In this document: positions 1 to 64,000 of the stretch, in pieces
Layout: each line of letters starts with the position of its first letter
How positions within the stretch are numbered: the stretch's first letter is position 1
Assembly (NCBI GenBank): GCA_023657465.1
Contig: JAGTJX010000001.1
Location: 524,358 to 588,357, forward strand
Direction of reading: 5' to 3'
Source: Lysobacteraceae bacterium
Lineage (GTDB): Bacteria; Bdellovibrionota; UBA1018; JAGTJX01
Length of the DNA: 64,000 nucleotides
Notes under the pieces: model-generated
The model's input: only the letters and a program-made list of their open reading frames with translations
Database searches by the model: none
Told to the model about the DNA's origin: nothing
Program-made: the position numbers and the translations under genes

Positions 1-1470
1 AATCGTCTTCTCGCGAGACCAACCATAATGGTGGATTCCTGTATCGACAACGAGCCTGACAGCTCTAAGCATCTCATCATTCAAATTACCTAGCTTCTGC
101 ATGGGGTCATTAAAGAGTCCCATCTCGTTACCAAGATATTCACTATACAGGGCCCAGCCTTCTACGAATGCATTAGATCCAAAAAGTTTACGTCTATATT
201 CTGAGAGTTCACTCTTCATCTCGAACTGAAGTGCCAACTGGAAGTGATGTCCAGGAGTGGCTTCATGAACAAGCAGAGTGGTGACTTCATAGATCGGTAC
301 ATTGTGAAGGTTCTTGGTGTTCACGATGAATCTACCCATAGGTATATTCTCTGTGGGTTCAAAGTAGCTGCCAGCTGCGTCTTCTGGATTGCTTGTCTCA
401 ACAAGTTTGTAATCGGTTTTTGGTTTCTTACTGAAGTACTGAGGAACCTTAGCTGCAATAAGAGACTTGGTGAGTTCAAACGCTTCAAACATTTCTTTGG
501 CTGATTTGAAAACATATTTATCATCACTAGTGAGAGACTTTAAGAAAGCCTTCAAGTTTCCTTTGAATCCAAACTTGTTTTTGATCTCTTCGATCCCCTT
601 ACTGATGCGAGCGACTTCTCTGAGTCCTGTTTTGTGAATCTCTTCTGCAGTGAGATGCAAATTTGTATTGGAAAGAATACGTGATGAATACCATTTTCTG
701 GCATGAGGAAGACCCTTCAAGCCGTAGCTCTTACGACAGTGAGGTAGGTAAGATTTTTTGAAGAAATGATCAAATTTCTTAAAACCAGGAATGATTCGTT
801 CTATGATCATTTTCTTAAAATCAGCTTTGAGTTGCTCTTTGTCAGAAGTGTTGAAGCTCTCAGGCATGAAAGTAACAGGTCTATAGAATGGGTTTTTCTC
901 TATGTTTGATTCTAGTCCATCTTGATAAGTATTTACTGTGGCTTTGGCAGATGGACAATTCAGTGTGATTCCTGCTTTCACACCTTTCTTGAAAAGCTCA
1001 ATTTGATTGTCTACGAATGCAGGGAATCCTTCTGAACGTTTGATGAAGTCATTGTAGTGCTTCACAGAATCAAAAGGAAACTGCGTGAGCTCTTTGCTTG
1101 AGTCATCGAGATAAGAATGAAGACGATTATCCATTTGGTTGAAGGACAAGTATTCATTCGGATAGCTGAGTTGGTCTAACGAGACTTCCATGTCTTCTTT
1201 GAAAATGTCGTATGTTTTTCTATCATCGTGTGAGAGCGTATCTTTTTTAAGGTGATTGAGTTTTTCTAAGGCAGTGACATAAAGTTCTTTTTTGCGTTTG
1301 AAGAACTCAGGACTTGGGAAGTCACCAAACTTACTTAGGTTCTCTTCAACGTTGTAGTAAGGTGCCATGAAGGCATCGACACGCTTGGCGTTTTCTGTGT
1401 ATTGATCAATGATGTGAGTGAGTGTTTCGGCCTGGGAAATCTGAATCATCAGTGAAAGTAGAATAATCAT
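1..1470 (-). CDS. DUF885 family putative metallopeptidase, exported (3' end beyond window)
   Basis: An open frame of 490 codons runs without a stop to base 1, so the C-terminus lies outside the window. The N-terminus (MIILLSLMIQISQAETL) is a short signal-peptide-like segment. Near the visible end are HEATPGHH, which resembles a zinc-binding HExxH, and EGWALYSE, followed by HHYGWSREKT; together these are the hallmark of DUF885 proteins, many of which are annotated as peptidases. DUF885 proteins are usually somewhat under 600 residues, so about 80-110 are probably missing. The start is 18 bp after the rlmE stop, suggesting the last visible gene of the mreB-rlmE operon. No good Shine-Dalgarno is seen. 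Family assignment is firm; substrate unknown. Confidence 0.85.
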   Translation of the reverse strand, partial: MIILLSLMIQISQAETLTHIIDQYTENAKRVDAFMAPYYNVEENLSKFGDFPSPEFFKRKKELYVTALEKLNHLKKDTLSHDDRKTYDIFKEDMEVSLDQLSYPNEYLSFNQMDNRLHSYLDDSSKELTQFPFDSVKHYNDFIKRSEGFPAFVDNQIELFKKGVKAGITLNCPSAKATVNTYQDGLESNIEKNPFYRPVTFMPESFNTSDKEQLKADFKKMIIERIIPGFKKFDHFFKKSYLPHCRKSYGLKGLPHARKWYSSRILSNTNLHLTAEEIHKTGLREVARISKGIEEIKNKFGFKGNLKAFLKSLTSDDKYVFKSAKEMFEAFELTKSLIAAKVPQYFSKKPKTDYKLVETSNPEDAAGSYFEPTENIPMGRFIVNTKNLHNVPIYEVTTLLVHEATPGHHFQLALQFEMKSELSEYRRKLFGSNAFVEGWALYSEYLGNEMGLFNDPMQKLGNLNDEMLRAVRLVVDTGIHHYGWSREKTI

Positions 1471-1488
1471 CCAGGAAAAGTACCTAGA

Positions 1489-2102
1489 TTAAGTAGTTGG
1501 TGCAAGAGCTTTTGGTTTGTAGGAAATTCCAATCAAGAAAATTTCCTTACTCTCTTTCCTGGTGCTCTTAGGCCTTAGAATTTCACATTTGCCGAAGTTC
1601 TTCCTAATTTGATTGCGCAGATCTTCGAAGTCTTCACTGTGAAAAAACTTCATGACGAAGTGCCCACCGGGTTTCAAATATTTGAATCCAATTTGAAGCG
1701 CCATCTCACAAAGCTCTGTGGATCTCGCTTGGTCAGTGATCTTAATCCCTGTTGTACGTGGTGCCATGTCTGAGATTACGAGATCAAAGGGTGGCGCGAT
1801 TTCGAATTCAGCGAAGATGTCATCCCACTTCACATCGTGAATATCACCTTCAATGAAGGCAGCGTTTGAGAGCGTGATCTTGATGGGTTGAAGATCGATA
1901 CCAAGAACTCGGCCTTTAACGCCGACTTTTTTGGAGGCATACTGAGACCAGGATCCAGGAGCGGCTCCTAAGTCTAATATCTTGTTCCCAGGTTTAATGA
2001 GACGAAACTTGGCGTCGATTTCCTCTAGCTTGTAGATGGAACGTGCTGCGAAGTTGTCTTCTTTCGCCTTATGAAAGTAATAATCCTTACGATTGTAAGC
2101 CA

Positions 2103-2103
<1 letters not shown>
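1489..2103 (-). CDS. rlmE: 23S rRNA (uridine-2'-O)-methyltransferase RlmE (FtsJ/RrmJ)
   Basis: RlmE methylates the 2'-O of U2552 in the ribosomal A-loop using S-adenosylmethionine. The SAM loop is DLGAAPGSWSQ, and the K-D-K-E catalytic tetrad can be placed in ARSIYKL, SDMAPRTTG, MKFFHSED and ESKEIFLIG. I chose the start MAYNRKDYYF at 2103, which shares one base with the mreB stop (TAATG); a start upstream at 2172 would run inside mreB in another frame and adds a non-homologous basic tail. The 204-residue length is typical. Translational coupling to mreB is likely. Confidence 0.93.
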
Positions 2104-4041
<1,938 letters not shown>

Positions 4042-4089
4042 GTTGTTAGCTTAACAGCCACTGGGGTTTTGATACAAGGGACAAAAAAT

Positions 4090-4986
4090 ATGACGGTACA
4101 TGAATCAGTCATGGTTACAGAAATTTTGGACACCTTGTTGCCTGCGTTTGGACGCGACGCGCACCGTGAATCTTGGCTTCTCGATTGCACGCTCGGTGGC
4201 GGTGGGCACACGTCGTATTTTCTCAAAAAAGGAATCAAAGTCTTCGGAATCGATCGTGATCCAGTCGCAGTGAGTGAAGCCAAAAAAAGATTTTCATCAG
4301 AAATTGCATCTGGCCAGCTACGCGTCGAAAATTTGGCGATTAGTGATCTCTCTCAGAAACTTGGGGACATCAAAATTGCTGGAATACTTGCGGATCTTGG
4401 ATTCTCTAGTGATCAACTCGAGAATCGAGGGAGAGGGTTCTCATTCTTAAAGGATGAACCACTCGACATGAGAATGGATCCTGAGAGCGGAGTTTCTGCA
4501 CTCGAATTCTTAATGGAAGCTAGAGAAGAAGAGTTAACAGATTTGATTTTCACTCTAGGAGAAGAGCGTTTCTCACGCAGGATCGCGCGTTCAATTGTAG
4601 AAAAAAGAAAATTCGATGAATTCCCCAAAACCGCAGCTGGGCTTGCGCATCTTATCGAAAGATCCGTCCCGCCCAACGCACGTCATGGACGAATCCATGC
4701 AGCTACACGTACCTTTCAGGCTCTGAGGATTCATATCAATGGTGAAATGGAACAACTCGACGCATTGCTAGATGGTGTTATACTAAAACTATCACCAGGG
4801 GGCAGAGCGGGGATTATTAGTTTTCATTCGCTAGAGGATAGGAAAGTGAAACATAAGTTCCGCAAGTTCTCTGACCAAGGATTTACAATTATTACTAAGA
4901 AGCCATTAGAGGCGAGTGATAATGAAGTGAAACAGAATCCACGCGCAAGAAGTGCAAAGTATCGCGTGATTGAGAAGGATGAATGA
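4090..4986 (+). CDS. rsmH: 16S rRNA (cytosine-1402-N4)-methyltransferase RsmH (MraW)
   Basis: This is the first gene of the dcw cluster and modifies C1402 in the 30S P-site. It shows HESVMVTEIL, the SAM loop DCTLGGGGHT, RGFSFLKDEPLDMRMD, HGRIHAATRTFQALRIHIN and IISFHSLEDRKVKHKF, all diagnostic. Start MTVHESVMV at 4090 matches family N-termini; an upstream ATG at 4069 adds seven residues. The usual upstream partner mraZ is absent: the next gene leftwards is amn on the other strand. The stop overlaps ftsL by 4 bp (ATGA). Confidence 0.95.
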   Translation: MTVHESVMVTEILDTLLPAFGRDAHRESWLLDCTLGGGGHTSYFLKKGIKVFGIDRDPVAVSEAKKRFSSEIASGQLRVENLAISDLSQKLGDIKIAGILADLGFSSDQLENRGRGFSFLKDEPLDMRMDPESGVSALEFLMEAREEELTDLIFTLGEERFSRRIARSIVEKRKFDEFPKTAAGLAHLIERSVPPNARHGRIHAATRTFQALRIHINGEMEQLDALLDGVILKLSPGGRAGIISFHSLEDRKVKHKFRKFSDQGFTIITKKPLEASDNEVKQNPRARSAKYRVIEKDE

Positions 4987-5279
4987 TCAGAAAACAAGGT
5001 TTTCCTGAATATTTTCCGAAGTGGATATGGCCTGCAATTATTTTCTTATCTATTGCTACGGTCTGGTTACGACTTCAGATCGTCGATACCACTTATCAAA
5101 TTCATCAGGCCGAACAGCAAATCCAAAATGCAAAACACACAGACGAGAAGCTAGAGTTAAAGACCGCTCAACTCAGATCTCCCAAGAGATTAGAGATGCT
5201 CGCAAAAACAAAATTTAAACTCGCTCCCCCTGAGCAGGATCAAGTCATTCGTGTCCAGACAAAAGAGGCTGCTCAATGA
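4983..5279 (+). CDS. ftsL: cell division protein FtsL-like
   Basis: A 98-residue bitopic protein with one membrane segment (WIWPAIIFLSIATVWLRLQI, residues about 14-33) and then a heptad-like coiled coil rich in Q, E and K (YQIHQAEQQIQNAKH onward), the architecture of FtsL. Sequence conservation in FtsL is weak, so the call rests on size, topology and position between rsmH and ftsI. It overlaps both neighbours by 4 bp (ATGA). FtsL would form the FtsQLB complex that activates FtsWI. No ftsB is visible in the window. Confidence 0.85.
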   Translation: MIRKQGFPEYFPKWIWPAIIFLSIATVWLRLQIVDTTYQIHQAEQQIQNAKHTDEKLELKTAQLRSPKRLEMLAKTKFKLAPPEQDQVIRVQTKEAAQ

Positions 5280-7186
5280 CTCTGACTCATTCTGCTCAAC
5301 GCACGCTCGTGATGTTTGTGGGATGTATGGTGCTTGCGACAGCGCTTCTACTGAGGGCCGGATATGTACAAGTCATTAATGATCCAAGGATAGAGAGACT
5401 CTCTCAGAGACAGTTCAAATCAAAAGTTCTCGTGAGACCTAAGCGTGGCCAGATCTTCGATCGCAACGGTGAAGCACTCACCATTAATATGGAAGTGCAG
5501 AGTCTTGCTGCCAATCCTACCAAGCTCAAACATAAAAAAACTCTCGCACTTCAACTTGCAAAAGCACTGGGTGGATCTTCAAGCCAGTATCTGAAGAAGC
5601 TCAATGAGGATCGTGAGTTCATATGGATCAAACGAAAGATTGCGGATCAAACTGTCGAATCATTCAAAAAGTGGGATCTTATGAATGCAAAAGGGGATCT
5701 CGTCGATGGGTTTTGGCTCATCAAGGAATCACAGCGCGCCTATCCACACGGAGATTCAGCACTCCCCCTATTAGGAAGTGTGTCGATTGATTCAGAAGGA
5801 ATTGAGGGAATTGAGCTCTGGATGAATTCAAAACTCGAAGGACATCCTATCTCTATAGCAGCTGTCAAAGATGCGTTTGGAAGACCGGCTTTCATGGATG
5901 CGGATGCAGTGCGATCTGCTCAAGAGGGCGAGAATATTCACCTCACTCTCGATGCTTCACTGCAGTTCTCAGTAGAGGAAGCGCTGAAGAATGCTGTCGA
6001 CAAACACAAAGCACGCGGGGGTTCGGTTATCGTGATGAATTCTGTCACAGGTGAAATTCTCGCTATGGCCACTCAGTCCAAAATCAACTCTAATCACAGG
6101 AATCATGTAATAGCAGATGGTTATGAACCCGGCTCAACGGTGAAACCCATCTTGCTTGCGGCGGCACTCTTAAAAGGCAGAAAACTTACGGACTCTGTTT
6201 GGGGTGGTAAGGGCTTCATGAAAGTCCAAGGCAAGACGATCTCAGAAGCAGAATCGCATGAAAAATTTGAATGGATCAGTCTTAAAAAAATGATTCAAGT
6301 CTCAAGCAACGTAGGAGCGGCCAAACTTGCTCTTGAAATCGGAGCAGATTCTTATCTTAAAATGCTCAAGCTCTTTGGATTCGGAGCGAAAACAGGAATG
6401 GGATTCCCTGGGGAAATCGCAGGAACAATTCCTAAATCTGCAAAAGAAATTCCACCATTGCGTCTTGCTACAATGGCTTTTGGTCATGGGATGATGACCA
6501 CTTCACTCCAAGTCGTGAGAGCTTATGCAGCCATTCAGAACGGTGGATTCTTAGTGAAGCCTAGACTCATCACAAATGATGCAAGCTTGGATGCAGTCAG
6601 CTTTCCAAGAATTATTCAGCAGAAATCAACCGAAAAAATAATTGAAACACTCGCCGCTGTCACTCATGAAGGTTCTGGAAAAAAAGCGCAGGTACCGGGA
6701 TTGAAAATAGTGGGGAAGACGGGAACCTCTCAAGTCGTCGATCCTAAAACAAAAAAATATTCTAAGTCACATTTCATTGCGAGCTTCGTTGGATTCGCTG
6801 TGGGAGTAGAGCCTAAGCTTACAGTTTATACTCAGCTTGATTATCCTGAAGGCAATTACTACGCTGCCGAAACCGCTGCACCTCTCTTCTCTAAAGTAAT
6901 GATTGCAGTGGCGAATCGTTTCAGTATGCCGTTAGATCTCGGTCGTGAACAAATCAAGATTGCAAAAGCTCATCCGCTAACTGAGCCCGCATTTTCAGGA
7001 ACAGACACATCTACAGAAGTTCCTTTGTTTGAAGGCCTTTCAAGCCAGGAAGTCCTCTATTGGGCAAAAGGCAAGAATGTGAGAATGCAGATGAAGGGTT
7101 TCGGAGTCGTGAAGAGACAATCTCCTGCTCAAGGTTCAGAAATGAAGGACGGATCACTGATTTCTATACAGTTAGGAGATCCATAA
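5276..7186 (+). CDS. ftsI: division-specific transpeptidase FtsI (PBP3) with C-terminal PASTA domain
   Basis: Septal class B penicillin-binding protein that cross-links peptidoglycan with FtsW. After a membrane anchor (residues about 10-28) and the dimerisation domain come the transpeptidase motifs: SxxK in EPGSTVKPILL, SxN in MIQVSSNVGAAKL and KTG in IVGKTGTSQV. The last 60 residues (VPLFEGLSSQEVLYWAK and onward) form one PASTA domain, absent from E. coli FtsI but common in delta-group and Gram-positive homologs, and usually linked to septal peptidoglycan recognition. 636 residues. ATGA overlap with ftsL, and a 3-bp gap to murE. Confidence 0.95.
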   Translation: MTLTHSAQRTLVMFVGCMVLATALLLRAGYVQVINDPRIERLSQRQFKSKVLVRPKRGQIFDRNGEALTINMEVQSLAANPTKLKHKKTLALQLAKALGGSSSQYLKKLNEDREFIWIKRKIADQTVESFKKWDLMNAKGDLVDGFWLIKESQRAYPHGDSALPLLGSVSIDSEGIEGIELWMNSKLEGHPISIAAVKDAFGRPAFMDADAVRSAQEGENIHLTLDASLQFSVEEALKNAVDKHKARGGSVIVMNSVTGEILAMATQSKINSNHRNHVIADGYEPGSTVKPILLAAALLKGRKLTDSVWGGKGFMKVQGKTISEAESHEKFEWISLKKMIQVSSNVGAAKLALEIGADSYLKMLKLFGFGAKTGMGFPGEIAGTIPKSAKEIPPLRLATMAFGHGMMTTSLQVVRAYAAIQNGGFLVKPRLITNDASLDAVSFPRIIQQKSTEKIIETLAAVTHEGSGKKAQVPGLKIVGKTGTSQVVDPKTKKYSKSHFIASFVGFAVGVEPKLTVYTQLDYPEGNYYAAETAAPLFSKVMIAVANRFSMPLDLGREQIKIAKAHPLTEPAFSGTDTSTEVPLFEGLSSQEVLYWAKGKNVRMQMKGFGVVKRQSPAQGSEMKDGSLISIQLGDP

Positions 7187-7189
7187 CAG

Positions 7190-8605
7190 ATGAAACTTTC
7201 CTCTCTGCTTTCTGAGGTTGGATTTAAATCAGATATTGATTTAGAGGTTTCATCCATCACTGCGAACTCTCAGGAAGTGAGATTAGGCTCAATCTTCATT
7301 GCGATCAAAGGTCTCGCTCACGATGGGCATGATTCTATAGATCAAGCATTTAAGTCTGGAGCAAGATTCGTCGTAGGAGAGAAGCCAATACCTAAAGGCA
7401 TTGATCCTTCTCTTTATCTCAAAGTTCCAGATACGAAGAAAGTTTTAGGCCTCATTGCAAGCGCCTTCTACGGACATCCCTCGCGCAAAATGCAAGTCTT
7501 CGGTGTGACGGGAACCAGTGGCAAGACTACGACATCCTTTCTGATGGAGTCGGTGCTCAAAGCGAAGGGACACAAAGTAGGACTCATCGGGACGGTTCTA
7601 TATAGAATTGGAGATCAGATTCAGACTTCAACACATACAACTCCAGGAGCAGTAGAGCTTCAGAAGATGTTTCATGAAATGAGTAGAGAGGGCTGTGACT
7701 CTGTTGTCATAGAAGTTTCCTCTCACGCGCTTAAACAAGACCGTACTTGGGGAGTTTGTTTTGATGGAGCGATCTTCTCTAATCTCACTCCCGAGCATCT
7801 CGATTATCATCCGGATATGGATGATTATTTCAATTCAAAGGCGCTACTTTTTAAAGAGTATGCAGACTATGCAGCCACGCACGGGAAAAAGAAATTTTTT
7901 GCATCGATCAATCAAGATTCTCCCTACGGAGAAAAACTCATTAAACAGTTAGAAGTGCAGAAAAAATCAAGCGTAGTCATAGCTCCATTCACTGCGCAGA
8001 CTTTCATCAGCTCAGGGATCAAGTCTCATCTTCAAGGGACTTTTAATAATGAGAACTGTGCAAGTGTGGTTGCTTTGTTCAAGGCAGTTGGATTTTCTGA
8101 TTCAGTCATCACAAAAGGGATTGAATCACTGCAAGGAGTTCCCGGTAGGCTAGAGCAAGTCAGGAATAACAAAGGAATCACGGTGCTCGTCGACTATGCT
8201 CACAAACCGGATGCACTGGAGAAGGTTCTGAAGGCCTTAAGACCTGGGACTGTGGGTAAGCTCATCTGTGTGTTTGGCTGCGGGGGGGATCGCGACACGA
8301 CCAAGCGTCAGGTCATGGGAGAAATTGCAGAGAGATTATCTGATCATGTCATTGTGACAAGTGATAATCCCAGGACTGAAGATCCCGTAACGATCATTGA
8401 GCAAATACTCGGTGGAATGAAAAAGAAAGCTCTCACTGTAGAGCCAGATCGTAAGCTTGCCATTGAACAAGCAATTGCTATGGCAAGCTCAGGAGATTGC
8501 GTACTGATCGCAGGCAAAGGTCATGAAGACTACCAGATCATCGGAACTACAAAACTTCCATTCGACGATCGACTGGTAGCGGCAGAAGTATTAAAAAACA
8601 AATAA
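7190..8605 (+). CDS. murE: UDP-MurNAc-L-Ala-D-Glu:meso-diaminopimelate ligase MurE
   Basis: Cytoplasmic Mur ligase that adds the third residue of the stem peptide. The ATP loop is VTGTSGKTTTSFLM; the central domain has EVSSHALKQDR and NLTPEHLDYHPDMDDY. The C-terminal motif SDNPRTEDP contains DNPR, which is diagnostic for meso-diaminopimelate specificity rather than lysine, so the wall should be the Gram-negative DAP type. 471 residues, full length. A 47-bp gap follows before mraY, the longest among the contiguous genes of the first dcw block. Confidence 0.95.
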   Translation: MKLSSLLSEVGFKSDIDLEVSSITANSQEVRLGSIFIAIKGLAHDGHDSIDQAFKSGARFVVGEKPIPKGIDPSLYLKVPDTKKVLGLIASAFYGHPSRKMQVFGVTGTSGKTTTSFLMESVLKAKGHKVGLIGTVLYRIGDQIQTSTHTTPGAVELQKMFHEMSREGCDSVVIEVSSHALKQDRTWGVCFDGAIFSNLTPEHLDYHPDMDDYFNSKALLFKEYADYAATHGKKKFFASINQDSPYGEKLIKQLEVQKKSSVVIAPFTAQTFISSGIKSHLQGTFNNENCASVVALFKAVGFSDSVITKGIESLQGVPGRLEQVRNNKGITVLVDYAHKPDALEKVLKALRPGTVGKLICVFGCGGDRDTTKRQVMGEIAERLSDHVIVTSDNPRTEDPVTIIEQILGGMKKKALTVEPDRKLAIEQAIAMASSGDCVLIAGKGHEDYQIIGTTKLPFDDRLVAAEVLKNK

Positions 8606-8652
8606 CACTCCGCGCCTACATTCTCGATTTTGTTTTGTGCTAGAGTTCACAA

Positions 8653-9729
8653 ATGCTCTATCACCTTCTCTATCCACTCCACGGGGAATATAGTTTTTTT
8701 AACGTTTTCAAATACATCACCTTTAGAACATTCGGTGCAGGAATCACTGCCATTCTCGTTTGTCTTCTGATGGGAACTGTATTTATTAAATGGTTACAGA
8801 AAAAACAAATCGGTCAGTCAGTTCGAGATGATGGACCTCAGTCTCATCTCAGCAAAAAAGGAACACCCACGATGGGCGGTACGCTCATTATTTTTGGAAC
8901 GGTGATTTCGACGCTATTATGGGCTGATTTGGAAAATATTCCGGTTTGGATCGCGCTTTTAACAACGGTAGCGCTCGGTGCAGTTGGGTTCGTAGATGAT
9001 TATAAAAAAGTAATCGAAAAAAATTCTAAAGGATTGTCTGCTAGAAAAAAACTATTGTTTCAATGGCTGATCGCTTTTGCAGCAGCGTATGCAATGTATA
9101 TTTATCGTGAAGCTCCACCCGTCTTAAAATTTCCATTTTTCAAAGAATGGTACCTGGATCTGGGTTGGGCATATGTTCCGTTTGCAGCGTTAATCATCGT
9201 GGGAGCGACCAATGCGGTGAACCTCACCGATGGTCTCGACGGTCTTGCAGTGGGTTCGACGATTACGACTGCGACAACGTTTCTGATTCTCACTTATTGC
9301 GCTGGACACGTGAAAATTGCAGAGTATTTACAGATCCCTCACATACCTAGTGCGGGTGAATTATCTGTGTTTCTAGCTGCTATTGCGGCGTCGTGCTTGG
9401 GTTTCCTCTGGTTTAACGCTTATCCTGCACAAGTCTTTATGGGCGACGTGGGAGCTTTGGCATTGGGCGGTGCGCTAGCTGTGTCGGCTATTATCACTAA
9501 GAATGAGATTCTTCTTGCGATTTGTGGCGGTATTTTTGTAATTGAAACTCTATCGGTTGTGGCTCAAGTGGTTTCGTTCAAAATGACGGGTAAGCGGGTT
9601 TTTAAAATGGCCCCCATTCACCATCATTTCGAACTCAAGGGTTGGCCAGAACCAAAAGTAATTGTTAGGTTTTGGATCATTTCGATCCTGTTAGCATTGT
9701 TCACGTTATCAACATTGAAATTAAGGTAG
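8653..9729 (+). CDS. mraY: phospho-MurNAc-pentapeptide transferase MraY
   Basis: Integral membrane enzyme that transfers phospho-MurNAc-pentapeptide to undecaprenyl phosphate to make lipid I. Diagnostic motifs are GTPTMGGTLI, the catalytic DDYKK, NAVNLTDGLDGLA, FMGDVGALALGG and the cytoplasmic histidine motif APIHHHFELKGWPE. About ten membrane segments fill its 358 residues, starting with the YPLHGEYSFFNVFKYITFRT region typical of Gram-negative MraY. No Shine-Dalgarno is evident before the ATG. Confidence 0.96.
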   Translation: MLYHLLYPLHGEYSFFNVFKYITFRTFGAGITAILVCLLMGTVFIKWLQKKQIGQSVRDDGPQSHLSKKGTPTMGGTLIIFGTVISTLLWADLENIPVWIALLTTVALGAVGFVDDYKKVIEKNSKGLSARKKLLFQWLIAFAAAYAMYIYREAPPVLKFPFFKEWYLDLGWAYVPFAALIIVGATNAVNLTDGLDGLAVGSTITTATTFLILTYCAGHVKIAEYLQIPHIPSAGELSVFLAAIAASCLGFLWFNAYPAQVFMGDVGALALGGALAVSAIITKNEILLAICGGIFVIETLSVVAQVVSFKMTGKRVFKMAPIHHHFELKGWPEPKVIVRFWIISILLALFTLSTLKLR

Positions 9730-9736
9730 AGATTGC

Positions 9737-11119
9737 ATGAGTAAGTTTAAAGGTAAAAAAGTGCTGATTGTAGGCTTGGGCCAATCCGGAGTCGCAACAG
9801 CAAAATACATGGCTAAGCAAGGTGCTAAGGTCATGGTCAGTGAGTCGAGACAGAAAACTGATTTACCAGAAGCCGTCAAGCAAACCGCGGACCTCAAAAT
9901 TGAATTTGAATTCGGTGGACATCAAGCTGCAAATTTTAAACTCGCTGAGCTCATCGTCGTAGGTCCTGCTGTACCGCTGGATCTTCCTGCCCTCCAAGAA
10001 GCTCGTGCGATGAATATTCCGATCACCAGTGAAACTGAAATCGCTGTTCAGCTCATCAAAGAGCCAATCATTGTGATCACTGGATCTCTCGGTAAGACGA
10101 CTACTTCTACTCTCGTAGCAGAGATGTTGAGAGCCGATGGAAAGTCAGCACATATTGCGAGTCCTTCTAATCCATTGATTAACTATCTCAGTGAGCCTTC
10201 ACGCTCTGACTATGTGATTTTAGAGCTCAATGCTCAACAGATGAGACTACTGGATCGTCTTGTTCCATCAGTCGCAGCATTCCTCAATATTCATCACGAT
10301 CATCTCGATCCACAGAATCCATCCATTGACTCGTATGTGGATTCCAAGAAGAAGTTACTCAAGACTTGTGACAGAAACTCTTACGTTGTCCTCAATCGCG
10401 ATGATGTGTTTGTTTCTCGTTTTGCAGAAGAAACTTCTGCGCGCGTTTCTTGGTTCACTCGTAGAAACCCAATGCAAATTGGTGGTGAGTTCGCAGAGAA
10501 CTTCGTAGGAAGTTATGTCGAAGCAGAAAAATCTCTGATTCATTCCAAGTTCAATGGAAGAGCTGAGAGCTACGATATTTCAAAAATTAAAATTTTCGGC
10601 GATCACAATAAGGAAAACGTAGCTGCAGCAATCACTATTGTTAAAAATATCGGAGTAAGCCAGAAGGCAATCTCAGCAGTCATCGATAGTTTCAAAGGTG
10701 TTTCACATCGGTTGGAGTTCATTCGTAAGAAAGACGGCGTATATTTTTTCAATGATTCTAAGTCCACGACTCCTCAGGGGATCGCTCGAGCATTGGCTTC
10801 GTTTAAGAAGAGCCCTGTCATCCTGATTTCGGGTGGTAAGGACAGTTCTGCTGAGTATGGACCTCTTTCAGACCAAATTCGTGGAAAAGTGAAGATTTTG
10901 ATCCTCCTAGGTGAGGCCAAAGAGAAGCTCAATCGTATGATTGGGGACTTCTCTGAAACATACCTCGTAGGAACATTCGAAGAAGCGTTGCTCCTAGCGT
11001 TCCAAAAATCACGTACCGGTGATGTCGTGCTTCTCTCTCCGGGCTGTCCGAGTTACGATATGTTTAGAAACTATGAAGAAAGAGGCGAATACTTTAAGAA
11101 GTTGGTTCAACAGCTTTGA
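9737..11119 (+). CDS. murD: UDP-MurNAc-L-alanine:D-glutamate ligase MurD
   Basis: Adds D-glutamate to UDP-MurNAc-L-Ala in the cytoplasm. The Rossmann N-terminus is VLIVGLGQSGVATAKY; the ATP loop is ITGSLGKTTTSTL, with serine and leucine where many MurD have T and N; the C-terminal ligase motif is FFNDSKSTTPQG. 460 residues, normal length. The 3' end encodes the start of ftsW in another frame (47-bp overlap), so the two should be co-translated or coupled. Confidence 0.94.
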   Translation: MSKFKGKKVLIVGLGQSGVATAKYMAKQGAKVMVSESRQKTDLPEAVKQTADLKIEFEFGGHQAANFKLAELIVVGPAVPLDLPALQEARAMNIPITSETEIAVQLIKEPIIVITGSLGKTTTSTLVAEMLRADGKSAHIASPSNPLINYLSEPSRSDYVILELNAQQMRLLDRLVPSVAAFLNIHHDHLDPQNPSIDSYVDSKKKLLKTCDRNSYVVLNRDDVFVSRFAEETSARVSWFTRRNPMQIGGEFAENFVGSYVEAEKSLIHSKFNGRAESYDISKIKIFGDHNKENVAAAITIVKNIGVSQKAISAVIDSFKGVSHRLEFIRKKDGVYFFNDSKSTTPQGIARALASFKKSPVILISGGKDSSAEYGPLSDQIRGKVKILILLGEAKEKLNRMIGDFSETYLVGTFEEALLLAFQKSRTGDVVLLSPGCPSYDMFRNYEERGEYFKKLVQQL

Positions 11120-12206
11120 TTTTGTATTCCTTATTATTGTTGTTGTCCTAGTACTCTTCGGACTCCTCATGGTCTATAGCTCCTCGTTTATCCTCTCTCA
11201 GGAGAGAACAGGAGATGGTCTCGCCTACATTAAGAAGCAACTCCTATTCACAGTTCTTGGCTTCGGAGCCATGGCAGCAGCCACTCGTATTCACTATAGT
11301 AAGTGGATGAATTGGAGTGCAGGTCTTCTCATCGCTGCAATGGTTCTACTCGTTGCTGTGCTCATTCCGGGGTTAGGAGCAAGAGTGGGTGGAGCTCAGA
11401 GATGGATTCGCTTGGGCTTCATGAATTTTCAGCCATCTGAGTTTGTGAAGTTCGCACTCATTGTTTTTGTCGCAAGACAGCTCTCTAAGAAACAAGAAAG
11501 GCTTCATCAGTTTACTGCCGGAGTACTCGCAAACTTTCTACTCCCACTTCCTGCATTGATCCTTCTCCTCAAACAACCTGACTTCGGTTCAGTGGTCATG
11601 ATCGGTGTCACTATCTTCGCAATGATGTTCTTGGCAGGTGTGAGTCTTCGCTACTTATTCGGATCTCTGGCTCTTGCGGTTGCAGGTGCGGGAATGCTGA
11701 TTTGGCTTGAGCCCTATAGACTGGCTAGATTCATGTCCTTCTTAGATCCTTGGGCCGACCCAGGAGGGAAGGGGTTCCAGATCATTCAATCCTTCGTAGG
11801 TCTTAATCACGGTGGGTTCTTCGGTGTAGGCCTGGGTAATGGGAAGGAAAAACTATTCTACCTCCCTGAAGCACATAACGATTTCATTCTCGCAGTAATA
11901 GGCGAAGAGCTCGGTTACTTAGGAGTGATCGCTGTGATCTCAGGCTTTCTCTTGTTTATCTATAGAGGATTAAAAATAGCACTGACTTCACTTGAAGCTA
12001 CAGGAGATAGATTCGCCTTCAATTTAGGAGTGGGCATTACTCTTATTATAGGACTCCAGGCCTTCGTCAACATTGCAGTGGTGCTTGGGCTTCTCCCCAC
12101 TAAGGGACTCACTCTTCCTTTTATTAGCTATGGTGGTTCTGCAATTTTGGTTAATCTTTTTGCAGTTGGCGTACTATTGAGTTTAACGAGAAAACAAACA
12201 ACATGA
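11073..12206 (+). CDS. ftsW: septal lipid II glycosyltransferase FtsW (SEDS family)
   Basis: SEDS-family polymerase partner of FtsI. Motifs are GLLMVYSSSFILSQ, GGAQRWIRLGFMNFQPSEF, LKQPDFGSVVM and the C-terminal FISYGGSAIL; about ten membrane segments. The likely start is the ATG at 11073 (MKKEANTLRSWFNSFDFVF), which lies 47 bp inside murD; no later in-frame start precedes the first membrane helix. An ATG at 11019 would add 18 residues and deepen the overlap. ATGA overlap with murG follows. rodA, the paralog, is not in the window, but position within dcw and pairing with ftsI support FtsW. Confidence 0.92.
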   Translation: MKKEANTLRSWFNSFDFVFLIIVVVLVLFGLLMVYSSSFILSQERTGDGLAYIKKQLLFTVLGFGAMAAATRIHYSKWMNWSAGLLIAAMVLLVAVLIPGLGARVGGAQRWIRLGFMNFQPSEFVKFALIVFVARQLSKKQERLHQFTAGVLANFLLPLPALILLLKQPDFGSVVMIGVTIFAMMFLAGVSLRYLFGSLALAVAGAGMLIWLEPYRLARFMSFLDPWADPGGKGFQIIQSFVGLNHGGFFGVGLGNGKEKLFYLPEAHNDFILAVIGEELGYLGVIAVISGFLLFIYRGLKIALTSLEATGDRFAFNLGVGITLIIGLQAFVNIAVVLGLLPTKGLTLPFISYGGSAILVNLFAVGVLLSLTRKQTT

Positions 12207-13267
12207 AGACACTACTCATTGCAGGGGGCGGAACAGGTGGACATGTCTTGGCAGGTATTGCGCTAGCTCAAGAGTGGCTTGCGATTCATGGTACTGGTGC
12301 TCGCGTACAGTTTGTCGGAGCTGTAGGTGGTTTAGAAGAAAAGCTTGTACCAAAAAACGGATTCACTCTTGATGTTCTCAATATCGGTGCACTGAACCGT
12401 GTATCGAAGCTAAGAAGATTTAAAACAATTTATCAACTTCCGTTAGCTCTTTTGAAATCAGTCGTATTGTTCTTTAAGTACAGACCTGATGCCGTAATTG
12501 GTGTGGGGGGATATGCTTCAGGACCCATGGTATTGGTTTCGGCATTGTTTGGTAAACTTTTTGGAACTCGTACTGCGATTCTGGAGCAGAACTCAGTAGC
12601 AGGGTTCACTAATAGAATCTTAAGTAAGTTTGTTGATCGTGTGTTTCTTGCGCTCCCTATAGAGAAGACTTCATTCTCTCCATCAAAAATCAAAATCACT
12701 GGCAATCCTATTCGGAATCAATTGGCACCACTTGCTTCTCCAGGGTTTGATCCATTCACGTTATTTATCTTCGGGGGGAGTCAAGGAGCGATGGGAATTA
12801 ATACTCTCATCATTCAAGCGCTTCCTTTTCTTAAAAAATACAAAATGAAATTCATTCATCAAACAGGTGTGAATGATTACGAAAGAGTGAAGGCTGCATA
12901 TACCGAGCAGAACTTGAATGCTCGGGTCGAGAAATTCATCGATCAAATGCCTGAATGCTATAAGGAATCTACTCTCATTGTTTGTAGAGCGGGTTCATCC
13001 ACACTTGCAGAGCTTGCAGCAGTAGGTAGAGCTGCAATCTTCGTACCACTCCCAACAGCTGCAGATAATCATCAAGAGACCAACGCTAAGATTTTCACTA
13101 CTCATGGAGCAGGTTGGTTACTCAGTCAAACTGATAGCAATGGTGAGAAGATGGCAGCCCTCATTGGTGGGTTAGTCGAGAATCATCAATATATTCTAGA
13201 TGCTTCAGAAAAAGTAAAACAATTTTATAAACCTCACGCTTCAAGAGATCTCATTCACTTCCTATGA
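12203..13267 (+). CDS. murG: lipid II synthase MurG (GT28 N-acetylglucosaminyltransferase)
   Basis: Peripheral inner-membrane glycosyltransferase that adds GlcNAc to lipid I. The N-terminal glycine loop is LLIAGGGTGGHVLAGI; the second is FIFGGSQGAMGIN; the UDP-binding region has CRAGSSTLAELAAVGRAAIF and PLPTAADNHQETNA. 354 residues, complete. ATGA overlaps join it to both ftsW and murC. Confidence 0.95.
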   Translation: MKTLLIAGGGTGGHVLAGIALAQEWLAIHGTGARVQFVGAVGGLEEKLVPKNGFTLDVLNIGALNRVSKLRRFKTIYQLPLALLKSVVLFFKYRPDAVIGVGGYASGPMVLVSALFGKLFGTRTAILEQNSVAGFTNRILSKFVDRVFLALPIEKTSFSPSKIKITGNPIRNQLAPLASPGFDPFTLFIFGGSQGAMGINTLIIQALPFLKKYKMKFIHQTGVNDYERVKAAYTEQNLNARVEKFIDQMPECYKESTLIVCRAGSSTLAELAAVGRAAIFVPLPTAADNHQETNAKIFTTHGAGWLLSQTDSNGEKMAALIGGLVENHQYILDASEKVKQFYKPHASRDLIHFL

Positions 13268-14637
13268 GTAAGAACAAATTCAAACTTCATTTTGTAGGTA
13301 TTGGTGGAATCGGAATGAGCGGTATCGCGAAAGTTTTTGCAAATCAAGGATATCAAGTCTCAGGCTCAGACCTTCAAGACTCTGACTCCACTCGTGAGCT
13401 CACTGATTTAGGAATCTCAGTGAGCATCGGTCATCGAGAGGAAAACATCGGAATAGCTGATGTTATTGTCATCTCTTCAGCCGTGAAACAAGACAACCCT
13501 GAAGTGATGGCAGCTCGCCGGAAGAAAATCCCCGTCATTCCTAGAGCTGAAATGTTAGGTGAGCTCATGCGTGGCAAAGTAGGAGTAGCTATTGCTGGAA
13601 CTCATGGGAAGACAACTACGACTTCAATGGTGGCATCTATTCTCACCGAAGCTAAACTTGATCCTACCCTTGTGATAGGCGGCAAGGTAGGAGCATTGGG
13701 TGGAAACTCTAAGTTAGGTCAGGGCTCAATTGTTGTGGCTGAAGCCGATGAGAGTGATGGATCCTTCCTGCATCTTCCTGCGACGTTTGTAGCTGTGACT
13801 AATATTGATAATGACCATCTCGATCACTTCGGAACAATTGAAAATGTTGAAAGCTCATTCGTAGATTTCGTCGGTCGTATTCCCTTCTATGGACAGGCAG
13901 TACTGTGTCTAGACGACAAAAGAGTTGAATCTATTCTTCCAAGACTTACTAAGCCTTTTCTCACTTACGGATTAGCATCCGCTGCTGATTTTAAAATTGA
14001 AAACATCACTCATCAAGGTTCAGGATATGCATTCGATGTGAAGTTCCGGGGAGACTCAGGGGTGAGAGTCGAGCTTCAAGTACCCGGTAGACATAATGTA
14101 TTAAATGCTACGGCTGCTCTTGCAATCTCTAGATCTCTCGGTGTGGATTGGAAAATCATCTCACAAGGACTCAATAACTTCAGCGGTGCGGATAGACGGT
14201 TTCAGACGAAACTGAAGACTAAGAATGTATGGATCGTGGATGATTACGGGCATCACCCGACAGAGATACGAGCAACGCTTGAAGCCGCGCGTTCAATCTG
14301 TAAAGGTATGATCATCTGTGTATTTCAGCCACATCGTTATTCTCGAACTCAGAGTTGTATGAAGGACTTCGAAACTTGCTTTGAGAATGCAGATCAACTC
14401 ATGATCACTGATATTTACGCAGCAGGTGAGAAGCCTATAGTAGGGATATCTTCTGATGAGTTAGTTAAGAAAATCAAAAAAAATAAGAATGCGCCAAAAT
14501 ACGTTGAGTATGTTTCTTCACTCCGTGAGGCAACGGATTATATTAAAGACCATGTGAAGTCAGGAGATCTTGTCCTTACTCTAGGCGCAGGTAGCATCAC
14601 TAAGTACTCTGACGAACTAGTAATGGAGTTTAAGTGA
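13264..14637 (+). CDS. murC: UDP-N-acetylmuramate:L-alanine ligase MurC
   Basis: First amino-acid-adding Mur ligase. The N-terminal nucleotide motif is HFVGIGGIGMSGIAK, the ATP loop is IAGTHGKTTTTSMVA, with EADESDGSFL and NIDNDHLDHF in the central domain and VDDYGHHPTEIRATL, the MurC/Mpl-type DDYGHHPTE signature, in the C-terminal part. 457 residues, complete. Its stop overlaps the GTG start of murB by 4 bp. Confidence 0.95.
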   Translation: MSKNKFKLHFVGIGGIGMSGIAKVFANQGYQVSGSDLQDSDSTRELTDLGISVSIGHREENIGIADVIVISSAVKQDNPEVMAARRKKIPVIPRAEMLGELMRGKVGVAIAGTHGKTTTTSMVASILTEAKLDPTLVIGGKVGALGGNSKLGQGSIVVAEADESDGSFLHLPATFVAVTNIDNDHLDHFGTIENVESSFVDFVGRIPFYGQAVLCLDDKRVESILPRLTKPFLTYGLASAADFKIENITHQGSGYAFDVKFRGDSGVRVELQVPGRHNVLNATAALAISRSLGVDWKIISQGLNNFSGADRRFQTKLKTKNVWIVDDYGHHPTEIRATLEAARSICKGMIICVFQPHRYSRTQSCMKDFETCFENADQLMITDIYAAGEKPIVGISSDELVKKIKKNKNAPKYVEYVSSLREATDYIKDHVKSGDLVLTLGAGSITKYSDELVMEFK

Positions 14638-15542
14638 ATAGAGAACTCTGGGAAAGAGAGCTCAGTCGTTCACTTAAGGGATCATTTAAAATCGATGAAC
14701 CCATGAGTAGGCATACTTACTATAAAATTGGTGGAGCTGCTGACTTCATCGTTATTCCTGAATCGATTCAAGATTTAAAAGTTATTTTTAATTTACTGAA
14801 GCAAGATCCTATTCCTAAGTACTTTTTAGGTTTAGGTTCAAACCTTCTCGTATCCGATGCAGGCTTTAGAGGAATCGTAATTAAGACTCAGAAGTGTTGT
14901 CAGGATTGGAACCCTACTGAAGGACGCTTAACAGTCGGCGCTTCTATCCCTAATGTCACCATGCTGAGAAAGTGCGCGGATGAGGGTATATCTGGAATGG
15001 AATTCCTCACAGGAGTGCCCGGCTCCATCGGTGGTGCAATCTTCATGAATGCAGGAACCACTCTTGGAGAGGTGAAGGATCGGCTAGATTCTATTGATGT
15101 GTTTTCGTTTGTAAGTGGGCAGAGTGTGAGTCTCAAACCACCTTATGATTATCAATATCGTAAGAATTTATTTTTGACTGAGAATGATCTTGTGCTTCGA
15201 GCGACATTTCGTGTGAGTCCAGAAAAACCAGCAGATGTGAAAGCTAGAATCCAAGCACTGCTTGAGAAACGCAAGAATTCACAACCTGTGGATGTTCCTT
15301 CTTGTGGGAGTGTTTTTAAGAACCCACTGCCTAGACATGCTTGGGAAGTGATTGATAGTTTGGGATTGCGTGGCCGAGTGCAAGGAGGCGCTCAGATCTC
15401 TGAGAAGCACACGAACTTCATCATCAATCGAGGGCACGCCACTGCTCAGGATGTGAAGTCACTCATTGATCTAGTCAAAACTGAAGCGCTAGCTAAGCTT
15501 GGAATCAAGATGGAAGAAGAAGTCTGGTATCTCGGATTCTAA
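14634..15542 (+). CDS. murB: UDP-N-acetylenolpyruvoylglucosamine reductase MurB
   Basis: FAD enzyme that reduces UDP-GlcNAc-enolpyruvate to UDP-MurNAc. It shows YYKIGGAADFIVIPES, LGLGSNLLVSD, GVPGSIGGAIFMNAG, YRKNLF, SCGSVFKNP and GAQISEKHTNFIIN. The form without the extra E. coli-type lid (about 300 residues) is type II. The start is a GTG overlapping murC (GTGA). No ddl follows, although ddl is the usual next gene in many proteobacterial dcw clusters; the next plus-strand dcw gene, ftsQ, lies 2.7 kb downstream beyond two antisense genes. Confidence 0.94.
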   Translation: MNRELWERELSRSLKGSFKIDEPMSRHTYYKIGGAADFIVIPESIQDLKVIFNLLKQDPIPKYFLGLGSNLLVSDAGFRGIVIKTQKCCQDWNPTEGRLTVGASIPNVTMLRKCADEGISGMEFLTGVPGSIGGAIFMNAGTTLGEVKDRLDSIDVFSFVSGQSVSLKPPYDYQYRKNLFLTENDLVLRATFRVSPEKPADVKARIQALLEKRKNSQPVDVPSCGSVFKNPLPRHAWEVIDSLGLRGRVQGGAQISEKHTNFIINRGHATAQDVKSLIDLVKTEALAKLGIKMEEEVWYLGF

Positions 15543-15545
15543 GCC

Positions 15546-16880
15546 TTACGGATCTTCAGAATAAGAAACTGTCTGAATTTCCTTTTCATCAATCCCTAGA
15601 GTCTTTGCGACTCCTGACTTAAGTTGCGATGCAGTTCCAAGAACGCTAATGGCGAGCTGATCGGGTTTAATGAAGCTTGAGACGGCGTTATTAACCTCTG
15701 AATGGCTTAGGTCATTCAGTTTCTCTCCGAAGTCTTTCCAAAATCCTTCTGGTAATCCTAAGAGATGCTCACTCAGAGTATTCTCCACTCGCTTGAGTGG
15801 AGTGTTGAAGTTGAACCCCGCATTGTTCACGAGACTTCTCTTTGCACTTTCAAACTCAGCTTCTGTGATCCCGGACTTCTGAAACTCCTTAGTCATTTCG
15901 AGAGTGAGTTTCAGAGCTTGGAGTGTGTCCTTAGATGCTGGGAACAGATAGTATTGCCAAAGTTTAGGCTGTGAGGCGTCTTTGAAATAACTATAAGCTC
16001 CATAACTCCAGCCGCGCTTCACGCGTACTTCAGTCATCATGCGAGCCGAGAAACTACCGCCGCCGAAAGCATGGTTAGCGAGATAGAGTGCATGATACTT
16101 AGAATCGTTGAGTTTAATGCCTAATTGACCAACATTGATCTGTGTCTGACTGCGATCAGGCTTATCGATGAATTGCACGCGTTGTTTTTGTGCGACTTGA
16201 GGAACATCGATGCTAGGAGGGGATTCTTTCTTCGGTCTGTTTTTCACCACTTGTCTTGCAAAGTTCTCGATTTGAGATTGCTCGATATCTCCAGTCGCTA
16301 CGATTAGCAAAGTTCCCGCATGCATCCACTTATCAAATGCAGACTTAAGACTTTCGGAAGTGATGTTTGGAATCGTTTTTAACTTTCCAATAACTGGCTT
16401 GGCATAAGGGTGTTGGCCAAAGAACCAGGAATCAAAATGTCTCTTGGCTAATGAATTATCCTTGCCTTGCTGCTCCAAGATCCGAGAGGTAACTTCAGAC
16501 TTGAGTTTAATGAGCTCTGCCTGAGGAAAGCTAGGATGAGAGAGTAAGTCTAAGAAAATCTCTGAGAAGGAGGAAAATTGACCCGTAAGGACAGCTCCCC
16601 TAAACACAATGGATTCAGCTCTCGTTTCGCAATCTAATCTTGCTCCCAATTGATCAAGATATTCTTCGATTTGGGTTTTAGTTTTTGTTGCTGTACCTCT
16701 CAAAATCATTTGACAGAGAAGATACGCCTGGCCAGATTGATCTAAGGGATCGTGGACTGCACCCACTGTGAATGCAGCATTGATGTAGACAATCGGAAAC
16801 GAGTTGTCCTTCTCGAAGATCACTTCAGTTGCAAATGCGGAGGATGCTAAAAATAAAAAAGCTAAGTTAAGTGTTTTCAT
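15546..16880 (-). CDS. M16 family peptidase-like protein lacking the zinc motif (exported)
   Basis: A signal peptide (MKTLNLAFLFLASSAFA) precedes an M16-fold protein of 444 residues. In the position of the inverted zinc motif HxxEH it reads QSGQAYLLCQMILRGT, so the catalytic histidines and glutamate are missing; LANHAFGGGSFSARMMTEVR and VKRGWSYGAYSYF are the conserved C-terminal-half signatures of M16 (R/Y substrate-binding motif). It is therefore the presumed non-catalytic partner of the upstream lipoprotein. It overlaps that gene by 4 bp (ATGA) and ends 3 bp from the murB stop, convergent with it. Periplasmic location is inferred. Confidence 0.85.
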   Translation of the reverse strand: MKTLNLAFLFLASSAFATEVIFEKDNSFPIVYINAAFTVGAVHDPLDQSGQAYLLCQMILRGTATKTKTQIEEYLDQLGARLDCETRAESIVFRGAVLTGQFSSFSEIFLDLLSHPSFPQAELIKLKSEVTSRILEQQGKDNSLAKRHFDSWFFGQHPYAKPVIGKLKTIPNITSESLKSAFDKWMHAGTLLIVATGDIEQSQIENFARQVVKNRPKKESPPSIDVPQVAQKQRVQFIDKPDRSQTQINVGQLGIKLNDSKYHALYLANHAFGGGSFSARMMTEVRVKRGWSYGAYSYFKDASQPKLWQYYLFPASKDTLQALKLTLEMTKEFQKSGITEAEFESAKRSLVNNAGFNFNTPLKRVENTLSEHLLGLPEGFWKDFGEKLNDLSHSEVNNAVSSFIKPDQLAISVLGTASQLKSGVAKTLGIDEKEIQTVSYSEDP

Positions 16881-18229
16881 TTTTTGACTCCGATCAATAC
16901 AGTTCTTGCGTTGGGAGAGAAGTACTTCTTTGCGACACGTTGTACATCAAGAGCTGTCACGTTCTGTAAAGCGTCGATGTTTCTCAGCCCTTCTTTAAAA
17001 TGCCCAAGAACTGTCTCGTACTGTCCGATGAAGTGAGCTTTTTGGTAGTTAGTACTGAGCCCATCAATGAATTGAAATTGAAATATGTTTTTAGCTTTTT
17101 TGAGTTCAGTCTCAGTTATCGGTTTTGTTTTTAAATCTTCTAGTTCTTTCAGAATAATATTTTCTGCAGTTTTTGCAGGCTTGTTGTTTTGAAGATTGAC
17201 TGTAAATACAAAAACAGATGGATCGACATTCTCGTAGGTCCCACTCTCAGCACTCGATGCGATTCCTGTGTCGATGAGATTTCTCTCGAAGCGCGAATTC
17301 TTTCCTTCGCTTAAGAGTGCTTCAATGATGTTGAGTGCTGGCATGTCGTGATGTGCAATTCCAGGAACTGGATAGGACATCATAAGTTTTTCTACTTTAA
17401 TATTGAGCTTCACAGATTTTCTACGAACTGATTTTTGAGTAGGTTCTTGTACAATTTTGGTTTGTAATTCTTTAGGAAGTTCTCGGTTTCCGATTTTCCC
17501 GTAGTATTGTCTAGCCAGTTTTAAAGCTTGGTAAGGATCTATATCACCGACAAGTACAACAGTTGCTCTACTCGGAGTATAGTAACTCTCATAAAACTTT
17601 CTTGCATCTTCTGCAGTCATTCTCTTCAGATCCTCTTCGTATCCAATGACAGGCCAATGGTAGGGATGCTTAGTATAAGCTAATCCGAAGAGCTCTTGCC
17701 AGAGTGTACCATCGGGACTGTTCTCGTTTCTGAATCGGCGTTCGTTCTGTACTACTTCTCGTTCAGTCTTAAATGCTTTGTCATCGACTATGAGATTGAC
17801 CATACGATCAGATTCTAGTTTCAGAACGAGTTCAAGTTTGTCAGAAGGAAGTTCTTGCACATAAGCAGTGTAATCATGTGAAGTAAATGCGTTTTCACCT
17901 TCGGCTCCAGCTTCTTCTAAGATCTTATCGAATTCACCTTCTTTTAAGTTTTTCGTTTGCTTGAACATCATGTGTTCAAATAAATGAGCTAGTCCTGTAT
18001 ATCCCTTGCGCTCGTGTCTTGAACCTACATCAAACCAAGTTTGCATAGAGAAAGTAGGAGAAGAAGTATCTCTAATCACTATGAGTTTCAGTTTGTTATC
18101 AAGCACAAATCTAAAAGCTCTGTATTTTCCGAAAAAAGGAAGGGTGTCTTTATCAAGTGAGGAGTCAGCTGTTGTTGAGCAACTCATTGAAAAAATAATT
18201 AAAAATGCAGAAAGTAAGAGTTTTTTCAT
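16877..18229 (-). CDS. M16 family zinc peptidase, predicted lipoprotein (catalytic subunit)
   Basis: The N-terminus (MKKLLLSAFLIIFSMSCST) ends in a lipobox with cysteine at residue 17, predicting an anchored lipoprotein. The inverted zinc motif is complete: GLAHLFEHMMFK gives HxxEH, and ERRFRNENSPDG lies in the downstream region that normally supplies the second zinc glutamate. About 450 residues, one M16 repeat pair. With the next gene it resembles two-subunit M16 proteases (active plus inactive chain). The pair is transcribed against the dcw cluster, and its promoter would lie in the 59-bp divergent gap before ftsQ. Substrate unknown. Confidence 0.88.
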   Translation of the reverse strand: MKKLLLSAFLIIFSMSCSTTADSSLDKDTLPFFGKYRAFRFVLDNKLKLIVIRDTSSPTFSMQTWFDVGSRHERKGYTGLAHLFEHMMFKQTKNLKEGEFDKILEEAGAEGENAFTSHDYTAYVQELPSDKLELVLKLESDRMVNLIVDDKAFKTEREVVQNERRFRNENSPDGTLWQELFGLAYTKHPYHWPVIGYEEDLKRMTAEDARKFYESYYTPSRATVVLVGDIDPYQALKLARQYYGKIGNRELPKELQTKIVQEPTQKSVRRKSVKLNIKVEKLMMSYPVPGIAHHDMPALNIIEALLSEGKNSRFERNLIDTGIASSAESGTYENVDPSVFVFTVNLQNNKPAKTAENIILKELEDLKTKPITETELKKAKNIFQFQFIDGLSTNYQKAHFIGQYETVLGHFKEGLRNIDALQNVTALDVQRVAKKYFSPNARTVLIGVKK

Positions 18230-18288
18230 AGATTAAAAATTTATCAGCTTATGGTGTATTTTTCTACCGAAGTCGTTACACTAGAGAA

Positions 18289-19035
18289 ATGACGGTTAGA
18301 AGAATTTTGACAGTTGTTTTTAGTCTCTGCGTAATTGCCACAGTGGTTATTACTGCTCAATGGGCACAAAGATCACCTTTATTTACTCTCAAAGAAATCA
18401 ACTGGGTTGATTACCCTAGTCAGGCTCCGTTTGAAAAAGAAGTCATTCTTGGTCTTGTAGATGCTCCCATTAATTCTGTAAATTTATTTGATTTGGATTT
18501 AGAGCCATTGAAAAAAAGAGTGCTCACTCATCCTTGGGTAAAAAATATTACGATATCTAAAATTTTCCCATATTCTTTAGGGATTTCTGTTGAATTCAGA
18601 GAGCCCGTGGCTCTTTTTCAAAACTCAGATGGAGAATTAAGCTATATAGATAAAGAAGGATTCATCTTTGGACCCTTCGAGCCTAAGAGATTATCTAATC
18701 TTCCGACACTTGTTGGATTCGACGAAACAGATGCAATTCTCTTGCAAGGTGGGATTAAATTACTGGAAGATTGGAAATCGTCAAAATATCGACACTTGGG
18801 ATTAATCGCTTCTATTTCTCATGATAAAGAAAAGGGATTCCGCTCAATTCTCCGCTATGGCAAACATGGACGAGCTGTGCTCGAATTGGGCCATGATTTG
18901 CAAGCAATCGATACTCGGGAGATGGAGCATTTGGCTGCTACGATTACGTATTTAGAAAACAAAAACATCGACGCCTACCAAATATTTGTCGGAAATGGCA
19001 AAAAAATAGTTGTCAGAACTCATCCAGGTTCATAA
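18289..19035 (+). CDS. ftsQ: cell division protein FtsQ (POTRA domain)
   Basis: A bitopic division protein: membrane segment at residues about 6-25 (LTVVFSLCVIATVVIT), then a POTRA domain (LFTLKEINWVDYPSQ to VEFREPVALF) and an FtsQ/DivIB beta domain (SYIDKEGFIFGPFEP, a typical D-x-x-G signature). 248 residues. Position directly before ftsA and ftsZ supports the call. It would bridge FtsL/FtsB to the early divisome. Expression cannot come directly from murB read-through without crossing 2.7 kb of antisense genes, so a local promoter in 18230-18288 is likely. Confidence 0.9.
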   Translation: MTVRRILTVVFSLCVIATVVITAQWAQRSPLFTLKEINWVDYPSQAPFEKEVILGLVDAPINSVNLFDLDLEPLKKRVLTHPWVKNITISKIFPYSLGISVEFREPVALFQNSDGELSYIDKEGFIFGPFEPKRLSNLPTLVGFDETDAILLQGGIKLLEDWKSSKYRHLGLIASISHDKEKGFRSILRYGKHGRAVLELGHDLQAIDTREMEHLAATITYLENKNIDAYQIFVGNGKKIVVRTHPGS

Positions 19036-19088
19036 AATTGACATAGGAAGCAAATTTTGCCGAGTTACCAAGGAAGGGACTAGTCATT

Positions 19089-20327
19089 ATGTCTAAGAAG
19101 GATTTCGTTGTCGGTTTAGATATCGGCACTACAAAGATTTGCTGCATCGTGGGCGAAATCGCCTTGAATGCAGAGGGTTCTCAGGGAATTGATATTGTTG
19201 GAATTGGAACAGCTCCTTCTAATGGTCTCAGAAAAGGTGTTGTTGTTAATATTGAGAGCACCGTAAAAAGCATCACTCAAGCCATCGAAGAAGCAGAACT
19301 CATGGCAGGTATGGAAATTTCCAACGTCTATGTAGGGATTGCGGGTGGGCATATTAAGTCTTTCAACTCAAGCGGCATTGTCGCTGTGAAAGACAAGGAA
19401 ATCACTGAGTCTGATGTGAATCGCGTAATCGATGCTGCAAAAGCAATGGCCATTCCACTGGATCGCGAAGTGATTCACGTAATCCCACAAGAATTTATTT
19501 TAGATGATCAAGATGGAATAAGAGACCCAATCGGAATGAGTGGTACTCGTCTCGAATCCAAAGTTCATATCGTAACAGGTGCAGTATCTTCAGCTCAAAA
19601 CATTATTAAATGTGCAAACAAGGCGGGCTTAAATGTATCTGAAATTTGTCTACAACCGATCGCATCTTCTGAAGCCGTTCTCACTTCTGATGAAAAAGAC
19701 TTGGGAGTCATACTCATTGATATCGGCGGCGGTACCAGTGACATTGCCATATTCAAAGATGGTGCTGTCGTCTACACGGGAGTTCTTGCGATAGGTGGGA
19801 ACCACTTAACCAGTGATATCTCTGCAGGTCTCAGAACTCCGACTCATGAAGCTGAGAAAATAAAAGTAACTTATGGATCTGCTCTCGCTTCACTTGTGAA
19901 GCCTGATGAGACGATTGAAGTCGCTGGAGTAGGTGGACGCAGATCGCGCACCGTATCAAGAAGACTTCTCGCCGAAATCATAGAACCTAGAGTAGAAGAA
20001 ATCTTCACACTCATTCAAAACGAAGTCATGAAGGCTGGTTATCTCAATCTCCTCGCTGGAGGAGTAGTGATCACCGGTGGTTCTTCACTATTAGAAGGAA
20101 TGCCAGAGCTAGCAGAAACTATTTTTGAAATGCCTGTAAAGCGTGGCCTTCCCTACGGTGTAGGCGGGCTCTATGATGTCGTGAACTCTCCAAAGTTTGC
20201 AACAGGAGTAGGACTTACGAAGTACGGAGCAAGACAAGTCATTAAAACCAGGTTTCCGATAAGAGAAAATAATATTTACGACAAAGTCAAAGGATCGATG
20301 CAGTCGTGGATTAAGGATCTTTTTTAA
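19089..20327 (+). CDS. ftsA: cell division protein FtsA
   Basis: Actin-like membrane tether of the Z-ring. Motifs: VVGLDIGTTKICCIVGE (phosphate 1), HVIPQEFILDDQDGIRDP in the 1C domain, LIDIGGGTSDIAIF (phosphate 2), VVITGGSSLLEG (adenosine) and a C-terminal amphipathic helix ending GSMQSWIKDLF that would bind the membrane. 412 residues, complete. A good Shine-Dalgarno (AAGGAAGG) lies upstream. A TTGACA hexamer occurs about 50 bp before the start, but I see no convincing -10 at the right distance. Confidence 0.96.
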   Translation: MSKKDFVVGLDIGTTKICCIVGEIALNAEGSQGIDIVGIGTAPSNGLRKGVVVNIESTVKSITQAIEEAELMAGMEISNVYVGIAGGHIKSFNSSGIVAVKDKEITESDVNRVIDAAKAMAIPLDREVIHVIPQEFILDDQDGIRDPIGMSGTRLESKVHIVTGAVSSAQNIIKCANKAGLNVSEICLQPIASSEAVLTSDEKDLGVILIDIGGGTSDIAIFKDGAVVYTGVLAIGGNHLTSDISAGLRTPTHEAEKIKVTYGSALASLVKPDETIEVAGVGGRRSRTVSRRLLAEIIEPRVEEIFTLIQNEVMKAGYLNLLAGGVVITGGSSLLEGMPELAETIFEMPVKRGLPYGVGGLYDVVNSPKFATGVGLTKYGARQVIKTRFPIRENNIYDKVKGSMQSWIKDLF

Positions 20328-20363
20328 CTAACATTCGATCAAGCAAGGAGGCTAAGTAAACGT

Positions 20364-21647
20364 ATGTTTGAAATTGAACAAGCTGCACATTTGGGTGCAA
20401 AAATAAAAGTGGTGGGTGTAGGTGGTAGCGGATGTAATGCCGTTAATACAATGATTCGTATGGGTTTAACGGGTGTTGAATTCATCACCGCTAATACTGA
20501 CAGACAAGCTCTCGAAGCTTCTCTTGCACAGGTTAAAATTCCAATCGGTCAGGAGCTGACGAAAGGTTTAGGCGCAGGCGCTAATCCTGAAATCGGTAGA
20601 AAAGCAGCTCTCGAAGACTATGCAAAAATCTCGGAAGTCTTAACAGGAGCAGACATGGTGTTCGTCACTGCAGGTATGGGTGGTGGAACTGGAACAGGTG
20701 CTGCTCCGATTGTTGCTAAGATCGCAAAAGAACTTGGCGCACTCACAGTGGGAGTCATCACAAAGCCATTCCAATTCGAGGGACGCAAACGCTCAAAGTC
20801 TGCTCTCCTTGGAGTTGCAGCATTGAGAGAGTTCGTTGACTCACTCATCATCATTCCTAACCAAAGATTGCTTGCGATCTCAGGATCAACTCTCTCAATG
20901 GTGGATGCATTCAAACGCGCTGATGAAGTGCTACTGAATGCTGTCCAAGGGATCTCTGACCTCATCAATCACACCGGTCTTGTCAATAGTGACTTCGCTG
21001 ACGTTCGCACGATCATGCAGAACAAAGGCTTGGCACTCATGGGTATCGGTTACGGAGATGGCGAACATAGATCTGTGGAAGCTGCGACAAACGCAATCTC
21101 TTCTCCACTTCTTGAAGACATCTCCATCCATGGAGCAACAGGTATCATCATTAACATCACAGGTAGCTCTAACTTGAGCATCCATGAAGTCAATGAAGCG
21201 ACAACGCTGATCATGGAAGCTGCACATGAAGATGCTGAAATCATCTTTGGAACAGTGATCGATGAAACCATGAATGACAAAGTCAAAGTCACTGTGATTG
21301 CAACAGGACTTGGAACCGAAAGCATTCAAGTAAGAGAGTCTAGTGAGTTATTGGCTCAGAACTCAGCTCAAGTTCAGCAAGCAGCTGCACAATTGTTCAC
21401 ACCTGCTTCATTCGCAGTGAGTGAGCCTGTTGTTATGGCTGCTTCCGTTCCGGTGGTAGAAGTAGCAGCTCCAAGAGCTATTGTTCCTCCACCAGCACCC
21501 GCTGCTGCAAAACAAGTAGAGCAAGGTTCGGATCTAGCGCGCGCTCGTGCGATTGCTCAGAGGCTAGGGATCACCAATCTCACGGATGATGAGTACGATA
21601 TTCCAACATACCTTCGCCGTCAGAATCAAGATTCAGCTGAAGCATAA
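20364..21647 (+). CDS. ftsZ: cell division GTPase FtsZ
   Basis: Tubulin-like GTPase that builds the division ring. [17 protein letters not shown], the tubulin signature [17 protein letters not shown], and the T7 loop region with [12 protein letters not shown] are present. Residues about 330-410 form an Ala/Pro/Val-rich linker, and the C-terminal peptide [11 protein letters not shown] is the conserved FtsA/ZipA-binding tail. 427 residues. An AGGAGG lies about 14 bp before the ATG, a rather long spacing. Last gene of the cluster; a strong terminator follows. Confidence 0.97.
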
Positions 21648-21714
21648 GCAACTGCGGTGGATCTCGAAGCGATCGAGTGCAGCTGCTTACTCTTTTTTTA
21701 CTTACAAAAAAACG

Positions 21715-21747
21715 AAGGCCTAAGAGAAATTCTCTTAGGCCTTTTGT
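21715..21747. terminator. bidirectional intrinsic terminator after ftsZ
   Basis: A perfect 14-bp inverted repeat (AAGGCCTAAGAGAA / TTCTCTTAGGCCTT, 21715-21728 and 21730-21743) is followed by T4 on the plus strand and preceded by an A7 run (21706-21712) that gives a U-tract on the minus strand. It would end the ftsZ transcript and the minus-strand dksA-like transcript. Confidence 0.9.
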
Positions 21748-21878
21748 GCTTCTATCTATGGGGTGAGCTTCGCGGGGAACAGCGCAGCTGTTTCACGAGA
21801 AGCTCCTGGGAAATACAAAACTTGTCTAGTTTCAGCATCCTTGCAGTTGAGGAGCTCATCCTGAGCACCTTAAAAATC

Positions 21879-22286
21879 TTAAGCTACCAAAGTTATTCTT
21901 TTGCCTAAGCTCTTACTCATGAGTCCGTCGATGTGGATAGACTCTTTGTGTTCTGATGCTTCCTTGCAAGAGACACATTGAGTTGCGGTCGGCCTCGCTT
22001 CCAGTCTCCGGACATCGATTTCGTCATCACAATCCTTGCAATGACCAAAACTTCCGTCTGAAATTCTCAGTAGTGCTTCATCGATTTTTTTGATGAACAG
22101 ATTCTCACGAGCTTTCAGTCTCATTCGCATCGACTGCTCTAGCTCATAGGAGGTGAGATCCATCTCATCTGCTAATTCATCCTTGGAAATGGAGAACTCA
22201 TTTTGAGCCGAAGTGTATGTTTGAACGAGAGTTTCACGTTGTGCTTCGAACCAATTTTTGAACCATGTTAGTTTTTGAGTTTCCAT
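21879..22286 (-). CDS. DksA/TraR family zinc-finger protein, paralog 1
   Basis: DksA-type proteins enter the RNA polymerase secondary channel and work with ppGpp. This 135-residue protein has the coiled-coil (QSMRMRLKARENLFIKKIDE) and the C4 zinc finger (CKDC at about 100 and CVSC about 18 residues on, with EARPTATQC between). The coil tip reads DEMDLTS: the two acidic residues of the DxxDxA motif are kept, but the alanine position is threonine. Paralog 2 at 23840 has the full motif. A good Shine-Dalgarno (AAGGAG) precedes the ATG. It is convergent with ftsZ across the shared terminator. Whether it acts like true DksA is uncertain. Confidence 0.88.
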   Translation of the reverse strand: METQKLTWFKNWFEAQRETLVQTYTSAQNEFSISKDELADEMDLTSYELEQSMRMRLKARENLFIKKIDEALLRISDGSFGHCKDCDDEIDVRRLEARPTATQCVSCKEASEHKESIHIDGLMSKSLGKRITLVA

Positions 22287-22470
22287 TTTAATTCTCCTTA
22301 CTTCTTTCCTTTTTCGTTTCGTTTACCTTTGAGAGCCCCACTCTTTAGGTCTTCACAGATATTCAGTATTGCGATCCGCGTGCCAAAACTAAAACCTAAT
22401 AATTTCATACAGTTAGTATTTAGTGGGTTCATAGAGTGTAAATATGGGTGTGAATAATGGGTAAAGGACT

Positions 22471-23850
22471 ATGAAAAGGTGTCAAAAAGGGACTGAATTA
22501 TGCCGAAAAGGTAGGGTGGGCTTAGATACCTCTCAGATTATCAAAGTTTTGGTTTTTCTCATAATTTTAGTGGGTTACGAGGATTTACGGGCAGAATCAA
22601 GGTGCTCGTTGAATAAGAAATCGACTCTCCATTCGAATCTAGAAGATTTAAAGAACATCTCGTATAAGGCAACTCAACAAGCTAGAGACGAGATTCTCAA
22701 CTCAAAAGTCCGTACTGCGTATTGTAGACGAACTAAGAAATTTACAGATCAAGAGATCAATGAGTATTTGAACGAAAGAAGTTCTGATCCCGCCGCGATG
22801 TTAGAAGCGTTTCAGAGTCTCATTCGACTTCCTTATCCAGATGAATGCGAGGACGCAAGATGTGCAGCCAAAAAAGTATTCGGCAATACCAGTGACAAGC
22901 ACCTCTTCATGCTTCTTAAGTTTGGTTTTAACGGATCTCATTTTCAAGAAGAAAACTTGGTTCAGTATGAATCAACAGAGATAGATGAGCTTCTCTTAAT
23001 GCTTTCAAGCTATCCACAATCAGTGCTTCACTTCGAGAAGAACATCCCACTCGTAAAATATAAACCAGGAACGGTCAGACCTGAGGATATCGAGGAAGAC
23101 AAGAAACTCAAAGAAACAGGAGCTGACGGAGGAATCTATGCCAATGCTCACATCACTCTCTATGAGAAGTGGTTTAAGATATCTCAAACAAAACGAGAGC
23201 TCATTTTATTTCATGAAATCGGTCACAGAATTAACTTCAAAAAATTAATTTCAAATTCAAAAGATTGGAGTGAATACAACACTCAAAGTGAATCCATCTC
23301 AACATGGGGAGAAAGAAACAGCGAAGAGGACTTCGCAGATTCAATTACGTTTTATCGATATGCTCCTGAGGAACTCAAGAAGCTCAATATCAATAAATAC
23401 AACCTCATCAAAGACAAGGTCTTCAGTGGGATAGAGTTCACTGACGGTACTAAGTGCGTGAGTGGGTATGACGATCAGATTAAAAAACGTGAACTCAAAC
23501 TCAAGTCAGAAGAAGATGGGTTTGTGGAATGGTACAGAAAGTACCGTGAGACCTATGTCCCTGATTCAGACCACGATAATCGAGTGAAGAATTTCTGTAG
23601 TATTGAGCTCTCTCAGTATATGCGTGGTGCAAAAAAAGAAGTCACTGAAAAATCAGAGCTCTACCAATGTATTGCACGAGTCCATTCGCAAACTTTGTTT
23701 CTAAAAGCGATTACTGAATATTCTAAGAAGTCAGAATCAGACTCACCGGACCTACTTAAAACCAGATTAAGAGCTAAGAAAGAACTCTCAGAGGCACTCC
23801 TATCGCCTCATCTCATTCAAAAAGAAGTCAATAGACTAATTAAACTCTAA
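22471..23850 (+). CDS. hypothetical exported or membrane-anchored protein with HEIGH zinc-protease motif
   Basis: No family recognised. Residues about 24-42 (IIKVLVFLIILVGYEDLRA) form a signal peptide or anchor, followed by AESRCSL and a mostly charged 410-residue domain. LFHEIGHRINF (about residues 247-257) is an HExxH zinc-metalloprotease motif, and ERNSEEDFADSITF about 30 residues on could supply the third ligand (E/D), as in gluzincin-like anchored peptidases. Several paired cysteines suggest a periplasmic domain. The ATG at 22471 has an AAGGA too close to it; a GTG at 22516, after AAAAGGTAGG, is a plausible alternative start. Its 3' end overlaps the convergent paralog-2 dksA by 11 bp. 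Confidence 0.7.
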   Translation: MKRCQKGTELCRKGRVGLDTSQIIKVLVFLIILVGYEDLRAESRCSLNKKSTLHSNLEDLKNISYKATQQARDEILNSKVRTAYCRRTKKFTDQEINEYLNERSSDPAAMLEAFQSLIRLPYPDECEDARCAAKKVFGNTSDKHLFMLLKFGFNGSHFQEENLVQYESTEIDELLLMLSSYPQSVLHFEKNIPLVKYKPGTVRPEDIEEDKKLKETGADGGIYANAHITLYEKWFKISQTKRELILFHEIGHRINFKKLISNSKDWSEYNTQSESISTWGERNSEEDFADSITFYRYAPEELKKLNINKYNLIKDKVFSGIEFTDGTKCVSGYDDQIKKRELKLKSEEDGFVEWYRKYRETYVPDSDHDNRVKNFCSIELSQYMRGAKKEVTEKSELYQCIARVHSQTLFLKAITEYSKKSESDSPDLLKTRLRAKKELSEALLSPHLIQKEVNRLIKL

Positions 23851-24241
23851 GTGAATTGCCCAAACTCTTCGGAGCGCGTCCGACAGCAGTGAGCATTTCT
23901 TTTCGTTCTTCGTCTTCTTTGCATCCTAAGCAGAGAGTCGCAGTAGGACGTGCTTGAAGGCGTTTCATCTCAATAGCTTCTTCACAGTTTTCGCAAAGTC
24001 CGAAGATACCTTCTTCTACTCTTTGTAGAGCAAGGTCAATTTTCTTGAGATGTAGAATCTCGCGATTCCTCAGTCTCATTTTCATGGACTGCTCAGTATC
24101 AGTAGTAGCCTGATCGACTTCATCAAACTTTTCTTCTTCTTGCACAATAAAATCTTCGCGAATCACTCGGTCATTGTACAGCAGGTTGCTCCTCTGTGAT
24201 TCAAACAGCTTTTTAAACTTAATCAGGTCTGTCTTTCTCAT
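23840..24241 (-). CDS. DksA/TraR family zinc-finger protein, paralog 2
   Basis: 133 residues with the coiled-coil tip DEVDQAT, which fits the DxxDxA motif needed for DksA action on RNA polymerase, then QSMKMRLRNREILHLKKID and a C4 zinc finger (CENC and CLGC, with ARPTATLC). It is about half identical to paralog 1 in the C-terminal half. It is the last gene of dnaX-recR-mglA-dksA, overlapping mglA by 4 bp. By motif it is the better candidate of the two for a ppGpp co-regulator; it could be named dksA, but I leave the symbol empty because there are two paralogs. Confidence 0.88.
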   Translation of the reverse strand: MRKTDLIKFKKLFESQRSNLLYNDRVIREDFIVQEEEKFDEVDQATTDTEQSMKMRLRNREILHLKKIDLALQRVEEGIFGLCENCEEAIEMKRLQARPTATLCLGCKEDEERKEMLTAVGRAPKSLGNSLRV

Positions 24242-24828
24242 GTTTGTCCCCCTTTGAGATCATTGATTACACTCATACAAACACTCGTTAACGTCTCCAT
24301 CACTCCTTTGCCTTGGTTGGCAATGGCCTCAAAAGATGGCTTTTTTATGACGTTGAGAGTGTTCTCCAGTTCATAAACAGGTATCGTTGTTCCCGAATCT
24401 CTCTTGTTCCACTGGAACGCGAGAGGAATTCGATAAATGTCGTACCCCTGTCTCTCTAGACTTTGTTTTAAAGAATCAAAACTTTCAATATTGGCTTCCA
24501 TCCGTTCTGCCTGCGAATCTGCTACGAAAACAATTCCGTCCACTCCCTTGATGATGAAGTCACGTGACACATCATAGAAGGTTTGGCCTGGAATGGTGTA
24601 GAGATGGAAACGGGTTTGGTAACCTCTGACTTCTCCTACAGAGAGTGGCAAGAAATCAAAAAAGAGTGTGCGCTCGTTCTCAGTGCTGAGAGAAACGAGC
24701 TTTCCTTTTTGCTCTTCCGTAGTCTGGTCGTAAATGTATTGCACGTTGGTAGTTTTACCACTGAGCCCAGGGCCATAATATATGATCTTACAGTTAATTT
24801 CTTTTGAAGCGTAATTGATAAAACTCAC
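24238..24828 (-). CDS. mglA: gliding-motility-type small GTPase MglA
   Basis: Ras-like bacterial GTPase that marks the leading pole and controls gliding and type IV pili in Myxococcus and prey invasion in Bdellovibrio (family knowledge). The N-terminus MSFINYASKEINCKIIYYG, P-loop GPGLSGKTTNVQYIY, switch region LYTIPGQTFYDVSRD and base-recognition motif FQWNKRD are all MglA-like. 196 residues, full length. No mglB (roadblock/LC7 partner) is adjacent. It overlaps recR upstream and dksA downstream by 4 bp each, so it is co-expressed with DNA metabolism genes. Confidence 0.93.
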   Translation of the reverse strand: MSFINYASKEINCKIIYYGPGLSGKTTNVQYIYDQTTEEQKGKLVSLSTENERTLFFDFLPLSVGEVRGYQTRFHLYTIPGQTFYDVSRDFIIKGVDGIVFVADSQAERMEANIESFDSLKQSLERQGYDIYRIPLAFQWNKRDSGTTIPVYELENTLNVIKKPSFEAIANQGKGVMETLTSVCMSVINDLKGGQT

Positions 24829-25433
24829 ACAAGCTCCAATCTGTTTTGGAGTGCGCTCATGAGGGTTTCTCTGTCTGTGTACTCCAGTAATCCGCCGATA
24901 GGGATTCCGTGAGCGAGTCTGGTGATCTTCACGCCGAGAGGTCTGATCAATTTAGAAAGATAAATCGCAGTGGCTTCACCTTCCACAGATGGATTGATTG
25001 CGAGAATCAATTCTTTCACAGGAATAGTGCTGCTTTGAATTCTGGTGAGGAGCTCGCGAATCTTAAGTTCCTCTGGACCGATACCATCGAGTGGCGAGAG
25101 TACACCGTGAAGAATATGATAGAGACCCTTGTGTGCGGTGGTTTTCTCAATTGATCCAGCATCGACCGGACGTTCTACAACGCAGATTGAGGATCGGTCT
25201 CTTGATGAGTCAGAACAAATCGAACAAATCGTTGCGTCAGTGAGAGTCATGCAGCTTTCGCACATGCCAATCTTCGTTCGCGCAGTCTGAATCGCATCCG
25301 AGAGAGACATCGCGTAAGTCTCAGGCTGCTTCAGAATATAGTAGCCCAGTCTTGTTGCTGTTTTCTCACCAATGCCCGGAAGTTTAGATAATTCGAAAAC
25401 CAATTTTGAAAATGCATCATGGCGCATGTTCAT
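24825..25433 (-). CDS. recR: recombination mediator RecR
   Basis: RecFOR pathway protein that helps load RecA at gaps. It shows the helix-hairpin-helix LSKLPGIGEKTATRLGYYIL, a C4 zinc finger (CESC and CSIC) and a Toprim domain (SICVVERPVDAGSIEKT, LILAINPSVEGEATAIYL), ending in TRLAHGIPIGGLLEYTD. 202 residues, complete. As in many bacteria it follows dnaX directly (ATGA overlap). Confidence 0.95.
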   Translation of the reverse strand: MNMRHDAFSKLVFELSKLPGIGEKTATRLGYYILKQPETYAMSLSDAIQTARTKIGMCESCMTLTDATICSICSDSSRDRSSICVVERPVDAGSIEKTTAHKGLYHILHGVLSPLDGIGPEELKIRELLTRIQSSTIPVKELILAINPSVEGEATAIYLSKLIRPLGVKITRLAHGIPIGGLLEYTDRETLMSALQNRLELV

Positions 25434-27118
25434 CGATGGTTTGTCTCCCCTGGCTCTAGAAGTTCAATAGGTCCAAGCTCAGCACCGAAGAGTGCCTTGG
25501 CTTCTTTGATAATAGGATCATTGAGAGCTGTATCGCGTGCTAGTTTTTCTTTGGTTTTGATTTCGCGTTCCTTCTTCTCAGCCATGCTCTCGCCACCAAC
25601 TGCTTGATCGCGTGTCGAGAGTACGAGTTTCAATGGCTTGCCAAAATAAGTCTGGATGAGTGCGCCTAGCGTATCCATGTAGAGCTTGGACTTGAGCTGA
25701 TCCTTCTTGTAACCATCCTCGGGTTTGAACGCGATCTCAAGTTCTGTCTCTGATGGGATCCCAGCTGCAGCGTGTTCTAAGAATGAACCTACGAGCGGAC
25801 GTTGAGTCCTGACGAACTGTACGAAGCCTTCCCAAGACTTCGGTCCAGAGAAGGTTGCTTGAACGGGTGCAGGTGCAGTAGGAGCCGAAACAGTAACGGG
25901 CTTCGCTACCGCAGTGTCTTGCTTAGCAACTACAGTTGTAGGTGCGGACCTTGCTACTGGTGTAGTTGCTGTAATTGTTTTTGCTTGTGCTGGCTCGTCT
26001 CCGATTTGAATCAGAGCCTCAGCTGTCGCACATTTAATGAGAATGAGATCAAGAGCAACCTTAGGATGTGGAGATCTCACCAGCGTCTCATAGCCATGAT
26101 GGAATACTTGGAAGATGAGCTCTAGCTCTTCAAGATCACGTGAGGCTGAAAGCTTCGCAAGCTCTGACCAATCTTCATCAGAGATCTCAAGCGTCTGAGG
26201 CTTCTCAATCTTGAGTTTGCACAGGATGACTCCGTGTAAGTACTCAATGAGGTCTTTCAGTAGAATCTTAAGATCATGACCCGATTCAAACGCAGTGCCT
26301 GTGGCTGCAAGAGCAGCTTCGATCTTACGATCGAGCACACCACGTAGAACTTGAATCACGAGTTGGCTCTCAATGAGTCCCAAGCTCTCTCGAGCGGAAC
26401 CCACAGTGATCTTGTCTCCAGAGAACGCAATGATCTGATCGAGAAGTGAGAGCGAATCTCTCATGCTGCCATCAGCGGCCTTCGAGATAAGGCTCAGTGC
26501 TGCGGTCTCACATTGAACGTTCTCGGACTTGAGTATTCCTGTAAGGAGTGTTTGAAGCTGTGCAGATGATCCACGTTGGAAATGGAATCTTTGGCAACGT
26601 GAATGAACAGTGCTTGGAATCTTGTGAGGCTCAGTCGTTGCGAATACGAATACGACGTGTGCCGGTGGTTCTTCTAGAGTCTTTAAGAGTGCATTGAATG
26701 CTGCAGTGGTGAGCATGTGCACTTCATCGATGATATAAACTTTACGAGTGCCAGTGGATGGCATGAAACGAACGTTCTCGCGGATGTCTCTCACAGCATC
26801 GACACCGTTATTGGAGGCGCCGTCGATTTCGATTACGTCCATGGAGCGTGAAGTTGCGATCTCTAAGCACTGAGAGCACTTGTCGCAAGAACGGACATCA
26901 GTCTCTGTCATGATGCGGTTTTCGCATCTTAAGGCCTTGGCGAAGATTCTAGCGATGGAGGTTTTACCCACGCCACGTGAGCCTGTGAATAGGTACGCAG
27001 GATGAATCCTGTCCAATCTTACAGCGTTAATAAGTGTTCGAACGACAGCAGACTGTCCGACGATGTCGGAAAACTGCGCCGGTCTCCACTTGCGTGCGAG
27101 CGCGACGTGCGTATTCAA
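25430..27118 (-). CDS. dnaX: DNA polymerase III subunit gamma/tau
   Basis: Clamp-loader ATPase. P-loop FTGSRGVGKTSIARIFAKAL, zinc site CDKCSQCLEI, Walker B YIIDEVHMLT, sensor ATTEPHKIPSTVHSRCQRF. Residues about 370-420 are an Ala/Pro/Thr/Val-rich linker, after which a tau-type C-terminal domain continues to residue 562. I did not find a clear A-run slippage site for a gamma product. First gene of the dnaX-recR-mglA-dksA operon. The 146-bp gap upstream (27119-27264) holds no recognisable 4.5S RNA. Confidence 0.94.
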   Translation of the reverse strand: MNTHVALARKWRPAQFSDIVGQSAVVRTLINAVRLDRIHPAYLFTGSRGVGKTSIARIFAKALRCENRIMTETDVRSCDKCSQCLEIATSRSMDVIEIDGASNNGVDAVRDIRENVRFMPSTGTRKVYIIDEVHMLTTAAFNALLKTLEEPPAHVVFVFATTEPHKIPSTVHSRCQRFHFQRGSSAQLQTLLTGILKSENVQCETAALSLISKAADGSMRDSLSLLDQIIAFSGDKITVGSARESLGLIESQLVIQVLRGVLDRKIEAALAATGTAFESGHDLKILLKDLIEYLHGVILCKLKIEKPQTLEISDEDWSELAKLSASRDLEELELIFQVFHHGYETLVRSPHPKVALDLILIKCATAEALIQIGDEPAQAKTITATTPVARSAPTTVVAKQDTAVAKPVTVSAPTAPAPVQATFSGPKSWEGFVQFVRTQRPLVGSFLEHAAAGIPSETELEIAFKPEDGYKKDQLKSKLYMDTLGALIQTYFGKPLKLVLSTRDQAVGGESMAEKKEREIKTKEKLARDTALNDPIIKEAKALFGAELGPIELLEPGETNHR

Positions 27119-27264
27119 AACCGTTTATTCCCCCCAAACGTTCTGACTAAAGCGGAGTGCAAGTTAATCCCGAGAGAGGAGATAAGCAAGTGAAAAGATT
27201 AGACTTTTGCCCTGTGCGTGAGCGCGCTGTGCTGGCGGCAGGCGTGAGAAAAATTGAATTGTAT

Positions 27265-30066
27265 TCACAGCCTTTTTTGGCTTTGTATCTCGGCTTGCGC
27301 AGCAGCAAGTCTTGCGATCGGAACTCGGTAAGGTGAGCAGCTCACGTAATCTAATCCCATGTCGTGACAGATTTTAATGGAGCTTGGCTCTCCACCATGT
27401 TCACCACAGATTCCAATTTTGAGTCCAGTGCGCTTCTTGCGGCCTTCGGTCACTGCTAACTCCATCAGTCTACTCACACCCACTGGATCGAGTGCTGCGA
27501 AGGGATCTTGCTCGTAAATCTTGTTCTCCAAATAATCTTTGAGGAATGTTCCTGAGTCATCACGAGATAAACCATAAGTCGTCTGAGTGAGATCATTCGT
27601 TCCGAAGCTGAAAAACTCTGCATTGCCGAGATTCTCGTCTGCAATCTCGCTAGCAGTGAGTGCAGCTCTTGGAAGCTCGATCATGGTACCAATGAGATAC
27701 TGGAGTTTGAACTTCTTATTCTGCTCCTTGAACCTGGCAATAATGGATTCCGCCTCACGCTTACAGAATTCTGAAACAAACTTGAGCTCTCGGTAGTCTC
27801 CTACGAGTGGAATCATGATCTCAGGAATGATTTCAAACTTCTCATCGCGCACGAGCTCACATGCTGCTTCGATGATCGCTCTGATCTGAGTGATGTAGAT
27901 CTCAGGAAAGCTAATCCCAAGACGGCATCCGCGGTGGCCTAACATCGGGTTGAATTCCTTAAGGTTCTCAGCCTTCTGTTTCAAGCGATCAAAAGTGACG
28001 TGAATTGCTTCCGACAGAGTTTGAAGATCTTCGTCTGTATGTGGAATGAACTCATGAAGAGGTGGATCAAGAAGTCTGATCGTGACAGGGAGTCCCTTCA
28101 TCTCACGGAAGATCTGTCTAAAGTCTTCCTTCTGCATGGGGAGGATCTTGGCTAGCGCTTGTTTCCTCGCAGCTTCACTATCGGCTAGGATCATCTCTCT
28201 CACGGCTTCAATACGTGAGGGTTCGAAGAACATGTGCTCAGTCCTACAGAGTCCGATGCCTTCAGCACCGAAGTCGCGAGCAACTCTAGAATCCTGTGGT
28301 GTATCAGCATTGGTGCGAACCTTGAGAGTTCGCACTTCATCAACCCAGCTCATGAGTTCCTTGAAGTACTTACTCATCACTGGAAGAATAGTTGGAACCT
28401 TGCCTAAGATGACTTCTCCAGTAGCTCCATCGATGGTGACCCATTCGCCTTCTTTGAGAACGAGAGAGTCAATAGACAATGTTTTTGTTTTCTCACCGAT
28501 CTTCAGTGCTCCACAGCCTGAGACGCAGGGCTTACCCATTCCGCGCGCGACAACTGCAGCGTGAGAAGTCATGCCTCCACGAGCAGTGAGGATTCCCTCT
28601 GCTACAGACATGCCGTGAATGTCTTCAGGAGATGTTTCGAGACGTACGAGAATGATTTTCTTACCTTGCTTGGACCATGCTTCAGCATCGTCAGAATCAA
28701 ATACGATCTGACCTGTAGCTGCTCCCGGAGAAGCAGGAAGACCCTTAGCGATGATTTTCTTATCGGCCTTGGGATCTAACATGGGATGGAGGAGCTGATC
28801 AATCTGATCAGGGTTCACTCTCATGATCGCTTCATTTCGTGTGATGAGTTTCTCTTTCACCATTTCTACTGCGATTCTCATCGCAGCTGCTGCTGTGCGC
28901 TTGCCTGTTCGAGTCTGAAGCATGAAGAAACGTCCACGCTCGATCGTGAACTCAATGTCTTGCATATCGCGGTAGTGCTTCTCTAGTTTCTGATAAGCCG
29001 CAACTAACTCTTTGTAGGGCTTGGGCATGATGAGCTTCAGCTTCTCAATGGACTGAGGAGTTCTCACTCCAGCAACCACATCTTCGCCTTGAGCATTGAT
29101 TAAGAACTCACCAAAAAACTTCTTCTCACCCGTCGAAGGATCACGCGTGAAGGCAACACCTGTGGAGCAATCGTCTCCCATGTTACCAAACACCATGGCT
29201 TGGATATTGACCGCTGTACCCCAAGACTCTGGAATGGAGTTGAGTCTTCGGTAAGTGATAGCCCTTGGACTCATCCAAGAGCCAAACACTGCGCCTACTG
29301 CTCCCCAGAGTTGTTCCCAAGGATCTTCAGGGAATTCCTTACCGTTCATTCGGACGATCTTTTTGTATTCAGTGACGAGTTGTTTGAGATCATCAGCACT
29401 GAGCTCTGTATCAAGCTCTATTCCGCGAGCAAGCTTTGCTTCTTCGAGAGCGCCTTCGAAGCAATTGGTATGCACACCCAGTACCACATCAGAATACATC
29501 GCGATGAATCTACGGTAAGAGTCGTAAGCGAATCTTGGGTCCTTGGATTCTTCAATGAGTCCCAATACTGTCTCATCGTTCAGACCTAGGTTTAAAATCG
29601 TGTCCATCATTCCAGGCATCGAAGCTCTAGCGCCTGAGCGTACGGAAACAAGAAGTGGCTTCTTGCGCTTACCGAATCCACGTTTCATGGAGGTTTCAAC
29701 TTTTGAGATCGCGGCCTTCACTTGGAGGTCGACACCCTTAGGGTAAGTTTGTTTGTTTTTGTAGAAGTAATCACAGATCTCAGTAGTGATCGTGAATCCA
29801 GGAGGAACGGGAAGACCAAGCTTCGTCATTCCATGAAGGTTTGCACCTTTGCCACCTAAGAGAGACTTCTGATCCTCAGAACCTTCAGCACGCTTATCAC
29901 CAAAGTAGAATACATATTTGCCTTTAAGAGTCTTGCTCTTAGTCGACAACTTTGTATCCAGCAATTTTTTCTTCGATGTAACTCGTGAGTTTTTCTGCTG
30001 GGATTGTTTCTTGCGCCATGCTGTCGCGGTGGCGGATCGTGACGGTGTTGTTCGAGAGAGAGTCAT
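27265..30066 (-). CDS. ppdK: pyruvate, phosphate dikinase
   Basis: Interconverts pyruvate, ATP and phosphate with phosphoenolpyruvate, AMP and pyrophosphate. Order: nucleotide-binding domain ([43 protein letters not shown]), phosphohistidine domain with catalytic His in [17 protein letters not shown], and TIM-barrel PEP domain ([34 protein letters not shown]). Up to 933 residues. The start is uncertain: the ATG at 30066 has GGAG 12 bp upstream but lies 128 bp inside glyS and adds a Ser/Lys-rich 39-residue tail; a TTG at 29949 would begin near the normal N-terminus. Either way it is coupled to glyS. Confidence 0.93.
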
Positions 30067-31306
30067 AATCGATGGTTACTCCAAAGGGCGTGCCGATTTC
30101 GTCTTGTCTTCGGTAACGTTTTCCTATTGAGCCAGCATCATCCTGAGTGGCGCGATATTTCTTCTTCACATCATTGAAGACCTTGTCCTTGAACTCGAGG
30201 AGATCAGGCTTCTTCATGAGTGGGAACACAGTGACTTTGTAAGGAGCCAAGTTCGGATGAAGCTGCATCCAAATACGATCTCCGTCGGTGCGATAGGCAT
30301 CTGCGAGAGCTACGAGTAGAGTGCGATCACATCCTGCTGAAGTCTCTACGACATAAGGGATGTAACGTTCGCGACCCACTTCATCGAAGTACTCTAACTT
30401 CTTGCCGCTGAATTCTTGGTGGCGCTTCAGATCGAAGTCCGAACGATTGTGAATACCTTCTAGCTCCTGCCATCCGAATGGGAATTCATACTCGATGTCG
30501 AAGGCTGCCTTAGCGTAGTGAGCAAGTTCGCCATCCTTGTGTTGGTGGAATCTGAGTTTGGATTTTCTGATTCCGTTAGCAAGGTGCCAATCGATACGGG
30601 TTTTCTTCCACTTCTCAAACCATTCCATGTCGGTTCCTGGCTTTACGAAGAACTGCATTTCCATTTGTTCGAATTCACGAGTACGGAAAATAAAATTACC
30701 GGGAGTGATTTCGTTTCGGAATGCTTTTCCGATCTGAGCGATCCCGAACGGAACCTTCTGACGAGCCGATTGATGTACGTTGAGGAAGTTGACATAGATC
30801 CCTTGAGCGGTTTCTGGTCTTAGATAAACAACCGACGCAGATTCTTCAAGTGGTCCCATGAATGTTTTGAACATGAGGTTGAATTGTCTAGGCTCTGTAA
30901 GTGTTCCGAATTTGCCGCAAGATGGGCATTCGTTGGGTTTGTACTTAGTCTTATCGATTTGATCCGCGCGGAATCTCGCGCGGCAGTTTTTACAATCGAC
31001 GAGTGGGTCGACGAAACCTGAGACGTGACCTGAAGCTTCCCAAGTTTTTGGGTGCATGAGGATCGCAGCATCGAGACCTTCGACGTCTGCTCTGTCCGTC
31101 ATAGCTCTCCACCAGAGTTCCTTCACGTTGCGCTTCACTTCAATGCCAAGTGGACCATAGTCCCAGCAAGCAGTGATGCCGCCGTAGATCTCGCTACTAG
31201 GGAATACAAATCCCCTTCGCTTACAGAGCGACACGAGATCATTCATGTCTTTCAGATCAGTAGTAGGGCCTGGGGCTTTTTTCTCAGTTATTGATTCGTC
31301 GCTCAT
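29939..31306 (-). CDS. glyS: glycyl-tRNA synthetase, alpha2 dimer type
   Basis: Class II synthetase charging tRNA-Gly, of the single-chain type rather than the separate alpha and beta chain type. [20 protein letters not shown], a zinc-like insert (CKNC and CPSC), [15 protein letters not shown] (motif-2 area), [20 protein letters not shown] and the C-terminal anticodon-binding domain with [17 protein letters not shown] and [15 protein letters not shown] are present. 455 residues, complete. Nine bp downstream of the DUF962 gene on the same strand; its 3' end overlaps ppdK. Confidence 0.95.
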
Positions 31307-31315
31307 GAGTTTCCT

Positions 31316-31750
31316 CTATGAGCGCACACTACCATAGCCCACCGCTTTGGCAAAAATCCAAAGAGGACCAATGAACACATGTTTTAAGTTGGTGAAGAAG
31401 GCAGGAGACTTCTTCTCGTAGACGTAGTGGCCGATGCCTTGAGCGATCCAGCCAATGACAAACAATGTCCAAGCGATATTGCTCGGAAGCTGGCGACCGA
31501 AGAAGTAGAAACCCAAGATGACGAAGGAATAGGGGATAGTGATTTTCCAGTCGATGGAGAGGCAATATCCAATTGCACCAGCCCATAGAAGAACACCGGC
31601 ATCCGTAGGACCCACTTTGATTTGAGAGAGTAGTCCTAAGAGCGTCATAACAATCAATGTAATGCCAATATAGTGACTGTATTGGTTGCCTTTGGTGCGA
31701 TGATAAGCAGAGTAATCCGCAAAATGAGCTTTTAATTTATTTGTAATCAT
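31316..31750 (-). CDS. DUF962/Mpo1-like membrane protein
   Basis: 144 residues with about four membrane segments. YHRTKGNQYSHYIGI near the N-terminus and IAQGIGHYVYEKKSPAFF are the two histidine-containing signatures of the DUF962 (Mpo1-like) family; yeast Mpo1 is an iron-dependent dioxygenase in fatty-acid alpha-oxidation. Enzyme activity in this organism is inferred only from the family. It lies 9 bp upstream of glyS on the same strand. Confidence 0.85.
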   Translation of the reverse strand: MITNKLKAHFADYSAYHRTKGNQYSHYIGITLIVMTLLGLLSQIKVGPTDAGVLLWAGAIGYCLSIDWKITIPYSFVILGFYFFGRQLPSNIAWTLFVIGWIAQGIGHYVYEKKSPAFFTNLKHVFIGPLWIFAKAVGYGSVRS

Positions 31751-31781
31751 ATGCCTCTAGATTAATCGATGTTTCCGCTTG

Positions 31782-31802
31782 GCAGCAACTCTATAGTGCT
31801 GC
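31782..31802. promoter_or_regulatory. inverted repeat before the cyclic-nucleotide-binding gene
   Basis: GCAGCA and TGCTGC separated by 9 bp lie 11 bp before the start of the CNB-domain gene, in the 63-bp divergent gap. It could be an operator or a leader hairpin; six-bp arms can occur by chance. Confidence 0.3.
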
Positions 31803-31813
31803 AAATTTAAAGT

Positions 31814-32311
31814 ATGGCAGCGGTAGAACGCGTCTTCAAAAATGGTGAGTATTTATTCAAAGAAGGCGACCCCTCGCAGTGTATTTATGTAATTACACGC
31901 GGAGCGGTAAGTATTCGCAAAGCAAAGGGATCTGCCTACATTGAAATCGCAAAAGTTCATGCAAACGAAGTCATCGGAGAGCTCTCGTTCTTCGATAGAC
32001 AGTCACGCAGTGCTTCAGCAGTGGCTTTGGGCGATGTCTATGCTCAAGAGATCGACTTTAGTTCTCTCGATGCGACCTACAAGGCAGTACCTAAGTACCT
32101 TCAAACCATCATGGGTTGTGTGGCGACACGTTTGAGAAAAGCAAACGAAACGATTCGTCTCCTTCAGAACAATATCGTTAAGAGCGGAGCAGCAGAAATT
32201 CCAAAGGTGGACTTTGATAATGATCCAGAAGTTCAAGAACTTCTCAAAGCGAGTTCTGATTTCGGAAGTCCTGGGTTAGGCTCGAGTTCAGGCGAAGGCG
32301 AGAAAAAGTAA
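31814..32311 (+). CDS. single-domain cyclic-nucleotide-binding protein
   Basis: 165 residues with one CNB domain covering residues about 8-120. The phosphate-binding cassette reads GELSFFDRQSRSASAVA, keeping the glycine, glutamate and arginine that contact the cyclic phosphate in CRP/PKA-type domains. No DNA-binding domain follows; the tail (residues 125-165) is acidic with a Ser/Gly-rich end. It is probably a cytoplasmic sensor that acts on a partner. It stands alone between divergent and convergent neighbours. Ligand (cAMP, cGMP or other) cannot be read from sequence. Confidence 0.85.
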   Translation: MAAVERVFKNGEYLFKEGDPSQCIYVITRGAVSIRKAKGSAYIEIAKVHANEVIGELSFFDRQSRSASAVALGDVYAQEIDFSSLDATYKAVPKYLQTIMGCVATRLRKANETIRLLQNNIVKSGAAEIPKVDFDNDPEVQELLKASSDFGSPGLGSSSGEGEKK

Positions 32312-32329
32312 TTCAACCGAGTTGTGCTT

Positions 32330-33127
32330 TTATCCCGTATGCTTAGGAGGCATCATGGGGTCTTTGATCAGTTCTACGAAACCTAAATTATCATCGTAAC
32401 CTTTTAGACCAATTTCAAAATTACCGGTAACCTCCTTGGGTGAGAGATAAGTTCCAAAAAGGCGATCCCAAATCACAAACGCAATTCCATAATTATTATC
32501 ATGGTGTTTCCTCAGTGCAGAATGATGAACTCTTTGAACATCAGGCATAACAACAAGTTTTTCTAAGTAGTGCCACCACTTCTGATTCACCTTCTCGATA
32601 TTGGAATGAGACCAGAGAATGCAAGTCACGGCCACAACCCCGTAGAGAGCAAGTGAGAGAGGTGGGATTCCTAGAAGTCCAACAGCTGTTGTTTGTATAG
32701 CTACTCGAAAAATTGACTCAAGCGGATGTAATCTAAATCCAGTTGAAACATCGATGTAAGTGTCTGCGTGATAAACTCTATGAATCGTCCAGAAAAAATC
32801 TACAGTATGATAAAGACGATGCACTCCATAGTTCACTAGGTCGTAGAGAAAAATTCCTATCAAGGCAAAGATGATGTTGTTCTTACCGTGAGGGATGAAG
32901 TGAAGTAAACCAAACTGAATGTCTTCGCAACCACGAGCTAGCGAAATGATAAAACTTGCACCAATGGAGAGGATTAAGAGATTGATAAAGACAAGCTTGA
33001 GGTTGTCGATGAAATGTTTAGTGCGGTTCTTGGGAATTCTACGAGCTGCATAGAGCGGCTCAAACACATAGAATGTGATGAAGAGGATCGGGATCAAAAG
33101 CTTCTGAAGAACGCTCAAGAAGTGCAT
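32330..33127 (-). CDS. sterol desaturase/fatty acid hydroxylase family membrane protein
   Basis: Integral membrane di-iron enzyme. Histidine boxes are HRLYH (as GVHRLYHTVDFFW), HRVYHAD and QRVHHSALRKHHDNNYG, the pattern of the family (PF04116), with about four to five membrane segments in 265 residues. Members hydroxylate or desaturate sterols or fatty acyl chains; in bacteria the products are often ornithine lipid, sphingolipid or carotenoid derivatives. The actual substrate is unknown. It is convergent with the CNB gene (18-bp gap) and divergent from the J-domain gene. Confidence 0.9.
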   Translation of the reverse strand: MHFLSVLQKLLIPILFITFYVFEPLYAARRIPKNRTKHFIDNLKLVFINLLILSIGASFIISLARGCEDIQFGLLHFIPHGKNNIIFALIGIFLYDLVNYGVHRLYHTVDFFWTIHRVYHADTYIDVSTGFRLHPLESIFRVAIQTTAVGLLGIPPLSLALYGVVAVTCILWSHSNIEKVNQKWWHYLEKLVVMPDVQRVHHSALRKHHDNNYGIAFVIWDRLFGTYLSPKEVTGNFEIGLKGYDDNLGFVELIKDPMMPPKHTG

Positions 33128-33251
33128 ATTTATTACTACTTTATCGACTTTGAATGAGTCATTCCTTAATTAAAATCTTAATTTATAAGTCTGTGTCAAA
33201 AAATTGACGATGTCTCAACATTGAACATTCTCACGCCGATAAGTAAAAGTG

Positions 33252-34898
33252 ATGTTTCTTTCAATCATTACATTGGTGTGTTCACTTGAAGCTGCGGAGT
33301 TAGTTCCCAAGCCTCAAAGCGAGAATTATTACGAGCGTCTGGGCGCTGAAAAAACAATGAGTGATGCTGAGCTCAAGCGTTCCTATAAGCGAGCAGCTTT
33401 GCAGTTTCATCCAGATAAAAAAAAGGCAGAATCTCCCGAAGAAGAACTATCAATCACAGCAGACTTTCAAAACATTCAAGAAGCTTGGGAGGTTTTAGGA
33501 TCTCCAGATTCTAGAAGTCTTTATGACCAAGGGAAATGGAATAGTGGTCGTTCTCGCACGCAATACCGAGAGCAAGATTCAAACCCCTTCTTCATGATGG
33601 GATCAATTGGTTGGGTGATCCTTTACCACCCTTGGACCCAGCTGAGAATGAGTGCGATTATGCGAATGAAAACTCATCTTCACCATGAAGTTGTGAGAAA
33701 AGCACTGATTATGTCAGTGACTGGCGGTAACGACATCGAAATCGATGAAGGAATTCGTAGAGCAGCACTTGAAACTTTGTCCTATGGCATGAAGTATCCA
33801 GATGTACAAAAGCTTTTTATATCAGTGCTTGCAAGTACTGCAGTAAGTGAAGTTTGTACTCTGATAGCTCTTGAGGCTCTCTCTCAATCTCCAAATCTTT
33901 CCGAAATGAAGCCGTATTTTATCGATATTATTAAGACGGATCAGAGGCCTATGATTATTGAATTCATTGCTCAAATGGCTTTTCTCAAAGAAGAGCTGTT
34001 GCAGATGATGCGAGACAAAAACATCTCCCTCAGAACAAGAATCATGATTGCATTAAGTCAATTTGGTCTACTTTCAGTAGAGGAACTTGAACTTGCAAAA
34101 ACACTAGCTTTGGATCAATCGATTGATTTGATGTTGAGAGTGGATCTTATGGGGAAGCTTGAAACAAAAAGATTAGTTAAAATTTCAGAAATGAATATAT
34201 TTAAAAATGCACTTCTCGATGCCTCATCAAGTTTTAGTGACTCAGATAAAAAATACAGAGCCATTTATGTTTTGGGAGCCGTTTCGCATCATCCAGCAGC
34301 TCAATCAAAGTTACTTGAGATTGCTAGATCTTATTCTGCGGATTTAGATTTGAGAATTTCTGCCGTACGAGCACTAAAGTCTGTGGCGGGAAATTCCTTT
34401 GTAAGAAGTTATTTGATTGATTTGGTTTTCGCTCAGTACCCACCTCAGGCATTGAGTTTTGCTGTTTATGAAATAGTCCCAGATCTGCTCGACCAAAGTC
34501 CTCAAGTCATAAACAAGTTAAATGAAACAGTTCGAAATCATTTTGCAAATCTTGGAGACAGAATTCAGGCCGCTCATATTTTAGGACTGAGAGTTTCTCT
34601 TCAACACATTAAAAACTCACTTCTCTATATTGTGAGTCAGGGTTGGTATCCTGAACAACTTAAAATCACGATACTAGAAATTTTAAAAGTAAGATTAAAC
34701 GATCATGATGTCAGATCTGTTTTTCAAATGATTGCTTCACGAGATGGATATAAAGAATCAGGTAAACGAGCAAAGTTGCTCTTAGATCTCAATCCTCCGC
34801 CTTCTCCACCCGTTCCTTGTTATGCTCAACTATCAGAAGAAGTGTGGGATTTTAATACAAACAAAAGCGCTCATACTCCTAAAGCTTTGCCTCAATGA
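33252..34898 (+). CDS. exported J-domain protein with helical-repeat body
   Basis: A hydrophobic leader (MFLSIITLVCSLEAAEL) resembles a signal peptide cleaved after SLEA. A J-domain follows at residues about 25-80: YYERLGAEKTMSDAELKRSY, the HPD motif in LQFHPDKKK, and FQNIQEAWEVLGSPDSRSLY. The remaining 450 residues are leucine-rich alpha-helical repeats resembling HEAT/ARM arrays, ending in a Pro-rich tail. J-domains stimulate DnaK-type ATPases, which are cytosolic, so an exported one is odd. The start is uncertain: GTG at 33249 or ATG at 33252, with no Shine-Dalgarno. Confidence 0.75.
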   Translation: MFLSIITLVCSLEAAELVPKPQSENYYERLGAEKTMSDAELKRSYKRAALQFHPDKKKAESPEEELSITADFQNIQEAWEVLGSPDSRSLYDQGKWNSGRSRTQYREQDSNPFFMMGSIGWVILYHPWTQLRMSAIMRMKTHLHHEVVRKALIMSVTGGNDIEIDEGIRRAALETLSYGMKYPDVQKLFISVLASTAVSEVCTLIALEALSQSPNLSEMKPYFIDIIKTDQRPMIIEFIAQMAFLKEELLQMMRDKNISLRTRIMIALSQFGLLSVEELELAKTLALDQSIDLMLRVDLMGKLETKRLVKISEMNIFKNALLDASSSFSDSDKKYRAIYVLGAVSHHPAAQSKLLEIARSYSADLDLRISAVRALKSVAGNSFVRSYLIDLVFAQYPPQALSFAVYEIVPDLLDQSPQVINKLNETVRNHFANLGDRIQAAHILGLRVSLQHIKNSLLYIVSQGWYPEQLKITILEILKVRLNDHDVRSVFQMIASRDGYKESGKRAKLLLDLNPPPSPPVPCYAQLSEEVWDFNTNKSAHTPKALPQ

Positions 34899-34906
34899 GA
34901 AGTGCC

Positions 34907-35371
34907 CTAGCTCTCGAGTTGTCTGATGGCTTCATATGCAGCAACGCTGACAGAGTTTGAAAGATTAAACGATCGTACCCTAGCATCGTAGATGGGAATT
35001 CTTACGGTCTGAGATGCGTACTTATTGAGGAGCCAATCCGGTAGTCCAAAAGTTTCCTTGCCGAAGATCAAATACGAACCAGGCTTGAACGTATGTTCAT
35101 AGAGAGTTCTTCCGCCGCGAGTCTCTAAGAAAACTAGCTCAGCATTCTCTGGTAGTGACGAGAGAAACTCATCAATGCTCTTGTGCTTCACCACGGTGAG
35201 ATGCTCCCAGTAATCGAGGCCTGCGCGTTTGAGCTTAGTGTCAGTGATTTCAAATGCCATGGGTTCAACGAGATGAAGTGTGGCACCGATTCCTAAACAC
35301 AGACGACCAATGGTGCCTGTGTTCTGTGGAATTTCGGGTTCGATGAGAACAATGTTTAATCCGTGAGGCAT
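34907..35371 (-). CDS. trmL: tRNA (cytidine/uridine-34-2'-O)-methyltransferase TrmL
   Basis: SPOUT-fold enzyme that 2'-O-methylates the wobble base of tRNA-Leu. NIVLIEPEIPQNTGTIGRLC, YLIFGKETFGLP and FNLSNSVSVAAYEAIRQL are the three SPOUT motifs in order. 154 residues, normal for TrmL. It shares a base with the end of asnS (35371), so the two form a translation-related pair. Confidence 0.92.
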   Translation of the reverse strand: MPHGLNIVLIEPEIPQNTGTIGRLCLGIGATLHLVEPMAFEITDTKLKRAGLDYWEHLTVVKHKSIDEFLSSLPENAELVFLETRGGRTLYEHTFKPGSYLIFGKETFGLPDWLLNKYASQTVRIPIYDARVRSFNLSNSVSVAAYEAIRQLES

Positions 35372-36681
35372 TAGGGTCTCAATGTGTTGAGCATTCGTGG
35401 GAATGGAATGGTTTCGCGAACGTGCTCAGCTCCAGTGATCCAAGCGACCGTACGTTCAACTCCCAATCCAAATCCTGAATGAGGAACGGAACCAAATCTA
35501 CGCATGTCTAGGTACCAGGAGTAATCTTTCTCATCGAGTTTGTGCTCGGCGATTCTGCGCTTAAGCGCATCGACGCTCTCTTCACGCTGACCACCGCCGA
35601 TAATCTCTCCGTATCCTTTAGGAGCGATGAGATCGCAACCGAGTGCATACTTACCGTTGCCAGTAACTCCAGGGCCACCGACAGTGTCGGATTGTTTGAA
35701 GTAGAATGCCTTAATCTCAGCAGGCATGTGATGAACAAACACGGGCTTGCCGAATTCTTCACCAAGAGCAGTCTCGTGAGGAGCACCGAAGTCTTCACCC
35801 CAAGGGATTCCTACTCCGCGCTTCTCTAGGATCTTGATTGCTTCATCATAGGAGATGCGTGGGAATGGACCACGGATCGTTTCTAATTCCTTGAGGTCGC
35901 GCTCAAGGATTTTGAGTTCTTTGCCACACTTCTCGACAACAGTCCCTACAACGTACTCTACAAACTTTTCACCTAGATCCATGTTGTCTGCGAGGTTTGC
36001 GAATGCGACTTCTGGCTCGACCATCCAGAATTCAGTGAGGTGCTTACGAGTCTTAGACTTCTCAGCACGGAAGGTTGGACCGAAGACGTAAATTTTCCCA
36101 AACGCCATTGCGCCCACTTCGCCGTAGAGCTGACCGGATTGAGTGAGGAATGCTTTCTCATCGAAGTAGTTGGTAGAGAAGAGAGTAGAAGTTCCTTCAC
36201 ACGAAGACGGAGTAAGAATCGGAGCGTCGAAGTGAACGAATCCTTCCTTGTGGAAGAACTCATGAATGGTGTGAATGATCTCGGAGCGTACTCGGAGGGT
36301 CGCCCATTGTTTCTGGCTTCTAATCCAGAGGTGGCGATTCTCCATGAGGAATTCAACACCGTGGTCTTTGAGTGAGATGGGATACGCATCTGCCATGGTG
36401 ATGAGATCGATTTTCTGAACACCTAATTCGAAGTTGCCGCGTGGATCTTTTCTCACCACACCCGTAACTTGGACTGAAGATTCTTGAGTGAGTTTCTCGA
36501 AGAGATCGAAACTCTCATCCGAGCATTCACCTTTAACCAATACTCCTTGCATGATTCCGCTTCCATCGCGAGTCATGAGGAACTTGATCTTGCCTGAGCT
36601 TCGCATATTGTAAACCCAGCCTTGAACAGTGACAATCTTGCCTTCGAATTGAGAGGCGTTTGAAATTCTAAAATCATTCAT
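35371..36681 (-). CDS. asnS: asparaginyl-tRNA synthetase
   Basis: Class IIb synthetase. OB-fold anticodon domain (VTVQGWVYNMRSSGKIKFLM), motif 2 (VFGPTFRAEKSKTRKHLTEF, where AsnRS and AspRS differ) and motif 3 (HSGFGLGVERTVAWITGAEH) with the AsnRS-type ending RETIPFPRMLNTLRP. 436 residues, full length. Its presence indicates direct Asn-tRNA synthesis rather than only the amidotransferase route. Twelve bp downstream of pepA on the same strand. Confidence 0.95.
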   Translation of the reverse strand: MNDFRISNASQFEGKIVTVQGWVYNMRSSGKIKFLMTRDGSGIMQGVLVKGECSDESFDLFEKLTQESSVQVTGVVRKDPRGNFELGVQKIDLITMADAYPISLKDHGVEFLMENRHLWIRSQKQWATLRVRSEIIHTIHEFFHKEGFVHFDAPILTPSSCEGTSTLFSTNYFDEKAFLTQSGQLYGEVGAMAFGKIYVFGPTFRAEKSKTRKHLTEFWMVEPEVAFANLADNMDLGEKFVEYVVGTVVEKCGKELKILERDLKELETIRGPFPRISYDEAIKILEKRGVGIPWGEDFGAPHETALGEEFGKPVFVHHMPAEIKAFYFKQSDTVGGPGVTGNGKYALGCDLIAPKGYGEIIGGGQREESVDALKRRIAEHKLDEKDYSWYLDMRRFGSVPHSGFGLGVERTVAWITGAEHVRETIPFPRMLNTLRP

Positions 36682-36693
36682 AAGTCTTAAACC

Positions 36694-38193
36694 TTAAAAG
36701 CGTTTTGCGAGTTCAACGAGTGAACGGACATAAATCCCAGCAGCACCTTTACGTGGATAGTAAGGAATATGTCCCATATCGGTTGCGGTTCCTGCGATAT
36801 CGAGATGCGCCCACTTCATTCCTGGTTTGATGAATTGTTTCATGAAGATTGCTCCGCGAATGGTGCCCCCTTGAGCATCGTTAGCGACGTTTCTCATATC
36901 AGCGCATTCTGATTTCATATCTTCAAAGTATTCATCCCAAAGAGGAAGCTGCCAAATGCGCTCTCCTACTGCCTTACCTGCATCAATCGTCTGAGCGATG
37001 AGGTCTTCATCGTTCCCTAAGATTGCGCAAGCTTGACGTCCGAGAGCGACACTGACTGCACCTGTGAGAGTTGCAGCGTCGATGATCGCATCGGGTTTCC
37101 AATCTTGAGCGAGGTCGAGAAGATCAGCCAAGATCAAACGGCCTTCAGCATCTGTGTTTAAGATTTCTACAGACTTGCCGTTACGGCCATAAATAATATT
37201 ACCTGGGCAAATCGCAGTCCCGCTTGGCATGTTCTCTGTGAATCCAACGACACAAACAATCTTGGTTGGGACTTTGAGTTTAGCGGCGAGTAGAGTTGCG
37301 CCGATCATGGTCGCAGCACCTGTCATGTCATGCTTCATCTCTTCCATGCGGAGTGATGGCTTGATCGAGATACCGCCTGTATCGAAGGTGATTCCCTTTC
37401 CAACGAGAGCAAGCGTCTTAGCATCCTTCACGCCTTTAGGTGTGTACTCAAGAATGACGACTTTGCCTTCACGGTCAGATCCAATGCCTACACCGATGAA
37501 GAGGTTCATTTTTTCTTTCACGCACTGAGCTTCGCTCATGACAGTGCACTTCACACCGTATTCGCGAGCAAGCTTCTTCGCTTGGTTGGCAAAATATTCT
37601 GGAGTTCCAATATTAGAAGGTTCGTTTGAGAAGTCTCTGACGAGATTGACGGAATCAATCATCGCAGAAATTTCTTTGAGCTTCACGCCTAGCTCTTCAG
37701 CGAGTTTCTTGTTCGCAGTGACCAAAGTCACTTTCGTAAGAGAGAGGTCTTCGCGTTTAGAGAGGTATTTATCAAAGTTGTATGCTCTGAGTGCGATGCC
37801 TTCTACGAAGGCGGCGGCTAGTTCGAGAGCGTTCTCACCAAATGAATCAGCGTAGATCGTGACTTTATCAGCTTTCTCGCCAAGAAGTTTTACGCAGGCT
37901 GTTCCACCAGCACCACGAGCTCGTTCTGCAGAAGAGTCTTTTGCGATACCCATTCCTACGAAGAGAACGTTCTCAGATCCCTTCGAACCTCCGAAACGGA
38001 TAAATTGGGTGGATCTGTTGCCCGCTGAGAAAGCTCCGCTCTTCTTGAGTCGCTCTACAAACTTGGTGAGCGTTTTTGGAAACCCTGATTTAGGGAGTAC
38101 GGGTTTTTTTGAGCCATCTTGGTAAACAGCGACGATTTCTGTGTTTGACGCGGTACTAGATGATTTGACTTCGAAACTGATGCGATTTGACAT
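36694..38193 (-). CDS. pepA: leucyl aminopeptidase (M17)
   Basis: Cytosolic two-metal aminopeptidase. Catalytic-domain motifs: LVGKGITFDTGGISIKP (metal and lysine ligands) and EILNTDAEGRLILADLL, the M17 signature; MKHDMTGAA lies between. The N-terminal macro-like domain covers residues 1-170. I start at 38193 (MSNRISFEV); an ATG at 38226 adds eleven unlike residues. About 499 residues. PepA homologs in some bacteria also bind DNA, which cannot be judged here. It probably leads pepA-asnS-trmL. Confidence 0.94.
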   Translation of the reverse strand: MSNRISFEVKSSSTASNTEIVAVYQDGSKKPVLPKSGFPKTLTKFVERLKKSGAFSAGNRSTQFIRFGGSKGSENVLFVGMGIAKDSSAERARGAGGTACVKLLGEKADKVTIYADSFGENALELAAAFVEGIALRAYNFDKYLSKREDLSLTKVTLVTANKKLAEELGVKLKEISAMIDSVNLVRDFSNEPSNIGTPEYFANQAKKLAREYGVKCTVMSEAQCVKEKMNLFIGVGIGSDREGKVVILEYTPKGVKDAKTLALVGKGITFDTGGISIKPSLRMEEMKHDMTGAATMIGATLLAAKLKVPTKIVCVVGFTENMPSGTAICPGNIIYGRNGKSVEILNTDAEGRLILADLLDLAQDWKPDAIIDAATLTGAVSVALGRQACAILGNDEDLIAQTIDAGKAVGERIWQLPLWDEYFEDMKSECADMRNVANDAQGGTIRGAIFMKQFIKPGMKWAHLDIAGTATDMGHIPYYPRKGAAGIYVRSLVELAKRF

Positions 38194-38237
38194 TGCTTTG
38201 ACACCTCGGTCTCTGTTTATTAACATAAGCGCTCTTT

Positions 38238-39593
38238 ATGCTGAAGCGTTATCAATCCATTATTGGCGGACTTTTTAGAATCACGGATCTTCTGGTGATC
38301 TCAGCTGCTTGGCTCGCCGCGTATTTTTTCAGATTTTATATTCCACTCATCGAAGTCACGAAGGGGTTTCCTCCATTCTCGACTTACCTCTCACTTCTTC
38401 CGTTGATTCTGTTTCTTTGGATGATCGTTTTCAATTCTCTCAGAGTTTATCAACCCAAGAGAATGCTTCGTCGTACGGATGAAGCGCTTCTACTCCTTAA
38501 GGCACACTTCTTCGCTCTCATGATGTTCCTCACTCTCACTTATCTCATCAGTGAGTATCGGTACTCGAGAGTGGTGATGATTTACTTCGGAGTACTTGGC
38601 GGCATTGGCTTAGTTGTTTTCAGATTGATCTTAAGAAACGCAGTGAGATCGATTCATAGTAGAGGGAAGCTCACTCGATCGATCTTAGCAGTAGGTGAAG
38701 GCAAGTCGCTCGATGAGCTCATCTATCGACTGAAGAGATTCCCTGAGCTGGGGTTTGAACTCGTAGGAGTAGTGAGTGGTGATTATTCAAAACTCTCTGA
38801 AGTTCTGAAATCTCAGAAGATCGACCAAATCTTAATCGCTCTTCCTCATCATCAATCCGCACAACTTGAACAAGTACTCGCAGCAATCAAAGATGAAACG
38901 ATCGATATTAAATTAGTGCCTGATTTGCAGGCTTATATTGCTCTGGGATGCGAAGTCGAAGAGTTCGATGGAATTCCGATTCTCAATCTCAACGATTCAC
39001 CGCTTGAGGGCTGGTGGTTTATGGCGAAGAGGATTACGGATATCTTGCTTTCACTCATAGCACTCGTTGTTCTCTCTCCTGTGTTAGGACTAGTCGCGCT
39101 CGCTGTGAAGCTCACTTCACGCGGAGACATTCTCTATTCTCAGGAGCGCATGGGATTAGATGGCAGAGTTTTCAAAATGTATAAGTTCCGTTCCATGAAA
39201 GTAGACGCTGAGACACAAACAGGTGCTGTCTGGGCAAAAGAAAACGATGATCGCAGGACTTCTATCGGCACAATCTTAAGATCGACGAGTCTTGATGAGC
39301 TTCCACAGTTTTGGAATGTGTTTGTGGGAGACATGTCACTCGTGGGTCCTAGGCCAGAGCGTCCGGTATTTGTCAGTCAATTCCGTGGAGAGATCCCACA
39401 CTACATGCTGAGACATAAAGTGAAGGCTGGGATTACGGGATGGGCTCAAATTAATGGCTGGAGGGGGAATACTTCTCTCGAGCGGCGTATTGAATGCGAT
39501 CTTTATTACATTCGTAACTGGTCTTATCTCTTCGATTTGAAGATTTTGTTTTATACTTTGTGGAGAGGCTTCATCCACAAAAATGCTTACTAA
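38238..39593 (+). CDS. undecaprenyl-phosphate sugar-1-phosphate transferase (WcaJ/WbaP type)
   Basis: Polyisoprenyl-phosphate hexose-1-phosphate transferase that starts exopolysaccharide or O-antigen repeat synthesis. Four to five N-terminal membrane segments and a CoA-binding-like domain (about 140-240) precede the catalytic domain: KRITDILLSLIALVVLSPV, SQERMGLDGRVFKMYKFRSM, STSLDELPQFWNVFVGDMSL and LVGPRPERPVF, ending KAGITGWAQINGWRG. 451 residues, full length. It overlaps the LptF/G gene by 11 bp, so surface polysaccharide initiation and LPS export share a transcript. Sugar donor unknown. Confidence 0.92.
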   Translation: MLKRYQSIIGGLFRITDLLVISAAWLAAYFFRFYIPLIEVTKGFPPFSTYLSLLPLILFLWMIVFNSLRVYQPKRMLRRTDEALLLLKAHFFALMMFLTLTYLISEYRYSRVVMIYFGVLGGIGLVVFRLILRNAVRSIHSRGKLTRSILAVGEGKSLDELIYRLKRFPELGFELVGVVSGDYSKLSEVLKSQKIDQILIALPHHQSAQLEQVLAAIKDETIDIKLVPDLQAYIALGCEVEEFDGIPILNLNDSPLEGWWFMAKRITDILLSLIALVVLSPVLGLVALAVKLTSRGDILYSQERMGLDGRVFKMYKFRSMKVDAETQTGAVWAKENDDRRTSIGTILRSTSLDELPQFWNVFVGDMSLVGPRPERPVFVSQFRGEIPHYMLRHKVKAGITGWAQINGWRGNTSLERRIECDLYYIRNWSYLFDLKILFYTLWRGFIHKNAY

Positions 39594-40701
39594 GTTCAGG
39601 CTCAAGGCGGTTGATCGTTATCTTCTCTCGGAGGTCTTCGGACCTTTTGTAGGAGCGACGCTTTTTCTTCTGTTTGTATTTCTGATGTTTCAACTTTTAA
39701 GACTTGCTGAGCTCTTCATTGTTCATGGAGTGGGTTGGGCTGTGCTCATCAAGATGTTTCTCCTTCTTTCTCTCCTTTTCCTTCCTTATTCGATCCCCAT
39801 TGCGTTTCTAGTAGCCATCCTCATGGGCTTCGGACGTTTGTCTTCAGACAGTGAGCTCGTTGCGATGAAGGCGAGTGGTGTGAGTCTCAAGAGAATGACG
39901 ATGCCACTTGTAGCTCTCGTGGGTATTGTCGTCTCTCTCTCATTCGCACTGTCACTTGAATGGGTGCCTACAGCTGAGAAGATCTCTCACGCGCTCATTC
40001 TAAAGATCGGAAACACCAGAGTGGTGAACACCATCAAAGAAGGTACTTTCACGAGTGGATTTTTTGATCTCCTCATCTTCGCAGATAAGGTTGATCCTCA
40101 GTCTAATACTTTAAAGCGCGTATTCATCTACGATGAACGCGAGAATGGCAATCCACTCACAGTCATTGCTGAAGAAGGCGAAATCGTTCCTGTGAGAACG
40201 GAATCAGAGTTTAGCTCTGCAATCCTACTCACGCTTAAGGATGGAAGTATTCATCGCAATGATCTCGATCATGATAGCTATCAAAAGGTCGACTTTGGTT
40301 TTTATAAGTTATTCCTAAAAGTATTCGAAGGTGGCGATTCGTTTTCTCTCAAACCCAAAATGAGAACGATCGGAGAGATTCTGGAGTTCATTAACAAGAA
40401 TGATCCCAAGAGCACTCAGGTACTTGAACTCAAAACTGATCTCTGGAGACGAATTGCGTTCTCGCTGGTGCCGATTTCATTTTTGTTTTTGGGAATAGGA
40501 CTAGGAACAGTGAGAACAAGGTCTGTACGTGCGAGCGCAATCTTTTTAAGCTTCATTCTCACGTTTGCGTTCTGGGTGATGCAGGCACTGGGAACCGTAG
40601 TTGCTCAAAAAGGAGTCATTCCTATTCCTCTCATGATGCTGATTCCGAATGTAGTTCTTCTCTATATAGGTGTGCACTTCTTCAAAAAATCATCCTGGTA
40701 A
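39583..40701 (+). CDS. LptF/LptG family LPS-export permease
   Basis: The fold is that of the LptB2FG exporter: three membrane helices at each end flanking a periplasmic jellyroll. VDRYLLSEVFGPFVGATLFL, YSIPIAFLVAILMGFGRLSS, DSELVAMKASGVSLKRM (coupling helix to LptB) and the C-terminal LLYIGVHFFKK are typical. 372 residues. Only one of the LptF/LptG pair is visible here; the N-terminal sequence leans slightly to LptF, but I leave the symbol empty. It ends at an AT-rich gap convergent with the rodZ-like gene. Confidence 0.9.
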   Translation: MLTKFRLKAVDRYLLSEVFGPFVGATLFLLFVFLMFQLLRLAELFIVHGVGWAVLIKMFLLLSLLFLPYSIPIAFLVAILMGFGRLSSDSELVAMKASGVSLKRMTMPLVALVGIVVSLSFALSLEWVPTAEKISHALILKIGNTRVVNTIKEGTFTSGFFDLLIFADKVDPQSNTLKRVFIYDERENGNPLTVIAEEGEIVPVRTESEFSSAILLTLKDGSIHRNDLDHDSYQKVDFGFYKLFLKVFEGGDSFSLKPKMRTIGEILEFINKNDPKSTQVLELKTDLWRRIAFSLVPISFLFLGIGLGTVRTRSVRASAIFLSFILTFAFWVMQALGTVVAQKGVIPIPLMMLIPNVVLLYIGVHFFKKSSW

Positions 40702-40886
40702 TAGGATTTTCTTGTCATTTTCCTGACGTGACTCTAACAAATTGCTTAATTTCCCTTAGTTTTCAGCTTATTTGTGTATAACTTGTGTAACGTCTATTTA
40801 AAAATGGTCATATAAGTAAAAATATTAAACAATTACATATAGTTATAAATTGTTGATAAGTACGCAAAACACTGTGGATAACAGAC
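40702..40886. promoter_or_regulatory. AT-rich intergenic region with clustered DnaA-box-like sites
   Basis: Between two convergent genes, so no promoter is expected. TGTGTATAA (40773-40781) and TGTGGATAA (40873-40881) are exact reverse complements of the DnaA box TTATNCACA, and TGTTGATAA (40851-40859) is one base off; all face the same way. The 60 bp between the first and last (40795-40850) are almost only A and T. This could be a DnaA-binding or titration site, or part of a replication origin, although no dnaA, dnaN or gidA-type gene is near. Confidence 0.45.
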
Positions 40887-41882
40887 CTATTGAGGATCTG
40901 GGGTTTTGACTAGGGGCTTCACATCAGGGAAAACTTCTTTGTTTTCAAGCCCTTTGGCTTTCTCAAAGCTCATTTTCTCGCTCACTATTGGTGCATATTC
41001 TCGTGTGCGGTATCGAATCTGTGCAGCTTTAGGATTAGAGACTTCGAGCCAGATCTTTTTCTCTGCTTGGATAGCGATCGAGATCCCCTTCTTCAAGATG
41101 TAGGTCATGGTCGGTTTCTCGTCGACTTTATAACGCAGTGTAAAGTCTGCGAGAGATTTGAGAGTGATTTTCTCTTTGCTTGTGGCCTTGAGATCATCGC
41201 CTTTGTTCAGCGGATCTGGCTTCGGTGTTCCGCTTGCTAATGGGCTAGGTGAGGGAGAAGCCGAAGGCTTCGGAAGTTTGGCTGCTAAAGTCGGTTTCGG
41301 AGTTGGTGTTGGCTTCGCAGTAACCACCGGTGCGACTGGTGGTGGAGCAACAATTGGAACCACTGCTTGAGTTACTGCAAGCGCAGGAGCTACAGTTGTA
41401 GTTTCTGCAGTTACAATCTCTCCGCCTAGGCTATCTGTAGGATTTGGTGTCGCTGTGATTTGTTTTAATTTATCGAGATGAGTTCCTCTGCGATGCTTGA
41501 GTGCAGGCTTCAGTACAAGAAGTACGATTCCACCTACGACAACGAATCCTGCCATGACCATCCAAAGCGTGTTGCGACTTTGATCTGCGGCTTTGGTCTC
41601 AAAGGCGTACCCCTTGTGACCTCCATCGTTGGTGGGACGTTCAGTTGATTTGTCGTTTAAATATTTATTGTACTGATTGAGAATCTCTTCGCTGTTGATT
41701 CCAATAAACTTGCAATATGAAGTAACGAATCCGCGAACAAAAGGTTTCGCTGGTAATTCATTGTAGCGATCACCCTCGAGAGATTCGAGTAAACGAATAT
41801 TGATTTTGGTTGCTGATGCGAGTTGTTCGAGAGTAACTCCTTTTTTTTCTCTCTCTGCTCGGAGATGTGCGCCTAAGTTCAA
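40887..41882 (-). CDS. RodZ-like protein (HTH, one membrane segment, DUF4115)
   Basis: Cytoplasmic helix-turn-helix of the RodZ/HTH_25 type (NLGAHLRAEREKKGVTLEQL, residues 2-70, including KPFVRGFVTSYCKFIGI), a membrane segment at about 104-124 (TLWMVMAGFVVVGGIVLLVL), a Thr/Pro/Ala-rich periplasmic linker (about 140-225) and a C-terminal DUF4115-type domain (ISIAIQAEKKIWLEVSNPKA). RodZ ties MreB to the elongation machinery, and mreB occurs at 2.1 kb. 331 residues. ATGA overlap with the upstream TPR lipoprotein gene. Confidence 0.85.
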   Translation of the reverse strand: MNLGAHLRAEREKKGVTLEQLASATKINIRLLESLEGDRYNELPAKPFVRGFVTSYCKFIGINSEEILNQYNKYLNDKSTERPTNDGGHKGYAFETKAADQSRNTLWMVMAGFVVVGGIVLLVLKPALKHRRGTHLDKLKQITATPNPTDSLGGEIVTAETTTVAPALAVTQAVVPIVAPPPVAPVVTAKPTPTPKPTLAAKLPKPSASPSPSPLASGTPKPDPLNKGDDLKATSKEKITLKSLADFTLRYKVDEKPTMTYILKKGISIAIQAEKKIWLEVSNPKAAQIRYRTREYAPIVSEKMSFEKAKGLENKEVFPDVKPLVKTPDPQ

Positions 41883-42658
41883 GGAATATACCTCAGTCTT
41901 TCAACTGCTTGTTCTGATACTTTTGAATCGGGAAAGAGTTTGTTTACTTCCACAAATTTCTCGCGAGCCTTGTCGTATTGTTTGTTGCGAGCGTATACGA
42001 CGCCAATTGCAAACTGAGCTTCAGCGAATCCAGCGCACATTTTCTGAGATGCTTTTTCATAACCCTTGATGGACTTCTCAATGTCACCTTTTTGTAACCA
42101 AATATGTCCCATGTAGTAATGAGCTACGCATGCGTTGAGTGGAGAGTCTTGAATGGCCTTGTTGAAAAAATTTTGTGCAGTAGTGAGGTGGCCTTTTCTG
42201 TAGTGAATGATTCCTAGGCTCGTTGCAGATTTGTAACTCTGACGATAGAGCGGATCTTTAACAGAGAGTAGAAAATGTTTTTCGGCTTCGTCATTCTCAC
42301 CGCGGTCCATGAGAAGTTTACCGAGAGTGTTGTGTCCTTCTGGAGAATTGGGAGCGAACTCTACTGCTTTTCTAGCGGAGCTTAATGCTTGATCCATTTC
42401 TTTCTTTGCGAAGAATGCGAGTGCTTTAGTGTGATGAACGGCTGCGTTTTTTGGATCGAGTTGTTCTGCGTCGAGTGCACTTGCAAGTGCACCTGTAGCA
42501 TCTCCTTCAGCAAGTGCGCTGTTTGCGATGGTGAGAAAAAGAATGGCTTTGTCTGCATCAGTGAGTTGCTGTTTTTTAGGAGCAGTGGTGCAGGAAGATA
42601 AGATGAATGTCAGTGCGGACACAGCAATGACATTCAGGAGCTTGGGGCATTTTTTCAT
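41879..42658 (-). CDS. TPR-repeat lipoprotein (PilF/PilW-like)
   Basis: A lipoprotein signal (MKKCPKLLNVIAVSALTFIL then SSC) with the lipobox cysteine near residue 23 is followed by about five to six TPR units (for example NSPEGHNTLGKLLMDRGEND and CVAHYYMGHIWLQKGDIEKS). 259 residues. The architecture matches PilF/PilW pilotins, which help the type IV pilus secretin reach the outer membrane; no other pilus gene is close, so this is a tentative similarity. It overlaps the rodZ-like gene by 4 bp; the same pilF-rodZ order is found in several proteobacteria. Confidence 0.82.
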   Translation of the reverse strand: MKKCPKLLNVIAVSALTFILSSCTTAPKKQQLTDADKAILFLTIANSALAEGDATGALASALDAEQLDPKNAAVHHTKALAFFAKKEMDQALSSARKAVEFAPNSPEGHNTLGKLLMDRGENDEAEKHFLLSVKDPLYRQSYKSATSLGIIHYRKGHLTTAQNFFNKAIQDSPLNACVAHYYMGHIWLQKGDIEKSIKGYEKASQKMCAGFAEAQFAIGVVYARNKQYDKAREKFVEVNKLFPDSKVSEQAVERLRYIP

Positions 42659-42777
42659 CTAGTGAATAGTATGTAGTGAGATTCAAAAAAAACCAAGGCG
42701 TTCAACGATATAAGTGAGATGGTTTTATTTGACTAAATTAATAAGTCATTATTCCGATATATACTTTGAGGAATCAG

Positions 42778-43638
42778 ATGAATTTCGGTCGTCTTTCACT
42801 AGTAATCGTCAATTCTTTGGCTGTTTTGACAGCTGGATGCAGCTCTACTGAAATCATAGAGCCACTTCCTAAGCTTCCTGAAGTCCCGACCTATGCACAT
42901 GTTGCTCATCCTCAGGGTTACGACCTCACTGATATCAGGCTCTTGTTCTATTCGAAGTTATCGCCGAAGCCAGATGCGCTCAATGGCTGTGAAAGCGAAA
43001 TGCTTAAGCTTCGCACGCTCACTACGAGTATTGACGAGATTACGGGGGGTGCTCGTGAACTTGTGATCAAAGACCCTGTGAAGTATCACTGGTGTTTTTA
43101 TGCAAAAATGCTCGAGGTTTACGACTCGTTAAAATCTAATGAAACTTTTTGGTTAGAAAAACAAAAACGTTTGATGGAAATTTATTTAACACTTGTACCC
43201 ATTGCACGAGCATTCAAAGTTGAATATGGCGATGTCAGATATTTAAGAGCTGCAAGTCGTCAGTACAAACAAATGAGTGAGTGGGTTTTCTATCGCAAAT
43301 TAGACACAACGCCTGACGGAACGATGGAGCTGATGGAAGATGTATCTAATCCGTTCTCCCTCTGGAAAAAGCCTGAAATGGCTCAAGATTCAGTATTAGA
43401 GAAGTATGGAATTTCTAAATCAGAGCCATCACCGATGGGGTTGCCAATGCCTGAGGAGCGCGCTCCGGCAGCTTTGAAGCTCATGAATCCAACAACAGAG
43501 AATGCTCCAAGCGCGCAGCTAGCCGCGCCGAGTGCGCCTGTTGCAACCGCGCCGATCACTGCTCCAATATTAAATGAGTCATCTCTACCTAAAGCACCTG
43601 TTGAAGAACCTGTGTCTGATGTAGTACCCTCGCCTTGA
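42778..43638 (+). CDS. hypothetical lipoprotein
   Basis: No family recognised. The start is the ATG at 42778, with GAGG seven bp upstream; a TTG four codons earlier lacks such a site. A lipobox ends at the cysteine in SLAVLTAGCSS (about residue 21). The middle part is mixed helix with WLEKQKRLMEIYLTLVPIAR, and the C-terminal 80 residues are Pro/Ala-rich (an extended tail that could cross the periplasm). Stop and meaB start overlap (TGATG), so the two are translationally linked, although their functions look unrelated. Confidence 0.75.
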   Translation: MNFGRLSLVIVNSLAVLTAGCSSTEIIEPLPKLPEVPTYAHVAHPQGYDLTDIRLLFYSKLSPKPDALNGCESEMLKLRTLTTSIDEITGGARELVIKDPVKYHWCFYAKMLEVYDSLKSNETFWLEKQKRLMEIYLTLVPIARAFKVEYGDVRYLRAASRQYKQMSEWVFYRKLDTTPDGTMELMEDVSNPFSLWKKPEMAQDSVLEKYGISKSEPSPMGLPMPEERAPAALKLMNPTTENAPSAQLAAPSAPVATAPITAPILNESSLPKAPVEEPVSDVVPSP

Positions 43639-44564
43639 TGAATCTCATTGCTGAAATAAAAAAAGGTAGCAGGCATGCCCTCGCTCGAGTGATCAGCAAA
43701 ATCGAAAATCGCGACGAAGATGTATCAGAGCTCATGAAGACTCTCTATCCAATGACAGGTAAAGCAGAAATTTGGGGGATCACAGGTCCTCCAGGTGCGG
43801 GTAAATCCACTCTCACGGATCGCCTGACTACGGATCTCAGAAAACAAGGCAAGCGCGTTGGGATTGTTTGCGTAGATCCCTCTTCTCCATTCACTGGGGG
43901 AGCGATCTTAGGGGATCGTATTCGCATGCAGAGTCACTATCTCGATGACGGTGTGTTCATTCGCTCTCTGGGAACTCGAGGCAAACATGGGGGACTCTCA
44001 CACGCAACTAAGGAAGTGGTTCTTGCGCTCGATGCAGCTGGATTCGATGTAGTGATTGTAGAGACCGCTGGTGTGGGTCAGACGGAGCTTGAAGTTCTGA
44101 AACTTGCACAGACGGTAATCGTCGTCCTCGTTCCTGAGAGCGGAGATTCGATACAAGTCATGAAGGCCGGTCTCATGGAGATCGCTGATGTATTCGCAGT
44201 GAATAAGTCGGATCGCCCTGAAGCAGATAAGCTGATTAAAGAGCTCATCTCGATGGTTTCGCTCGTAGAGCAACCTCAAGATGCTTGGATCATTCCTGTG
44301 CAGAAGACTGAAGCTACAAAGGATCAGGGAATCACAGGGCTCATCGGTAATATTAAAAAACATCAGACTTACTTAACTCAGAGTGGAAAACGCGCTGATA
44401 AGACCAAAGTTTTCATCAGAAATGAGATTACGGACATCCTAGCTGAGAAACTCGAGAACGAGCTCACGGATGTGTTTGCTTCTCAAAAAGGCAAAGAGAT
44501 TCTAGATCAAGTGGTGAACCGTAAGCTCGATCCTTACGCTGCAGCAGAGAAAATTAAGGACTAG
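43638..44564 (+). CDS. meaB: ArgK/MeaB family G3E GTPase chaperone
   Basis: GTPase that protects and reloads B12-dependent mutases, classically methylmalonyl-CoA mutase. P-loop GITGPPGAGKSTLTDRL, FIRSLGTRGKHGGLS, VIVETAGVGQTELEV (switch II) and base-recognition VNKSDRPEADK are all present, with the C-terminal dimerisation arm after residue 270. About 308 residues. The ATG at 43638 shares its A with the lipoprotein stop. No mutase gene is in the window, so its client is not shown. Confidence 0.93.
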   Translation: MNLIAEIKKGSRHALARVISKIENRDEDVSELMKTLYPMTGKAEIWGITGPPGAGKSTLTDRLTTDLRKQGKRVGIVCVDPSSPFTGGAILGDRIRMQSHYLDDGVFIRSLGTRGKHGGLSHATKEVVLALDAAGFDVVIVETAGVGQTELEVLKLAQTVIVVLVPESGDSIQVMKAGLMEIADVFAVNKSDRPEADKLIKELISMVSLVEQPQDAWIIPVQKTEATKDQGITGLIGNIKKHQTYLTQSGKRADKTKVFIRNEITDILAEKLENELTDVFASQKGKEILDQVVNRKLDPYAAAEKIKD

Positions 44565-44576
44565 GCCTTTTTAACT

Positions 44577-44828
44577 CTATTTGGAAACCCAGTTTTTCAT
44601 GAGTTGAATGATTTGAGTTTGATAGGGAATCCCGTTTGCATCTGATTTGGTTTTGAAGGAGTGAAGTAGGTTTTCTGGAATTCTCAGGCTTATCGCTTTT
44701 GATTTCGATTTTTTTGCTCCAATGAGTTGTTGGAACTGATCCAAGTATTCTACGATTTTTTCTTTCTCTATGGATTCACAGTTCTTTAAGTATTGGCTTG
44801 TAAAGTATTGAATGGGTTTATTTTTCAT
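44577..44828 (-). CDS. ribbon-helix-helix protein, probable antitoxin/repressor
   Basis: 83 residues. The C-terminal half (KAISLRIPENLLHSFKTKSD then IPYQTQIIQLMKNWV) is a CopG/BrnA-type ribbon-helix-helix DNA-binding domain: a short beta strand with alternating S-L-I, then two helices. The N-terminal half is charged and may bind a partner. The start overlaps the end of the nucleotidyltransferase gene by 11 bp. Together with the palindrome at 45293 this is the layout of a self-repressed toxin-antitoxin operon. Function is inferred. Confidence 0.75.
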   Translation of the reverse strand: MKNKPIQYFTSQYLKNCESIEKEKIVEYLDQFQQLIGAKKSKSKAISLRIPENLLHSFKTKSDANGIPYQTQIIQLMKNWVSK

Positions 44829-45291
44829 TACTTTGAATCTCCATGAGTGCTTTGATGTCTTCTAGATCTTGTGGTCTGCCACTTTCTTTTTTCATCTGAA
44901 TGAGAGCGGTGATGTCGATGAGAGAAAGCGAGTGGTGATTGATTTTGATATGTTTAGTTTTTAGTTTATTCACATCATGAGTGATAAGGATGTCGACTTG
45001 CCGTAGCGGGTTTTTTGAATCAAAGAATGACCATGCAATCAGGTTTCTGTTACGGATGTATTCTTCTCTAAAATTAAAAATCTCTTTAGCATTCACGGGT
45101 ATTCTGGATTTGAGGCCTATGGATTCAAGAGCTGCTTCTGCTGCTGTAAGGGACTCCAAAGAGAGTTCAATCACTAGATCGATGTCTACAGTACCTCTGA
45201 CGGCTCCGTGAAGAGCGACTGCATAGCCCCCGACGACAGCGTATTTAATAGATTTTTTGTTAAAAACATCAGCAATTTCATACAAAAACAT
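44818..45291 (-). CDS. nucleotidyltransferase (AbiEii/MNT-like), probable toxin or partner
   Basis: 157 residues of the polymerase-beta-type nucleotidyltransferase fold. VVGGYAVALHGAVRGTVDID holds the GG motif (residues 21-22) and the metal-binding D36-x-D38; D100 in RQVDILITH is a candidate third carboxylate, so the active site looks complete. C-terminal helix with SGRPQDLEDIKAL is typical of the AbiEii/DUF6036-like group. Relatives act as toxins that block tRNA (AbiEii, MenT) or as antitoxins that AMPylate HEPN toxins (MNT). No HEPN gene is adjacent; the partner is an RHH protein. Confidence 0.8.
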   Translation of the reverse strand: MFLYEIADVFNKKSIKYAVVGGYAVALHGAVRGTVDIDLVIELSLESLTAAEAALESIGLKSRIPVNAKEIFNFREEYIRNRNLIAWSFFDSKNPLRQVDILITHDVNKLKTKHIKINHHSLSLIDITALIQMKKESGRPQDLEDIKALMEIQSNEK

Positions 45292-45292
45292 G

Positions 45293-45312
45293 TGTATATA
45301 CTAGTATATACA
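45293..45312. promoter_or_regulatory. 20-bp perfect palindrome at the start of the nucleotidyltransferase/RHH operon
   Basis: TGTATATACTAGTATATACA is a perfect inverted repeat ending one base before the ATG at 45291. It contains the -10-like hexamer TATACT on the minus strand, so a bound repressor would block transcription, and the mRNA would be nearly leaderless. RHH proteins bind such operators. Confidence 0.7.
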
Positions 45313-45359
45313 TGTAGAAAACACAAGATGATCAATGTTAATACCAGACAAAAAAACTC

Positions 45360-45386
45360 TAAAGTAATCTAGTACCCGACCGAAAC
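45360..45386 (+). promoter_or_regulatory. sigma-28 (FliA)-type promoter of flagellin 1
   Basis: TAAAGTAA-N11-ACCGAAAC matches the FliA consensus TAAAGTTT-N11-GCCGATAA at the exact spacing. Transcription would start near 45393, leaving a leader of about 170 nt before the flagellin ATG at 45562. Confidence 0.7.
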
Positions 45387-45561
45387 GGTATATGAATAAC
45401 CGGAGTTATTTAGTCAATCATGGTGGTTGGCTAAGGGCTCTAGTGTAGGGGTACAGCATACACCTACATTTTAACTTAAGAGAAAAAATACCCTCTGTTT
45501 TGGGGTGTCTGGAAACTCGTGTTCCTGGCGCCGTCCAACGCGGAGAGGATGGGGAGTGTAT

Positions 45562-46392
45562 ATGGGTTTAAGAGTAAATACGAATACTCAAGCATTGGCA
45601 GCTCAAAGAGCGTTGATGCATAACGGAGATAATCAAAAAGCTAGTTTAGAAAAATTAGCGTCTGGTACCAGAATCAACAAGTCTGCAGATGATGCTGCAG
45701 GTTTGGCGATTTCTGAAAAAATCAGAGCAAGCACACGTTCGTTGGCTCAAGATATGAGAAACGCAAACGATGGTATTTCACTCATTCAAACCGCTGAAGG
45801 CGCGATGAATGAAGTTGCGAATATCTTAATTCGTTTCCGTGAACTCTCAATTCAAGCTGCTTCAGATACACTGAGCAACGTAGAACGTGGATTCATTGAT
45901 AAAGAAGTTCAGCAATTGAAACAAGAAGTAGATCGTATTTCTGGATCAACTGAATTCAACGGTAAAAAGCTGTTGAACGGTGAGACAGATGTGATCGACA
46001 TTCAAGTGGGTCAATTCGCAACGGAGAACGATCGTTTCCGTTTCGATGCTCAGAAAATTAATTTGACTTCTGATTCATTGGGTGTTGCAGGTATAAATAC
46101 TGAGACCAAAGAAGCAGCTCATGCAAACTTGGAGCAAGTAGATAATGCTATCAAGATTCTGTCTGAAAACAGATCTGAGATGGGTGCTCTCCAAAACAGA
46201 TTGCAATCTACAATCAGCAATTTGTCGATTTATCATGAGAACTTAACCGCAGCTCGTAGCCGAATCTACGATGTGGATGTTGCTTCTGAGACATCCGAAC
46301 TGACCAAAAATAACATTTTGACTCAGTCAACAATATCGGTCCTCAGTCAAGCAAATCAAAATCCAGGTATGGCTCTAAAACTCTTGTCATAA
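45562..46392 (+). CDS. fliC: flagellin 1
   Basis: 276 residues, made only of the conserved D0/D1 ends with almost no variable D2/D3 part, as in Bdellovibrio filaments. N-terminus GLRVNTNTQALAAQRAL, LASGTRINKSADDAAGLAIS, and C-terminal RSRIYDVDVASETSEL ending NPGMALKLLS. The start is at 45562, with GGGGAG nine bp upstream; a start 57 bp earlier adds a Trp/Arg-rich tail unlike any flagellin. About half identical to flagellin 2. Exported by the flagellar type III apparatus with chaperone FliS (52.8 kb). Sigma-28 control is predicted. Confidence 0.95.
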   Translation: MGLRVNTNTQALAAQRALMHNGDNQKASLEKLASGTRINKSADDAAGLAISEKIRASTRSLAQDMRNANDGISLIQTAEGAMNEVANILIRFRELSIQAASDTLSNVERGFIDKEVQQLKQEVDRISGSTEFNGKKLLNGETDVIDIQVGQFATENDRFRFDAQKINLTSDSLGVAGINTETKEAAHANLEQVDNAIKILSENRSEMGALQNRLQSTISNLSIYHENLTAARSRIYDVDVASETSELTKNNILTQSTISVLSQANQNPGMALKLLS

Positions 46393-46413
46393 TATGTCTT
46401 GAGTCTTCTAGTC

Positions 46414-46446
46414 TGCGGTAGCTCCACTTTAAGAGGAGCTACCGCA
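46414..46446. terminator. hairpin after flagellin 1
   Basis: A perfect 12-bp stem (TGCGGTAGCTCC / GGAGCTACCGCA) with a 9-nt loop sits 22 bp after the flagellin 1 stop. There is no T-tract after it, so it may be a 3' stabilising structure or a weak terminator rather than a standard intrinsic terminator. The rest of the 301-bp gap to flagellin 2 holds only the next promoter and leader. Confidence 0.55.
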
Positions 46447-46527
46447 ATGCTAGGAAATTGGGATAGGTTCGTAAGTGTTTGATCTTGATAGACAATATTT
46501 ATGATTGTTAATATTAGACTTAATTGC

Positions 46528-46554
46528 TCAAGTATTCTCAGGACGCACCGATAA
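46528..46554 (+). promoter_or_regulatory. sigma-28 (FliA)-type promoter of flagellin 2
   Basis: TCAAGTAT-N11-ACCGATAA, with seven of eight -10 bases matching GCCGATAA and the correct spacing. The leader to the ATG at 46694 would be about 130 nt and ends in a strong AGGAGG. Confidence 0.8.
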
Positions 46555-46693
46555 GTGTCTTGTAAGAACAGAGGAATGGTTCCTTTGTGATTACAAAATA
46601 ATCTCGGTCTGCTGTACCTGAGATCATGTCGTTTCCCCCACGACTGAAGTTTCTGATTCAGCAGTCTGTTCCTAACACCAGGAGGAACGTATA

Positions 46694-47527
46694 ATGGGTT
46701 TACGTATTAATACGAACGTAGCTGCAATGTCTGCACGCCGCGCTCTTTCTCACACAAGTGAAGATCTCAAAACAAGTTATTCACGTTTATCGAGTGGTAA
46801 CAGAATCACATCTGCAGGCGATGATGCTGCAGGTTTGTCTATATCTGAAAACTTACGCGCTCAAGTTCGCTCAATGAAGCAAGCTGAACGCAATGCTAAC
46901 GACGGAATTTCCTTCGTTCAAGTCGCTGAAGGCGGCATGGGCGAGATCGGAAACATCCTGGTTCGTTTGCGCGAACTTTCAATCCAAGCTGCTTCTGACA
47001 CAGTAGGTGATACAGAACGTGGATTCATCAACCAAGAGTTTCAATCCCTCTTACAAGAAGTGGATCGAATTGCGAATGTCACAACGTTCGGTGGAACCAG
47101 TCTCTTGAACGGCGAAGCCGGTCATGACTTGGAATTCCAAGTCGGTATTCGTAACAACGAAGCTGACCGAATCCTCTTCAAAGTCAGCGAGAACGACCTT
47201 CGTTCTGATTCTCTCGGAGTCTCAGGAATTAGCTCTGAAACAATTGATTCAGCACGATCAGCTCTTGATAATATCGATCAAGGCATGGCGAAAGTCAGTG
47301 AAGCGCGTGCAAAAATGGGTGCAATGCAAAACAAGATGCACTCAACAGTGAACAACTTGCTTATTGCTCGCGAGAACTTAGATCAAGCGAGATCGCGTAT
47401 CGCAGATGCTGACATTGCTGAAGAATCTTCTGAGTTAGTCAGAAACAATATTCTTCAACAAGCAGGTGTGGCTGTGCTCGCTCAAGCGAACCAAGCTCCA
47501 TTCAGCGCTCTGAAGTTAGTAGCATAA
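46694..47527 (+). CDS. fliC: flagellin 2
   Basis: 277 residues of D0/D1 only: GLRINTNVAAMSARRALSHT, SSGNRITSAGDDAAGLSISE at the N-terminus and RSRIADADIAEESSEL to APFSALKLVA at the C-terminus. A clear paralog of flagellin 1, in tandem, with its own sigma-28 promoter and an AGGAGG at a good distance. Multiple flagellins with distinct positions along the filament are known in Bdellovibrio; which role this one has is not shown by sequence. Confidence 0.95.
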   Translation: MGLRINTNVAAMSARRALSHTSEDLKTSYSRLSSGNRITSAGDDAAGLSISENLRAQVRSMKQAERNANDGISFVQVAEGGMGEIGNILVRLRELSIQAASDTVGDTERGFINQEFQSLLQEVDRIANVTTFGGTSLLNGEAGHDLEFQVGIRNNEADRILFKVSENDLRSDSLGVSGISSETIDSARSALDNIDQGMAKVSEARAKMGAMQNKMHSTVNNLLIARENLDQARSRIADADIAEESSELVRNNILQQAGVAVLAQANQAPFSALKLVA

Positions 47528-47584
47528 TTCAGTATATAAAAGGAAACACCCCTTCGCTGTATTGACAGTGCAGATGGTGAATGA

Positions 47585-47629
47585 TGAGCTCAGAATCTTG
47601 CCGAGGGATTCTGGGCTCAGCCCTTTTTT
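47585..47629 (+). terminator. intrinsic terminator after flagellin 2
   Basis: Thirteen-bp arms (TGAGCTCAGAATC, 47585-47597; GATTCTGGGCTCA, 47607-47619) pair with one G-U, followed by CCC and T6-7 (47624 onward). It overlaps the last codons of the convergent minus-strand gene. Confidence 0.85.
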
Positions 47630-48174
47630 AGGGCTTTGGATTTAGTAGAGATTTTTCTTTGAATTTTAGTCTTATCGGAAAACATTCTTCGAGCCTTAGA
47701 TTCCGTAAACACTACACCGAAAATATCCTTAGTCGAATCCAGTTTCGATACATTCTTACAATACAGCTCAGAGAACCATTTGTGATCGAGTTTGTACTGA
47801 ATGGAAGACTCTAGCAGTCCTTTGTAGAACACAGGTTTTTCTTTCACGAGCATCACATACTTTGGATCAAGTGCGAGACTTGTATGAGTAAGTTTCGCAC
47901 GAGCTGAGATGTCCTTCTTAATCCATAAGTTACAATAGGGTTTATCTGGAATCAGACCTTCATTTGCTGGTTTTAAGAATTGGTAGGCAACGAAGAATTC
48001 TCCTTCAGAAGTGCTCTGAATATTAGCTGGATCTATAGTGAGTGTTGAACTGAGTTTCAAGATGGTTACTACTGGATTTGTCTTAGAGTCTTGCGAGTAG
48101 GACTGTGCAGAGAGGAATAAGCTGATAGCTGCTACGAGTCCTAGTTTAATGACAACTGATGTTTTTGATTCCAT
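47617..48174 (-). CDS. hypothetical exported protein
   Basis: No family recognised. A signal peptide (VIKLGLVAAISLFLSAQSYS, residues 8-27) precedes a 158-residue domain with two cysteines (PYCNLW and ELYCKN) and a basic C-terminus ending KSKALKKG. GGAG lies nine bp before the ATG, and a sigma-54-like promoter about 30 bp upstream (48204-48219) would give a short leader. It is intact, unlike the genes to its right. Position among flagellar genes suggests, but does not show, a role in motility or the periplasm. Confidence 0.75.
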   Translation of the reverse strand: MESKTSVVIKLGLVAAISLFLSAQSYSQDSKTNPVVTILKLSSTLTIDPANIQSTSEGEFFVAYQFLKPANEGLIPDKPYCNLWIKKDISARAKLTHTSLALDPKYVMLVKEKPVFYKGLLESSIQYKLDHKWFSELYCKNVSKLDSTKDIFGVVFTESKARRMFSDKTKIQRKISTKSKALKKG

Positions 48175-48203
48175 AGTGCGGACTCCAATCTCTTGGGGGG
48201 AAT

Positions 48204-48219
48204 AGCAATACGGATGCCA
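48204..48219 (-). promoter_or_regulatory. sigma-54-type promoter of the exported hypothetical gene
   Basis: On the minus strand TGGCATCCGTATTGCT fits the -24/-12 consensus TGGCAC-N5-TTGCT with one mismatch and the strict GG-N10-GC spacing. The predicted start site is some 20 bp before the ATG at 48174. Confidence 0.65.
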
Positions 48220-48349
48220 GGTGATTGGCCTCTATATTTTGTATGGGGTGTGTTTTCTGTGTAGGTCTGTGACAGCTGTATGGATCTTGGACATGTTTTT
48301 TTTGCAGGGTAGGGAGAGATCGTGAGTAGGAATTTAACGACGTTCTGCC

Positions 48350-48366
48350 TGGCATGGGGGATGCAA
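48350..48366 (+). promoter_or_regulatory. sigma-54-like promoter before the broken gene at 48.4 kb
   Basis: TGGCATGGGGGATGCAA keeps the GG-N10-GC spacing, but the -13 position is A instead of T. About 27 bp downstream comes AGGAG and an ATG at 48393. The rest of 48220-48349 shows nothing I can name. Confidence 0.45.
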
Positions 48367-48392
48367 TAGTACTCAGCAGGAGATCAATAATT

Positions 48393-49110
48393 ATGAAAAT
48401 ATAAATCTATTCTTTTTTGCTTATATCAGCCATGAGCGCAAACGTACAGTTTCAGAAAGCAGATACAGTCTCAAAAACAGAAGCTGAAGTTAAGCCAGCT
48501 CCTGAGTCTAAGCCAGCCATTCTTCAAGCTGCTTATACTGTTGGAGGTAGACCACAGCGTGTTCGTTTTTTTGGAGATGCTGAGCTCCTTTCTGAGTGAA
48601 ATGTTGATGGAGCAGATAATGGTGATGATATCTACAGCTCTCACAGAGCTGAATTTAAATCACCTCAATTTAAATCAATCGCAAACGATCCAACTACAAA
48701 AAGGTGGAACAAGTTGTTTTGGTGCTCAATGCAGCATCACATCTAAGGGGCTTTCTGGAAGAGAAGATAATCCATCAGTATATGAATACGATGGTTTAAA
48801 CGTAAATCCTGAATTCATCATGTGCGCAGCTGATGTCCTTCATCAGGTAGAGCGAGTGGGCGATGCAAGACCCGACCTCATCAAGAAAATGGACATTCAA
48901 GAGATCAACATCATCATTAAGCTCGTCACAAAAGTTAAGGCGACAGATTATATTGTTCATCGCGGTGATGTAGCTCAAATTCCAAACGATCCTGCACTTA
49001 ACATTCAAGTTCCACTCTTGATCACAGAGAAAACTTCAACCTGTAAGTTAACGAGTGATCAAGCGCTGTTGAATGCAATGTCATTAATTGCATCTAAAAA
49101 TAAGGACTAG
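48393..49110 (+). pseudogene. broken exported protein gene (stops and a frameshift)
   Basis: After AGGAG, the ATG at 48393 opens a frame that meets TAA at its fourth codon, then continues as a signal-peptide-like stretch (IYSFLLISAMSANVQFQ), meets TGA at 48597, and goes on with coding-like sequence (DGADNGDDIYSSHRAEFK) to an A5 run near 48700. There the reading moves to the +1 frame: GGTSCFGAQCSITSKGLSG, then about 110 residues to the TAA at 49110. The intact product would be about 238 residues. Family unknown. The breaks may be mutation or assembly error (see findings). Confidence 0.6.
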
Positions 49111-49142
49111 AAACAGATTCAAAGGAAGAATAAGATAAACTT

Positions 49143-49343
49143 ATGGTTAAAAAAATATTCGGACTTGTTTTGCTTGTATGCTTCGGTTTTGCAGTTGTCT
49201 CTAGTGCAGCAACGACTCAGATGTCCATGAAGTCAGCGCGGATTGTTTCTTTGGAGCAGTGCCAAGCAAGATTGAAGACGGCTGAGACTCATGTAATCGC
49301 CTCAGATTCCACTCGACCTCTGCTCGAAGCTCAGTGTTGGTGA
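49143..49343 (+). CDS. short exported protein, possibly truncated by frameshift
   Basis: 66 residues starting with a signal peptide (MVKKIFGLVLLVCFGFAVVS) after AAGGAAG. The mature part (SARIVSLEQCQARLKTAETH) is helical. The end looks artificial: directly after the TGA a second small frame (49343-49468, 41 residues, MSLPNLELNVVPTVGAPEVE) starts on the same base, and a third frame gives DELAKLRAQCCSYC. Given the breaks on both sides, this may be the front of a longer gene. Confidence 0.45.
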   Translation: MVKKIFGLVLLVCFGFAVVSSAATTQMSMKSARIVSLEQCQARLKTAETHVIASDSTRPLLEAQCW

Positions 49344-49485
49344 TGAGCTTGCCAAACTTAGAGCTCAATGTTGTTCCTACTGTAGGAGCGCCTGAGGTGG
49401 AGTTCTCTGGAGACTTGCATCTCGTGAAAGCCTCAGAGCAAGAAACTCGGCCAACTCAGCTCAGCTGAATCATTATAACCAAAAC

Positions 49486-50039
49486 TTAAACGTACCTAAA
49501 ATATTCAGAGCGCTTGCTGAACCCAGCCACAACTGTGTAGCTCAATTCAGGGCCAGCTGTGAATCTTCCAATATTCATGTCGTAACCAATCTTGGGGTTG
49601 GAAATATAGATTCGCAGTGGATGAACTAAACTGAGTTGTACCACTTGCAGTGGTTGTTGATCCAGTAGATGTGATTCCCACCATCCCTATTCTCATACCA
49701 GCAACAAGATTTGATAGTTGTCGCCACCCATGACGAGATTGGCTTCACCTCCAAAATAGGATCTTCCATTGCTCGTCGATGATGCATAAGTTGATGCAGA
49801 TCCGTTTGCGGTGGGGAGGGGGGGGCACCTACTCCTGTAGTGAAATAGTTTATACCCAGAGCCAGAAACGGTTTAATTCTGTAAGTGCTTGTAATACCGA
49901 AGGCCATTCCCATACTACTACCTGCAGGAAAACTTGGACCTAGCTGCATTCCAAAATGAAACATGCCCGCCGCATTGGAATTTGGCGTACTGAGATAAAG
50001 CGCTGCTAAAAATGCAAACACTCCCACAACTTTTGACAT
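49486..50039 (-). pseudogene. outer-membrane beta-barrel protein gene with several frameshifts
   Basis: Start ATG at 50039 with AAGGA eight bp upstream. The first frame has a signal peptide (MSKVVGVFAFLAALYLSTPN) and barrel-like sequence (FHFGMQLGPSFPAGSSMGM, ITSTYRIKPFLALGINYF). At a G8/C8 run (49818-49825) the frame changes to SYFGGEANLVMGGDNYQ, then to NLVAGMRIGMVGITSTG and STANLYF, then to NPKIGYDMNIGRFTAGPELS and the stop at 49486. At least three indels. The intact protein would have about 184 residues, the size of a small OmpW/OprF-N-type barrel. Confidence 0.65.
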
Positions 50040-50092
50040 GCTCATGTCCTTTTCGACGCAAGTCACTCATGACTTTAAATTAAAGTATATTC

Positions 50093-50592
50093 CTTGGGAC
50101 TCCTACGACAGGTAGTGAGGGAGAGCTTTCAAATGGGGTATGCGCATACGACCAATCGCCAGCTGATCAACCGCAGCTCTCTACACGAGTAAACGAGAAG
50201 CAAGACTCAACGAAAAAGGATTTCAAGCAAGCTTTCCAAGATCAGACCAAGAAAGATCAGAATTCCGATGAGAATTTGACGGAAAGAGCAGAAGCAGAAA
50301 AAAATGCAAGAAGCTCTAGAAGAGTTTGCCATGAACAATACCTTGCGCGCTCAAGCAGAAGGATCGGGTCCTGGACTCAAGGTCATCTTAAAAGATGGCA
50401 CGGGTGCTTGTGATCAGGCAGATGACGGGTGAAGAGTTCTTAAAGCTCAGAGAGCAAGCTAAGGGCGATGTTCTCGCTCGCGGAAAAATTCTAGATCAAA
50501 AGTTTCTAAACAAAAGGTATTCTGAAATGAATCGTGAAACTATACGCATTCTCAGATCTTCATATTTCTACACCTGGGGATTCAGTCTATGA
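50093..50592 (+). pseudogene. broken gene, hydrophilic protein of unknown family
   Basis: Three frames carry consecutive coding-like segments: LSTRVNEKQDSTKKDFKQAF up to an A7 run (50298-50304), then MQEALEEFAMNNTLRAQAEG to LKVILKDGTG, then VLVIRQMTGEEFLKLREQAK to GKILDQKFLNKRYSEMNRE. The joined product would be a soluble, charged protein of about 150 residues lying between the flagellins and fliD. I cannot name it. The 5' end is not clear: no start codon with a Shine-Dalgarno was found. Confidence 0.5.
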
Positions 50593-51284
50593 ATCACTCT
50601 GTGACATCATTCGTGGTCTCCCTAAACCTGGAGACACACTCGTATTTGCTGGAGATATTTTTGACTTATTCATTGGAACGGTTGATTTTTTTTTGATGAT
50701 CAATACACTGAGTTTTTTCTCTCTGTAGAATCCTGTGTGAAGCGAGGTAGTATCGGTTTATTACATACAGGGAAATCATGATTTTCAGATGGATGATCGG
50801 CTTTAAAAGTCTCGGAGTAAAAGTTTCTGAGCCTGATTTGTCTCTCACTGTAAGTGATAAGAAGTTTTATATCGCCTCACGGCCGATTTGGTTGATCAGT
50901 CTGACTATGGATATTTGATTTTAAGAAAAGCATTTAGAAGTTCGACCTTCAAATCCGTGACAAAAATTGGTTTCGAGTTCACTTCTAGATCAACTGGGGA
51001 AGAAAATCAGTCAGGCGTCAAGAATCAAACACCCAGTAAGGGTGGATCTCAGGGTGAGAGAAAAATTCAGGTCGTTTGCAATTAAGAAGCTTCAATTCTG
51101 GGATATGACTTCGTGATCCCTAGGACACTGTCATGATCTTGACGAAATGACGCTCGAAGGTGAGCAAGGATTAGGTCACTATATCAATATGGGATACCCC
51201 AAAACCCATGGGAAATATTTGACTTGGGAACCAGGATTTACCCTCATTGAGAGGGCAGATTTACCGATTGGCAAACTAGAGTAA
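50534..51284 (+). pseudogene. LpxH-like metallophosphoesterase gene with at least five frameshifts
   Basis: Read across frames the segment gives, in the right order, the calcineurin-type motifs of UDP-2,3-diacylglucosamine pyrophosphatase relatives: YAFSDLHIS, DTLVFAGDIFDLFIG, then after a T9 run (50686-50694) DDQYTEFFLSVESCVKRG, then YYIQGNHDFQMDD, then VKVSEPDLSLTVSDKKFYIA, then DLVDQSDYGYLILRKAF, and finally GHCHDLDEMTLEGEQGLGHY to the stop at 51284. About 250 codons, GTG start at 50534. Such enzymes make lipid X in lipid A synthesis. As written in this sequence, no functional protein can be made. Confidence 0.75.
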
Positions 51285-51312
51285 ACACCGCATAATATTC
51301 AATGTAAGTGTA

Positions 51313-51333
51313 GAAATTCCATGAAGGAATTTC
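51313..51333. terminator. hairpin before fliD
   Basis: GAAATTCC / GGAATTTC, a perfect 8-bp stem with a 5-nt loop, followed by GTTTTAATT. It could end the transcript from the broken LpxH-like gene or form a hairpin in the fliD leader. Confidence 0.45.
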
Positions 51334-51366
51334 GTTTTAATTATTGCCAGGAAGGCGGTAGAAACT

Positions 51367-52767
51367 TTGGGTTTACGGTTTGACCCCATGGGTGGTGGTC
51401 AATTCAAAAACGCACTCAAGCAAATCCTTGAAACGGAACAGCAGCCCATTAAGCAATTGGAGCAACGCAAGCAACTCCAAGAAGCAAAAATGAAATTGTT
51501 CCAAGAGTTCAAAGGAAGATTCTCCGGTCTCGATCGAGCACTGGGTGAAGTGAGTGACTTTAAAAAATTCAGAGAATTGAAAGTAGAGTTAGGCGACGGC
51601 ACAAACATGGTCGACGTCTCTCTCAATAAAGAAGTAGCACAACCTGGTACGTATAAGCTCGAAGTGACTGAACTCGCTCGCAAGTCATCGATGATGTCTA
51701 ACTCCTTCAAAGATCCAGCAGCAAAAAACTTAGGAATGGGTTACGTCGTATTTGATACCCCCAATGGAAGCTTCGAAGTTTTTGTCGATGAAAAAAACGC
51801 GAGTCTCTATGGTGTCGCTCAGCTCATCAATCAAAGCCCTAATGCTCCTGTAAGAGCCTCAGTGATCAAAGACTCTTCTGATGTAGACGCACCTTATAAA
51901 CTTATAGTTTCCGCTAAGAAAGATGGCTCAAACGAGCAAGTTACTTTTCCAGAGTTTTACTTCTTAGATGGTGATGAAGATTTTTATATTGATGATGATC
52001 GAGAAGGTCAAAACGCTAAGCTGATGATTGATGATTTTCCAATTGAGCAAGATTCAAATGACATAGCTGAGTTTTTGCCTGGAGTGAGTTTGAAGCTAAA
52101 ATCAGCTCGTCCTGGACAGCCTTTCACACTCAAGATCGGTGAAGACACTAAAAAAATGTCCGGCAAAATAAAGTCCATCGTCGATGAAGTGAACAAGGTA
52201 CTTGAGTTCATTAATAAGCAAAACCAAGTCGATGATAAGACGGATACAAAAACTACTTTTGCTGGAGATACTGGACTTCAAACGATTGAATATCGTCTAA
52301 GAAATCTCATGCATGAAGGATTTGGCGTTCTTGATCCAGATACAGAAGCATATCGAATCATTCACATGAATCAATTAGGAGTGGAGTTTGATAAAAAAGG
52401 CGCACTGACTTTCAACGAAGAAAAATTCAATGCTGTAATCGAGAAAGACTATGAAGGTGCGACTCAAGCAATCTCTGGAGAAGCAGGCTTTGCTACTCAA
52501 TTGAAGGCTGTCATGAGTGGGTACACTCGCACGGGTAATGGTTTGCTTGCTCTCAGAGAAAAATCATTAAGAGAGCGAATCAATGGAATTGATACACAGA
52601 TTTCAAACGCTCAGAGGCAGTACGATAAGAAAGCACAAAGTCTTACAGACAAATTTTCTAGACTTCAGGGGTCTTTATCACAACTTCAGCGCCAGCAGCA
52701 GAGTTTATCTGCCCTGGGTGGGGGCGGCGGTGGCGGTAATTTGGTTTCACAATTGTTAGGGGGATGA
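51367..52767 (+). CDS. fliD: flagellar filament cap protein FliD (HAP2)
   Basis: 466 residues with the FliD layout: N-terminal coiled region (LKQILETEQQPIKQLEQRKQ), FliD_N (GTYKLEVTELARKSSMMS), a middle insertion domain, FliD_C (GLQTIEYRLRNLM, MNQLGVEFDKKGALTFNEEK) and a C-terminal helix with QRQYDKKAQSLTDKFSRLQG. It caps the filament and folds flagellin. A TTG start at 51367 follows GGAAGGCGG; a TTG next to an error-prone stretch could itself be a miscalled ATG. It leads the operon fliD-fliS-fliT-like-TPR and onward; no sigma-28 site was seen in the short leader. Confidence 0.93.
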   Translation: MGLRFDPMGGGQFKNALKQILETEQQPIKQLEQRKQLQEAKMKLFQEFKGRFSGLDRALGEVSDFKKFRELKVELGDGTNMVDVSLNKEVAQPGTYKLEVTELARKSSMMSNSFKDPAAKNLGMGYVVFDTPNGSFEVFVDEKNASLYGVAQLINQSPNAPVRASVIKDSSDVDAPYKLIVSAKKDGSNEQVTFPEFYFLDGDEDFYIDDDREGQNAKLMIDDFPIEQDSNDIAEFLPGVSLKLKSARPGQPFTLKIGEDTKKMSGKIKSIVDEVNKVLEFINKQNQVDDKTDTKTTFAGDTGLQTIEYRLRNLMHEGFGVLDPDTEAYRIIHMNQLGVEFDKKGALTFNEEKFNAVIEKDYEGATQAISGEAGFATQLKAVMSGYTRTGNGLLALREKSLRERINGIDTQISNAQRQYDKKAQSLTDKFSRLQGSLSQLQRQQQSLSALGGGGGGGNLVSQLLGG

Positions 52768-52773
52768 TGAATC

Positions 52774-53154
52774 GTGTCGCATAATACATATAAACAAACA
52801 GCAGTGACTACAGCGAGTAGAGGCCAAATCTTATTGATGCTTTATGAAGCAGCAATTCGAAACACAAAGAAGGCTATGGAGTCGATCGAGAAGAACGACA
52901 TGACTGCAAAAGGGAATGCAATCGGCAAGGTTCACGACATCGTCAATGAATTGGCGAATACATTAGATCACAAAGTCGCAGGAAACATTGCGACTGACTT
53001 AGAGAGGCTCTACAATTTTATGGTAGAGCAGTTGCTGAAGGCGAATTTGGAGAATTCCAAAGATGCTTTGCAGCAGGTTCTTAAGCTCCTCGAGACGCTT
53101 TATTCCGGATGGAAAGTGGCAGTCGAAGAGTTTAATAAAACTGGCGGAAAATAA
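52774..53154 (+). CDS. fliS: flagellin export chaperone FliS
   Basis: 126 residues, all helical: NTYKQTAVTTASRGQILLML matches the FliS start (Y-x-x-x-x-V-x-T-A-S-x-x-x-L-I-x-M-L-Y), and LYNFMVEQLLKANLENSKDA the third helix. FliS holds flagellin C-termini unfolded in the cytoplasm before export. GTG start, six bp after fliD. The two flagellins upstream are its expected clients. Confidence 0.94.
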   Translation: MSHNTYKQTAVTTASRGQILLMLYEAAIRNTKKAMESIEKNDMTAKGNAIGKVHDIVNELANTLDHKVAGNIATDLERLYNFMVEQLLKANLENSKDALQQVLKLLETLYSGWKVAVEEFNKTGGK

Positions 53155-53157
53155 AGC

Positions 53158-53556
53158 ATGAAGCTTTTGGCATTACTCCGATCCAAGAATCGGGCGCTTT
53201 CTAGACTCATTGAGTTGACTAGCGCGCTTGTACTGAGGTTGCAGTCATCTGACTGGAACATCTTGAGTGAGATGCTTGACTCCAGAGAGTCAATGGTCAA
53301 AGCGTTAGAATTGTTTAATCGAGATATCGAGAGATTGTCCCAAACGGATTTGGAGATTGAGCTCATGGATTTAAATACTAAAAAGAAGGCGATCGAACTC
53401 ATTTCAACCTCAGAAGAAATGAAAATTAAGCTTCGTGAGCTTGATGATGTTCTGGTGAATCTTCTCGAAAAAGAACAACTCGAAACACAAAAAGAAATTT
53501 CAAAAAATAAAACATTTTCTCAAACCGTATCAAAATTTAAGAGTAGTGCAAGATGA
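53158..53556 (+). CDS. FliT-like helical protein after fliS
   Basis: 132 residues, almost entirely helical with heptad leucines (LIELTSALVLRLQSSDWNIL, SREEM-like segment SRESMVKALELF). In many flagellar operons the gene after fliS is fliT, a FliD chaperone of similar size and character, and the sequence fits this loosely (a bis-(5'-N)-like W-x-x-L-S-x-x-L-x-x-R-E pattern is typical of FliT/FlgN). The name is inferred from position and shape, so no symbol is given. ATGA overlap with the TPR gene. Confidence 0.65.
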   Translation: MKLLALLRSKNRALSRLIELTSALVLRLQSSDWNILSEMLDSRESMVKALELFNRDIERLSQTDLEIELMDLNTKKKAIELISTSEEMKIKLRELDDVLVNLLEKEQLETQKEISKNKTFSQTVSKFKSSAR

Positions 53557-54659
53557 GTGACGAATTAAGTCCGTTCATAAAAGATTTGCTTGAGAAGAGC
53601 CTCGAAAAAAGAGGAGTGGATATCATCGACTTCCTTTCTTTTTCAGCAACTCAAGACCCTCTCATTCATCAACGTGTACTGAGTGAAACTCAGTTCATTC
53701 CCGGAGTCGATTATTACTGGGTGGGAGTGAGGAAGCATTCAGCTGTTGCTTCACTAGATACTCCAGGTTCACTTGCTACTCCTGAAGAACAAATCTATGT
53801 AGGCAAAGGCAAACTCAATGCTGACTATCTTGAGAAGAATGCACGACTCCTCATTAAAGCTGGAGATATCGCGCTTGCAAAAAATATATATCAATCGCTC
53901 ATTCAATCAGGCGAGAAGATTGCGTCAGCACTTCTTGGACTCGCTATTTGTAACGAGCGAGAAGGTAGGGTGCCTGAGGCTATTAGCCAACTCGAAGAGT
54001 CTATTGCATATCAGCCCAGTCTCATTGCTTATCAGAAGTTAGTGAAGCTCTACATCGCTCAGAATCAAGAGCGGAATGCGGTATCCACTATCGAGCGCGC
54101 ACTTTTCTTAAGAGACTTAGACGATGGATCGCGTGCAGAGTTTCATCAAGTCGGTGGCAACTGCTATCTTCGAAAAGAAGAGTATTCTAAGGCTGAAGGA
54201 CATTATCTTAAGGCACTCTCATTCAGACCTAATCTCGATGAAGTGAGATCGAATCTGGGTACTGCCTATTTGAAACAAGAGCGATTCGCAGATGCTAAGC
54301 GTTCGTTTCAAGATGCATTAGCGGCCAATATCAATAACGAGAAAGCATGGGTTGGCCTAGGTACTTGTTATGAATATGAGAAAGATCCAGCCAAGTCACA
54401 TGATTGCTACGTCAAGGCTCTACAGCTTGATGCTCACGATGTTCTAGCGCTCTTCAAGCTCACTAGAGTGAGCATTGAGATCAAGAAATTTAGTTTCGCT
54501 GAGAAGCATCTGAAGGAATATGCAGATTCGTCACCGGTGAGTGTTTCATTACTTTACACACTTGCAGTGATTCAACTTCAACAGTCTAAACTTGCAGATG
54601 CAAGAGAGACTTTATTCAAGATTATTTCGATACAGCCCGCATCACAAGCCAACAAATGA
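53553..54659 (+). CDS. TPR-repeat protein in the fliD operon
   Basis: 368 residues. The first 90 are not repeats; from about residue 90 there are seven to eight TPR units, for example LNADYLEKNARLLIKAGDIA, NLDEVRSNLGTAYLKQERFA and NEKAWVGLGTCYEYEKDPAK. No signal peptide, so it should be cytoplasmic. Between fliS/fliT-like and a glycosyltransferase-like gene, it may be a scaffold for flagellin handling or modification, in analogy to TPR/glycosyltransferase neighbours in other flagellar islands; this is inference. Confidence 0.8.
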   Translation: MSDELSPFIKDLLEKSLEKRGVDIIDFLSFSATQDPLIHQRVLSETQFIPGVDYYWVGVRKHSAVASLDTPGSLATPEEQIYVGKGKLNADYLEKNARLLIKAGDIALAKNIYQSLIQSGEKIASALLGLAICNEREGRVPEAISQLEESIAYQPSLIAYQKLVKLYIAQNQERNAVSTIERALFLRDLDDGSRAEFHQVGGNCYLRKEEYSKAEGHYLKALSFRPNLDEVRSNLGTAYLKQERFADAKRSFQDALAANINNEKAWVGLGTCYEYEKDPAKSHDCYVKALQLDAHDVLALFKLTRVSIEIKKFSFAEKHLKEYADSSPVSVSLLYTLAVIQLQQSKLADARETLFKIISIQPASQANK

Positions 54660-54695
54660 ATTGTTGGGACAAATTCAAGGTCATGGAGGAAGAGA

Positions 54696-54836
54696 ATGGG
54701 CGTCAACGAAAAGTTATTAAAAGGTAAGTTGGTTGATAAGCCGAACGAAGAGAAACTTCCTATTGAGGAAATTCTCAGGCTCATTGCCATTTCGATAGAA
54801 CAAGAAGCAGCCGAGGCCAAAAAAAATGGATCGTAA
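54696..54836 (+). CDS. 46-residue conserved-looking small protein
   Basis: A strong GGAGGAAG stands seven bp before the ATG. The peptide starts MGVNEKLLKGKLVDKPNEEK and continues with a single acidic amphipathic helix (PIEEILRLIAISIEQEAAEA) to KKNGS. The stop lies inside the next gene (11-bp overlap), the same tight packing as the rest of this operon, which argues for real translation. Function unknown; possibly a small partner of the TPR or glycosyltransferase protein. Confidence 0.7.
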   Translation: MGVNEKLLKGKLVDKPNEEKLPIEEILRLIAISIEQEAAEAKKNGS

Positions 54837-56478
54837 ATACCGTTGCTTAGTTGTTCAGTTAGGAACTGGCGCACAAGTCGTGCAATCACTCATGGCTCTT
54901 AAGGCTGTACAACAGCTCTACCCACAAGTGGAATATCATTTTCTTGTAGATGACTCTCATGCAGATGCTCCACTTGCGATTTCTTGGCTAAGCCAAGTTC
55001 ACCTTTTCCCTAAGAAAGATTTTCTTGCTGAGAAGGATCGAAGAGTTGCTCAGATAGCTCGTTGGCTCTCTCCATTTGCAGATCAGGGATGGGATTTTGT
55101 TTTCAATTGGTCGACGACAGAGACTTCTTCTTACCTCACGACGATTATTCCTTCTCTCATCAAGTACGGACTGATGAGGAACAAAGACCTCACAAGTTTC
55201 ATGCCAGATGGATGGACTCAGTACCGAGTAGGGGTAGTGAATGAGAATGCTTCTCAGAATATTCACCTCACGGATCTTCTCACCACACAGATGCTCACCG
55301 CATTCCAGATTCACTTAGGGGATCCAGAGAATGCAGGAAACCAAGTCGTCACTTCTAAGAACTTTTTTGATTCCATTGCGAATCTCTCCAGAGTTGAATC
55401 TCAGATCACTGTTCAGATTGATGGTTATGAGAAGGAATTAGCGAAGTTCTCTCGCTATGTTCTTCAGAAAGATCCAGCTCTCACCATAAGAATTTTGAGC
55501 CGTAATGATTCCATAGAAGTAGAAGAACAGTTCTTCGAAGATCTTCTTTCGAGTTCTTTCGATGGAACTCTTCTTGAGCGTGTACAGTTTAAGCGCAAGA
55601 CTTCGGACTTCGATCGTTTAAGCCAAGAGTTGAGCTCAGCTGAGTGGCTAATTTCAGGAGACCCAGAGGGTGTACAGATTGCAAGTGTGTTGGGAACCCG
55701 ATGCTTGTTCATTGCAGGTTCACTCCCAGGACTCTATCGTAATGGACCTTATGGCAATGGACATTGGATCATTCAATCCAATGAGCCAATCACTGGAGCA
55801 GATATCTATTCTGCATTTTCATATATTTTAGAACCAAGTGCAGAAGCTAAGTCTCAGTTTGAAAATATCAATCTCATGTCCTCATCTGTCCGCTCGCCTG
55901 ATATGGGTGGCGGAGCTACATATCAGTCCGTGAACCGTGGAGCACTGACCACTCAAGCGTGGTTCTCTAAGACTTGTGGACAGATTGCACGTCAGTGGTA
56001 CTGCGGATGGACTCCTCCGATGGATCAAGAGTTCAACCGTGAACAACTCTCGCCGGAGTTGGTGAAGGAACTCCGTGAGTCTGCAGATAGTCTCAAGGTT
56101 CTCTCGCAGATTTATGATGAAGCTTACCGTACAGCAGGAAGACTGCAGCAGAAGTCTCAGCGCTTGAAGTCTGAGAAGCTCATGAGTTTGGAAGAGCGAG
56201 ATCAGATCCAGAAGTTGGGTGCGAAGCTGAAGGAACTTGATATGCTTTCAGATCGAATGGGCAGAGTGAAGCCTATGCTCACGATCTTTCCGAACATGCT
56301 CAAAGTGATGATGCATAACGTGCAAGGTACGACGATTTCACAGATGGCTATCGAGGCACAAGAAAACTACAAGATGCTTCAAGACGGAGCGAAGACCATG
56401 AGTGATATGGTCGCGCACGCACTGAGTTTGTCGAAGCCTGTGGCTGTGAAGACAAGACCACTGACGTTGGTGAAGTAG
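54826..56478 (+). CDS. glycosyltransferase-9-like protein at the end of the flagellar operon
   Basis: 550 residues. The first 330 resemble heptosyltransferase (GT9) folds: LVVQLGTGAQVVQSLMALKA at the N-terminus, WDFVFNWSTTETSSYLTTII, and a C-terminal sugar-nucleotide region (EWLISGDPEGVQIASVLGTR then CLFIAGSLPGLYRNGPYGNG) like the GNDTG/H-P-A pattern of the family. Residues 380-550 are a separate helical region. No LPS core genes are near, and it is fused by overlap to the fliD operon, so a role in flagellin glycosylation is plausible but not shown. Confidence 0.72.
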   Translation: MDRKYRCLVVQLGTGAQVVQSLMALKAVQQLYPQVEYHFLVDDSHADAPLAISWLSQVHLFPKKDFLAEKDRRVAQIARWLSPFADQGWDFVFNWSTTETSSYLTTIIPSLIKYGLMRNKDLTSFMPDGWTQYRVGVVNENASQNIHLTDLLTTQMLTAFQIHLGDPENAGNQVVTSKNFFDSIANLSRVESQITVQIDGYEKELAKFSRYVLQKDPALTIRILSRNDSIEVEEQFFEDLLSSSFDGTLLERVQFKRKTSDFDRLSQELSSAEWLISGDPEGVQIASVLGTRCLFIAGSLPGLYRNGPYGNGHWIIQSNEPITGADIYSAFSYILEPSAEAKSQFENINLMSSSVRSPDMGGGATYQSVNRGALTTQAWFSKTCGQIARQWYCGWTPPMDQEFNREQLSPELVKELRESADSLKVLSQIYDEAYRTAGRLQQKSQRLKSEKLMSLEERDQIQKLGAKLKELDMLSDRMGRVKPMLTIFPNMLKVMMHNVQGTTISQMAIEAQENYKMLQDGAKTMSDMVAHALSLSKPVAVKTRPLTLVK

Positions 56479-56602
56479 TACAAAATTTATACTAGTAGTT
56501 CAATTGCTGAACCACTTTCAGACTTCTAATCAAACTTATCCAACTGCTACATAGGCATAGTTATTGCTTTTGGGATTTGTAACCAAACTGAGCAGAGTAG
56601 AT

Positions 56603-56632
56603 GGAGTTTGACTCCTTTCCAAACGAAAGGAG
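56603..56632 (+). promoter_or_regulatory. two mutually exclusive hairpins controlling a Shine-Dalgarno
   Basis: CTCCTTTC (56612-56619) pairs perfectly with GAAAGGAG (56625-56632), which contains the AGGAGG Shine-Dalgarno of the small frame at 56639. The same CTCC also pairs with GGAG upstream as GGAGT-TTG-ACTCC (56603-56615). Only one stem can form at a time, so the leader could switch between closed and open. Confidence 0.55.
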
Positions 56633-56638
56633 GCTTAT

Positions 56639-56776
56639 ATGAATAATAAAGGCGTGAAGCACCGTTATTATACGTATCGGCTGAAACTAGAAAAACTTAA
56701 GCGGAACACATGGCAACTCGTCGTCATTGCACGTGCTCTTCTTTTTCTAGATATAATCCTTCACCATTTTTGGTGA
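56639..56776 (+). CDS. 45-residue basic/hydrophobic small protein
   Basis: The start is set by AAAGGAGG six bp before the ATG, one of the best ribosome sites in the window. The N-terminal half is strongly basic (MNNKGVKHRYYTYRLKLEKL) and the C-terminal half hydrophobic (WQLVVIARALLFLDIILHHF), enough for one membrane helix. Size, charge and the occluded ribosome site recall type I toxin peptides or small regulatory membrane proteins; no relative is recognised. It sits in a 429-bp gap between the glycosyltransferase gene and the secreted-protein cluster. Confidence 0.5.
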   Translation: MNNKGVKHRYYTYRLKLEKLKRNTWQLVVIARALLFLDIILHHFW

Positions 56777-56790
56777 ATCACTGCTAGTGA
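56760..56790. repeat. two adjacent hairpins at the end of the small frame
   Basis: TTCACCA-TTTT-TGGTGAA (56760-56777) and TCACT-GCT-AGTGA (56778-56790) follow each other directly, the first spanning the stop codon. No T-tract follows. They suggest a structured transcript; the following 118 bp (to 56907) show nothing I can name. Confidence 0.45.
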
Positions 56791-56907
56791 CGATAAATTG
56801 AGGCGGCTTCGGGTGCAGCATTAACCTGGAGCTCTCAAGAAGAGGACTGCTCAGTTTGGCCAATAGTTCTTAGCTTTTTGCAGTGATGAATAGATGTAAA
56901 ACTAGAG

Positions 56908-57141
56908 CTAGTTACAGGCAGCTTTGGCCAAATCGAAATTCGAAGAACTGTAGTTCGATAGATATGCTTCGATGCAAAGGGCTTGTCCTTCAGTTACTTT
57001 TTCACAGGCTTTTTTAGATAAATTGAAATTCGAAGAACTGTAGTTTGCTAAATAAGCTTTGATACAAATTGCCTCGCCTTTTTCTACTGCGTAAGCATTG
57101 ATTGTCAAAAGCATCAACATTCCAAAAATAACTTTTTTCAT
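56908..57141 (-). CDS. small secreted protein with two tandem repeats
   Basis: 77 residues: a signal peptide (MKKVIFGMLMLLTINAYA) and then two near-identical units of about 26 residues, GEAICIKAYLANYSSSNF and GQALCIEAYLSNYSSSNF, each followed by a helix ending in K/A-x-A-C. Each unit carries two cysteines, likely forming one disulphide in the periplasm or outside the cell. No family recognised. The upstream region holds the double inverted repeat at 57156-57188, shared with the gene at 58375, and the signal peptide is also similar (MKKVIFGML versus MKKIIFGIL). Confidence 0.75.
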   Translation of the reverse strand: MKKVIFGMLMLLTINAYAVEKGEAICIKAYLANYSSSNFNLSKKACEKVTEGQALCIEAYLSNYSSSNFDLAKAACN

Positions 57142-57155
57142 ACATTTTCTTTCTT

Positions 57156-57188
57156 TTGGTCAAACGACCAATGTTTAATTTCTTAAAC
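57156..57188 (-). promoter_or_regulatory. double inverted repeat, copy 1
   Basis: TTGGTC-AAAC-GACCAA (57156-57171) and GTTTAA-TTTC-TTAAAC (57173-57188) lie one base apart, 15 bp before the ATG at 57141. The same pair, slightly changed, precedes the gene at 58710 at the same distance. It could be an operator pair or a leader hairpin pair. Confidence 0.6.
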
Positions 57189-57220
57189 TTAGTGCAAACG
57201 CGGACCTGCTTCTGATTTTT

Positions 57221-58279
57221 TTATTTAAAATTGTAAATGCAGCTAGCGTAACTCTCACCCCAAGAATCCTTATAGTTCGAGTCAGGATAATCCTTACTCC
57301 AAGATTCCTTGCGTGTTTTCGCCTCATAACTAACCCGAACACGAAATGGGTTAACATAGACCACTCTTAATGTTTCATCTCGTGAAACCTTATTCTTTTT
57401 TGCATAAAGATCGTAGCCCTTATAATTATAATTTCCAGAGCCACTTAGGACATAGCTATCACTTCTCATTTTAATGCCTTCGGGCTTTTTGGTAAAATGA
57501 CTGATTTTTACTGACTCAGAATCTGGCCCGTTGTTTCTATCCTCTCCTCCAGCCAATTCGAATTTTCTTCCATTAAAAATGACGTAGGTATCTTTAAGTT
57601 CAGAATATTGCGAACGAAAGAAATCAAACTCTTTCGGACAATTATAGGTATCTGGTTCCAAAGTGCCACGAAAGTTACGAAAGAATGCAACAACACTCTC
57701 GTCTTTAAGCGCTGATAAAATACTCCAACGTTGGGCGCGAAGAGAAGGACCTTTATTCACAGTGGCTGCATCAGCAGCTGCTTCCACAAAAAGAGGAGGT
57801 ATAAAACTTGATTTCATCCGCGTCTCAAATCGGTTATCCGGATGACCATAGAGTATACCTAAATTCTGACTAGAGCTTATCCCCATCACTTGATCTGTAG
57901 CAGTATCGATTATTTCAACATGAACAGCGGCGTTTAAAAGATCTCCCCCATCTAGCATTGAAAGTATTCCCTTCCAGTAAAGAACAAGATCAACAACAAG
58001 TTTGCCTTCAAGTTTGCTTTTTGTACCAGGTTCTATGCGACTTTCTGCCTCTTGAGTGACTGAGTCCAAATGATTAAGAACTGCAGAAATTTCATTGCGA
58101 TAATATTGAGTAAATGAAGGGCGTTTATTGGCGTTATAAATCTCGCTTGAGTCACCATTTGACCAGTGAACACGCAATTCATAGTCAAGCTTGGTTGCCC
58201 CTAATGCATGAGTGCTGCTTGTAAAAAGTGCTGATAAAATAAATAACGTTAAATAAAGCTCAGTAGTCATTTTCTTCAT
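57221..58279 (-). CDS. hypothetical exported protein
   Basis: No family recognised. 352 residues with a signal peptide (LYLTLFILSALFTSSTHA, residues 7-24). The rest is mixed alpha/beta with many Asn, Asp and Ser: HWSNGDSSEIYNANKRPSF, EGKLVVDLVLYWKG, and a C-terminal region rich in Tyr/Lys/Ser (SDSYVLSGSGNYNYKGYDLY), ending in one of only two cysteines. GGAG lies in good position before the ATG. A 46-bp block upstream (58303-58348) is almost identical to one before the gene at 59063. Confidence 0.75.
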   Translation of the reverse strand: MKKMTTELYLTLFILSALFTSSTHALGATKLDYELRVHWSNGDSSEIYNANKRPSFTQYYRNEISAVLNHLDSVTQEAESRIEPGTKSKLEGKLVVDLVLYWKGILSMLDGGDLLNAAVHVEIIDTATDQVMGISSSQNLGILYGHPDNRFETRMKSSFIPPLFVEAAADAATVNKGPSLRAQRWSILSALKDESVVAFFRNFRGTLEPDTYNCPKEFDFFRSQYSELKDTYVIFNGRKFELAGGEDRNNGPDSESVKISHFTKKPEGIKMRSDSYVLSGSGNYNYKGYDLYAKKNKVSRDETLRVVYVNPFRVRVSYEAKTRKESWSKDYPDSNYKDSWGESYASCIYNFK

Positions 58280-58302
58280 AGGTTTTCTCCGCTCCTCAAC
58301 TC

Positions 58303-58348
58303 AATATTTAAAATCTAGTCGCTATGTAACAATCCTTTGCTTTAGTGT
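58303..58348 (-). repeat. 46-bp duplicated upstream block, copy 1
   Basis: Forty-four of 46 bases match the block at 59092-59137, both 24-29 bp before the start of a secreted-protein gene. The shared core includes AATATTTAAAATCTA and GTAACAATCCTTTGCTTTAG (plus strand). It is followed by a CTTTAGT / ACTAAAG inverted repeat (58339-58366). Probably a promoter region copied together with the genes. Confidence 0.7.
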
Positions 58349-58374
58349 GTACGACACGAACTAAAGATCAGGGG

Positions 58375-58710
58375 TTAAAGTTTCTCCAAAATGCTAGAAC
58401 ATTTCGATGTAGCGATATCACGTGCATGTTCAATTGCTGCAATGGCTGGTGTTTCAAAGTCAAAAGAAGAAGCTTCGCTCTCAGGCGCTACGGCGGACTT
58501 CTCTAACAGAACGCGTAAAGGGTTGTATTCAGCTTTAATCTTATAACCGTATAGCGTGACTGTGGCTAAAACGTCTCGGCCGTGCTTTCCATTGTTATGA
58601 AAGCAAGGGCGATTGATGTATGTGCGTTCAATAACGCAATGGTGATATTTTGGTTCTGCAAATGCTGAAACCGTGGACATTGCTAATATTCCAAAAATAA
58701 TTTTTTTCAT
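58375..58710 (-). CDS. small secreted protein
   Basis: 111 residues. Start at 58710 (MKKIIFGILAMSTVSAFA, a clear signal peptide) because GAAGGA stands at the right distance; a frame opening 81 bp earlier adds a basic tail. The mature part has YHHCVIERTYINRPCFHNNG with two cysteines close together and a third near the C-terminus (ATSKCSSILEKL). No family recognised. The leader and signal peptide resemble those of the gene at 56908, while the mature domains do not. Confidence 0.75.
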   Translation of the reverse strand: MKKIIFGILAMSTVSAFAEPKYHHCVIERTYINRPCFHNNGKHGRDVLATVTLYGYKIKAEYNPLRVLLEKSAVAPESEASSFDFETPAIAAIEHARDIATSKCSSILEKL

Positions 58711-58724
58711 AAACTTCATCCTTC

Positions 58725-58756
58725 TGGTCAAATGACCAACGTTTAATTTCCTAAAC
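58725..58756 (-). promoter_or_regulatory. double inverted repeat, copy 2
   Basis: TGGTC-AAAT-GACCA (58725-58738) and GTTTA-N6-TAAAC (58741-58756), 15 bp before the ATG at 58710. In both arms of the first repeat the pairing is kept although the loop differs from copy 1 (AAAC versus AAAT). Confidence 0.6.
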
Positions 58757-58820
58757 TTGGTTCGATACCCTTTGTTAACTTTAGTGCGCATGAAAAGAGC
58801 TAAAGATCAGAGATTTTATA

Positions 58821-59063
58821 TTATTTCTTCGCGATTACGCAGACAAGAGTTCGAATACCGTTAGTGCCCCACCCAACACTTGTAACAGAAATAATCTCAG
58901 AGTATCCGGCATCAGCGCTTTCTTTAATCGTATTGTCAATTAGCTCTTGGTACTTCGTTTCATCTCCGCTCAAGTAGTCTTTTTTGCACGTAGTTACTGT
59001 ATCGGCAGCAAAAGCTGTGGAGAATGAAGTTAACGAGATTAGTATTAAAGCTATTTTTTTCAT
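58821..59063 (-). CDS. small secreted protein
   Basis: 80 residues: signal peptide MKKIALILISLTSFSTAFA, then a 61-residue mature domain with two cysteines (TVTTCKKDYLSGDETKYQEL and RTLVCVIAKK), probably one disulphide, and a C-terminal strand. No family recognised; the shape is like small periplasmic DUF1471/YjfN-type alpha-beta proteins, but this is only a guess from size. The 46-bp block at 59092-59137 lies upstream. Confidence 0.7.
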   Translation of the reverse strand: MKKIALILISLTSFSTAFAADTVTTCKKDYLSGDETKYQELIDNTIKESADAGYSEIISVTSVGWGTNGIRTLVCVIAKK

Positions 59064-59091
59064 TTTTATTATTCCTCTTAAATTTATATCT

Positions 59092-59137
59092 AATATTTAA
59101 AATCTAATCGCTGTGTAACAATCCTTTGCTTTAGTGT
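59092..59137 (-). repeat. 46-bp duplicated upstream block, copy 2
   Basis: Differs from copy 1 (58303-58348) at two positions only, both G/A. It lies 29 bp before the ATG at 59063. Beyond the block the sequences diverge. Confidence 0.7.
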
Positions 59138-59252
59138 CTATTGGTAAAAGGTTGATTTTATCAAAGTGCATTGCGTTAACCATGCAAACCAGCATTGACT
59201 CTCGCGTATCTAATCAGTAGTGTGACCCCACAATTTATAGGGGGTATCGGCT

Positions 59253-61712
59253 TTGAATTCACAAACATTTCCTAAGGAAGCACGCGTCGTCATCATCGGT
59301 GGCGGAATCATCGGAACATCAGTGGCATACCATCTCGCGAAGGAAGGATGGAAAGATGTCGTACTCCTTGAGCGTGACCAACTCACTTCGGGAACAACCT
59401 GGCATGCTGCTGGACTCATGGTGACTTTCGGATCCACCTCTGAAACTTCTACTGAGATGCGTAAGTACACACGCGATCTGTATAGCAAGCTCGAAGCAGA
59501 AACTGGACAAGCTACAGGACTCAAGCAAACAGGATTCATCCAAGTCGCAACCGACAAGGATCGTCTCGAAGAGTACCGCCGCGTCTCTGCATTCAACCGC
59601 TACTGCGGAATCAATGTAGACGAGATTTCTCCTTCAGAAGTGAAAAAGCTTTTCCCATTTGCAAAAGTCGACGATGTACTCGCAGGCTTCTACGTGAAAG
59701 AAGACGGCAGAATCAATCCAGTCGATGTCACCATGGCAATGGGTAAGGGCGCACGCCTTCATGGCGCGACCATCATCGAAGGTGTCGCAGCTACAGGGAT
59801 CTTGAAGAAAAAAGGCCGTGTCACTGGAGTGCGCACAACCAAGGGCGACATCAACGCCGAGTACGTTGTCAACTGCGCAGGCATGTGGGCTCGACAGTTA
59901 GGTGAACTCTCAGGCGTGAACATTCCTAACCAAGCGGCAGAGCACTACTATCTCATCACTGAAGAGATTCCAGAATTCAAAGGACTCACGCTTCCAGTAT
60001 TAGAAGACCCATCGTCTCACGGATATTACCGTGACGAAGTGGGTGGCCTCATGATTGGACTTTTCGAGCCAGTCTGCGCTCCATGGAAAATCGAAGGCAT
60101 TCCTTCTGACTTCTCATTCGGTGAAATCCCACCAGACTGGGATCGCATGGCTCCGTACCTTGAGAGAGCGATGAACCGTATTCCGATCTCTATGGAAGTC
60201 GGCATTAAGAAATTCTTCTGCGGACCAGAGAGTTTCACTCCTGATCTGCGCCCAATCGTAGGTGAGGCGCCTGAGCTTAAAAACTATTTCGTCGCAGCTG
60301 GTTTGAATTCTATTGGAATTCTTACTGGCGGTGGAATGGGTCGAGTCGTTGCGAACTGGATCATGACTGGCACACCTGATGTCGATGTCACTGGATTCAA
60401 TATTGATCGCCTGCACTCGTATCAGAATAATCCTGAGTACCGTAAAGCTCGTACTGTCGAGTCATTAGGTCTTGTGTACCGCACTCACTATCCAACCATG
60501 ACACTTCAAACTGCTCGTGGTGCGAAGACTTCTCCATTTCATGATCGTCTCGCAGCTGCCGGAGCTTACTTCAAAGACGTGAGTGGTTGGGAAGGTGCTG
60601 ACTGGTACGCACCCGCTGGAGTTGAAGCCAAGGTCGATCAACTCTCATGGGGTAGAATGAATTGGTTTCCTTATTGGAAAGCTGAGCACGAAGCTGCACG
60701 TAATGATGTCATCATCATGGACATGTCCTTCATGTCGAAGTTCATCGTGCAGGGTAGGGATGCAGGACGCGCGCTTAATCTCATCTCAGCCAATAACGTC
60801 GATGGCGATGTAGGAGTAATCACTTACACGCAGTGGTTGAATAAGACTGGGAAACTAGAAGCCGATCTCACAGTCACTAAGCTGGAAGATGAGAAATTCT
60901 TGGTTGTCGTAACAGACACCATGCACCGTCACGCTGAAACCTGGATGAAGCGCAACTTCCCAAGTGATGCCTATGTCTCAGTAACGGATGTGACGAGCGG
61001 ATTCGGTCAACTCAATATTCAAGGTCCTAAATCTCGTGCACTCATGCAATCACTGACTTCGGTGGATCTCTCGAACGAAGCGTTCCCATTCCGTACAGCG
61101 CGTGAAATAGACATCGGATTCGCAAAAGCTCTCTGTGTACGTATTACGTATCTCGGAGAACTAGGCTATGAGCTCTACATCCCAGCTGAACAAGCAACTC
61201 ATGTGTATGACAGGATCGTTGAAGCAGGGAAGGCGTTCGGACTCAAACACGCAGGATTGAAAGCGCTTGCTTCACTTCGTATGGAGAAGGGTTACCGCGA
61301 TTACGGCCATGACATTGATAATACCGATAATGCATTCGAAACTGGTTTAGGATTCGCAGTGGATCTGAAGAAAGAATCATTCATCGGTCGAGATGAAGCC
61401 GTGAAGCAAAAAGAAATCGGATTCAAGAAGCGCAGACTTGTTCAAGTCATGCTGAAAGATCCTGAACCAATGATGTATCACGCTGAAATCGTGAGACGTA
61501 ATGGAGTGATGGTGGGATATGTGAGAGCAGCTTCTTACGGGCACTCTCTCGGTGGTGCAGTGGGATTAGCCATGATTGAATCAGGTGAACCAGTGACTCT
61601 GGATTATCTCAACTCAGGTAAGTGGGAAGTAGAGATTGCAAACAAACTCTATCCTGCAGTCGTGAGCGGTAAGCCTCTGTTTGATCCTGAGAATAAGAAG
61701 ATTAAGTCCTAA
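59253..61712 (+). CDS. FAD-dependent dimethylglycine/sarcosine dehydrogenase-like protein with GCV_T domain
   Basis: 819 residues of the dimethylglycine/sarcosine dehydrogenase family, which oxidise N-methyl groups and pass the one-carbon unit to tetrahydrofolate. Order: DAO domain with dinucleotide motif VVIIGGGIIGTSVAYHLAKE, SGTTWHAAGLM whose His51 aligns with the histidine that carries covalent FAD in the mammalian enzymes, FAO_M segment (YRKARTVESLGLVYRTHYP), GCV_T folate domain (from about 430) and GCV_T_C (LGFAVDLKKESFIGRDEAV). A TTG start at 59253 after GGGGG. Substrate is inferred. Its stop overlaps the convergent coiled-coil gene. Confidence 0.88.
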   Translation: MNSQTFPKEARVVIIGGGIIGTSVAYHLAKEGWKDVVLLERDQLTSGTTWHAAGLMVTFGSTSETSTEMRKYTRDLYSKLEAETGQATGLKQTGFIQVATDKDRLEEYRRVSAFNRYCGINVDEISPSEVKKLFPFAKVDDVLAGFYVKEDGRINPVDVTMAMGKGARLHGATIIEGVAATGILKKKGRVTGVRTTKGDINAEYVVNCAGMWARQLGELSGVNIPNQAAEHYYLITEEIPEFKGLTLPVLEDPSSHGYYRDEVGGLMIGLFEPVCAPWKIEGIPSDFSFGEIPPDWDRMAPYLERAMNRIPISMEVGIKKFFCGPESFTPDLRPIVGEAPELKNYFVAAGLNSIGILTGGGMGRVVANWIMTGTPDVDVTGFNIDRLHSYQNNPEYRKARTVESLGLVYRTHYPTMTLQTARGAKTSPFHDRLAAAGAYFKDVSGWEGADWYAPAGVEAKVDQLSWGRMNWFPYWKAEHEAARNDVIIMDMSFMSKFIVQGRDAGRALNLISANNVDGDVGVITYTQWLNKTGKLEADLTVTKLEDEKFLVVVTDTMHRHAETWMKRNFPSDAYVSVTDVTSGFGQLNIQGPKSRALMQSLTSVDLSNEAFPFRTAREIDIGFAKALCVRITYLGELGYELYIPAEQATHVYDRIVEAGKAFGLKHAGLKALASLRMEKGYRDYGHDIDNTDNAFETGLGFAVDLKKESFIGRDEAVKQKEIGFKKRRLVQVMLKDPEPMMYHAEIVRRNGVMVGYVRAASYGHSLGGAVGLAMIESGEPVTLDYLNSGKWEVEIANKLYPAVVSGKPLFDPENKKIKS

Positions 61713-62848
61713 TCTCTCGGCAAATCTTCGAGAATGATCGTGCCCGTGCCCTCTGAACGTTCAGCGCGATCTTTGTAGCGTTCAAGCTCAAGTAGGGAAG
61801 AACGTTGTAGTACGCGGTATTCTTCGCGTGCCTTATTGAGTTCACTCTCGGCCTTAGAGCTGTGCTTCTTAATAGCCACATTCTCTTGTGAGACTGCTTC
61901 AGCTTTCAGAGTTGCTTCCTCAGCAGCAGCAAGCACTGGGCTCACAGCAGCAGGAATGGCTTTCTCAATCGCGTTTTTAATCTCGCGCTTGATGTCTTGT
62001 TCCTTAACGATGGATTCCTTCAGCTTTGCAATTTCTGCAGTTGCATCAGCGACTTTGATCTGTTGAACGTTCTTCATGAGCTGATCACTCATGCGTGCAA
62101 TCGCAAGTTCGAGATCATTACGCATTCGAGCGATATTGAGTTCATTGTTCTGCATGAGCTGTAGCACGCGGTTCTGATTGCTTCCTGAGTCAGTGCTCAT
62201 ACGATCAAGCGACTTACCAAGAGCATTCATGGCTTGAACCATGGCTTGGATCTGTGAGCCTTGAGTATTGATACCGCTCAGTGAACTGCCTGTAGTCTTC
62301 TCAATAATGGAGTGGAGGCGCTCAAGAGCAACTTTCATATCGCGAGCAGATTCTGTTGAGATCTGAAGTGCGTTTGCAGCGTTACGCTTCTCTTGAGTGA
62401 GCTCACGGTGAATCTCGCGATTCTCAGCGCGGAGGCGTTCTAAGTCTGCTTGAGCTTTCTTCAGTTCTCGTTCGCTACTCTCGTGATTCGATTGAAATGT
62501 TTCCCATGTGTTTTTGAAATGTTCGGTTTGTCTCTGGGCATTGTCTAAGTCCTTGGACTTAGTCAGTACTTGCTGCTCAAGTGCCTTGTAAGCTTCTTTC
62601 CACTTCTTCAGATCGGACTCCATCTGAGCAGTGCGCTGGGTGAGGGAGGAATTATCCATGCGAGTCTTATCGATCATGAGTTCAGCCTGAGCTTGAATCT
62701 CGATCATCTTGTGATTGAGCGCTTCAGTTTTTCGCTTCTCAATCTGAAGTGAAACTTCGAGCTCTTGTCTCATCTTCTGACTGAGAACAGAAAGGCTTTC
62801 CATGTGTGAAAGAAAATCGTTTTGTCCTGTATGAGTAATGGGTTTCAT
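61709..62848 (-). CDS. long coiled-coil protein of unknown function
   Basis: 379 residues with no signal peptide or membrane segment. Residues about 20-170 are an uninterrupted coiled coil rich in E, K and Q (for example ELKKAQADLERLRAENREIH), then a looser stretch (SSLSGINTQGSQIQAMVQAM) and a second coiled coil (about 215-370). It ends in an acidic tail, TIILEDLPRD. Such proteins often build cytoplasmic filaments or polar scaffolds, but no family is recognised. It overlaps the convergent oxidoreductase by 4 bp and follows the NuoL-like gene after 84 bp. Confidence 0.75.
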   Translation of the reverse strand: MKPITHTGQNDFLSHMESLSVLSQKMRQELEVSLQIEKRKTEALNHKMIEIQAQAELMIDKTRMDNSSLTQRTAQMESDLKKWKEAYKALEQQVLTKSKDLDNAQRQTEHFKNTWETFQSNHESSERELKKAQADLERLRAENREIHRELTQEKRNAANALQISTESARDMKVALERLHSIIEKTTGSSLSGINTQGSQIQAMVQAMNALGKSLDRMSTDSGSNQNRVLQLMQNNELNIARMRNDLELAIARMSDQLMKNVQQIKVADATAEIAKLKESIVKEQDIKREIKNAIEKAIPAAVSPVLAAAEEATLKAEAVSQENVAIKKHSSKAESELNKAREEYRVLQRSSLLELERYKDRAERSEGTGTIILEDLPRD

Positions 62849-62932
62849 AAGTTACACTCTCCCCATCTTTCATATTAGAGAAATAAATAGGATTAAAAAA
62901 TGGGCATAATATGCACTGCATTTTTGCCTAGG

Positions 62933-64000
62933 CTATTGCTGCCTAGCGATCATTTCATCGACAAAAATACGGTAAAACACGATCTCAGATAGGCCTATAA
63001 TCGCAATAATAGGAATTAAATAAGGTGAGTGAGCTTTCTCAAGAGTGTGGAAGATAAGGTCTGTAGTGAGAAACGTAGGATAGAGAGGAGCTCCGATTGC
63101 AAACAGTCCAAAAAACATTACTATTTCAGGCTTTAGCTTCTTTAAAAAAAAAATGCTCATTAGCGCTAAAGAACATAGTCCTTGATGTAAATAGCTCATG
63201 CTACCTGTAAGAATAATTCCACCATTTAACTGAGCCATAACAAGAACGACGATTCTAAAAACAGTTCTATCTTGAGCAAGTGCTGAAAAAAGCAGATAAA
63301 CCCAAATACAGAGTTGGACTTCGATTTGAGAAAAAAAGCTCAGTCCCAATAATGCAAAGGCTTCAATACCTCCAGTTTTACTTTGAATTTTTCTTATAAG
63401 ATCAATTACAAAATAAAAAGGTTTAATGATCAAAAACTGAATCATCTCTCCTAAGTAAAACTCTCTTTGTGCAGCAACGTAAAGTCTCAGTCTTAAAGCC
63501 TCTGGAAGGACTTTTTCGTAGAAGGCTTGATTGCCCTTAAACTCTTCTCCTGGTGCTAACCAGCGAGCAGATCTGAAGTCATCGATAATTGCTCCAGCTC
63601 TTAAGAACTGAACCGTACGAAGTGAAGCATTGGCAAGTAGATGAATCCAAGCAAGATTCGTGAAACCTAATCCAATTTCTGTCCAGATGATTCCCACTTG
63701 AGCAAGAGTTGAATAAGCGAGAACACCTTTTGCGCTGGCTTGAACTCTCCCCACCCAGGTTGCATACACTAGGGTGATTAATCCAACTGCAATCATGATC
63801 TGAAAGTTGACGGGGTTCGACTCAAAAAGAGAAAGATACTTCAGTATAATAAATGGACCCGTATGAATGGAAAGTGCTCCATAAAAAATTGCACTAGAAG
63901 GCGTGGGTCCTTCCATGGCTCGTGGTAACCAGCGAGTGAAGGGGACTTGAGCGGATTTACCAAAGGCTGCAAATAGTAAGCAGAGTGAGGCGAGTTGTGG
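62933..64000 (-). CDS. NuoL/MrpA-type proton-translocating subunit (5' end beyond window)
   Basis: The frame stays open to base 64000, giving 355 residues without the N-terminus. It opens with LLFAAFGKSAQVPFTRWLPR followed by AMEGPTPSSAIFYGALSIHT, the hallmark of the antiporter-like complex I subunits (proton-conducting transporter family), with the channel lysine in GKSAQ. Eight or so membrane segments follow, and the C-terminal part diverges from standard NuoL. No other nuo or mrp gene is visible, so it could be complex I NuoL, an Mrp subunit, or DabB of a DAB inorganic-carbon transporter. The gene to the left is unrelated. Confidence 0.82.
   Translation of the reverse strand, partial: PQLASLCLLFAAFGKSAQVPFTRWLPRAMEGPTPSSAIFYGALSIHTGPFIILKYLSLFESNPVNFQIMIAVGLITLVYATWVGRVQASAKGVLAYSTLAQVGIIWTEIGLGFTNLAWIHLLANASLRTVQFLRAGAIIDDFRSARWLAPGEEFKGNQAFYEKVLPEALRLRLYVAAQREFYLGEMIQFLIIKPFYFVIDLIRKIQSKTGGIEAFALLGLSFFSQIEVQLCIWVYLLFSALAQDRTVFRIVVLVMAQLNGGIILTGSMSYLHQGLCSLALMSIFFLKKLKPEIVMFFGLFAIGAPLYPTFLTTDLIFHTLEKAHSPYLIPIIAIIGLSEIVFYRIFVDEMIARQQ

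Follow-up and report, generated by a model that had tools for sequence, protein, structure and literature searches.

Common promoter-like and leader-like elements before unrelated, predicted exported proteins in a bacterium of the Bdellovibrio lineage

Introduction

What does a locus represent in which four adjacent genes encode predicted exported proteins with no resemblance beyond their signal peptides, yet carry upstream elements that alternate between two recurring types? The genes in question occupy the minus strand from 59140 to 56908 of the window, by which we mean the whole stretch of 64,000 nucleotides that was analysed. A sequence-only reading of this DNA had proposed a two-gene unit that was duplicated once, with the control regions kept and the products replaced or strongly diverged, and had suggested that the products are exported factors under common control. 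We followed these proposals from the cluster into the rest of the genome (2.83 Mb in four contigs), which was the only member of its family to turn up in our searches. The census of elements given below is based on genome searches together with a few inspected stretches.

The cluster, its products and its repeated elements

The four genes described in the sequence-only reading are present as open reading frames of the lengths given there (80, 111, 352 and 77 codons), and each has a signal-peptide-like start; signal peptides were called by a simple rule, as were all export predictions for the cluster and the genome. On the minus strand, the 80-aa gene (58821–59063) is followed by the 111-aa gene (58375–58710), whose start was chosen after the upstream element, then by the 352-aa gene (57221–58279), and finally by the 77-aa gene (56908–57141), whose product contains two repeats of about 30 residues (internal repeat D1). 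Each of these repeats has two cysteines, and a NYSSSNF core is common to both. Family searches with the four proteins returned nothing above a family cut-off. The 352-aa protein is an orphan, with no match in Pfam, NCBIfam or PDB; a peptide scan across the genome collection and a comparison with 368 further genomes from the phylum likewise yielded no homologue. No anti-phage families were found among the cluster proteins, and structure prediction without an alignment gave mean pLDDT values of 33 for the 352-aa protein and 49 for the 111-aa protein, with no usable fold. The 80-aa protein had NCBIfam matches to toxin B subunits (E = 0.03–0.09, 13–14 bits, with cut-offs near 200) that were confined to residues 1–40, and these were judged to reflect chance similarity of signal peptides. 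A phage origin of the cluster was dropped, as phage records gave no match. The module is AT-rich, with 38.1% G+C compared to 43.9% in windows of the same size. Elsewhere in the window, the flagellar protein FliD is mostly 52–57% identical to MAG proteins labelled Bdellovibrionales, Bacteriovorax and Oligoflexia.

The alternation of upstream elements along the minus strand, in the order A-B-A-B, was described correctly and is far above chance. Element A is a block of 46–49 bp, and its cluster copies, at 59092–59140 before the 80-aa gene and at 58303–58351 before the 352-aa gene (repeat D3), are 94% identical over 49 nt; a genome search recovered the second copy at E = 4.6e-15. Element B contains two hairpins in each copy, for example GTTTAAGAAATTAAAC and TTGGTCGTTTGACCAA, and a ribosome site. 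Its copies on the minus strand, at 58693–58761 before the 111-aa gene and at 57125–57193 before the 77-aa gene (repeat D2), show 75% identity over 69 nt, signal-peptide start included, and the second was recovered at E = 1.9e-17 in a genome search and at E = 1.1e-9 with R1, the model of this element. A third common piece that the sequence-only reading did not mention, the separator CTGATCTTTAG...CACTAAAG, directly follows the stop codon of the 80-aa gene and that of the 111-aa gene, again on the minus strand. The copy after the 80-aa gene (58779–58815) is 78% identical to the copy after the 111-aa gene (58340–58376; repeat D4), which overlaps into the second copy of element A and is the best match of the separator model, R2. 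No terminators were found between the four genes on the minus strand; two terminator-like matches correspond to the plus-strand reading of element B, and such matches were no commoner in the cluster than in shuffled sequence.

Genome-wide occurrence of the elements

The sequence-only reading had proposed a genome search for further copies of the elements, and this search placed element A before two more genes and B-type leaders at about a dozen loci outside the window. Both additional A copies are on contig C3, at a distance of about 370 bases from each other, and the genes behind them, of 96 and 134 codons, encode predicted exported proteins. The 233-codon gene that precedes them has a B-type leader, giving the order leader-A-A in this array. 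At all four of its sites, element A is conserved at the sequence level over 31–49 nt, 20–28 nt 5' of the start codon, and shows no clear pairing. Model R1 found eight genome sites at E < 1e-3, every one of them before a signal-peptide protein of 77–153 residues, with differing mature parts. Separators and a longer relative of about 125 nt are present at additional genome sites (model R2 and a further search), and another intergenic type, around CGCAATATCTTGGTCATCCAAGAAACGGTGC, stands before the second gene at four loci.

A model of the leader, R3, recovered its seven training loci as well as C3:40198 (2.3e-9), C4:263450 (7.9e-8) and C4:439139 (2.9e-5). Further matches were found at C2:528867 (3.9e-4) and C3:72118 (1.5e-3), and weaker ones include a trypsin-like protein at C3:328515 (0.017). 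Taken together, the two models give 15 distinct B or leader sites with E < 0.005 in at least one of them, and 13 of these precede a predicted exported protein; in the other two cases, a membrane-protein-like ORF (C4:263450) or an IS (C4:439139) comes next. Against a lenient base rate for export of 16 in 49 window genes, the probability of at least 13 exported proteins in 15 by chance is about 2e-5, an arithmetical figure that is biased by the R1 sites. Because R1 contains the ATGAAAAAA start and so favours signal-peptide genes, the leader model, which ends before the start codon, is the fairer test. At least 17 predicted exported genes bear elements if the four A sites are counted in.

The cargo of these loci is diverse. 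Comparison of the mature parts, all against all, produced no match better than E = 0.06, and a Pfam family was absent from most of the cargo proteins scanned, the exceptions being a trypsin encoded by the second gene of the C4:724k locus, the weaker trypsin-like protein, and a subtilase whose gene follows a sigma-54-like site. The claim that upstream elements were kept and cargo was not is thus borne out, as the mature parts share no similarity within the cluster or genome-wide. The wider proposal of exported factors under common control holds in outline, given the unrelated cargo and the predominance of predicted exported proteins among the B and leader sites. The refuting case named in the sequence-only reading, elements found genome-wide before unrelated genes, is largely avoided, with two leaders that have no exported gene directly behind them.

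A sigma-54-like promoter and a structured leader

Most of the stand-alone B elements are preceded by a sequence of the form TGGCACGTTATGTGCTTTATA, which has the GG-N10-GC spacing of sigma-54 promoters (-24/-12). With three or fewer mismatches, this pattern occurs at 17 genome sites, compared to one for the reversed pattern, and 10 of the 17 lie before predicted exported proteins. Another of these sites lies upstream of the gene for a response regulator of the NtrC type that carries a sigma-54 activation domain (L111 2913–4361, contig C2), and this gene also has ACATTGG right before its start codon. RpoN is encoded in the genome (E = 2.2e-65), and the sigma-54-like promoter is found in all seven of the aligned leaders. 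These observations suggest that sigma-54 drives the stand-alone leader loci, and the NtrC-type regulator on C2 is a candidate for the activator of the set.

Within the 300 nt upstream of the first gene of the window cluster, the best sigma-54 score was about -4, and the training sites scored between 14 and 32. At 59182, a GG-N10-GC match (TGGTTAACGCAATGCACTTTG) was considered as the cluster promoter and rejected, with a score of -5.3 that is reached at 376 window positions. The tie between the window cluster and the sigma-54 loci consists only of the B elements, plus element A by way of the C3 array. This tie is consistent with co-regulation of the cluster with those loci, and element A, the best candidate in the window, may be the promoter there.

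The leader itself is about 100 nt long, and the segment that starts with the promoter and closes with the small hairpin aligns at 107–110 nt across seven loci, almost without gaps. Its parts follow a set order: promoter, a stem of at least 13 pairs, a second stem CCGAG..CTCGG, AAACATTGG, and often TGGTC-N4-GACCA before the ribosome site. In the alignment of seven related copies, the long stem is 89% paired and has two-sided changes in 5 of 13 pairs, and its covariation score was higher than those of all 500 shuffles and of all slid versions. The evidence for conserved pairing with compensatory changes in this stem is therefore good but, with seven related copies, not final. The small TGGTC..GACCA hairpin had no two-sided changes, and for this reason could equally be a DNA operator. 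An Rfam search of the cluster and ten element-bearing loci gave no relevant match, and the leader model found nothing at E <= 0.01 in 54 other genomes of the order, so that among 55 genomes it matches only this one.

Interpretation and alternatives

With a little better than even confidence, we regard the cluster as belonging to a lineage-specific set of exported orphan genes that are dispersed over the genome and share a non-coding kit, which at other loci would comprise a sigma-54 promoter and an mRNA leader. The set is probably switched on together, and we would class it, from sequence, as a lineage-specific regulon with its own leader RNA. At the other loci, transcription from the sigma-54 promoter would begin about four nt before the stem-loop of at least 13 pairs, as judged from the position of the promoter, and this long 5' stem-loop would shield the 5' end of the mRNA against decay. 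One or two small hairpins would adjoin the ribosome site, and the leader as a whole would act as RNA on mRNA stability or translation. Shortened versions of the kit in intergenic positions could serve the gene that follows. In the window, element A is most likely the promoter of each gene pair and element B the structured leader of the second gene of the pair, which would yield either two two-gene transcripts or one four-gene transcript. The products may act outside the cell, perhaps when the bacterium feeds on others.

A bolder proposal is that the kit constitutes a gene-arming system, in which one promoter and leader, along with the short intergenic versions, are placed on many unrelated exported orphans, producing a coordinated and fast-changing secretome directed at other bacteria; the leader RNA would then represent a new family of cis-regulatory elements. 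We offer this tentatively and consider it somewhat doubtful.

Alternatively, the elements could be DNA operators and ordinary promoters of a regulon, with the hairpins serving as palindromic sites for a dimeric repressor or activator and with no role for RNA. The palindromic TGGTC-N4-GACCA, which lacks two-sided changes, and the preservation of element A as sequence without clear pairing both agree with this explanation. However, the long stem of the leader stays paired despite changes in sequence, G-U pairs included, and has a fixed place in the predicted transcript; several copies of the small hairpin also contain G-U pairs, which break the symmetry of the DNA. We therefore judge operators without an RNA function to be unlikely.

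It is more improbable still that the elements belong to a mobile or recombining repeat, either MITE-like or a cassette site, that spreads between genes and has little to do with expression. The separators do lie between a stop codon and the following gene, an IS end is found inside or beside four elements, several loci adjoin toxin-antitoxin-like genes, and the low G+C content of the module (38.1% against 43.9%) would fit such an origin, but the elements keep a single orientation and a near-constant spacing to the start codons, they contain promoter-like, leader and ribosome sites, and their stems are maintained through compensatory changes.

Least probable, and in our view very hard to sustain, is the original proposal of a two-gene unit that was duplicated once and whose cargo diverged later, since the A-B-A-B order and the similarity of signal-peptide DNA within both supposed duplicate pairs (z = 4.6 and 6.2) are set against separators that recur per gene rather than per pair, signal peptides that are also alike between the 80-aa and 111-aa genes (z = 4.2), mature parts of the supposed duplicates whose alignments score like those of shuffled sequence (z about 0.1), and different combinations of elements elsewhere, such as leader-A-A on C3. 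With respect to the separators, the one between the 80-aa and 111-aa genes matches the next one, between the 111-aa and 352-aa genes (z = 9.5), and does not match the one two genes apart, between the 352-aa and 77-aa genes (z = 0.7). Assembly of single genes with a common kit of parts would be the simpler reading.

The dispersed set with a common kit would gather isolated orphan genes of a Bdellovibrio-lineage bacterium about which little is known into one group that is recognisable from its sequence, and the leader marks predicted exported proteins that family searches missed. If the proteins do act on other bacteria, the leader would offer a way to catalogue new proteins with antibacterial or feeding roles. 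The set also raises the question of how one promoter and leader came to precede so many unrelated genes.

Comparison with known systems

One published account presents sigma-54 (RpoN) as governing the exterior of the bacterial cell, including the synthesis and transport of surface molecules and flagella (PMC3162934). The set described here resembles those regulons in its GG-N10-GC promoters, in the presence of RpoN and an NtrC-type activator, and in products that concern the outside of the cell. It differs in that the products are mostly orphan exported proteins with a common structured leader, and in that the window cluster has no recognisable site. A hairpin at the 5' end can stabilise mRNA by hindering conversion of that end (review PMC3997798), and the stem-loops of ompA and papA are mRNA-stabilising examples cited in that review. 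They share with our loci a stem-loop, predicted in our case, a few nt from the mRNA 5' end of a gene for an exported protein, whereas here one leader, known from sequence, is common to many unrelated genes and continues into further hairpins.

In the related lineage of Bdellovibrio bacteriovorus, a single alternative sigma factor likewise controls the attack-phase regulon, whose genes include those for proteases and surface proteins, but this regulon has a FliA-type promoter, TTAAG-N16-CCGATA, which is not the one found here, and the consulted portion of that paper was not found to describe a shared leader RNA (PMC3627812). Within an incomplete coverage of the literature, we found no direct precedent in Bdellovibrio for secreted proteins that form a sigma-54 regulon, and no description from this lineage of a common leader RNA in front of exported proteins that are unrelated. 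Integron cassette arrays also combine unrelated small genes with related inverted-repeat elements directly after the stop codon, whereas the loci here are scattered and most have their own promoter and leader. Integron cassettes were considered for this geometry and tentatively set aside, as no attC cores (RYYYAAC / GTTRRRY) were seen on inspection of the separators.

Mobile-element traces and longer separators

Directly downstream of the cluster, positions 56583–56859 of the window hold a MITE-like segment of 277 bp with perfect 13-bp inverted ends (CCAAACTGAGCAG). In the C3 array (L005, around 5169), the stretch that separates two genes contains a related end and inner piece. Among the element-bearing loci, which were the ones examined, one IS end (GATAGCGTCCGAAAGTCCTTGGTACAATTTTCACTTAAC) recurs at four (L010, L067, L096/L113 and L090/L112), where it is either within a promoter, leader or separator of the set or immediately behind one. 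Toxin-antitoxin-like genes, recognised by eye from the ORFs, adjoin loci L008, L009, L010 and L005, and are of AbrB/PIN, YefM/PIN, HTH and Fic-like types. The longer separator form of about 125 nt (L049, L050, L048 and L010) has at most 96% identity between loci, and its 5' CCTAATC is able to pair with either of two 3' partners.
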